DNA of 34,779 nucleotides from Gammaproteobacteria bacterium (GCA_014382695.1 JACNJF010000107.1:76237-111015), one strand, 5' to 3'. Counted from the first letter of the stretch, positions 1 to 34,779 are shown. Notes: a model not told the origin generated them from the sequence alone. Numbers and translations are program-made.

Positions 1-212
1 ACACGCCGATTAATGATTTCTCGGGCACGATTAAGCAACTCACAATGTTCATCGAAATCCAGTGTCGCTGACTCACCGGTGGTACCGGCGATCACCAGTC
101 CATGGCTGCCCTGTTCCACATGAAAATCAATCAGCTTTTCAAGGTTAGAATAATCGATACATCCACCGTTAGACATCGGTGTGACTAACGCCACTAAACT
201 ACCTTTAAGCAT
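1..212 (-). CDS. dapA: 4-hydroxy-tetrahydrodipicolinate synthase, N-terminal part (cut by window edge)
   Basis: DapA condenses pyruvate with aspartate semialdehyde in lysine and diaminopimelate synthesis, in the cytoplasm. Translating the minus strand from the ATG at 212 gives 70 codons running off the window start. They begin MLKGSLVALVTPM and contain the family motif GTTGESAT at residues 43-50, with T44 and T45 in the same positions as the active-site threonines of the E. coli enzyme. The schiff-base lysine lies beyond the window. The start is supported by the conserved N-terminus and the GTGGGG stretch upstream. It is divergent from the bcp-like gene; dapA and bcp are also neighbours in E. 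coli, separated there by gcvR, which is absent from this side. Confidence 0.93.
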   Translation of the reverse strand, partial: MLKGSLVALVTPMSNGGCIDYSNLEKLIDFHVEQGSHGLVIAGTTGESATLDFDEHCELLNRAREIINRR

Positions 213-253
213 GCAAGCACCCCACGACTGTGTGTTAAATTTCAAGCCGGCTA

Positions 254-262
254 TGGTATAAA
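254..262 (+). promoter_or_regulatory. Candidate extended -10 promoter of the bcp-like gene
   Basis: The dapA/bcp divergent gap contains TGG followed by TATAAA, an extended -10 element matching the sigma-70 hexamer at 5 of 6 positions. A TTAAAT 16 bp upstream is a weak -35. Transcription would start near 269 and give a leader of about 60 nt before the ATG at 328, which has AGGAAA about 8 nt upstream. This is pattern recognition only. Confidence 0.4.
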
Positions 263-327
263 GACTACCGCTATTAAACAAGCAAACAGTTTAAAAACAG
301 ACTAATTAACTGCAACAGGAAAACAGC

Positions 328-801
328 ATGAGCGCACCAGCGATCGGAAAAAAAATTAAAAACTTCACCCGCCCGGCGACCGGCAATCAAACGCTAAGCC
401 TGTCAGACTTACAGGGCAAAAATCTGGTGCTGTATTTTTACCCCAAAGACAGTACACCTGGCTGTACCACGGAGGGACAGGAGTTCCGCGACCATATCCA
501 GCAGTTTGCAAACGCCAATACGGTGATACTGGGAGTATCGCGTGACAGCCTTCGAAAACATGAAAATTTCAAGGCCAAACAATCTTTCCCGTTTGAGCTA
601 CTGTCGGATGAGGATGAAAGCCTGTGCCGGCAGTTTGACGTGATTAAACTAAAGAAGCTCTACGGCAAGGAATATATGGGTATAGATCGTAGCACCTTCC
701 TGATCAACACAGAGGGCTTGCTGGTGCAGGAATGGCGCTCAGTCAGGGTTAAAGGACATGTGCAGGCAGTGCTGGCCGCAGTGCAGCAATTGCCACACTA
801 A
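328..801 (+). CDS. bcp: Thioredoxin-dependent peroxiredoxin, Bcp/PrxQ family
   Basis: This 157-aa cytoplasmic AhpC/TSA-fold protein should reduce hydrogen peroxide and organic hydroperoxides. The peroxidatic site is PGCTTE with Cys46, preceded by YFYPKDST. In E. coli Bcp the resolving cysteine lies five residues later (C45/C50). Here that position is Gln51, and the only other cysteine is Cys100 in the segment ESLCRQFDV. The enzyme is therefore either 1-Cys-like, resolved by an external thiol, or uses Cys100 atypically. The length is normal for the family. It converges on perM with a 16-bp gap and no obvious terminator. Confidence 0.95.
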   Translation: MSAPAIGKKIKNFTRPATGNQTLSLSDLQGKNLVLYFYPKDSTPGCTTEGQEFRDHIQQFANANTVILGVSRDSLRKHENFKAKQSFPFELLSDEDESLCRQFDVIKLKKLYGKEYMGIDRSTFLINTEGLLVQEWRSVRVKGHVQAVLAAVQQLPH

Positions 802-817
802 TACACAGCCCGTCGAG

Positions 818-1882
818 TTACTGCGCGGCCGTCTGTTTCTGCGACGGCCACACATTGAGTACAGCCTGCACCAGCGTTGCCAATGGGATGGCAAAAAAGA
901 CGCCCCAGACACCCCATAGGCTACCGAAAAAAACCACAGCGACGATGATCGCCACCGGATGCAGATTCACCACTTCGGAAAAAAGCAGTGGCACCAGTAG
1001 ATTACCATCCAGAAACTGGATAATGGCGTAGATCAGCATCACATAACCGAACATCGATTCACTACCAAACTGGAAGAAAGCGATCAGCATAACCGGGATC
1101 GTGACCACCGTCGCACCCACGTACGGAATAATCACGGACAGGCCGACCAGCAGGCTCAGCAGCATTGCATAATTCAATCCCATCAGCGCAAAACCGATGT
1201 AGGTAGAAACCCAGACAATCGCGATTTCCATAAACTTGCCGCGCACATAACTCGCAATTTTAATATTCAGCTCGGCCCAGACATCTCTAACCAGCTCCAT
1301 ATCATTCGGTAAAAAACGGCTTAACCAGTACAGTATCTTGCCCTTATCCTTGAGAAAGAAAAATAGCATCAGCGGCAATAGAATCAGATACACAAAAAAA
1401 GTAATCACACTGACCACGGAAGACAGCGAGGTCGTTACGATCTGCTGCCCAAGACTGGTGATCTCACTTCGAATAATACTCAGCAACTCATTGACCTGCT
1501 GTTCCGAGACATAATCAGGGTAACGCTGTGGCAGCTGAGCCAGCATATTCTGCCCTTTACCCAGCATCCCCGGCAACTCACGGAACAGGTCACTGATCTG
1601 GGCTGACAATAGCGGTAATAACACCAGAAACAGCAATAGAATCATGGTCAGGAACATCGCGGTCATCAGGCTTGCGGCAATGGTCCGGTTGATACCAATC
1701 TTGCCGAGTTTCTGTACCGTACCCTCAAACAGATAGGCGATCACAATACTCACCAGTATCGGCATCAGGTGCTTACTCATCACGATCACCAGTGCAATGC
1801 CGACAACCAGTATCAGCGCCAGGATTACGGTCTGAGGATTCGCAAAATTACGCAGATACCAGCGTTTAAAAACATCAATCAT
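818..1882 (-). CDS. perM: AI-2E family transporter / PerM-like permease
   Basis: This 354-aa polytopic inner-membrane protein has hydrophobic segments near residues 17-55 and 65-95, a long amphipathic middle part, and a cluster of helices from about 150 to the C-terminus. The C-terminal half carries the family signature region GLSVIIPYVGATVVTIPV and an IIQFLDGNLLVPLLFSE segment. The AI-2E (UPF0118) family includes E. coli PerM and TqsA; the substrate cannot be inferred from sequence. Its ATG overlaps the stop of the upstream hypothetical gene by 8 bp, which implies translational coupling. In E. coli and Pseudomonas perM lies near purM and hda, and those genes are also in this window, though about 17 kb away. 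Confidence 0.93.
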   Translation of the reverse strand: MIDVFKRWYLRNFANPQTVILALILVVGIALVIVMSKHLMPILVSIVIAYLFEGTVQKLGKIGINRTIAASLMTAMFLTMILLLFLVLLPLLSAQISDLFRELPGMLGKGQNMLAQLPQRYPDYVSEQQVNELLSIIRSEITSLGQQIVTTSLSSVVSVITFFVYLILLPLMLFFFLKDKGKILYWLSRFLPNDMELVRDVWAELNIKIASYVRGKFMEIAIVWVSTYIGFALMGLNYAMLLSLLVGLSVIIPYVGATVVTIPVMLIAFFQFGSESMFGYVMLIYAIIQFLDGNLLVPLLFSEVVNLHPVAIIVAVVFFGSLWGVWGVFFAIPLATLVQAVLNVWPSQKQTAAQ

Positions 1883-2243
1883 GATCTAGATATTTCTGAA
1901 AATGGAGTTCGAACAGGGTTTCAAGATCATCAATCACCGAAACTGAATCACGCCCATGCACCATGAACTGCGTCAACAGGGAAGATGCCTCATTCAGCAG
2001 GCCATCCGCATTCAGCATAAAATAACTGGTACGCAGACGCTTAAGCGCATTGATTACATTTTCAGCTTCAGGTCTGGGAATATTGACGGGCTGCTTCTTT
2101 TCCAGTGTTAATGAGCCGCCTTCAACAGGCTTCATAACGGACTTATGCGCAAGGTATTCAGTAAAATCAAGCAGACTGCTTCTAGCCTCTGGACTCAAGG
2201 TCTCCCACAGCTTAAGCAACTGTTGTTTATCGTTTTTACCCAT
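1875..2243 (-). CDS. Small conserved hypothetical protein between LysR regulator and perM
   Basis: This is a 122-aa soluble protein with no signal peptide or membrane segment. It is predicted largely helical and starts with a segment of the type LLKLWETLSPEARSSLLDFTEYLA, which resembles the N-terminal helix of DUF2281-type small proteins. A PRPEAENVINALKRL segment and an acidic C-terminus follow. I do not recognise a function. Its ATG directly follows the stop codon of the LysR gene with no gap, and its own stop overlaps the perM start by 8 bp, so the three genes almost certainly share one mRNA. The coding call rests on this arrangement and on the lack of a better frame. Confidence 0.85.
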   Translation of the reverse strand: MGKNDKQQLLKLWETLSPEARSSLLDFTEYLAHKSVMKPVEGGSLTLEKKQPVNIPRPEAENVINALKRLRTSYFMLNADGLLNEASSLLTQFMVHGRDSVSVIDDLETLFELHFQKYLDHD

Positions 2244-3149
2244 TCAGGAATCAGATTCACAATAGGCTTTGGCAAACTCAAGCAACTCCTCCATGACTCT
2301 GACGCGGAATTTCTGACGCTGACGCACGAACGAAAAAGGCCTGACCAACGGCGGGTCGAGCTGTAATACGCACAGTGTATTCAGTTTCAATTCCTTGGCG
2401 ATGGTGGAGCGCGACAGGATCGAAATGCCCATGCCGGCTTCGACGGCCCCCTTCAGGGCTTCAGGGCTTCCCAGCTCCAGACAGAAGTTCATATCCGACT
2501 CCTGAATATTGCTATCCAGCAGATACTGCATGATGACTTCACGCGTGCCGGAGCCTTCTTCCCGGCAGATAAACGGATAGGCTTTCAGCTCCTGCACCTT
2601 GATCACGCCACCCTGACGTCTGGACAATTCATGACCCGGAGGAGCCACCACAACCAGTTGATCCTCATGACAGACTTCGACAATCAGATTTTTATTGGCG
2701 ACGGAGGCTTCAACAACGCCTAGGTCAATCACATTGTGCTCAACCATCGAAACGATGCCTTCCGAGTTTGAGACCTTGAGACGGATATTAATTTCAGGGT
2801 ATTTGGCCTTGAACTGACCGAGCAGACGCGGCAGCATATACTCCGCAATGGTGGTACTGGCACCAATCGTTAACGCGCCGGAGATTTCGCCGGTTAGTTC
2901 ACGAACGGAATTCTCCATTTCGTCATACAGATCAAAAATGCGGTCAGCAAATTCATACACCTTAATCCCTGCAGAGGTTAAATTGACTTTGTTGTGGGTT
3001 CGGTCAAACAGGCGGGTATTGAAGTACTCTTCCAGCTGTCGCACCTGAAAGGTGACCGCTGGCTGGGTCATGTGCAAAGCCTCAGCGGCTTTGGTAAAGC
3101 TCAGAAGCTTGGCCACTGCATGGAAAACTTTTAAACGTCGATCACTCAT
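2244..3149 (-). CDS. LysR-family transcriptional regulator, CysL/YeiE-like
   Basis: This 301-aa regulator has the N-terminal winged helix-turn-helix (FTKAAEALHMTQPAVTFQVRQLE, about residues 18-40) followed by a periplasmic-binding-protein-like effector domain. The linker and start of the effector domain (IGASTTIAEYMLPRLLGQF, then DLGVVEA) closely resemble Bacillus CysL and E. coli YeiE, which respond to sulfur or sulfite-type signals. The actual ligand here is unknown. It is the first gene of a three-gene unit with the 122-aa hypothetical and perM, and lies 64 bp downstream of the RND pump gene in the same orientation. The gap upstream of it is very AT-rich and has two tandem TATAAT-like boxes. 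Confidence 0.93.
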   Translation of the reverse strand: MSDRRLKVFHAVAKLLSFTKAAEALHMTQPAVTFQVRQLEEYFNTRLFDRTHNKVNLTSAGIKVYEFADRIFDLYDEMENSVRELTGEISGALTIGASTTIAEYMLPRLLGQFKAKYPEINIRLKVSNSEGIVSMVEHNVIDLGVVEASVANKNLIVEVCHEDQLVVVAPPGHELSRRQGGVIKVQELKAYPFICREEGSGTREVIMQYLLDSNIQESDMNFCLELGSPEALKGAVEAGMGISILSRSTIAKELKLNTLCVLQLDPPLVRPFSFVRQRQKFRVRVMEELLEFAKAYCESDS

Positions 3150-3183
3150 CTACTGAGCCCTATAAAAAAAGGTGCGCCATTAT

Positions 3184-3196
3184 ATATTATATTTAT
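3184..3196 (-). promoter_or_regulatory. AT-rich candidate promoter of the LysR gene
   Basis: Read on the minus strand, the gap between the RND pump stop and the LysR start contains two overlapping TATAAT hexamers (TATAATATATAAT), about 35-48 nt upstream of the ATG at 3149. No good -35 hexamer is visible at 16-18 bp. A run of seven T follows further downstream in the leader, without a hairpin before it. The position suggests that the LysR unit has its own promoter, separate from the RND operon. Confidence 0.35.
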
Positions 3197-3213
3197 GAAT
3201 GACTACAGGCTTT

Positions 3214-6200
3214 CTATCCAGCGCTAAACTGTTTGCGCTTAACCCGGAAATACAGCACCGGAATTATAACCAGAGTCAGGATAGTTGAAACAAATATTCC
3301 AAAAATCAGCGAGATGGCCAGGCCCTTGAATATGGGATCATCGACGATAAAAAACGCACCCAGCATGGCGGCCAGCCCGGTCAGCACGATGGGCTTCGCG
3401 CGCACCGCTGCAGACGTCATCACGGCCTGCTCAAACGGCATACCCTGAGCCACCAGCTCATTCATAAAATCAACCAGCAGTATCGAATTTCTGACGATAA
3501 TACCCGCCAGTGCAATCATTCCAATCATCGAGGTCGCGGTAAACTGAGCGTCCAGCAGAGCGTGCCCCGGTAACACACCGATAATGGTCAAAGGAATAGG
3601 CGCCATGATCACCAGCGGTACCATATAGGATTTGAACTGCGCCACTACCAGCAGGTAGATCAATAACAGCCCAATCGAATAGGCAATTCCCATATCGCGG
3701 AAGGTTTCATAGGTCACCTGCCATTCACCATCCCATTTAATACTGAACTGATAAGGGTTGTCCGGTGGGGTGATATAGTACTGTTGCAGTAGCGGCTGAC
3801 TCTGCTTCAGCTTTTGCTCAATCTCAAACATGCCATACAAAGGGCTATCCAGCGTTCCAGCCATATCCGCCGTCACAAATACAACGGGTAACAAATCTTT
3901 GTGATAAACCACTTTTTCCAGTGTACTTTGCTGAACCTTAACCAGCTCGGACAGAGCCACCAGCGTACCGGTATGCGTACGTAGCCTAATCGACAGCGCA
4001 TCGTACAGATTTTCCTTACTGGCAGCGGGTAGCTCAAGCCTGATCGGAGTGGCAAATTTGACATTATTACCATGAATAAAGCCAATATCCTCACCCTCCA
4101 ACGCCGTGGTCAGGGTCGACACCAGAGTCTCCTGACTGATACCGAAACTGGCCGCTTTCTGACGATCAATATTGACGATATAACGGGCTGCCGAAAACTC
4201 GATACTGTCGTCGATATCGACGATATCCGGGGTCGCTTCAAAGGTTTGGCGGATGCTGCGGGCAACCTGTATCTGCCCCTGATAATCGAGGCCATACACT
4301 TCGGCCACCAGCGAAGACATCACTGGCGGCCCAGGCGGCACTTCGGCCATCTTTACATTGGCGTTATACAGCTTTCCAATACGCTGCAATTCATTCCGCA
4401 CCGATAACACAATCTGATGGCTATTACGCTCACGTCTTGACTTATCGATCAGGTTAACCTGAATATCACCCAGATGCCCACCTTCACGCAGATAATACTG
4501 GCGTACCAGTCCATTAAAGTTAATCGGCGCTGCCGTGCCGACATAGGCCTGATAATCACTCACCTCCGGAACGGTCGACAGATAATTCCCGAGCTTATTG
4601 ATCACCATCGCGGTGTATTCCAGCGCCGTGCCTTCGGGCATATCGACAATCACCTGAAACTCCGATTTATTATCGAACGGCAACATCTTTAATACCACCC
4701 GGTTTAACGGCACCAGCGCGACTGAAAGCACGATCAGCAGCATGATCAGCAGGTTCAGCAGAATGAAATTACGCAGCTGGTGATCTCCACGTACAAAAGG
4801 ACTCATCACGCGTTGAAACAGACGAAACATCCGGCTTTGCTGAATATCAGCCGGTGCATGATGAGCCTCGCTTTGCTTCGAAGACAACACCTTGTAACTC
4901 AGCCACGGCGTCACGATAAAGGCAATCAGCAGCGAAATCACCATCCCCATGCTGGCATTGATCGGGATCGGACTCATATAGGGACCCATCAAGCCGCTCA
5001 CAAAAGCCATCGGCAGCAATGCCGCGATGACGGTAAAGGTCGCCAGGATGGTCGGCCCGCCAACTTCATCCACCGCCAGCGGGATCGATTCGCGCAGGGA
5101 TTTCGTCCCCAGCGACATATGGCGGTGGATGTTTTCAACCACCACGATCGCATCATCCACCAGGATGCCGATAGAAAAGATGAGGGCAAACAGCGATACC
5201 CGGTTGAGCGTAAAGCCCCAGGCCCAGGAAGCAAACAGCGTGATCAACAGGGTGATCGCTATCGCCAGCCCGACGATAAAGGCTTCCTTCAGACCAATCG
5301 CTATAGCGACCAGCAGGATAACTACTGCGGTTGCAAAGATCAGCTTCAGGATCAGCGTATTGGCCTTGATGTCTGCGGTTTCACCATAATTACGCGTAAT
5401 TGTGATATTCACACCTTCTGGAATAAAGGTACCCTGCAACTGCTCAAAACGCTGAATCACGCGCGCTGCAATATCAACCGCATTGGTGGAGGGCTTCTTC
5501 GCAACCGCGATAGTCACGGCCGGTTTGATCGACTGCAGATCCTTCAGCCCGACCTGTTGCGCCGCAGGTCCGGTGCCATACCAGACATACAGTTCAGGAT
5601 CAGCCGGACCGTCGATAACCGTGGCAATATCGTTCAGATACACTGGTTTATTCTGATGCAGCCCCACCACCAGCGACCCGACCTCTTCACTATTCGTCAT
5701 GAACACGCCAGCCTGCACCGGAATTTCCAGATTGTCCTTCACCAGCGAACCCGCCGCCTGTGAGCGGTTACTCACCATCAGCGCCATTCTGATGGCATCC
5801 AGATCCAGATTAAAACCGGCTATTTTCTGTGGATCCAGTTGCACCTTAACCACGCGTTGCGCACCACCGATGGTGTAGATATCGCGCGTACCGGGCACCC
5901 GTTTTAATTCTGCCTCGATCGCATGTGCGACCTTCAGCAGCTCATGTGCGCCCATATTGTCTTCATCAGACCACAAGGTCGCAGTGAGGATCGGCACATC
6001 ATCGATGCCTTTCGGCTTGATGATAGGTTGCCCCACTCCCAGATTTGGCGGCAACCAGTCCTGATTGGAAAAAATCTTGCTATACAGGCGCACAATCGCC
6101 GCAGTACTGTCTTCACCGACTTTAAACTGCACGGTCAGTATCGACAGTCCCTGACGCGAAATGGAATACACATGCTTGATGCCCGAAATCTCGGAAATCA

Positions 6201-6456
6201 CCTGTTCGGCGGGTGAACTCACCAGATGCTCAACTTCGGATACCGAAGCGCCGGGAAATGGAATAAAGATATTCGCAAAGGTGACGTTGATCTGCGGCTC
6301 TTCTTCCTTCGGCGTTACCAGTACCGCAAACACACCCAGTAAAATCCCTACCAGCGCCAGCAACGGGGTGATCTCGGAGACTAAAAACTTCTTCGCCAGT
6401 GCTCCGGAAAAGCCAAGCTTGTTTTCAGTGACGGGCTTTTCATCCTGATTAGACAT
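3214..6456 (-). CDS. RND-family efflux permease (AcrB/MexB-type superfamily)
   Basis: This 1080-aa inner-membrane pump has the RND layout: a first membrane helix near residues 29-48, a large periplasmic loop (about 50-365), a helix bundle (about 366-575), a second periplasmic loop and a C-terminal helix bundle. In TM4 the proton-relay pair D434-D435 is present in the motif GILVDDAIVVVENIHRHM. In the TM10 motif GIIVRNSILLVDF, Arg989 occupies the position of AcrB Lys940. The substrate is unknown; the loops look closer to broad HAE-1-like pumps than to heavy-metal CusA. The partner adaptor gene ends 10 bp upstream. No outer-membrane channel lies beside this pair, so it probably uses a TolC encoded elsewhere, possibly the one at 13356-14672. 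Confidence 0.95.
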   Translation of the reverse strand: MSNQDEKPVTENKLGFSGALAKKFLVSEITPLLALVGILLGVFAVLVTPKEEEPQINVTFANIFIPFPGASVSEVEHLVSSPAEQVISEISGIKHVYSISRQGLSILTVQFKVGEDSTAAIVRLYSKIFSNQDWLPPNLGVGQPIIKPKGIDDVPILTATLWSDEDNMGAHELLKVAHAIEAELKRVPGTRDIYTIGGAQRVVKVQLDPQKIAGFNLDLDAIRMALMVSNRSQAAGSLVKDNLEIPVQAGVFMTNSEEVGSLVVGLHQNKPVYLNDIATVIDGPADPELYVWYGTGPAAQQVGLKDLQSIKPAVTIAVAKKPSTNAVDIAARVIQRFEQLQGTFIPEGVNITITRNYGETADIKANTLILKLIFATAVVILLVAIAIGLKEAFIVGLAIAITLLITLFASWAWGFTLNRVSLFALIFSIGILVDDAIVVVENIHRHMSLGTKSLRESIPLAVDEVGGPTILATFTVIAALLPMAFVSGLMGPYMSPIPINASMGMVISLLIAFIVTPWLSYKVLSSKQSEAHHAPADIQQSRMFRLFQRVMSPFVRGDHQLRNFILLNLLIMLLIVLSVALVPLNRVVLKMLPFDNKSEFQVIVDMPEGTALEYTAMVINKLGNYLSTVPEVSDYQAYVGTAAPINFNGLVRQYYLREGGHLGDIQVNLIDKSRRERNSHQIVLSVRNELQRIGKLYNANVKMAEVPPGPPVMSSLVAEVYGLDYQGQIQVARSIRQTFEATPDIVDIDDSIEFSAARYIVNIDRQKAASFGISQETLVSTLTTALEGEDIGFIHGNNVKFATPIRLELPAASKENLYDALSIRLRTHTGTLVALSELVKVQQSTLEKVVYHKDLLPVVFVTADMAGTLDSPLYGMFEIEQKLKQSQPLLQQYYITPPDNPYQFSIKWDGEWQVTYETFRDMGIAYSIGLLLIYLLVVAQFKSYMVPLVIMAPIPLTIIGVLPGHALLDAQFTATSMIGMIALAGIIVRNSILLVDFMNELVAQGMPFEQAVMTSAAVRAKPIVLTGLAAMLGAFFIVDDPIFKGLAISLIFGIFVSTILTLVIIPVLYFRVKRKQFSAG

Positions 6457-6466
6457 TACGCCTCCC

Positions 6467-7498
6467 TTACCTGGTTCGAGTGCTTTTAATCGCTATCGCA
6501 GCGGCGACCGGATCACTCACAATCGAATCCCCCGGGATGATGCCGGACAGAATCACCACCTCATTCTCTGCCAGACGTCGTCCCAGTCGCACATGACGAA
6601 AATGCAGCGCTTCGCCTTCGCTAACATATACCCCGGTGACTTCACCGCGGAAAGCGACCGAGTTAAACGGAATCACCATTTTGTTTTCACGACTGACTTC
6701 AAGCGCCACCTTGACGAACATGCCCGGAATCAGGTCACTCTCCGAAGGCGGTAGCTGGATACGTAACTGAAAGCTATGACTAAGAGGATCGGCAAACGGA
6801 AAAAAAGTCATTGCTGTACTAACGATTTCACTATCCTCGGTCACGATAATGGCATAACGATGATTGCGTACCGCCTTAAAGATACTCTGTGGAACCTGGG
6901 TATTGATGCGTAAACGCTCCAGTGAAACACCCGACATCAGCGTCGTACCGACATTCACCGATTCGCCCGGCTCAATCATTCGGGCCGTCAGGATTCCACT
7001 AAAGGGAGCTCGCACAATGGTAAAGTCAAGTTGCTGCTGGACCTTACTGACTGCCGCCTGAGCGGACTCGTTGCGGGCTCTGGCTGTTTTCAGGGCCGCA
7101 TTGGCACGATCAAACTCGGCTTTCGATACCACGTTTTTCTGATAAACCTCCTGAATCCGGTTGAACTCACCCTGAGCCTCCTGCAACAGCGCTCGGGCTT
7201 CACGCTCGGCCGCCTGAGCCTGTTTTAACCCGGCCGTCTGCTGTTTGTTATCAATCACCACCACTACTTCGTCCTTACGCACAAAGTCATTCACATCGAA
7301 CAGGATTTTTTCTACCACACCGGAGGTCTGCGACGAGATTGTGGTTCTTAATTCAGCCTCTACCACACCTTCCAGCAGATAGGTGGTTGAAACCGGCTTG
7401 GAGCGAACCAGCTCTGATTCCAGTCCATTCAGAGCAAAGGCCGTCGCCGTGAAAAACAACCCGCTAATGGTACCAAGTATCCAGCTGACCTTTTTCAT
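6467..7498 (-). CDS. RND efflux periplasmic adaptor (membrane fusion protein)
   Basis: This adaptor links the RND pump encoded 10 bp downstream to an outer-membrane channel. I chose the ATG at 7498 (343 aa, MKKVSWILG...) because AGGAG at 7506-7510 is 7 nt upstream and the protein then begins with a signal peptide ending near TATAFA. The ATG at 7501 and an upstream in-frame ATG at 7534 are alternatives. After the signal peptide come a barrel-sandwich/lipoyl half (TTISSQTSGVVEKILFDV), an alpha-helical hairpin rich in Ala, Gln and Glu (about residues 88-155), the second lipoyl half (FTIVRAPFSGILTARMIEPG), a beta-barrel and a membrane-proximal domain. There is no lipobox cysteine, so it is probably soluble periplasmic. 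Confidence 0.93.
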   Translation of the reverse strand: MKKVSWILGTISGLFFTATAFALNGLESELVRSKPVSTTYLLEGVVEAELRTTISSQTSGVVEKILFDVNDFVRKDEVVVVIDNKQQTAGLKQAQAAEREARALLQEAQGEFNRIQEVYQKNVVSKAEFDRANAALKTARARNESAQAAVSKVQQQLDFTIVRAPFSGILTARMIEPGESVNVGTTLMSGVSLERLRINTQVPQSIFKAVRNHRYAIIVTEDSEIVSTAMTFFPFADPLSHSFQLRIQLPPSESDLIPGMFVKVALEVSRENKMVIPFNSVAFRGEVTGVYVSEGEALHFRHVRLGRRLAENEVVILSGIIPGDSIVSDPVAAAIAIKSTRTR

Positions 7499-7600
7499 CA
7501 TGAATCTCCTGAAATTAAGTTGAGCATCTTGCATTACACTCCCTGTTTGAAACCATTGAAACCAATAATGACCTTATTTATCAAGTTATTGCTGACAGGC

Positions 7601-7629
7601 TTTAGAATCATTCGTAAACTACCCATAAT
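7601..7629 (+). promoter_or_regulatory. Candidate sigma-70 promoter of the DUF4124 gene
   Basis: In the divergent gap between the RND adaptor and the DUF4124 gene, TTTAGA (7601-7606) and CATAAT (7624-7629) are separated by exactly 17 bp. They match the consensus hexamers at 4 of 6 and 5 of 6 positions. Transcription would begin near 7636 and could cover the DUF4124, MIF-like, proS and transglycosylase genes. The remainder of the gap shows no other clear element. Confidence 0.35.
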
Positions 7630-7686
7630 AATAACGGATTTTACCACTCGCTCGTTTAACATCCATTAACATTTAAAGGTATCTGC

Positions 7687-8121
7687 ATGAAGCACTTGCT
7701 CATTCTCATCATTCTTATTAGCAGCAATAGTTTTGCTGCAGGAATCCAGAAATGGGTCGACGAAGAAGGTCAGACTCATTACGGAGACCGGCCGCCTACC
7801 CGCATAGAAACACATGCGATCAGCGTGTCACGTCCACCCAGCAATCCGGGCAAACCTTTACCACGACTTAACGATCCTAAAGCAACCGAATCAGCCGACA
7901 AAAAAGCCGCTCCAGAGGCCGAAAAAGAAGTGCGCAATAAAACTACTGAAGACGCGAACATGAATGTTTGCCAGCAGGCTAAAAACGATCTTAATGTACT
8001 GGATCAGAGCGACGTCATTCGGCTCCGCCTGAGCGATGGCACGGAACGAGCGTTGACCGATGAAGAGATTAATAGCCGACGTAAAAAACTCGAAAATGAC
8101 TTAAAACAATACTGTAAATAA
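7687..8121 (+). CDS. Exported DUF4124-domain protein
   Basis: This 144-aa protein has a signal peptide (MKHLLILIILISSNSFAA) followed at once by the DUF4124 motif KWVDEEGQTHYGDRPP (about residues 21-36). The rest is a low-complexity, charged, Pro/Ala/Lys/Glu-rich linker and a helical C-terminus (TDEEINSRRKKLENDLKQYC). DUF4124 proteins are common envelope proteins of unknown function in Gammaproteobacteria; several carry extra domains, but none is visible here. It is the first gene of a plus-strand run, ending 7 bp before the MIF-like gene. Confidence 0.9.
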   Translation: MKHLLILIILISSNSFAAGIQKWVDEEGQTHYGDRPPTRIETHAISVSRPPSNPGKPLPRLNDPKATESADKKAAPEAEKEVRNKTTEDANMNVCQQAKNDLNVLDQSDVIRLRLSDGTERALTDEEINSRRKKLENDLKQYCK

Positions 8122-8128
8122 AATACCT

Positions 8129-8467
8129 ATGCCTTACTTAACTATTACCAGCAATCAACCTCTCGATACCGACTCAAACCAGCTCGAACTACTCAGTAAA
8201 ACCGTAGCCGATGGACTGAAAAAACCTGAATCGTATGTCATGGTCGCCATTCAATACAATCCGAATATGCTATTCGCAGGCAACAACAATCCGTTGGCCT
8301 ACTGTGAACTGAAGAGCCTGGGGATACAACCCTCACAGACAAAAGAGCTGTCCAGAAGCCTGTGCTCATGCATGAGCAAGCTGTATGGCATCAGCCCTGA
8401 ACGCATCTATATTGAGTTTTCTGCACCGTCCCGCTCCATGTGGGGCTGGAACAGTAATACGTTTTAA
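8129..8467 (+). CDS. MIF-like tautomerase-superfamily protein
   Basis: This 112-aa protein aligns by eye along its whole length with animal macrophage migration inhibitory factor. Pro2 (the catalytic N-terminal proline after Met removal) is present. Lys32 aligns with human Lys32 (mature numbering), and the C-terminal block GISPERIYIEF...WGWNSNTF matches human RISPDRVYINY...VGWNNSTF. The human CxxC redox motif is not conserved: only Cys59 remains of that pair. A phenylpyruvate or dopachrome tautomerase activity is plausible from the family, but the physiological substrate in bacteria is not known. The gene sits 7 bp after DUF4124 and 30 bp before proS. Confidence 0.92.
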   Translation: MPYLTITSNQPLDTDSNQLELLSKTVADGLKKPESYVMVAIQYNPNMLFAGNNNPLAYCELKSLGIQPSQTKELSRSLCSCMSKLYGISPERIYIEFSAPSRSMWGWNSNTF

Positions 8468-8497
8468 TTCTTACCCCCTTACCCTGAGATTTAATTT

Positions 8498-10204
8498 ATG
8501 AAAACCAGTCGTTTTCATCTGTCCACCTTGAAAGAAACTCCAGCAGACGCGGAAATCGTCAGCCATCAACTGATGCTGCGGGCAGGCCTGATTCGCAGAC
8601 TCGCGTCCGGTCTTTACACCTGGCTGCCACTCGGCCTACGTGTATTACGCCGAGTGGAAACTATCGTGCGCGAAGAAATGGATAATGCAGGTGCCCTCGA
8701 ACTACTGATGCCTGCCGTGCAACCAGCTGAACTATGGCAGGAGTCAGGACGCTGGGAACAGTACGGCCCGGAACTGCTACGCCTGAAGGATCGCCATCAG
8801 CGTGAATACTGCATAGGGCCCACCCATGAAGAAGTCATCACCGACCTGTTCCGGCGTGAAGTGAAAAGCTATAAACAGTTGCCAATTAACCTGTACCAGA
8901 TTCAGACTAAATTCCGTGATGAAATCCGCCCGCGCTTCGGCGTCATGCGCTCACGCGAATTCATTATGAAAGATGCCTATTCGTTTCACAGCGATCAGGC
9001 ATCCCTGCAACAGACTTACCAGCTGATGTTTGAAACCTACAGCCGTATTTTTGACCGCTTCGGTTTAAAATACCGCCCGGTCAGTGCAGACTCGGGCTCG
9101 ATCGGTGGCAATGCCTCGCATGAGTTTCATGTGCTGGCCGACTCCGGTGAGGATGGCATTGCGTTTTCCGCTCAGGGCGAATATGCCGCTAACGTAGAAC
9201 TGGCCGAGGCGAAGACCGATCAAACCCGTTCAGCACCCGGGCAAGCGCTGAATACTATGGATACCCCCGATCAGCACAGCATCGAACAGGTCTCCGAGTT
9301 TCTCTCCGTGGCACCTTCCCAGACTGTAAAAACTTTGATCGTGAAGGGTGAAAATGACACCCTGATCGCTCTCGTGCTACGCGGTGATCACGAACTGAAT
9401 GCGATCAAGGCCGCGAAAATTACCGGCATGGCTTCACCGTTTGAAATGGCCGATGCTGAAAAAATCAAACAGCAACTAAACTGTGATATCGGTTCACTCG
9501 GCCCTGTCGGTTTAACCATTCCACTGTTTGTTGATCGCAGCGCTGCAGTACTCAGCGATTTTGTATGTGGTGCAAACCAGAATGGCAAACACCTGACCGG
9601 GGTTAACTGGGGACGCGATCTGGCAGAGCCAGAAGTGGTTGATATCCGCAATGTGGTGGATGGAGACCCGAGTCCGGATGGCAGCGGAACCTTACAGATC
9701 GTGCGCGGTATCGAGGTCGGTCATATCTTTCAACTGGGTGAAAAATACTCGGCTGCACTCAACGCCAGCGTGCTGGATGAAAACGGAAAATCGATCATCG
9801 CCACCATGGGTTGCTATGGGATTGGTATTTCCCGCGTAGTCGCTGCAGCAATCGAACAGAATAACGATGACGCCGGTATTATCTGGCCCGCCTCACTGGC
9901 ACCTTTCCAGCTGGTCATCTGCCCGATTAACTATCATAAATCGGAACCGGTGCAGCAGGCCGCCAATGACTTTTATCTGCAGTGTCAGCAGCAGGGCATC
10001 GATGTGCTACTGGATGACAGACCGCTTCGACCGGGCGCGATGTTTTCCGATATGGAATTGATTGGCATTCCACATCGCATCGTGTTCAGTGAGCGCGGCC
10101 TGAAAGCTGGCCAATGTGAATACAAGGGACGCTGCGATGAACAGTCTCAGGATCTGGATCTTGCACAGCTGCCGGCTTTTATCCAGCAACAGCTGCAGGG
10201 CTAG
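8498..10204 (+). CDS. proS: Prolyl-tRNA synthetase (bacterial type with editing insertion)
   Basis: This 568-aa cytoplasmic class II synthetase charges tRNA-Pro. The N-terminal catalytic core shows [13 protein letters not shown], then motif 2 ([25 protein letters not shown], about residues 136-160). It is followed by a YbaK-like editing insertion (about 240-390) that clears mischarged Ala-tRNA-Pro, motif 3 ([13 protein letters not shown], about 439-451) and a C-terminal anticodon-binding domain. Length and domain order match the E. coli-type enzyme (572 aa). A transglycosylase gene starts 7 bp downstream. Confidence 0.97.
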
Positions 10205-10211
10205 CAGATTG

Positions 10212-10796
10212 ATGCTTTGGCACAGGGCCGCAAAACAGTTGTATGCTGTTTGCGCCCTGCTACTGATGCTCACATCGCTGCACTGCCACGCCGACTCTGC
10301 GGTTGATCCTGCGCTTAGAGCCCTGTTGCAGCAGGCGATCAACGAGCCCAATAATTTTCAGGATGAGTTTGATGCTCAGGTCTGGTTACAGGATATGAAT
10401 AATCGCCTGGCAGACTTTATGGACGATCCTATTGAACGACTTACTCTGTTAAGGACACTGCATTACGAGGCCGGCCGAGCTAATCTTGAGCCTGAACTGG
10501 TACTCGCCGTGATCGAAGTAGAGAGTCACTTTGACCGTTTTGCGATATCGGTAGCTGGAGCCAGAGGATTGATGCAGGTCATGCCATTCTGGCTGAATGA
10601 GATCAATCTTTCCGACCAGAATCTATTTAAAATCCGTACCAATCTACGCATGGGCTGCACTATCCTGCGTTATTATCTAGATCGGGAAAACGGTAATCTG
10701 GGGCCAGCACTGGCGCGCTATAATGGCAGCTACGGAAGAACGGTCTACCCGGAAAAAGTCATCCAGGCGCTGAACAGGAACTGGTTTAAACAATAA
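10212..10796 (+). CDS. Exported lytic transglycosylase, SLT family
   Basis: From the ATG at 10212 the product is 194 aa with a signal peptide (hydrophobic core AVCALLLMLTSL, cleavage near CHA-DS). The open frame continues upstream into proS, but the start at 10212 is the one that places the signal peptide at the N-terminus. The C-terminal half is an SLT domain: VIEVESHFDRFAIS with the catalytic Glu104-Ser105 pair, GARGLMQVMPFW, and the closing ALARYNGSYGR block. Such enzymes cleave peptidoglycan glycan strands in the periplasm. It is tail to tail with the GspE-like gene (8-bp gap). Confidence 0.9.
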   Translation: MLWHRAAKQLYAVCALLLMLTSLHCHADSAVDPALRALLQQAINEPNNFQDEFDAQVWLQDMNNRLADFMDDPIERLTLLRTLHYEAGRANLEPELVLAVIEVESHFDRFAISVAGARGLMQVMPFWLNEINLSDQNLFKIRTNLRMGCTILRYYLDRENGNLGPALARYNGSYGRTVYPEKVIQALNRNWFKQ

Positions 10797-10804
10797 ATCC
10801 CGGG

Positions 10805-12565
10805 CTAACCTTCGTAGCGCGGCGGAGCCACTTTAAGTACTTCCTGGATCGTGGTCAGGCCTTTCGCGACCTTTTGCGCACCAGCCAGATTGAGCGGGCG
10901 CATGCCGTTTTTTATCGCCAGTTTGCGGAATTTGGCAAGATCAAAATTGCTGGTGATATGCTGTTTCAAGTTTTCTGACAATGGCATCATTTCATAGATA
11001 CCCTTGCGCCCCAGAAAACCGGTTTGACGACATTCGAGACAACCCTCTGCCAGATATATTTTTTCGGGCGGCTTCGTGCTCCAGGGTCGGATCAGCGAGT
11101 CCCATTGATCGGCATCGACATCGACCGGCTTTTTACAGTGCGGGCATAGAGTGCGTATCAGCCGTTGCGCGACAACACCGAGCAGGGTCGCGCTGATCAG
11201 ATAGGGCGGAATACCGATTTCGGTAAGACGAGCTACTGCGGAAGGCGCATCGTTGGTATGCAAAGTAGAGAGCACCAGATGCCCGGTCAGCGCGGCCTGT
11301 ACCGCCATTTCAGCGGTTTCCCGATCTCGAATCTCACCGATCATGATAATATCCGGATCCTGGCGCAACAGCGTCTTGACCCCGCGTGCAAAATCCACCC
11401 CGATGTTATGTTGCACCTGCATCTGATTAAACAGCGGTTCTACCTGCTCGATCGGGTCTTCTATCGTACACACATTCACTTCCGGTACCGCAAGGTGTTT
11501 CAGACTGGTGTACAGGGTAGTGGTTTTACCGGAGCCGGTAGGACCGGTTACCAGAATGATTCCGTAAGGTTGCTGAATCATATGATTCCAGCTGTCCGAC
11601 TCCTTCTTTTCAAAACCGAGATCAGCAAAATTTCTGGCCAGCACTTCAGGATCAAAAATCCTCATGACCAGCTTTTCGCCGAAAGCCGTGGGCATACTGG
11701 ATAAGCGTAACTCAATCTCCTGACCATCCGGAGTGACCGTCTTGATGCGACCATCCTGCGGCTTTCTTTTTTCTGCCACATCCAGCCGCCCCATTATCTT
11801 GATTCGACTGGTCACGGCCGCGGTGATATTGGCAGGAATCTCATATACCTGATGCATCACACCATCGATACGAAAGCGTACATTGCCCTGATTCCGCCGC
11901 GGCTCAATATGGATATCACTGGCACGCTGAGTGAACGCATATTGCAACAGCCAGTCAACGATGCTGACAATATGCTGATCATCGGCCTCCACCATGCCGG
12001 TTTTACCGAGCTCGATCAGCTGCTCAATATTCTGAATATTACCGACCTGCTCGGCCTGATTCAGGCCAGCGTGATCCATCGCCCTGCTGACACTATAAAA
12101 CTCCAGTGCATAGGCTCTCAACTGACTCGGATTGGCCAGCACCAGACTAATCGGCTGTTTGACAATACGCCTTATCTCTTCCAGCCACTCAGTGTTGTAG
12201 GGATCGGTAACCGCAATCACAACTTCGCTAGCAGTTACCTTAACCGGCAAGATATTAAAACGAGAAGCATAGGCGTAGGAAATTAGGCTGGTACAGGACG
12301 CCACATCCATCTTTAACGGATCAAAATAATAACGCGCCAAACCGGATTCTCTGGCCAGCCAGTCGGTCAGTACATCGAGGGTTAATTTTTGCGCGGGATT
12401 GGTCTGGTTGACCCATTGCCGGTTGGCGATACTTTCCAGAGCATGCTGGTTTTTACGATCCTGTGCCGATGACAGCGATGAAACCATCCTGGCCTTTTCC
12501 GCCTCGACCATGCCCTGCTCTACCAGTTGTTGCATAATACTGTCGAGAGAGCAGGATTTTTGCAT
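10805..12565 (-). CDS. GspE/PilB-family secretion ATPase (orphan)
   Basis: This 586-aa protein has a degenerate MshEN/T2SSE N-terminal part (about residues 1-160), a linker, and the hexameric secretion ATPase core. Visible motifs are Walker A GPTGSGKTT (341-349), the Asp box at CTIEDPIE, Walker B DIIMIGEIRD (405-414), the His box (LSTLHTND) and a four-Cys zinc site, C474/C477 and C509/C512. All residues expected for ATPase activity are present. No GspF, pilin, secretin or PilT gene is nearby. Instead it is the last gene of a unit with an HlyD-like adaptor (5-bp gap) and a TolC-like channel. The AAGGA before its ATG overlaps the end of the adaptor gene. Its role in that context is unknown. Confidence 0.93.
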   Translation of the reverse strand: MQKSCSLDSIMQQLVEQGMVEAEKARMVSSLSSAQDRKNQHALESIANRQWVNQTNPAQKLTLDVLTDWLARESGLARYYFDPLKMDVASCTSLISYAYASRFNILPVKVTASEVVIAVTDPYNTEWLEEIRRIVKQPISLVLANPSQLRAYALEFYSVSRAMDHAGLNQAEQVGNIQNIEQLIELGKTGMVEADDQHIVSIVDWLLQYAFTQRASDIHIEPRRNQGNVRFRIDGVMHQVYEIPANITAAVTSRIKIMGRLDVAEKRKPQDGRIKTVTPDGQEIELRLSSMPTAFGEKLVMRIFDPEVLARNFADLGFEKKESDSWNHMIQQPYGIILVTGPTGSGKTTTLYTSLKHLAVPEVNVCTIEDPIEQVEPLFNQMQVQHNIGVDFARGVKTLLRQDPDIIMIGEIRDRETAEMAVQAALTGHLVLSTLHTNDAPSAVARLTEIGIPPYLISATLLGVVAQRLIRTLCPHCKKPVDVDADQWDSLIRPWSTKPPEKIYLAEGCLECRQTGFLGRKGIYEMMPLSENLKQHITSNFDLAKFRKLAIKNGMRPLNLAGAQKVAKGLTTIQEVLKVAPPRYEG

Positions 12566-12570
12566 CGGCT

Positions 12571-13356
12571 TTAATCCTTGATTTCTACAGTAACGGGCAT
12601 TTCAGTGGGTAGCGCTAACTCGGTTTCAAAGCTAACAAACACTTCATAGGCCGGCAGTCCACTGGCCTGCTTGATTCGTTTGTAGCCCAGGAAGCTAACG
12701 ACTCCCTTGAACTTGTGCTCTCGATACTTGATCAGCGCAGGCTTATTGAGCAGACTGGGGCTCCATTGATCGGAGTTAAGCAGAGCAATAACTTTCATCT
12801 GGTGACTTTTTACCACACTCAGCAGTGGACTCAGATCAACCGATGGATCCACATACCTTGCGACATTCGTATTCAATTGCTCTACCCGCCCGTCGACCGG
12901 AGAACGGATCTGGGTATTCTCCAGATCGTATTGTGCCAGCAGAACATCAGCCTTAGCTGCCTGCAAATTACCCTCGGCCACTGCCATTCGGTATTGCGTA
13001 TTTTTCAACTCTATCTGAGACAGAGAGTCACGATCGTACAGTTCCTGAGCACGCGTTAATTCCAGTTGCGCGGTTTCATACACCGGTGCCAGAGATTTTT
13101 CTATCGCCTGAGCACGCTCAAGACGAGCCTTATGAGGGGTAGCGTCCAGTTCCAGTAATAGATCACCCTGTTTTACGCGCTGACCCGGCAAAACCGATAC
13201 CGTCTTAATCACGCCACTTGAGCGTGCATTCAGCTCAACAACCCCATCAAAGGCAGTAAAGCCACTAAGAGTCAATCCATGACTGGAGGGGAAATACAGC
13301 AGGCTAAGCAGGGGTATTAACAGTTTGACTCTCATTACTTTTTTAACCTTGACCAT
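12571..13356 (-). CDS. Short HlyD/RND-type periplasmic adaptor protein
   Basis: This 261-aa membrane-fusion-protein homologue has an N-terminal export signal (LLIPLLSLLYFPSSHG), a first lipoyl half (ARSSGVIKTVSVLPGQRVKQGDLLLELD, about 45-73), an alpha hairpin (about 75-145) with YDRDSLSQIEL, a second lipoyl half (IRSPVDGRVEQLNTNVARYV) and a short beta-barrel. The membrane-proximal domain seen in most RND adaptors is missing. Start: the ATG at 13356 shares one base with the TolC stop (TAATG), favouring coupled translation. A second ATG, seven codons on, is possible. No inner-membrane pump is encoded beside it. Confidence 0.9.
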   Translation of the reverse strand: MVKVKKVMRVKLLIPLLSLLYFPSSHGLTLSGFTAFDGVVELNARSSGVIKTVSVLPGQRVKQGDLLLELDATPHKARLERAQAIEKSLAPVYETAQLELTRAQELYDRDSLSQIELKNTQYRMAVAEGNLQAAKADVLLAQYDLENTQIRSPVDGRVEQLNTNVARYVDPSVDLSPLLSVVKSHQMKVIALLNSDQWSPSLLNKPALIKYREHKFKGVVSFLGYKRIKQASGLPAYEVFVSFETELALPTEMPVTVEIKD

Positions 13357-14672
13357 TAATTAGAAGTTTTTTGAGTATCCAGATAGGCAGCACCGACCAG
13401 AGCTTCAAGCTTACGCCAGGACATTTCCAGATCAAACCGGGCCTGAAACGTTTTCATGCGGCTTTCAGAAAATTGCACCATAGAATCACCCAGGTCGGTC
13501 TTGAACTCCAGCTCGTATTCAGCACGACTACGGTCCAGCGTCATGTCCCGAAATTCCTGATTAACCAGATTCCCGCTCAGGCGCAACTCATTTTGCCGAA
13601 TCGATTGCCATAGCTTTAAAACAGTCAGACGGAGCTCCGATCGAACCCGATTAAAATCCGCTAACTCGCGGCGATGCTTTGCGCTGGCGATACTCCGCGC
13701 GGATTTTTCAGCCGAACCTGCATACAGCGGCATATCGAAAAAAATACTGGCGCGCCAGTCATCGCGCGTTGATCCTTCGCGTGCATATTCTGAAACCTCA
13801 AGCTCGGCATCCAGTGTTGGCCCCGTCAGATGACGAGCCATCTCAATCTGTTGCTGCGCTATTTCTACTTTTTTTTGTTGAATCCTGACTAGCAGACTGT
13901 GCTTGAAGGCCTGTTCCGCCAGGCTATTTATGTCATCACCAATCTTTCTGCCCGTCTCCAGCTCAGGCAGAGAGAGCTCACTCGGCGGAGAATCGGGAAA
14001 CCCCAGTTCTTCGGCCAGAAGGAAGCGAGTATAGCGCTGCAAATTTTCACTATTGGCCCGGTTCTGGCGGATAACTTCATACGCCGCCTGACTTTCCATC
14101 ACTTCCAGCTCTGAACTCAAGCCCAGCTCCCTGTTTTCGCGCGCACGGTCATAGCGGATATAACCTATAGCCAGATCTTCGTTATGCCGAAGATACTCAT
14201 TATCGGCATGCAACACATCTAAAAACTTTTGTGTGATGGAAAGGTGACGCTGCTGCAGCAAATATTCTTTTTCCAGTCGCTTCAACTCCACATTCATGAG
14301 TGCAAGCTGATCTCGGGCCGAAGTTTTACCGAAATCATACAACGGTTTACGCACAAACAGACTCACCACACTGTCGTTGTCTTCTGCCGGATCGCCTGCT
14401 GCAGAAACTCCAACCTTACTCAAGCGACCCGACAGGTTAACCCTGAAGTCATTATTCGACTGCGACTGATCAATCTCAGCCAGGGCCTGTTGCAAATCTT
14501 CATTAGCCGATTGAACCTGAAAATGTCCGGCATCATCGACAAACTGTAACGCTATTTCAAGCGTTAGAGGTTGCGGTAATGACATCTGTTCAGCAGCCAG
14601 CATAAAGGCGGGATAAAACAAAAACAGGATTGCCAGCATCTGCCGGCAAGCTGACTTAAACACAGCACTCAT
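13356..14672 (-). CDS. TolC-family outer-membrane channel protein
   Basis: This 438-aa protein has a signal peptide (MLAILFLFYPAFMLA, cleavage near AAEQ) and two long-helix OEP repeats typical of TolC homologues. Landmarks are QPLTLEIALQFV near the mature N-terminus, NLSGRLSKVGVS, VRKPLYDFGKTSARD (about residues 108-122), the second-repeat equivalent IFFDMPLYAGSAEKSARS, and a helical end with LDRSRAEYELEFKTDLGD. Trimers would form an outer-membrane barrel with a periplasmic tunnel. It overlaps the adaptor gene by 1 bp and follows a thioredoxin gene by 18 bp, so it is part of a five-gene unit. Type I secretion or tripartite efflux would normally need an inner-membrane pump, which is not present here. 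Confidence 0.92.
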   Translation of the reverse strand: MSAVFKSACRQMLAILFLFYPAFMLAAEQMSLPQPLTLEIALQFVDDAGHFQVQSANEDLQQALAEIDQSQSNNDFRVNLSGRLSKVGVSAAGDPAEDNDSVVSLFVRKPLYDFGKTSARDQLALMNVELKRLEKEYLLQQRHLSITQKFLDVLHADNEYLRHNEDLAIGYIRYDRARENRELGLSSELEVMESQAAYEVIRQNRANSENLQRYTRFLLAEELGFPDSPPSELSLPELETGRKIGDDINSLAEQAFKHSLLVRIQQKKVEIAQQQIEMARHLTGPTLDAELEVSEYAREGSTRDDWRASIFFDMPLYAGSAEKSARSIASAKHRRELADFNRVRSELRLTVLKLWQSIRQNELRLSGNLVNQEFRDMTLDRSRAEYELEFKTDLGDSMVQFSESRMKTFQARFDLEMSWRKLEALVGAAYLDTQKTSN

Positions 14673-14690
14673 AAAGGCACAGAAAACTTT

Positions 14691-15254
14691 CTAATTAACG
14701 GATTTTTGTTGTTTTTTGAATCGCTTATACTTGCCGAAGCTGACTTCACGACCTGATTCATCTTTCGTCTTATAAACCCCATCCAGATAATATTCCGCTA
14801 GCCACATAAACTCTTCAGCCCCTGAAGCAGCCCCGGTAAAACGAACCACCGGGGTTCCTTCCAGATCATAGAAAGCCATTACCGGTGTTGCACGCACCCT
14901 GTTTTCACTAGCAAAGGCTTTCTGTGTAGTATGTTTACCTTCGAAATCAACAACCTCAAGGTCGCCCTCAATATCGATTGCGATTGAATGGAAGTTCTGT
15001 TTGAAAAAATCCTGGATTTCGGACTGGTTTAATACCGTTTTTTTCATCCGATGGCAGAATGGACATTCATCCATTTCAAAAAAGACAAACAGGCCTTTCT
15101 TGCCTTCACTTTTTGCAATTTCCAGCTCTTCCTTGAGGTCGCCCAGACTTTGCTCAAAAAAATACTGGTAAGGGTCTCTGGGAGTCGAAGCCGACAGGCT
15201 ATTAATAAAAAAAACCAGCGCCAACAAAAAAAATATTCGAAATTTTGTATTCAT
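14691..15254 (-). CDS. Exported thioredoxin-fold protein with CPFC motif
   Basis: This 187-aa protein has a signal peptide (FFLLALVFFINSLSA). The thioredoxin-like domain carries ECPFCHRM with Cys64 and Cys67, and a cis-proline segment ATPV (Pro124). It resembles periplasmic thioredoxin_2/SoxW-like proteins more than classical DsbA. The C-terminus is unusually basic (KYKRFKKQQKS). The ATG at 15254 has a very strong Shine-Dalgarno (AGGAGGAG). As the second gene of the tlpA-trx-tolC-hlyD-gspE unit, it is likely to reduce or isomerise disulfides in the periplasm; the partner is unknown. Confidence 0.9.
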   Translation of the reverse strand: MNTKFRIFFLLALVFFINSLSASTPRDPYQYFFEQSLGDLKEELEIAKSEGKKGLFVFFEMDECPFCHRMKKTVLNQSEIQDFFKQNFHSIAIDIEGDLEVVDFEGKHTTQKAFASENRVRATPVMAFYDLEGTPVVRFTGAASGAEEFMWLAEYYLDGVYKTKDESGREVSFGKYKRFKKQQKSVN

Positions 15255-15283
15255 GAAGCTCCTCCTACCAGAGTGAAACCGGT

Positions 15284-15302
15284 AAATTTCCTTTGGAAAT
15301 TT
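15284..15302. repeat. Perfect 8-bp stem-loop between the two thioredoxin genes
   Basis: AAATTTCC and GGAAATTT are separated by three bases, giving a perfect hairpin in the 72-bp gap between the TlpA-like and CPFC thioredoxin genes. No T-run follows on the minus strand, so it is not a standard terminator. It might stabilise or punctuate the message upstream of the strong ribosome binding site of the second gene. Confidence 0.5.
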
Positions 15303-15326
15303 TCATACCTGACATAAAAAGCCAGA

Positions 15327-15797
15327 TTATTTTTGCTTGTTAGCTTCCCATTTCTGAATGAAGTTTTCAATCATTTTAGCGCTTACACCGCCGACCTGAC
15401 GGGCTTCAACAGTCCCTTCTGGAGAAACCAGAAAAGTGGTGGGTAATCCAGGTACCTGTCCAAACTCGGTATTACTCACCGGACCGACACGGGAGTTGGG
15501 ATAAGTCACGAAATAATCACTTAAAAACTCTTCAATTTGTTTTTCACTGATCACTTCGGTATTTAATCCGATGACGACACCATCGCTCTCGAAATGCCTG
15601 TCATGGAAGGCCTGTAGCTCCGGCATTTCCTCCCGACAGGGTGGGCACCAGGTCGCCCAGTAATTTACCACAACCCACTTCCCCAGGTAATCCGACAGCT
15701 TAGTTTCCTTTCCATCCAGCTCTATAATGTCCATTTCGACTGCAGCCATGGAAATGGAACTGAATGCGAGCATTATTGATACAAGTATAGTTTTCAT
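15327..15797 (-). CDS. TlpA/ResA-like periplasmic thioredoxin
   Basis: This 156-aa protein has a signal peptide (MKTILVSIMLAFSSISMAA) and a TlpA-type redox domain: YWATWCPPCREEMPEL with Cys51 and Cys54, and GLPTTFLVSPEG with the cis-proline Pro119. Family members reduce disulfides in the periplasm, for example in cytochrome c maturation or copper-site assembly; no ccm or cox genes are near. It is the first gene of the five-gene minus-strand unit. A candidate promoter with an inverted repeat lies 44-71 bp upstream of its ATG. Confidence 0.92.
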   Translation of the reverse strand: MKTILVSIMLAFSSISMAAVEMDIIELDGKETKLSDYLGKWVVVNYWATWCPPCREEMPELQAFHDRHFESDGVVIGLNTEVISEKQIEEFLSDYFVTYPNSRVGPVSNTEFGQVPGLPTTFLVSPEGTVEARQVGGVSAKMIENFIQKWEANKQK

Positions 15798-15833
15798 AAG
15801 TAACTTCGATTTTTATTTAATTTAAAAAACAGG

Positions 15834-15868
15834 CCTGTCAGTATAAAACAGGCAATAAGCAGAACAAA
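15834..15868 (-). promoter_or_regulatory. Candidate promoter with overlapping operator-like inverted repeat, upstream of the TlpA-like gene
   Basis: On the minus strand, TTGTTC (15868-15863) and TATACT (15846-15841) are spaced by 16 bp, a plausible sigma-70 promoter for the five-gene unit. The -10 box lies between GCCTGT and ACAGGC arms (15849-15854 and 15834-15839, 9-bp spacer). The proximal arm is also half of a perfect palindrome ACAGGCCTGT at 15830-15839. A repressor bound there would cover the -10 box and start site. The regulator is unknown. Confidence 0.4.
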
Positions 15869-15913
15869 CCTTGCTCCATTAGAGCACTTTGAAAGCATAT
15901 GGTTTCACACAAG

Positions 15914-15943
15914 CATAAAAAAGGCCCGCAATTGCGAGCCTTT
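15914..15943 (-). terminator. Rho-independent terminator of the LysM lipoprotein gene
   Basis: On the minus strand, AAAGGCTCGCAA pairs with TTGCGGGCCTTT (one G-T wobble) and the stem runs into TTTTTT. It starts about 20 bp past the stop codon at 15964. This is a textbook intrinsic terminator and separates the lipoprotein gene from the tlpA unit. The plus-strand reading ends in TTTAATAA and would be weak. Confidence 0.85.
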
Positions 15944-15963
15944 AATAATACTTTCGGTCAAAG

Positions 15964-16647
15964 TTACCGAGCCAGAAAATCTTTGTCGGTCGCTTCAACT
16001 TCACCAATTGACCATGCACCACGAGTTTTTGCATGCTGAATCGCCGCATCAACTTCGGATGAAGAAGCAGATGGAATACTGAACACCTGTCCGGCATAGA
16101 TCAGATCGGCATCTTTAATTTGATTCGAGTTCGCTTTATAAATTAATGGCCACTGATAAGGATTACCATAGGTTGAGTCCTTAGCAGAGATATTCCACAG
16201 GTTATCGCCAGAAACCACTGTGTATTCAGATCCGGCCATTGCATTAGACATATTCGAGCTATCCATCGAACTTTCAACGGCACCATGCTGCTCGTTAAAA
16301 CGCTTTGTTTCCGAATGATACTGTGCAATGGCATCTTCAGCCTGTTCACTGGCAGCATTAGCCAGTTCAATAGCCTGATCGTTGTCACCTGCTGCAGCTG
16401 CCTTTTCGGCATCTTCAATCATTTTGGAGGTGTCACGCCATGCATAACCCAGCTTTTCAGCTCTGGCCAGTTTAATTTTGGCAGAATAAATAGCATTTTT
16501 AGCCGCAGGACTTGGACCAGCTGGTGCCTGTACTGCAGGCTCAACTGCTGGAGCGGGCTCCTCTTGAGTATCGCTCGCACAACCTGCAACCAGACCTGTT
16601 GTTAAGAGAGCAACTGCAGCTAATTTTAGGAATTCTGTTTTATTCAT
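15964..16647 (-). CDS. LysM-domain lipoprotein with DUF4398-like helical region
   Basis: This 227-aa protein has a lipoprotein signal peptide with lipobox LVAGC (Cys23). After an Ala/Pro/Glu-rich linker comes a helical, Ala-rich DUF4398-like region (about residues 48-118: KNAIYSAKIKLARAEKLG). A LysM peptidoglycan-binding domain follows at about 142-191 (YTVVSGDNLWNISAKDSTYGN to AGQVFSIP). The residue after Cys23 is Ala, not Asp, so Lol sorting would send it to the outer membrane. It probably tethers the outer membrane to peptidoglycan. It appears monocistronic, with its own -10 box and terminator. GGAG lies 9 nt before the ATG. Confidence 0.93.
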   Translation of the reverse strand: MNKTEFLKLAAVALLTTGLVAGCASDTQEEPAPAVEPAVQAPAGPSPAAKNAIYSAKIKLARAEKLGYAWRDTSKMIEDAEKAAAAGDNDQAIELANAASEQAEDAIAQYHSETKRFNEQHGAVESSMDSSNMSNAMAGSEYTVVSGDNLWNISAKDSTYGNPYQWPLIYKANSNQIKDADLIYAGQVFSIPSASSSEVDAAIQHAKTRGAWSIGEVEATDKDFLAR

Positions 16648-16684
16648 ATTTTCGTTCTCCAGGAACGGTTATAGTTTACATCAG

Positions 16685-16690
16685 ATTATA
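16685..16690 (-). promoter_or_regulatory. Perfect -10 box upstream of the LysM lipoprotein gene
   Basis: The minus strand reads TATAAT here, 37 bp before the ATG, which would place the transcription start near 16678 and give a leader of about 30 nt. The -35 region at 16-18 bp is poor (TGTAAA or ATGTAA), so the promoter may need an activator. Confidence 0.5.
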
Positions 16691-17037
16691 GCTGTAAATC
16701 CTTAAATTTACATACAATCCGTAATTAAACTTTACCTTTTTAAGGTGTTCAGGGCAAGACCAATACGTTTAAAAATTACGCCGAATCAGACGCTTTATAA
16801 AAAACAATTTTTAATATGGTTTAGCGCATGCAAATTACAGAATGCTTACCCAACTGTCAAGGTCAGCCGGACAATTCTGTTAAATTATTGCCATAAGCTT
16901 TGCAATCCTTCAATATCTTTCACCCCCCAGATTATGAAATCTCTCTTCAACGGGTCTGGAGGTAGAGAAGTTGAATGGTCGCCTATTAAATAATAAAATT
17001 ATTCGACTTTAGTGACATCCTTATTAGTGAGATCAAT
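16691..17037. other. Long AT-rich intergenic region between divergent lysM-lipoprotein and arsC-like genes
   Basis: This is the longest non-coding stretch in the window (390 bp with the lipoprotein leader). An open frame at 16745-16993 (GTG start, 82 codons) has atypical composition and no good ribosome binding site, so I do not call it a gene. Short inverted repeats are visible: AGATT/AATCT at about 16932-16945, and TTCAAC/GTTGAA flanking a GGAGG-containing segment at about 16948-16977. The second could form a leader structure upstream of the arsC-like gene. I found no convincing promoter for that gene. Confidence 0.5.
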
Positions 17038-17397
17038 ATGACAGAGTCCATTGTTACCATTTACCATAATCCGCGTTGCAGCAAGTCACGCCAGACCCTG
17101 CAATTACTGGAAGACAATAATATCTCCCCTACCATTATTGAGTACATGAATGAACCGCCTGACCGCCAGACATTGATTAAAATCACCCAGTTACTGGGGG
17201 TATCGATTCGTGCTCTATTACGTACCACTGAGCAGGTCTATAAAGATGCCGGACTTGATGACGACAGCCTCAGCGATGAAGATCTTCTGGAAGCACTGAG
17301 TCAGTGCCCCAGTCTGTTGCAACGCCCGATTGTCATTGTTGATAACAAAAAAGCAGCCATAGGTCGCCCGCCGGAAAGCATCCTTGGAATACTATAA
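17038..17397 (+). CDS. ArsC/YfgD-family reductase-like protein
   Basis: This 119-aa glutaredoxin-fold protein of the ArsC family has NPRCSKSR near the N-terminus. Cys14, Arg62, Arg96 and Arg110 correspond to the catalytic Cys12 and the arginines Arg60, Arg94 and Arg107 of plasmid ArsC, so glutaredoxin-linked arsenate reduction is chemically plausible. There are no ars operon genes nearby. In E. coli the homologue yfgD lies beside hda, and hda is about 1 kb downstream here, so this is more likely the chromosomal YfgD orthologue, whose role is poorly known. The WrbA-like gene begins at the base after its stop codon. Confidence 0.92.
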   Translation: MTESIVTIYHNPRCSKSRQTLQLLEDNNISPTIIEYMNEPPDRQTLIKITQLLGVSIRALLRTTEQVYKDAGLDDDSLSDEDLLEALSQCPSLLQRPIVIVDNKKAAIGRPPESILGIL

Positions 17398-17988
17398 GTG
17401 ACAAATATTCTGATCGTCTACTACAGCCGGCATGGCTCTGTCGCTAGAATGGCCCAGCAAATTGCGCTGGGGGTCGAATCGGTCGCTAACTGTCATGCCG
17501 AGATCCGCTGTGTTGCCGAAGTTTCCAGCGTGACGGAGCAGGCGCAACCCGCTATCCCTGTTAGCGGACCACCCTACGCGACACTGGACGACCTGAAGCA
17601 TTGTGATGGACTGATCATGGGTAGCCCGGCTTATTTCGGCAATATGGCATCTGCGCTGAAACACTTTCTAGATCAGAGCAGTTCGCTATGGCTTTCTGGA
17701 GCACTCATTGGAAAGCCCGCTGCCGTCTTTACCGCCTCATCGACTCAGCACGGCGGCCAGGAAAGCGTGTTACTGAATATGATGCTACCGCTGTTTCATC
17801 ATGGCATGCTGGTGAGCGGGATACCTTATTCCGAATCGGCTCTACAGCAAACTCGCTCAGGCGGTACGCCATACGGTGCAAGCCATGTATCAGGCGCTCA
17901 GGGGCAGACCCTGAGCAACGACGAGGTTGCTCTGTGTAAGTTTCAGGGCAGACAGGTCGCCCTGCTGGCTGCTAAACTTTCCGGCTAA
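17398..17988 (+). CDS. wrbA: WrbA-like NAD(P)H:quinone oxidoreductase (flavodoxin fold)
   Basis: This 196-aa FMN-binding protein starts with GTG directly after the arsC-like stop (TAAGTG), indicating coupled translation. The FMN phosphate-binding loop is YYSRHGSVARMAQ (about residues 8-20). It is followed by the WrbA-type segments GLIMGSPAYFGNMASALKHFLDQ (about 70-92), ASSTQHGGQE and PYGASHVSG. WrbA enzymes carry out two-electron reduction of quinones and so limit oxidative stress. Length is normal (198 aa in E. coli). It lies 21 bp before the DUF2069 gene. Confidence 0.93.
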   Translation: MTNILIVYYSRHGSVARMAQQIALGVESVANCHAEIRCVAEVSSVTEQAQPAIPVSGPPYATLDDLKHCDGLIMGSPAYFGNMASALKHFLDQSSSLWLSGALIGKPAAVFTASSTQHGGQESVLLNMMLPLFHHGMLVSGIPYSESALQQTRSGGTPYGASHVSGAQGQTLSNDEVALCKFQGRQVALLAAKLSG

Positions 17989-18009
17989 ACCAACCCTTGC
18001 ATAGATCCG

Positions 18010-18363
18010 ATGAAACAACATCCTCTTAAACTGATCAGTTTAATCTCTATACTGTCGCTCATCATTTGCCAGGCGAGCCTGAGCTGGTGGCTAAGCAATG
18101 ATTTACGCTTTTACATTGCCTCTATCCTTACCCTGCCTTTGCTTATACCGCTGCGGGGACTGATTACAGATCGGCGCTATACTTTTAAGTGGGTGGGTTT
18201 TTTAACCTTCCTGTATTTTATCGTGGGTGTTAGCGAAGCCTTTGCCAACCCGGATTTGCGCGTGTATAGCACGCTGACCATCAGTTTCAGCTGCCTGTTA
18301 TTCTTAAGCAGTATTTATTACAGCCGCTACCTGAAACAGATGGAGAGTTTAAAACCCAGCTGA
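18010..18363 (+). CDS. DUF2069 small inner-membrane protein
   Basis: This 117-aa protein has four predicted membrane helices (about residues 8-27, 32-50, 58-78 and 86-106) and the DUF2069-typical order LSWWLSND, LRGL, YTFKWVGFLTFLYFIVGVSEAFA. The function of the family is unknown. It commonly follows the wrbA-like gene in Gammaproteobacteria, as here. It converges on hda with a 13-bp gap and no terminator hairpin. Confidence 0.9.
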   Translation: MKQHPLKLISLISILSLIICQASLSWWLSNDLRFYIASILTLPLLIPLRGLITDRRYTFKWVGFLTFLYFIVGVSEAFANPDLRVYSTLTISFSCLLFLSSIYYSRYLKQMESLKPS

Positions 18364-18376
18364 AACCTCTTACTGA

Positions 18377-19072
18377 CTACAGCGAAGGGGCACAGGTTTC
18401 CCTGATCAGGGGTATGGTGATTTTTCTTTTTTTGGACAGGGATGCCTGATCCAGCAGATACAGCAGGCTCATCTGCTCGGACAGTTTTCTCGAATAATGG
18501 CTGAGCAGATAAGCAATCACTTCATCCGATAACTTCAACCCAAGCAATTGAGCGCGAGTCTTTAAAACCTTTACCAGCTGACCGTCATCGGTTGATGGAA
18601 GAGCGATTAACAATCCCCACATCAGACGTGACTTCAGGTCCGGCAAGCGAAATCCAATATCGCGCGGATTCCTGGAGAGACTGAACACGAACCGCAGCTC
18701 ACCCGCTTTGACCCGGTTAATCAGTTGATAAAAGCGTTCTTCCCAGGATCGATTCCCGGCCAGTAGATCAATATTATCGACTCCAATCACACTACCATCG
18801 GGAAAGCCGGAAAAACTGTTCGCATCAGCATCTACCAGTTGTAGCGCATCAAACAGATGAAAAGGGACATGGCAATGACGCGCATAATGGGCACAGGCAT
18901 TCATCAGATGCGTTTTTCCGCAATCGGCACCGCCCCACAGCCCTACGAGGGGTTCGCCGGTTTCATCGAATAATGCAATCAGGCTCTGACTTACAAATGC
19001 AGACTGCTCTGAAACATAATTCTGAAAACTGAAACGCTTATCGAAGGAAAGCGGTAACGGAAGCTGTGCCAC
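18377..19072 (-). CDS. hda: DnaA regulatory inactivator Hda
   Basis: This 231-aa AAA+ protein is related to DnaA domain III. With the loaded beta clamp it promotes ATP hydrolysis by DnaA and blocks re-initiation. The N-terminal clamp-binding motif QLPLPL (residues 3-8) is present. It has a Walker A-like loop GGADCGKTH (about 47-55), Walker B VIGVDNIDLL, and an Arg in DLKSRLMWG at the box VII position. The start is GTG; no in-frame ATG is close. It lies 29 bp downstream of the DUF2066 gene, an order also seen in other gammaproteobacteria. Confidence 0.94.
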   Translation of the reverse strand: MAQLPLPLSFDKRFSFQNYVSEQSAFVSQSLIALFDETGEPLVGLWGGADCGKTHLMNACAHYARHCHVPFHLFDALQLVDADANSFSGFPDGSVIGVDNIDLLAGNRSWEERFYQLINRVKAGELRFVFSLSRNPRDIGFRLPDLKSRLMWGLLIALPSTDDGQLVKVLKTRAQLLGLKLSDEVIAYLLSHYSRKLSEQMSLLYLLDQASLSKKRKITIPLIRETCAPSL

Positions 19073-19101
19073 GATGATCTTTAACGGTCAGGCTATTACC
19101 A

Positions 19102-20187
19102 TTACTGGATAAAGCGATAATTCATGATCACCGCCTGATTTTCAGTGGCGGCATCGATCTGCGGCAATTCGAGCTGCTCCAGAACCGTACTTAACGCAAT
19201 AAGACGAGACAGATCAGCGGTGGAGTTCCGCAGCTTAACCCGGTAGGTTGCCCGGTCCTGATCGATCAACACCAGTCGCACCGTTTCAACAGGGTCCAGC
19301 GACTGCAGGTAAGCCAGCACTTTGACATGCTGTTTTAACTGGTTAATTTTATCCACATTAAACAGTATCTCTTCATTTGAAGTCGCAAACGAAGCCAGTG
19401 CATACTCTTTAGCCAGAGCCTGCGCCAGTTGCGCAATGGCCTGACTCAATACTTCCAGATGGGACTCGCCGCGGAAAGTCCACTTGAAGACCTGGTTAGA
19501 GTAATAGACTTGCCACTGCCCGGTCCATCCCTCACCGCCACGCTGATAGATCTGTCCTGCCAGCAATGCATCCGGTGCATAGCGTGCCGCAGCCAGCGTT
19601 AGATTTTGCTCATTAAAGCCGGTGATGTCCTGCACCGAAAACCGGGTTCGATCCTCCAGATCGAGCAATGGGAAAAGTACCGGTAATCCCTGATGCAGTG
19701 CCAGCCCTTCAATTTCTTCCAGCAACTCAGGTGTAGTATCACTGGATACCACACTGGCACGGCCCTCAAGCTCGTAGCTGAGCAGAAACAAGGTACCCGG
19801 TCGCTCCTTACCCCACACCGGTATATCATTTTCGCGCAACAGGTTTTCAATCGCTTCCTGATTGAAGGCGACACGTAAATAAAGCTGACCACTATCAAAA
19901 CTGTTTTCTGCTGCTTTTTTGCGGGTCAGATAGCGGAACTGATGAACATAGCGGGAACTCGATCTCAATGGCTGACTCAATCCGGGATGTTCGATCGATT
20001 GCGCGGTACCACTGACCTTAATGATCACATCCCGCAGCGCCTGATTAAACACTTCAAGCCGCAGACTGGTGCTTTGATCAGCCACCGCCAGCTCGACCGT
20101 AAACAGATCTTCGACCAGTGCAGCCCGTACTCCAGCCGATTGCAGCATTAAAAAAACAAGCACAGTACCTATTAAACTTCGTTTCAT
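19102..20187 (-). CDS. Exported DUF2066 protein
   Basis: This 361-aa protein has a signal peptide (GTVLVFLMLQSAGVRA) followed by the DUF2066 N-terminal region (LFTVELAVADQSTSLRLEVFNQALRDVIIKVSGT). The family is found in the gammaproteobacterial envelope near hda, purM and perM; its function is unknown. The length is typical. It heads a two-gene unit with hda and is divergent from purM across a 172-bp gap. Confidence 0.9.
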   Translation of the reverse strand: MKRSLIGTVLVFLMLQSAGVRAALVEDLFTVELAVADQSTSLRLEVFNQALRDVIIKVSGTAQSIEHPGLSQPLRSSSRYVHQFRYLTRKKAAENSFDSGQLYLRVAFNQEAIENLLRENDIPVWGKERPGTLFLLSYELEGRASVVSSDTTPELLEEIEGLALHQGLPVLFPLLDLEDRTRFSVQDITGFNEQNLTLAAARYAPDALLAGQIYQRGGEGWTGQWQVYYSNQVFKWTFRGESHLEVLSQAIAQLAQALAKEYALASFATSNEEILFNVDKINQLKQHVKVLAYLQSLDPVETVRLVLIDQDRATYRVKLRNSTADLSRLIALSTVLEQLELPQIDAATENQAVIMNYRFIQ

Positions 20188-20359
20188 TGTTTGCGAAAAT
20201 CCATCACTTTCAAGTTAGACCCAGAGGCCCTGTGGCAACTGACATCATAATTAATAGTGAAAACACCGATTAGTCTTCATAAACAGGTGATTCACTGGGA
20301 AATATTTTTTCAGGCTGTGTAAAATAGCACACCCTAAATTATTCCTGAACTAGCGGACA

Positions 20360-21424
20360 ATGAAAACTGGCCAAACTTCTCAAAATACTTCCACCACCAC
20401 TTTAAGCTACCGTGACTCCGGGGTGGATATAGATGCCGGCGATGCGCTGGTTGAACGCATCAAACCTGCAATTAAACGCACCCATCGGCAGGGCTGTGTC
20501 GGCAGTATTGGTGGATTTGGCGGCCTGTTTGAGTTGCCGCTGGATCGTTACAAAAACCCGCTGCTGGTCTCCGGCACCGATGGCGTCGGCACCAAGGTCA
20601 AGCTGGCGATTGAAATGCAGCAATACGATACCATTGGCATCGACCTGGTGGCCATGTGTGCGAATGACATCGCCGTGTTAGGCGCCGAAGCGCTGTTTTT
20701 CCTGGATTACTATGCGACCGGAAAACTGAGCGTTGACGTCGCAGAAAAGGTCATCTCAGGCATTGCTGAAGGCTGTGTACTGGCTGGCTGCGCCCTGATT
20801 GGCGGCGAAACCGCTGAAATGCCCGGCATGTACCAGCAGGATGATTTTGATCTGGCCGGGTTTTGCGTCGGCATCGTCGACAAGGATCGCGTCATCGATG
20901 GGCGCGATGTCAAACCCGGCAATCAAATGATCGCTCTGGCCTCGTCCGGCCCTCACTCCAATGGTTATTCACTGGTACGCAAAGTCATCGAAGTCAGCCA
21001 GGTTGATCTTGAGCAGGACTGCGCCGGCGTAACCCTGGGCAAGGCATTACTCGAACCCACTCGCATCTACACCAAAAATCTGTTATCGCTCACCCAGCAA
21101 CTGCCGGTATTGGCGATGGCACATATAACCGGCGGCGGCCTGCTGGATAATATCCCGCGCGTTTTACCCGATCACTGCTGTGCCGAAATCGACTCATCAA
21201 GCTGGCAATTTCCGGCTGTTTTCGAATGGCTGCAACAGGCCGGCAATATCCAGCAACAGGAAATGTACCGCACCTTTAACTGCGGTATCGGGATGGTACT
21301 GGTGGTGGATGAGTCCGTCGTCGATAGCTGCATTACGCTGTTAAATCAACTCGGTGAAAAAGCCTGGAAGCTGGGTCAGATCATCGACAAAACGGGCAGC
21401 CAGTCTGTAACCTTCAGATCATAA
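20360..21424 (+). CDS. purM: Phosphoribosylformylglycinamidine cyclo-ligase (AIR synthetase)
   Basis: This 354-aa cytoplasmic enzyme catalyses the fifth step of de novo purine synthesis, forming AIR from FGAM with ATP. The ORF shows the family signatures [54 protein letters not shown] and [12 protein letters not shown], and [16 protein letters not shown] near the C-terminal domain. Length matches E. coli PurM (345 aa) with a short N-terminal extension. purN begins 9 bp after its stop. No recognisable PurR box was found in the 172-bp upstream gap. Confidence 0.97.
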
Positions 21425-21433
21425 GTTAACCGT

Positions 21434-22093
21434 ATGCCTACGCTGTCACTGGTCGTACTCATCTCCGGAAGTGGAAGCAATTTGCAGGCGATCATCGATG
21501 CGATCGAAAATGGCCAGCTGGATGCTAAAATACAGGCGGTCATCTCGAATCGACCGGATGCCTATGGACTGACCCGCGCGCGCCAGCATGGGGTTAGCGC
21601 CATCAGCCTGGATCATAAAGCATTCGACACTAGAGAGCAGTTTGACCAGCAACTGCAACAGCAGATCAAGCGCTTACAGCCGGATATCATCGTACTGGCC
21701 GGGTACATGCGCATCCTGACCAGTGATTTCATTGATCATTTTTTTCCACGTATATTGAACATTCATCCTTCCCTGCTGCCCAAGTATCAGGGATTGCATA
21801 CCCATCAACGGGCGCTGGATAATAAAGATCGTGAACATGGGGTAAGTATCCACGTGGTGACCCCGGAACTGGATGCCGGGCCGGTTATTATTCAGGGCAA
21901 ATTTCCGGTCGAAGAAGCCGATGACAGTGACAGTCTTCAGCAAAAAGCACACCAACTGGAGCATCAGATGTACCCATTGGTACTCCAATGGATCAGTCAG
22001 CAGCGCTTAAGGATAACCCAGGAATCAACGGTATTTGATAATGAAATTATTACACAGCCTTTATTGTTTAACACGCTCATTGATGCCAGTTAA
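21434..22093 (+). CDS. purN: Phosphoribosylglycinamide formyltransferase
   Basis: This 219-aa enzyme transfers the formyl group from 10-formyl-THF to GAR. The catalytic set is visible: Asn109, His111 (NIHPSLLPKYQG) and Asp147 (PELDAGPV), matching N106/H108/D144 of E. coli. The N-terminal phosphate loop is LISGSGSNLQ. It is co-transcribed with purM and overlaps the start of the DUF3108 gene. Confidence 0.97.
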   Translation: MPTLSLVVLISGSGSNLQAIIDAIENGQLDAKIQAVISNRPDAYGLTRARQHGVSAISLDHKAFDTREQFDQQLQQQIKRLQPDIIVLAGYMRILTSDFIDHFFPRILNIHPSLLPKYQGLHTHQRALDNKDREHGVSIHVVTPELDAGPVIIQGKFPVEEADDSDSLQQKAHQLEHQMYPLVLQWISQQRLRITQESTVFDNEIITQPLLFNTLIDAS

Positions 22094-22781
22094 GTCGGCG
22101 CTGAGTTTTTTTATGGTAGCGCTGTTAAGCGCCTTTAATGTTCAGGCTCAGAGCGTTGAACCTTTCGAGGCGCGTTACCACGTTTACCGTGGAGATACCC
22201 ACGTAGCCAATAGCACGCTGAGCCTGCAAAAGCAAAATGGTGAATGGGTCTGGTATATGAGTACCGAAGCCAGGGGGGTTTATAGCTGGCTAACCAAAAA
22301 GCAGCCTTTCACCGAAACGCGCATGCAAAGCACCACTGACGGGCTACAATTGCTACTCGAAAGTTCGGGCGATTACGCGCAAAAACCACCCAGCCAGAGT
22401 AACTGGTTTGACTATATCAACCGAGTCATTTACCACATGAAAGATGGCGCCATCAGCCAGCTCAAACTTCCGGATGACGTGTATAACTATCAGAGCATTC
22501 ACACGTTTTACCCGGTTATGCTGACGCAGAATAAAACTCAGGCCACGATCAATTTTTACCGTAACGGTGAAGTCTCAAAATCGACCCTGACACTGGAAAG
22601 AGATTTTTCGATTCCTGATAAATCCTCCACCATCAAGGTGGATAAAGTCACCCAGACCTTTGATCAATCGGATAAGCAGATGATTTACTATTACCAGGGA
22701 AACTCCATCGCACCGTTAAAAATTGAACAGATCAAGCGCGGTAAGGATAGCAGCGTAATGTGGCGCGTCGATTTAAAATAA
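22083..22781 (+). CDS. Exported DUF3108 protein
   Basis: From the ATG at 22083 the product is 232 aa with a signal peptide (ALSFFMVALLSAFNVQA), then the DUF3108 core: FEARYHVYRGDTHVANSTLSL, RGVYSWL, SVMWRVDLK at the C-terminus. Homologues commonly follow purN in Gammaproteobacteria; function is unknown. This start overlaps the purN stop by 11 bp. An ATG at 22041 would give a 14-residue longer N-terminus and cannot be excluded, as neither has a good Shine-Dalgarno. Confidence 0.88.
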   Translation: MPVKSALSFFMVALLSAFNVQAQSVEPFEARYHVYRGDTHVANSTLSLQKQNGEWVWYMSTEARGVYSWLTKKQPFTETRMQSTTDGLQLLLESSGDYAQKPPSQSNWFDYINRVIYHMKDGAISQLKLPDDVYNYQSIHTFYPVMLTQNKTQATINFYRNGEVSKSTLTLERDFSIPDKSSTIKVDKVTQTFDQSDKQMIYYYQGNSIAPLKIEQIKRGKDSSVMWRVDLK

Positions 22782-22803
22782 AATAACCGACAACTGTAGA
22801 GTA

Positions 22804-23283
22804 TTACAGTCGGGTATAGCCTTTCTGTAGTTCCAGACGTTCAATCTCAAGCGGGGCAAACGGTACCTGTTCGATAAAATCGGGCAGTTCCGACTGTTCA
22901 ATATGCAGACTTCGCATCACAGTCTGACAGGCCTTGATATCGACTAAGTCCTGTTGATCGAGTAAGCGTGCTCTGTCCACTATCTGCATGAACTGCTGAT
23001 AGTTTTTCTTACGGAACAGATTCAGCTCTTCGCCATGTAAAACCAGTGCAATTTTTCCATGCTGATGAGGACTGAACTGGCCTCTTAGCTGGTCAGCGCG
23101 ATTCAGGATCGCATCCAGCTGCTGAATATTCTGCACTGTAATATCAAACACGTAGCCAGCTGGATTGGTTGCCGAACTGGAGTTATCCAGTTTATCGATC
23201 ATGAGACGGATCCGAGCCGGCTCGGCAACTGCGATTGCTGACGGCAAGCTCAGCACAAGCACTACCGCCAGCAGGCGTAGCAT
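22804..23283 (-). CDS. Exported DsrE-family-like protein
   Basis: This 159-aa protein has a signal peptide (LLAVVLVLSLPSAIAVA). The rest has a DsrE/DsrF-like pattern: ALVLHGEELNLF, a helix, then DIKACQTVMRSLHIEQSELPDFIEQVPFAPLEIERLELQKGY, where the cysteine sits at the conserved position of periplasmic DsrE-like proteins. Cytoplasmic DsrE family members handle sulfur atoms; the role of exported ones is unclear. Its ATG directly follows the pmbA stop (TAGATG), so the two are co-translated. The similarity is moderate, judged by eye. Confidence 0.8.
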   Translation of the reverse strand: MLRLLAVVLVLSLPSAIAVAEPARIRLMIDKLDNSSSATNPAGYVFDITVQNIQQLDAILNRADQLRGQFSPHQHGKIALVLHGEELNLFRKKNYQQFMQIVDRARLLDQQDLVDIKACQTVMRSLHIEQSELPDFIEQVPFAPLEIERLELQKGYTRL

Positions 23284-24651
23284 CTAGCCACCACCCGCAA
23301 TGGTCATCTTATCGATCAGGATCGAGCCGCATTGGGTATTACCGCGCAGATCAACATCCGAACCTATCTCAATAATGCCGGCAAACATCTGTTTGAGATT
23401 ACTGGCAATGGTAATCTCTTCGACCGGATATTGAATCTCACCGTTTTCAACCCAGAACCCGGCCGCACCACGCGAATAATCACCGGTCACAGTACTCACG
23501 CCCTGCCCCATCAATTCGGTCACCAGTAATCCTCGTCCCATCGCCTGTAAGCAGCCAGCAAAATCCTTGCCCGTATCCTGCAGGGTCAGATTATGGACCC
23601 CGCTGGCATGACCGGTAGAGCGCCGTCCGAGCTTGCGCGCCGCATAAGAATCCAGCAGGTAACTCTCGACCAGACCATCTTTCACCAGCTGGTTCTGATG
23701 CGTTGCAACCCCTTCAGCGTCATAGTTGGCAGAGCCCAGCGCCATCTTTTTAAACGGATACTCAATCAACTGTACAAACTCTGGAAACACCTGAGTGCCG
23801 AGGGCATCGAGTAAAAAGCTGGCTTTACGGTATTGCGCATTGCCCGAAATCGCCGCGTTGAAGTGACTGATCAATCCACGTGCCATCTCGGGTGCAAAAA
23901 GTACCGGGTGACTGCCTGTTTTGAGTTTTCTGGAGCCCAGTCGTTCGAGCGCACGTTGCGCGGCCCTGCCGCCAATCTCTGTCACCGGCTGTAGATAATC
24001 AGCAGAGCGACTCACGCTGTACCAGTAATCCCGCTGCATCCCGGCTTCATTCTGTGCTACCACCGAACAACTGACGGTATGCCGGGTTTTAGCTTCCAGC
24101 TGTAGAAAGCCATGGGAATTACCATACACGGAAAGCCCTTTGCCGGTTTCGACGGTGGCACCTTCAGAATTCGAGATACGCGTATCAAAGTCGAGTGCTG
24201 CCGCTTCACATTGCAGTGCCAGCTGAATCGCCTGTTCAGAATCTATGCCCCACTCATGATACAGATCCAGCTCAGCGAATTGCTGTGCCATCAAATCGGC
24301 ATCGGCCAGACCGGTACAGGGATCTTCGGAGGTATAGCGTGCGATATTGCAGGCCGCCTCCACCGTTTTGCGGATAGCGGCGGGATCCAGGCTGGAAGTG
24401 CTGGCGGTCCCCTTATGCTGACCAAAATAAACACTGATCCCAAGACCATTGTCTTTTTCGTACTCAACGGTTTCCACCGAACGCATGCGTGCAGTCACCG
24501 TCATGCCTTCCGAAACGGATAAACCTGCCTCAGCCTGGCTTGCGCCTAGCTGTTTTGCCAGTTGAAGGGAATCTGCAATGATATTTTTCAGGGAATCCCC
24601 AGAATCAGTAAAACTGCCCGTATTAAAACTGTTATTATCGGTATTTTTCAT
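23284..24651 (-). CDS. pmbA: Metalloprotease subunit PmbA/TldE
   Basis: This 455-aa protein is the non-metal subunit of the TldD/TldE heterodimer, which removes leader peptides and degrades unfolded antitoxins. Landmarks are VSEGMTVTARMRSVETVEYEKDNGLGI (about residues 45-71), the central TVETGKGLSVYGNSHGF region and a glycine-rich C-terminus (YSRGAAGFWVENGEIQYPVEEITIASNL). No HExxH motif is present, as expected for this subunit. tldD, the partner, lies about 0.6 kb away beyond darP, in the same orientation. The gap to the divergent darP start is only 18 bp. Confidence 0.94.
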   Translation of the reverse strand: MKNTDNNSFNTGSFTDSGDSLKNIIADSLQLAKQLGASQAEAGLSVSEGMTVTARMRSVETVEYEKDNGLGISVYFGQHKGTASTSSLDPAAIRKTVEAACNIARYTSEDPCTGLADADLMAQQFAELDLYHEWGIDSEQAIQLALQCEAAALDFDTRISNSEGATVETGKGLSVYGNSHGFLQLEAKTRHTVSCSVVAQNEAGMQRDYWYSVSRSADYLQPVTEIGGRAAQRALERLGSRKLKTGSHPVLFAPEMARGLISHFNAAISGNAQYRKASFLLDALGTQVFPEFVQLIEYPFKKMALGSANYDAEGVATHQNQLVKDGLVESYLLDSYAARKLGRRSTGHASGVHNLTLQDTGKDFAGCLQAMGRGLLVTELMGQGVSTVTGDYSRGAAGFWVENGEIQYPVEEITIASNLKQMFAGIIEIGSDVDLRGNTQCGSILIDKMTIAGGG

Positions 24652-24669
24652 AGCCTTATTTTAGCTCAC

Positions 24670-25212
24670 ATGAAGCACCAAACAGAAGCACAGTTTTCGC
24701 CTGAAGAAGACAACCTTGAATATGATGATGACCAGATCAGTAAATCCCAGCTCAAACGTGACAGCAAGGATTTACAGCTACTCGGGAAAAAGCTGACCGC
24801 ATTAAACCCGGAACAGCTGGCGCGCGTCCCACTGGATGAAAAATTACGCGATGCGATCGCTCTGGCGCATAAAATTGGGAATAAGCGTATCGCACTGAAA
24901 AGACATTTTCAGTACATCGGCAAGATACTACGCTCGATCGATGTTGAAGCGATTATCACGGCGGTGGAAGATATCGAGGATAGTGATAACCACAGCAAAC
25001 TCCACTTCAAAAAGATCGAATACTGGCGCGACCGGATCGTGAACGAAGGAGAAGCCGCGGCGAATGCCTACTGCGATAAAAACCCGCAGGCTGACCGGCA
25101 AAAGTTACGTCAGTTAGCACGCAATCTTAAACAGGCTGGAAGTGACGACAAAAAAATCCGTTTTGCGCGTCAGATTTTTAAAGAGGTGCAGAACAGTCTG
25201 CTGCAGGAGTGA
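24670..25212 (+). CDS. darP: Ribosome-associated protein DarP (YjgA, DUF615)
   Basis: The family acts in late assembly of the 50S subunit and associates with pre-50S particles. I chose the ATG at 24670, giving 180 aa, close to the 183 aa of E. coli YjgA and beginning MKHQTEAQF. Longer in-frame starts would run into pmbA. Family segments are ISKSQLKRDSKDLQLLGKKL, RVPLDEKLRDAI, LKRHFQYIGKILRSID, and a basic C-terminus. There is no clear Shine-Dalgarno. It is a single plus-strand gene between pmbA and tldD. Confidence 0.93.
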   Translation: MKHQTEAQFSPEEDNLEYDDDQISKSQLKRDSKDLQLLGKKLTALNPEQLARVPLDEKLRDAIALAHKIGNKRIALKRHFQYIGKILRSIDVEAIITAVEDIEDSDNHSKLHFKKIEYWRDRIVNEGEAAANAYCDKNPQADRQKLRQLARNLKQAGSDDKKIRFARQIFKEVQNSLLQE

Positions 25213-25246
25213 TCAAGTACCTGCACAGAGCTGACATCGGGTAACT

Positions 25247-26692
25247 TTAGCTATCGGTACCACCCACGGTAATCTGATCGATTTTCAGGGTCGGCTGACC
25301 TACTCCGACCGGTACTGACTGGCCTTCCTTGCCACACACGCCGACACCACTATCCAGCGACAGATTATTGCCCACCATCGATATCCGGTTCATCACTTCT
25401 GGACCGGAACCGATCAGTGTTGCTCCTTTTAACGGCCGACCCAGCTTCCCGTTATGAATTTCATAGGCTTCGGACAGTGAAAACACAAAGCGCCCCGAGG
25501 TAATATCGACCTGACCACCGCCAAAGTTGACCGCATAAATGCCTTTCTCTACCGAGGCAATGATTTCTTCCGGGTCTGACTCACCGGGCAGCATATAGGT
25601 ATTGGTCATACGGGGCATCGGCAGATGTGCATAAGACTCCCGCCGCCCGTTGGATGTTGAGCGGGTTCCCATCAGGCGCGCATTCATCTTATCCTGCATA
25701 TAGCCTTTAAGAATGCCGTTTTCAATCAGGGTGGTGGATTCGGCCGCCACCCCTTCATCATCTACGCTCAACGAACCGCGCCGGTTTTCCAGCGTGCCAT
25801 CATCCACAATCGTACATAAGGGTGATGCCACCTGTTGCCCCATACTGTTACTGAACGCCGAGGTCCCCTTGCGGTTAAAGTCGCCTTCCAGCCCATGCCC
25901 GACCGCTTCGTGCAATAGCACGCCCGGCCAGCCCGGCCCCAGCACGACTGGCATGCTACCCGCCGGTGTCGGAATCGATTGCAGATTGACCGATGCCTGT
26001 CTGACCGCTTCCCGGGCGTAATCAAAAGCGATTTCAGTATTGAAAAACAGGTCATAGTTATGCCGTCCACCACCACCGGCCGTACCCTGTTCACGGCGTC
26101 CCTTGTCGTGCATTAGCACCGTCACATTGATCCGCACCAGAGGACGGATATCGGCCGCCAGGGTGTTATCGGTTGCCGCTATCAGAATGTGTTCGATACT
26201 GCCAGCGAGTGAAATAATCACCTGCTCGATGCGCGGGTCGAGTGCTCGGGTGAAGCTATCCAGTCGCTTTAACAGATCCACTTTTTGCGCCGCAGTATGC
26301 TGATCAATCGGATTTTCTGACTGATACAGGCTAGGCGATGAATTACCCTTGAGACGGGTAGGGGCGATTTTATCCTGTCCCAGTCTGGCGATCGCGCTGG
26401 CATTTTTTGCCGCTGCCGTGAGTGCTGAAAACTGCAGATCATCACTGTAGGCGAAACCGGTTTTTTCTCCACTGATGGCGCGTATCCCGACCCCGTTATC
26501 GATATTAAATGAGCCTTCACGAATGATGCCGTCATCCATCAGCCAGGATTCCTGCTGGGAAACCTGAAAATAAATATCCCCCGCATCGATCTTATGCTGC
26601 TGCAGACGATCCAGGGTCTGATTGATCTGATCCAGGGTTAATTCTGCTGGCTGTAAAACCACCCGATCAACCGTCGTTAAAATTGATGTCAT
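25247..26692 (-). CDS. tldD: Metalloprotease TldD
   Basis: This 481-aa protein is the catalytic, zinc-bearing subunit of TldD/TldE. The motif HEAVGH gives His261, Glu262 and His265, and Cys453 lies in [10 protein letters not shown], corresponding to His262, Glu263, His266 and Cys454 of the E. coli protein. N-terminal [18 protein letters not shown] is also typical. In E. coli tldD follows yhdP directly; here nit and a small secreted protein gene lie between them. The gap of 45 bp after it to nit holds a small inverted repeat (CATCCG-GT-CGGATG). Confidence 0.96.
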
Positions 26693-26737
26693 TGAGTACT
26701 CTCGTTGTTCAGGCCATCCGGTCGGATGAGCACAGGG

Positions 26738-27556
26738 TTATTCATGCACAAAAAATTTGCGATGTGACAATACAGGAAACCGTTTACGTAACTGCTTCTG
26801 CTGTGAAAGGTTCAGGTCGGCGATGGCATATCCGGATCCGGACTTAATTTCATCCAGTACATTACCCCAGGGGTCGAGGATCAGACTATGTCCGTAGGTT
26901 TCCCGCCCATTGACGTGATAGCCGCCCTGAGCCGAAGCCACCACAAAACTTAAATTTTCGATCGCACGTGCTTTCAATAAGGCATGCCAGTGCGCCTTTC
27001 CCGTCACCGCAGTAAAAGCGGCCGGTAGCAGAATGACGTCGGCACCTTTGTCTATTAACAGGCGGAACAGTTCTGGAAAGCGGAGATCATAACAGATGGC
27101 CAGACCCAGCTTCAGCGAACCCAGATCCACTACAACGGGATGAACCCCTGACTGGATTACGGCGGACTCATGGTAGCTCTCACCCTCATCGGGTAAAGCC
27201 ACGTCGAATAAATGAATCTTGTCGTAGCGCGCAATGCAGACACCCTGCTGATTGTAAATCAACATAGTGTTACGGTAATGACTGGCATCATCCGATTCCA
27301 GCGGAATAGTTCCGCCGGCAATGATGATAGCGTGATCAGCCGATTGCTCTGCCAGAAAATCCTGTAACGGCCCTGCTCCTGGCTTTTCGCGGCAGGCCAC
27401 TACATCATTTGGTTTTACCCCGATCATGCCGAAGTTCTCAGGCAGGACGACCATTTCAGCTCCATCGGCAACGGCTCTGGAGATCAGCTTTTCAGCCTCA
27501 AGCAGATTCCCGCTGATGTTGGAACCTGAAGCCATCTGGATTGCGGCAACTCTCAT
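26738..27556 (-). CDS. Carbon-nitrogen hydrolase, Nit1/Nit2 branch (likely deaminated glutathione amidase)
   Basis: This 272-aa nitrilase-superfamily enzyme has the full catalytic triad: Glu40 (VLPENFG), Lys113 (RYDKIHLFDV) and Cys155 (LAICYDLRFPELFR). The HLFDV and FPELF segments favour the Nit/YbeM amidase branch, which hydrolyses deaminated glutathione as metabolite repair, over true nitrilases. The substrate is inferred from family. Its ATG shares one base with the stop of the preceding gene (TAATG), and it sits between yhdP and tldD in an apparent operon. Confidence 0.93.
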   Translation of the reverse strand: MRVAAIQMASGSNISGNLLEAEKLISRAVADGAEMVVLPENFGMIGVKPNDVVACREKPGAGPLQDFLAEQSADHAIIIAGGTIPLESDDASHYRNTMLIYNQQGVCIARYDKIHLFDVALPDEGESYHESAVIQSGVHPVVVDLGSLKLGLAICYDLRFPELFRLLIDKGADVILLPAAFTAVTGKAHWHALLKARAIENLSFVVASAQGGYHVNGRETYGHSLILDPWGNVLDEIKSGSGYAIADLNLSQQKQLRKRFPVLSHRKFFVHE

Positions 27557-27945
27557 TATTTTAACAACTCCTGGCGACTGCCAACTAAAATTCTGATTTC
27601 ATCTTCGACCTGAAATCCGGGGGACAGCAGAATATTCTGGGATGGTACTCCGAGCGAAATCAACCAGTCTTTCAGTTCTGCGGCCCAGATTTCACCACTA
27701 TCTTCACCCGGGTAGCTCAGAATGATCAGAGCATCCGTACCCGTTTCCCAGTAGCTGATGGCCAGTTTAAGCGGTTCCATCTGTGGAATCACGGCCCCCG
27801 ATCTGGGGCGCGCCCATAGCTCTGCACTCAAATTGAAATTGCGTATGCTGTTGGCCAAAGCCGGTTTAACGAACGATACTGAAGTTATCATCAACACTAT
27901 CGCTAAACACATCGGGCTCAATAAGGCTCTAAAAACCTGCTTCAT
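27556..27945 (-). CDS. Small exported hypothetical protein between yhdP and nit
   Basis: From the ATG at 27945 the product is 129 aa, starting with a signal peptide (MCLAIVLMITSVSFVKPALA). The mature part has WARPRSGAVIPQMEPLKLAI, then ALIILSYPGEDSGEIWAAELKDWLISLGVPSQNI and a LVGS segment, resembling a small OmpA-like or sugar-independent alpha/beta fold. I do not recognise a named family. The ATG lies inside the end of yhdP (17-bp overlap) and the stop overlaps nit by one base, so translation is coupled on both sides. Confidence 0.82.
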   Translation of the reverse strand: MKQVFRALLSPMCLAIVLMITSVSFVKPALANSIRNFNLSAELWARPRSGAVIPQMEPLKLAISYWETGTDALIILSYPGEDSGEIWAAELKDWLISLGVPSQNILLSPGFQVEDEIRILVGSRQELLK

Positions 27946-30900
27946 TAAAACGGTTACTCTCGGATGATACTTTAGGTTTTTCAATCAGGTCTACCTGTGG
28001 CTGCTCCCAGCTACCGGTCACTTTATATTCTATTTCAACACTTTTTTCGATTGGTTTCTTAAAAATTTTCTGTAGCAGTAACAATCCCCACCCTACCGCA
28101 TTGCCAGCCGCAATGGTGCCTATCAGGGGTAAGGTATCACCAATCTTGGGGGTAATCGTCATGTTTTGATCGTAGGTTTGATCGCGCAGGTTGGTACTCC
28201 CGCTGATATCAACTTTGGCCGCTATACTATCCAGCGAGGCGTTTTCAGTATGCAGCTGCTCGCCCTTGATGCTAAATTCACCCTTGATCTGATTAAATTG
28301 CATCCCTTCTTTAACCACATCGCCAAAATCCAGAAATAACCGTTTAGGTAAAGCATTAAAGCTCAGCAGACCGACAAAGCGCCCGGCCCCTGGCTCGACA
28401 TTCTTCAGGTAACCATCCTCCAGCTGCAGGCTGACTTCACCGAGTAAGGATGGCCAGTTGATATTAAACAGGTCACCGCCCCAGCCGATCTGCCCGTTGA
28501 AATCAACCTCTCCATCCTTGATGCTCTCCCCCAACCCAAGATTCTGTACCGTCTGACCAAAGTTTTTGCCCTTGACGTCGATATTAAAAACACTGACATG
28601 ATCCTTGTGCAGCGGATCAAACTGCCATTTCCCGGAAGACTTAAGCTGAACCTGATCGCGTGAAAAATCGAGCTGATCGATCAGGAAACTATTGCCCTGT
28701 GCGCGCGTACTGAGAATCAGATCACTAAAGATCATGTCTTCATAGGCGATGGTCTTGCTGGTAATCAGCAGATCCGGCATATCACTCACCTTTAACTGAA
28801 TTTTATCGGGGGATTTTGAGCGTACCAGATTGATGTACTCCAGATCTGCTACCAACGGGTGCTGCTGATCCATGCTAAAAGGCAGTTCAAATGTGCCTTT
28901 CACCAGCGTCGAGTCCAGTATGCCCTGCAACAGAGTGCCGTTATTGGTTAACTGGAACCTGCTGTCCATCGCCTGCTGACCGCGCACCAGCAACTGATCG
29001 ATAGTCAGATCCATAAAGTTTATCTGGCGCAGAAAATAACCAGGATCATCACTTTTAGTATTGAAATAGCGGCCGATGTAATCGATCCAGTTACTCACAT
29101 TCAGCTGTTTGACATTGCCGGTGATGCTGATGCCTTTGTGTTCATGGCTATCACCGTTGCCACCCAGTCCTACCGTTAGGTACTGCATGCGCGATCGGGC
29201 TTTATCGGAAAGGTCAAGCTTGCCATGTGCTTTCAGCTGAGCAGACAGATCCAGATCGAACATAAACTCACCCTGAGTGGATAACTCTGCATCAAATAGC
29301 AGATTCTGCGGCTGCTCGGCGAGTATTCGCGCCGGCTCAGGAAACTCCAGCCGCGTACCCGCCAGATCTGACCTGGCACTTAGCTTCAGTAAGGGCTGTT
29401 GTTGATCCGCCTGATGCGCCACAGAGGCTGCAATATTCCAGGAACTGACACCGGACACCGGTTGCCGTAGATACTCAGGCACCAGTTGCAGTAAATGCTG
29501 TGACTGCAGCTTGCCGCTCATCTGAAACCCGGTGCGACCGTGTTTTGGGTCCGGCACAACCGACAGCCGAACAGGATCTCCATAGTATCGGCCAGTCAAA
29601 GCATTCGCACTAACCGCCTCATTCTCGATGTTGACCACCCCGCTCATCTGGCTGAAATCAACCATCCATGACGGGATGTTGAGTGCCACATCCTGCAAGC
29701 GGGCTGTGGCCTGTACACTCAATTTGTGTTTAAGCGCGGGGGATAGTGGAATATCCAGCTTTAGCTGTGTTTGCACCTGACCTGAAAGCGTACTGGTTTT
29801 TGCTTTGACCTCTTTGAATACTTGCAGTATCGGCAGGCGGCTCAGTGTATCGAGCAAGCTCTGCGCTGTGCTTTTAGTATCGACCTGGATAGAAAGCCTG
29901 CTGTTTAGAAAATCGGCTATTTCGAGCTGAACCCGATCGACCTGACTGGCAGCAAAGTGGACCTGCTTCAGATCTCCCTGCAGACTGGCATTGATAAAAT
30001 CAAGCCGTCCTTCACCCCGCGTCACCGCCGGCCAGTCTTTAAGAAATGTTAGCTGCGGACGTTGGATCTGTAGGGAGGCATGCATAATACCCGAGCTGTT
30101 TTTGTGTAACACGGAAGGGTTTACCAGACGCCCATGAAACAGAAAATCACCTTCCGTCAGGCGACCGCCCTGGATCGATTCATCCAGCCACTGCACCACT
30201 TTTTGCGGCATGATTTTAACCGGCAGATAACGCGAAACAGCGCCTATATCTCCATCCTGGTAGTGTGCGCGCAGTGACATAAAAGCACGCCCGCTGGCGG
30301 GTATTTCCAGCCATAATCGCCCTGCCAGCTTAAGGTCAGAATTGGCCAACTCGAAATGATCCGAGGCGACATTAATCGCAGATTCGTGCATCTCGATAAA
30401 AGCACTGCTACGCAGTACATCGAGTTGCAGCGGCGCCCTGAATAGATCCGCAAAATCGACTGTCAGCTGTTTTGCCTCTAACTCCAGCTGCGCACGACCC
30501 TGCGCAAATAACACATGGCCATCCACACCAGACAGCCCTGGAATGGAACGGTACGGCGTGCTCTGCAGCCGCTTAAAATCGAATTCAAGCAGCGACTGTT
30601 TCGGTGCAGCGGATTCCAGCTGAGCCACGATATCGCTTAACTGACCCTGCGCCTGCAAGCCTGATAGCCATTGCAGGGCCTGTTCATCCTGCAACAGTCC
30701 GCTGACGATCTCACTGATCAACGATAGCTCCAGTTGATCAATCCATAACACCGGCTTTTCATCCGCATGACCGATCAGTAGCTGGGTATGGACATCGCTA
30801 TAATGCTGAGCACCCTGCTGAATATTCTGCAGCCGGCTGTTGATGCGCCAGCCTGCACTTTGGCTTTCGGCACTCGCATGAATCTGTGCCGAGATGGCCG

Positions 30901-31756
30901 GCCCACTGGCCTGTGCCCGGTTCAGTACCAGGCTGGAAAGATTCGCTTGAGTGACAACTTTTTTGAGCTGAAACCGCTCAAGGCTGAGCCAGCTCTGCAC
31001 ACTTAAATGGGCTTTTTCAAGCGCTGGAGACTGCATACTCAACAGGCCGATTAGCGCGGCCAGATTCAGCGTCTTTGCCTGCACATACACCTGCTGCCTG
31101 CTCGCATCACCCTGCAGAGATAGCTCAAGCTGACTCCCCAGGCTGGCCGGGAGCTGTGCCGATAACTGCATCGCAAGCTGTTCATTTTTGCGGCTATTAC
31201 GCAGGCTGGTATGTTGAATCAGATAGTCACTGCCGGTGCGCTGATCACGCAGTTGAATCTGCCCAATCTCTATATCGCTAAAGGCTGGCAGGCGTTGAAA
31301 AAAGGCATGTAGATCGAGTCGGGCTTCCGTTTTAGTTTGCGCAGTGAAGGGAATATCATTCAGCCACCACAACCCTTCGTGATCCCGCACCAGAATAATT
31401 TTCTGAATCGTCGAATGCAGTGAGTGCAGGAGCAGATTGCCGCTTAGCAGGCTCGGCACCAGCTTAACGCGTAAAGACAGTTCACTGATATACAGCGCGT
31501 GCGACTCGCCCGGCAGGCTGAGTGAAGCCCCTTTTATTTTTAATACCGGATGTAATCCCTGCCAGTGTCCCTCGATATTCTCCAGTTCGACGCCCTTGAT
31601 GCCAAAACCGGCAAGCTCCGCCACAATGTCACTCTTGAAATGCATCACATTGTCCAGCAATACCCGGCCCGCAATCGACAGCAATGCCAGGCTGATCAGT
31701 AAAGCAAACAGCATCCATTTGCTGAGATGATATATTTTAATGCCGGCAGCTTTCAT
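27929..31756 (-). CDS. yhdP: YhdP-family AsmA-like envelope protein
   Basis: This 1275-aa protein has one N-terminal membrane anchor (WMLFALLISLALLSIAGRVLL, about residues 14-34) and a very long periplasmic region of beta-rich repeats, ending with a C-terminal AsmA-type section (DSIAAKVDISGSTNLRDQTYDQNMTITPKIGDTLPLIG). YhdP, TamB and YdbH carry phospholipids between the inner and outer membranes in E. coli. Length (E. coli 1266 aa) and order next to rng agree. The final residues overlap the next gene. Confidence 0.94.
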   Translation of the reverse strand: MKAAGIKIYHLSKWMLFALLISLALLSIAGRVLLDNVMHFKSDIVAELAGFGIKGVELENIEGHWQGLHPVLKIKGASLSLPGESHALYISELSLRVKLVPSLLSGNLLLHSLHSTIQKIILVRDHEGLWWLNDIPFTAQTKTEARLDLHAFFQRLPAFSDIEIGQIQLRDQRTGSDYLIQHTSLRNSRKNEQLAMQLSAQLPASLGSQLELSLQGDASRQQVYVQAKTLNLAALIGLLSMQSPALEKAHLSVQSWLSLERFQLKKVVTQANLSSLVLNRAQASGPAISAQIHASAESQSAGWRINSRLQNIQQGAQHYSDVHTQLLIGHADEKPVLWIDQLELSLISEIVSGLLQDEQALQWLSGLQAQGQLSDIVAQLESAAPKQSLLEFDFKRLQSTPYRSIPGLSGVDGHVLFAQGRAQLELEAKQLTVDFADLFRAPLQLDVLRSSAFIEMHESAINVASDHFELANSDLKLAGRLWLEIPASGRAFMSLRAHYQDGDIGAVSRYLPVKIMPQKVVQWLDESIQGGRLTEGDFLFHGRLVNPSVLHKNSSGIMHASLQIQRPQLTFLKDWPAVTRGEGRLDFINASLQGDLKQVHFAASQVDRVQLEIADFLNSRLSIQVDTKSTAQSLLDTLSRLPILQVFKEVKAKTSTLSGQVQTQLKLDIPLSPALKHKLSVQATARLQDVALNIPSWMVDFSQMSGVVNIENEAVSANALTGRYYGDPVRLSVVPDPKHGRTGFQMSGKLQSQHLLQLVPEYLRQPVSGVSSWNIAASVAHQADQQQPLLKLSARSDLAGTRLEFPEPARILAEQPQNLLFDAELSTQGEFMFDLDLSAQLKAHGKLDLSDKARSRMQYLTVGLGGNGDSHEHKGISITGNVKQLNVSNWIDYIGRYFNTKSDDPGYFLRQINFMDLTIDQLLVRGQQAMDSRFQLTNNGTLLQGILDSTLVKGTFELPFSMDQQHPLVADLEYINLVRSKSPDKIQLKVSDMPDLLITSKTIAYEDMIFSDLILSTRAQGNSFLIDQLDFSRDQVQLKSSGKWQFDPLHKDHVSVFNIDVKGKNFGQTVQNLGLGESIKDGEVDFNGQIGWGGDLFNINWPSLLGEVSLQLEDGYLKNVEPGAGRFVGLLSFNALPKRLFLDFGDVVKEGMQFNQIKGEFSIKGEQLHTENASLDSIAAKVDISGSTNLRDQTYDQNMTITPKIGDTLPLIGTIAAGNAVGWGLLLLQKIFKKPIEKSVEIEYKVTGSWEQPQVDLIEKPKVSSESNRFNEAGF

Positions 31757-31801
31757 TGCTTAGTCGGGAAGTCTCATTAAATCGAGCTGAATAGTGAGTA
31801 C

Positions 31802-33280
31802 CTAAACCGGCACTACGTCATAATTTTCCTGAGAATAGTAACTTTCCACCTGCAGCTTGACCGGCAACTTAACAAAGGTTTCAAGCTCAGCCAGACTGGT
31901 CGCTTCTTCGTCCAGCAGCATATCGATGACTTCCTGATTGGCCATCACCAGTAACAGCTGCGCTTCGTCATACACGCGCGCTTCTCTTAATATCTCGCGG
32001 AATATCTCATAGCACACGGTTTCTACCGTTTTATGGGTACCCCGTCCTCCGCAGGTGGCGCAGGATTCACACAGAATATGCTCCAGACTTTCGCGCGTTC
32101 TTTTACGCGTCATCTCAACCAGGCCCAGGGGCGACATATCACAGACCTGAGTTTTCGCATGATCCTTGCTGAGATATTTTTCCAGCGATTTGAGCACCTG
32201 ACGCTTATGATCCTCGATCACCATGTCGATGAAATCGATGATAATAATACCGCCCAGATTACGCAGACGCAGCTGGCGCGCAATCGCCTGAGAGGCCTCC
32301 ATATTGGTTTTAAAGATGGTTTCTTCCAGATTGTGATGACCGACGAAGGCACCGGTATTGATATCGATAGTGGTCATAGCCTCAGTCTGATCAATGATCA
32401 GATAACCGCCTGATTTCAGTTCAACCTTGCGTCCCAGAGCACGTTCGATTTCATCGTCGATGTTGTACAGATCGAACAGTGGACGGTCGCCCGGATAATG
32501 CTCCAGATCACACGGCAGGTCCGGAATATATTTACGCGCAAACGAATTCATTTTCTTAAAGGTTTCACGCGAATCGACCTTTACCACGGTAGTATCATTA
32601 CTCACCATATCTCTCAGCGTACGTACCGCGAGTGGAAGGTCTTCATGAATTACCGTGCCCGGACGCGCCGTTTTTGCCTGTTCCTGCAGGCTGTCCCACA
32701 GGGTGCAAAGAAACTTGATGTCACGGTTTAACTCGGCATCTTCCACGCCTTCGGCGGCGGTTCTGACGATGCAGCCGCCAGTGCGGTTATCCGTCATACA
32801 AAGAGATAATAGATTGCGTAAGCGCTCACGCTCCTCTTCATCCTCGATCTTGACAGAGATTCCGATCAGGGATGAGTTAGGCATATACACCAGATAGCGA
32901 GAAGGCACCGAGATGCAGGTGGTCAGCCGGGCACCCTTGGTACCGAGTGGATCTTTCACCACCTGCACCATAATACTCTGCCCTTCGTGTAACAGTTTAT
33001 TGATCGAGGGCGGCGTCGCATCCGCCGTATTGCCATTAGTCTGCAAATCTTTATCAAAATCAGACACATGCAGAAAGCCGGAGCGCTCCAGCCCGATATC
33101 GACAAAGGCGGCCTCCATGCCGGGCAATACGCGATTCACCTTGCCCTTATAGATATTACCGACGATGCCTCGATTTCTACGGCGTTCGATCCAGACTTCC
33201 TGTAACGAGCCGTTTTCTACAATCGCCACACGCGTTTCCTGGGGCGTTACATTGATCAGAATCTCTTCGCTGTTCATCAT
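31802..33280 (-). CDS. rng: Ribonuclease G
   Basis: This 492-aa endoribonuclease processes the 5' end of 16S rRNA and some mRNAs. An S1 domain lies near residues 38-120 (GNIYKGKVNRVLPGMEAAFVDIGLERSGFLH). The catalytic aspartates are Asp306 (TTIDINTG) and Asp349 (IIIIDFIDM), corresponding to D303/D346 of RNase E. The zinc-link segment has Cys404, Cys407 and Cys410 (CESCATCGGRG). It lacks the long C-terminal scaffold of RNase E, so it is RNase G. The start may be either of two adjacent ATGs (33280 or 33277). It lies 14 bp after maf. Confidence 0.96.
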   Translation of the reverse strand: MMNSEEILINVTPQETRVAIVENGSLQEVWIERRRNRGIVGNIYKGKVNRVLPGMEAAFVDIGLERSGFLHVSDFDKDLQTNGNTADATPPSINKLLHEGQSIMVQVVKDPLGTKGARLTTCISVPSRYLVYMPNSSLIGISVKIEDEEERERLRNLLSLCMTDNRTGGCIVRTAAEGVEDAELNRDIKFLCTLWDSLQEQAKTARPGTVIHEDLPLAVRTLRDMVSNDTTVVKVDSRETFKKMNSFARKYIPDLPCDLEHYPGDRPLFDLYNIDDEIERALGRKVELKSGGYLIIDQTEAMTTIDINTGAFVGHHNLEETIFKTNMEASQAIARQLRLRNLGGIIIIDFIDMVIEDHKRQVLKSLEKYLSKDHAKTQVCDMSPLGLVEMTRKRTRESLEHILCESCATCGGRGTHKTVETVCYEIFREILREARVYDEAQLLLVMANQEVIDMLLDEEATSLAELETFVKLPVKLQVESYYSQENYDVVPV

Positions 33281-33294
33281 AGATTTATGTCTGG

Positions 33295-33879
33295 TTAAAC
33301 CTGGCTTAATTTATATCCAGCCTGCTGCAACAGCTCGGCCGTGTCAAATAATGGCAAGCCCATCACTGAAGAGTAGCTGCCTTCCAGCTGCCGGATAAAA
33401 ATGGCAGCCTTTCCCTGTATCGCATAAGCCCCGGCTTTATCCATCGGCTCGCCTGAGTGGCAGTAGCGTTCAATCTCCTGTGCACTCAATGGCTTGAATG
33501 TAATCTCATTATGACTACAGCGATCGCGCACTTTACCCGCTGCATCGATCAGGGCTATCGCCGTTAACACTTGATGCCGGCGTCCCGATAACTGCTGCAA
33601 CATACTGCAGCAGTCTGAATATGAATCCGGTTTACCCAGCATCCGGCCATCCAGATGAATCAGCGTATCGGCGGCCAGAATCAGATCATCCGCCTGCAGA
33701 CCGCTCAGTTGCTGCCGTCCTGTCAACGCTTTTTGCCGACTCAGACGGATAACCAGATCAGCGATCTGTTCACCTGGCAGCGGAGTTTCATCGACATCTA
33801 CCTTAAGTGTAGTAAATTCAACACCAATCTGGGTTAACAGCTCTGCCCTGCGTGGTGATGAAGAAGCCAGGTATAACAT
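33295..33879 (-). CDS. Maf-family nucleotide pyrophosphatase (YhdE type)
   Basis: This 194-aa protein is a housecleaning dTTP/UTP pyrophosphatase. The signature LASSSPRRAELL at residues 4-15 binds phosphate, and Asp71 in AADTLIHLDG corresponds to the catalytic Asp70 of YhdE. The segment GEPMDKAGAYAIQGKAAIFI favours the YhdE/dTTPase branch over YceF. As in E. coli, it lies next to rng. It starts 3 bp after the rlmH stop. Confidence 0.94.
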   Translation of the reverse strand: MLYLASSSPRRAELLTQIGVEFTTLKVDVDETPLPGEQIADLVIRLSRQKALTGRQQLSGLQADDLILAADTLIHLDGRMLGKPDSYSDCCSMLQQLSGRRHQVLTAIALIDAAGKVRDRCSHNEITFKPLSAQEIERYCHSGEPMDKAGAYAIQGKAAIFIRQLEGSYSSVMGLPLFDTAELLQQAGYKLSQV

Positions 33880-33882
33880 TGA

Positions 33883-34353
33883 CTAGTCTCGGTGGTAGGG
33901 ATGGCCTTCGACCACCGACCAGATCCGATACAGCTGTTCGATCAGCACCACTCGAACCAGTCCATGCGGCATCGTCATTGGACCCAGCGCTATGGTCTGA
34001 TCGGCCTGTTTCAGCAATTCCGGCTCGAGCCCATCGGGCCCGCCGATGATCAGGTTGACCTGTGGAAAATGGAGCAGCCAGTGCCGGTACTGATTAACCC
34101 ATTCGGCGGTGGACCATTGCCGCCCCTTTTCATCCAGCGCTATGCTGAAACTTCCCGGCTTGATGCGTTGGCGAATTTTTTCCGCTTCCTGTTGCTGAAT
34201 TCGTTCACGGGTTTGACCGGATTTTCTGGCTGCGGTTGCAATCAACTCCAGGCTAACATTCTGCTGTCTCGGGATACGCCGGGCGTAATCGTCATAAGCA
34301 CTATCGACCCAGCCGGGCATTTTCTGTCCAACCGCTATGATCGTAATCGCCAT
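33883..34353 (-). CDS. rlmH: 23S rRNA (pseudouridine1915-N3)-methyltransferase
   Basis: This 156-aa SPOUT-class methyltransferase matches the E. coli protein (155 aa) over its length. It shows the N-terminal VGQKMPGWVDSAYDDYARRIP, the SAM-binding knot IIGGPDGLEP and GPMTMPHGLVRVVLIEQLYR, and the C-terminal IVEGHPYH-like end (VVEGHPYHRD). It modifies position 1915 of the assembled 70S ribosome. It lies 14 bp after rsfS. Confidence 0.97.
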   Translation of the reverse strand: MAITIIAVGQKMPGWVDSAYDDYARRIPRQQNVSLELIATAARKSGQTRERIQQQEAEKIRQRIKPGSFSIALDEKGRQWSTAEWVNQYRHWLLHFPQVNLIIGGPDGLEPELLKQADQTIALGPMTMPHGLVRVVLIEQLYRIWSVVEGHPYHRD

Positions 34354-34367
34354 CGCCTTTGTTTAAT

Positions 34368-34724
34368 TTATACCGATTCTACTTCACGCCCGGCCTGATC
34401 CGACCACAGACGCTCGATATCATAAAATTCGCGCGTGGCAGGGAGCATCACATGCACCACAATTTCACCCAGATCAACCAGCACCCAGTCACCCACATCT
34501 TCACCTTCCATCCCGATGACGGGTAAATTCAGCTGTTTCATTTTTTCCACAACGGCCTGGGCAATCGACTTCACATGCCGATTTGAGTTACCACTGGCAA
34601 AGATCATGCGATCGGTAAAACCGCTGATACCCTGCAAATTGATATGCCGGATTTTCTCTGCTTTCAGATCTTCCATCGCATTAATCACAATATTCTGTAG
34701 CTTGTCGGTTGTTGGTTGAGTCAT
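34368..34724 (-). CDS. rsfS: Ribosomal silencing factor RsfS
   Basis: This 118-aa protein binds uL14 and blocks subunit joining when nutrients are short. The family segments are DLKAEKIRHINLQG, DRMIFASGNSNRHVKSIAQAVVEKMK, GDWVLVDLGEIVVHVMLPATREFYDIERLW. It belongs to the usual nadD-rsfS-rlmH set. The gap to the nadD tail is 13 bp. Confidence 0.97.
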   Translation of the reverse strand: MTQPTTDKLQNIVINAMEDLKAEKIRHINLQGISGFTDRMIFASGNSNRHVKSIAQAVVEKMKQLNLPVIGMEGEDVGDWVLVDLGEIVVHVMLPATREFYDIERLWSDQAGREVESV

Positions 34725-34737
34725 AAATTCTCTTAAT

Positions 34738-34779
34738 TTAGGTTCTATATAATGGTTGCTGTTGAATAAATTTTAACAC
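34738..34779 (-). CDS. nadD: Probable C-terminus of nicotinate-mononucleotide adenylyltransferase (cut by window edge)
   Basis: The last 42 bases, read on the minus strand, encode VLKFIQQQPLYRT then TAA. This resembles the C-terminal end of NadD (E. coli ends in ...INQQGLYR), and nadD directly precedes rsfS in most Gammaproteobacteria. Only 13 residues are visible, so the call rests on synteny plus this short match. Confidence 0.7.
   Translation of the reverse strand: MLKFIQQQPLYRT

Follow-up and report, generated by a model that had tools for sequence, protein, structure and literature searches.

The extension motor TfpB was described in Acinetobacter baylyi, where it is a second extension motor homologous to PilB and its gene is unlinked to pilC (Ellison et al. 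2021, PMC8213720). TolC-type outer-membrane factors are known from tripartite efflux pumps and type I secretion, and from two-adaptor RND pumps such as TriABC-OpmH of P. aeruginosa. Adaptors of the RND and MacA type dock on their RND or ABC pumps through a membrane-proximal domain. EmrA, the adaptor of an MFS pump, lacks that domain (PMC4158417), and the domain is therefore not universal among pump adaptors. Here we describe a locus in an uncultured gammaproteobacterium (genome G000, 96% complete) at which genes of these kinds are found together with those of two exported thioredoxins, within a window of 34,779 nucleotides, the term used here for the whole stretch of DNA analysed. The initial annotation saw in five of its genes one trans-envelope unit, in which an ATPase was thought to power a TolC-HlyD conduit; what is left of that claim is a redox-channel operon that is conserved and apparently undescribed, with no adjoining pump gene, located by an ordinary pilus motor.

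All five genes are supported by open reading frames and Pfam matches, and their shared strand, their order (trx1, trx2, tolC, hlyD and the ATPase gene) and the gaps of 72, 18, -1 and 5 bp between the called frames are as first described (Table 1). The upstream terminator proposed for the unit corresponds to a T-tailed hairpin, and the tail-to-tail arrangement at the other end is also confirmed, as the SLT transglycosylase gene converges on the ATPase gene and ends 8 bp from its stop. No GspF/PilC gene lies within the five-gene unit. Judged by eye, the N-termini of the trx1, trx2, tolC and hlyD products are signal-peptide-like. The LysM lipoprotein scores 68.8 bits against a SoxAX-binding-protein model, under the cut-off of 95. 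The SLT gene occupies the same position in relatives, and a backbone of AI2E-LysR-DUF4124-proS-SLT-tfpB-lysM-arsC-wrbA-hda-DUF2066-purM is kept throughout the family, to which the Olavius algarvensis Gamma 3 endosymbiont (L124) also belongs, and in part beyond it.

Table 1. Features of the redox-channel operon, tfpB and surrounding genes in the window
Feature	Position	Strand	Description
trx1	15327-15797	minus	exported TlpA/ResA-like thioredoxin, WCPPC active site
trx2	14691-15254	minus	exported thioredoxin, ECPFCH motif; heads the conserved trio trx2-tolC-hlyD
tolC	13356-14672	minus	TolC/OEP-type outer-membrane channel
hlyD	12571-13356	minus	short RND-type adaptor, ~255 aa
tfpB (ATPase)	10805-12565	minus	MshEN + T2SSE (Pfam); TfpB (NCBIfam NF053534)
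terminator-like hairpin	15943-15920	minus	between lysM and trx1; 10 pairs, 6 G-C, T tail
SLT lytic transglycosylase	10116-10796	plus	SLT 63 bits; true start probably further in
LysM lipoprotein (lysM)	15964-16647	minus	LysM 27.8 bits; backbone gene upstream of the unit
RND permease	3214-6456	minus	ACR_tran 508.8 bits
adaptor of the RND permease	6467-7534	minus	HlyD_D23 51 bits

Judged by its sequence, the ATPase is TfpB, a motor that extends type IV pili. It passes the TfpB equivalog model of NCBIfam with 889 bits (cut-off 850) and falls below the cut-offs of the PilB model (524 bits, cut-off 676) and the GspE model (534 bits, cut-off 630). A tree that sets it against PilB- and GspE-type ATPases (41 sequences, 33 of them TfpB, with long branches that make the finer order unsafe) separates all 33 TfpB sequences, including the window ATPase, by a 100/100-supported branch from all eight ATPase paralogues of the window's genome, among them PilB, GspE-like proteins, PilT and PilU. 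The initial annotation had remarked on the lack of a platform gene, which is normal for the TfpB family, because 30 TfpB loci from the class gave no PilC/GspF match up to 1.5 kb away. The window's genome encodes PilB (873 bits) and PilC beside pilin (PilA)-like and PilD-like genes, as well as PilT, PilU and PilQ (521 bits), and therefore a machine exists for TfpB to serve. TfpB would thus join PilB in driving a type IVa pilus, working in trans on a PilC platform whose gene lies at another site. The resemblance to TfpB of A. baylyi thus extends to the TfpB model and clade, the lack of linkage to pilC and the coexistence of a canonical PilB; the window tfpB, a predicted pilus motor gene, differs in lying directly behind the redox-channel operon.

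The operon and tfpB are neighbours at an inherited locus consisting of lysM, the redox-channel operon, an acylphosphatase gene, tfpB and proS. Within a class sample of 229 genomes (one or two per family, with tfpB counted at the threshold used), tfpB is present in 58 and trx2 in 53, and the 15 genomes that carry both compare with 13.4 expected, so that the conserved co-occurrence of ATPase and operon for which a search had been suggested is at chance level. The two genes adjoin in 5 of these 15, and outside the window's family tfpB is next to the operon in 3 of 59 loci (L146, L154 and L170). Many genomes possess tfpB without the trio; the arrangements acylphosphatase-tfpB-proS or lysM-acylphosphatase-tfpB occur without the operon at L202, L204, L209, L210, L219 and L221, operon-acylphosphatase-proS occurs without tfpB at L145, L161 and L169, and at L227 both the operon and tfpB are found at the acylphosphatase locus. 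The adjacency of tfpB and the operon arises because both sit at the shared lysM-acylphosphatase-tfpB-proS locus, and hlyD and tfpB nearly abut in the family because the acylphosphatase gene is missing there (0 of 19 family loci). The two genes adjoin in 13 family genomes and, being 5 bp apart in the window, may be co-transcribed there. Within the class sample, three further lineages (G082/G222, G177 and G253) also have the two side by side, which is commoner than chance placement would give but is explained by the shared locus.

The trx1-trx2-tolC-hlyD cluster is a genuine conserved operon of Sox-type sulfur-oxidising Gammaproteobacteria. Among the 41 genomes of the family, 25 carry tolC, accompanied by trx2 and hlyD in the same order (the trio; in G021 the hlyD frame is either damaged or of poor sequence quality). 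Thirteen of the 25 have the trio next to tfpB; in the other 12 it has a different site, still as a block, where it lies between a gene for a Met-rich repeat protein or DUF255 protein and a universal stress protein gene, with tfpB remaining at the old site with or without trx1. Named genomes scanned for trx2 yielded 80 loci, including those of Sedimenticola, Thioalkalivibrio, Ectothiorhodospira, Thiodiazotropha, Thiocapsa and tubeworm symbionts. For gene order, 54 non-family loci could be called: tolC follows trx2 in 51, tolC and hlyD are directly 3' of trx2 in 48, and trx1 is directly 5' of trx2 in 33, with median gaps outside the family of 3 and -3 nt along trx2-tolC-hlyD. The association of thioredoxins with the TolC-HlyD pair, as first proposed, is thus borne out and conserved. 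A literature search found no paper or experiment on the trx1-trx2-tolC-hlyD operon, which is apparently undescribed so far.

Both thioredoxins have recognisable relatives. The trx1 product matches Pfam AhpC-TSA (TlpA-like, 67.6 bits) and, below the cut-off, the ResA-like model of NCBIfam (87 bits). The trx2 product matches Thioredoxin_2 (70.9 bits), its motif is invariant in alignments, and its predicted model (pLDDT 93.9) is closest among solved folds to H. pylori 4fyb, DsbH 2ju5 and DsbD-gamma. It reached no cut-off among the named curated families of NCBIfam; all its matches there were sub-threshold, and strong co-occurrence with soxB does not amount to membership of the SoxW/SoxS thioredoxins. 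What trx1 and trx2 share with SoxW/SoxS, DsbH, DsbD-gamma and TlpA/ResA is an exported thioredoxin fold and a Sox-bearing genome, whereas trx2 differs from these named periplasmic thioredoxins in being coupled to TolC-HlyD in place of SoxV/CcdA, and in lying under every curated family cut-off.

The operon's marker gene trx2 is strongly associated with soxB, a gene of thiosulfate oxidation. soxB scores above its cut-off in 93 of the 229 class genomes and in 49 of the 53 with trx2, where 21.5 were expected (Fisher p 2.5e-19, a statistic that ignores kinship). The control, genomes with tfpB, has soxB in 28 of 58, with 23.6 expected, which is not significant. The window's genome has two soxB copies. 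HlyD/TolC genes, which may or may not be homologous to those of the present operon, are reported to be induced on elemental sulfur in a Sulfurovum transcriptome (PMC10045233). Traffic of sulfur between the periplasm and the outside is poorly understood in sulfur oxidisers, and the operon offers a concrete and testable candidate.

The channel protein matches PF02321 (OEP) in two stretches with 93.5 bits and TIGR01844 with 75 bits, below the cut-off of 225. HlyD matches Biotin_lipoyl_2 and HlyD_3 in Pfam and passes TIGR01730 (104.3 bits, cut-off 94.9). Its structural model (pLDDT 93.6) comprises a signal-peptide-like helix, a lipoyl domain, a hairpin and a beta-barrel, and then ends; there is no apparent membrane anchor. 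The model aligns to AcrA, MacA and MexA over residues 53-298 (of 397), 43-300 and 23-261 only, with Z of 18 for AcrA and MacA, and since it extends no further than these stretches of AcrA and MacA, the membrane-proximal domain is predicted to be missing from HlyD. Almost all relatives have an adaptor of 250-283 aa, and a fold search found no special adaptor closer than AcrA, MacA and MexA among the families listed. The three-domain layout without a membrane-proximal domain is that of EmrA, but HlyD here has a short hairpin, shows no apparent N-terminal membrane anchor and is closer to RND/MacA adaptors, and no MFS gene was seen beside the operon. Like tripartite efflux pumps and type I secretion systems, the operon combines a TolC-type factor with an adaptor of hairpin, lipoyl domain and beta-barrel; unlike them, it has no recognised inner-membrane transporter gene adjoining it, and its adaptor is predicted to be without the docking domain of the RND/MacA type.

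The initial annotation held that no inner-membrane pump accompanies TolC-HlyD, and this largely stands, as a conserved trait, for the immediate neighbourhood. Across 56 non-family loci, neither ABC-like genes (by a motif test) nor recognisable RND genes were found within six genes of tolC; the polytopic neighbours, through which alone MFS pumps were covered, were YihY-type, PntB-like, DsbD and one other, named from reading the sequences. The window does contain an RND pair (3214-7534) that is absent from that annotation; it lies ~5 kb from hlyD across proS, with no outer-membrane gene beside it. In other family members, orthologues of its permease (62-69% identical) are found close to the relocated trio, and its adaptor gene is kept beside the orthologue in every relative read. 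The orthologue is within ~10 kb of the trio at two chromosomal places (G000, G003, G008 and G010; G014-G017, G021 and G033), with contig-edge pieces in G025 and G027. It is present in 21 of the 25 family genomes with the trio and in 7 of the 16 others (p 0.014); the trio of G001, G004, G018 and G059 is unaccompanied by it, and physical linkage is thus only partial. The RND pair is perhaps an inner-membrane partner in trans.

With the gene identities assigned above, the five genes likely represent two independent modules on one old locus, namely an ordinary TfpB pilus motor, which is an independent neighbour and no part of the operon's machine, and an operon for two thioredoxins of the periplasm, a channel in the outer membrane and a soluble adaptor that lacks the pump-docking domain. 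In the periplasm the thioredoxins would act on disulfide, persulfide or sulfane groups, the TolC-HlyD pair would let sulfur products or adducts out, and an inner-membrane pump would either join in trans, possibly the RND pair, or be unneeded. We put forward this coupling of periplasmic thiol/sulfane redox chemistry to outer-membrane exit as the likeliest role of the operon, though only tentatively, with cargo, pump partner and direction all conjectural, and an undescribed module forming a thioredoxin-fed, pump-independent or pump-borrowing exit for reduced sulfur, persulfides or sulfur-globule-associated proteins is somewhat doubtful; if true, it would mean that TolC assemblies can include adaptors that have no dedicated pump. 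It is possible, though rather unlikely, that TolC and HlyD instead complete the RND pump, as its missing outer-membrane factor and a second adaptor, in a four-part assembly like TriABC-OpmH, with the thioredoxins as accessories. The RND pair, which has its own adaptor and lacks its own outer-membrane gene, is linked to the trio at two places and co-occurs with it in part of the family, and of the solved chains the top profile match to HlyD is an RND adaptor, that of the two-adaptor TriABC entry 6vej. This assembly is at odds with the non-family loci, whose operon neighbourhoods contained no recognisable RND gene, with the four family genomes that carry the trio and no RND orthologue, and with the absence of the membrane-proximal domain; the two thioredoxins are a further departure from TriABC-OpmH. 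Service of the thioredoxins to Sox or to cytochrome c maturation, reducing cysteines of SoxY, SoxAX or c-type cytochromes, with tolC-hlyD co-transcribed for an unrelated efflux task, appears improbable. The TlpA/ResA-like character of trx1 and the DsbH- and DsbD-gamma-like fold of trx2 fit such service, as do the Thioalkalivibrio-type loci L157 and L171, where dsbD follows hlyD, and the Thiocapsa loci L174, L181 and L183, which keep trx2 without tolC-hlyD; however, trx2, tolC and hlyD are tightly packed and relocate as one block, which speaks for one joint function.

The two readings of the ATPase in the initial annotation fare worse than that of two independent modules. That a GspE/PilB-type ATPase powers the TolC-HlyD conduit through an inner-membrane protein draws on its position next to hlyD and on probable co-transcription in 13 genomes, but is barely credible given that the ATPase is TfpB by model score and tree, that tfpB and trx2 co-occur no more often than chance, that most operons have no tfpB alongside, that the trio lies away from tfpB in 12 family genomes, and that tfpB persists without the trio in many others. 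The adjacency to the ATPase is thus not conserved and an RND pair is linked to the trio in relatives, both of which that annotation had named as contrary to its proposal. The mundane alternative of that annotation, in which an efflux pair came by chance to lie next to a degenerate pilus ATPase, captures the functional independence of the ATPase from the TolC-HlyD pair and is otherwise very improbable, as the full-length frame and intact Walker A rule out degeneration, the ATPase is 75-85% conserved within the family, the gene order is inherited at a shared locus and no one-off accident, and the association of thioredoxin, TolC and HlyD is itself conserved. The ATPase half of the story is thus mainly a correction, as orphan pilus motors can resemble parts of adjoining systems.

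Two candidates, one for a missing partner of the operon and one for an energy source, were set aside. The commonest gene after hlyD encodes an acylphosphatase, a housekeeping enzyme whose gene is absent from the 19 family loci. The block of MotA/ExbB-like, TolR-like and Met-rich genes by the relocated trio, considered as an energy source, is not essential, because it occurs without the trio in G020 and G026 (L095 and L096) and because the window's genome yielded no match to one of its genes.

The RND permease and adaptor genes, a candidate inner-membrane partner in trans of the TolC-type channel and its HlyD-type adaptor, occupy the position between the LysR and DUF4124 genes in G000 (the window's genome), G002, G003, G008 and G010, and are cleanly missing from that position in G001, G004, G006 and G007. 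In other members of the window's family, the RND pair adjoins the relocated trio, that is, the trx2-tolC-hlyD block situated away from the pilus ATPase gene tfpB. Three Thiocapsa loci (L174, L181 and L183) carry trx2, which encodes an exported thioredoxin, next to wrbA and without tolC and hlyD, and trx2 can therefore persist alone. In G021, where tfpB is split, the hlyD of locus L124 also scores poorly, and the damage reflects either pseudogene formation or old sequencing errors.

Coordinates of features in the window and in the loci compared
Feature	Location	Remark
RND permease and adaptor	window 3214-7534	inserted between LysR and DUF4124
Macrophage migration inhibitory factor homologue	window 8129-8467	PF01187, 60.6 bits
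LysM lipoprotein	window 15964-16647	N-terminal part matches SoxAX-binding protein model
tfpB as two overlapping frames	L054:7278-9022	G021
N stretches adjoining GspE-type genes	L058:7893-8654, L060:6800-9463	window's genome
Tandem of three PilT/PilU-type genes	L064:932-4405	contig C113, window's genome
MotA/TolQ/ExbB-like, TolR-like and small membrane protein block	L072:6097-8639	conserved; same in L068, L069, L071, L095, L096
Exported low-complexity proteins rich in Tyr/Pro/Asn/Met	L140:13117-14166, L153:13063-14133, L173:13257-14048, L185:14947-15738	

Because of the N stretches, two secretion clusters of the window's genome are only partly readable. A conserved block elsewhere encodes a MotA/TolQ/ExbB-like protein (a match of 36.9 bits), a TolR-like membrane protein whose gene was looked for in the window's genome and not found, and a small membrane protein with no family match. 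This block is present both with and without the trio among the loci compared, and divergently from it is encoded an exported protein of MNPxxY repeats, approximately 200 amino acids long.

The LysM lipoprotein gene keeps its position throughout the window's family, and its product scores 68.8 bits against the SoxAX-binding protein model, under the cut-off of 95. Parts of the family and some lineages outside it retain the macrophage migration inhibitory factor homologue, which is encoded directly upstream of proS. Two genes past hlyD, on the opposite strand, tubeworm symbionts and Thiodiazotropha carry genes for the Tyr/Pro/Asn/Met-rich exported proteins, whose composition resembles that of sulfur-globule proteins.
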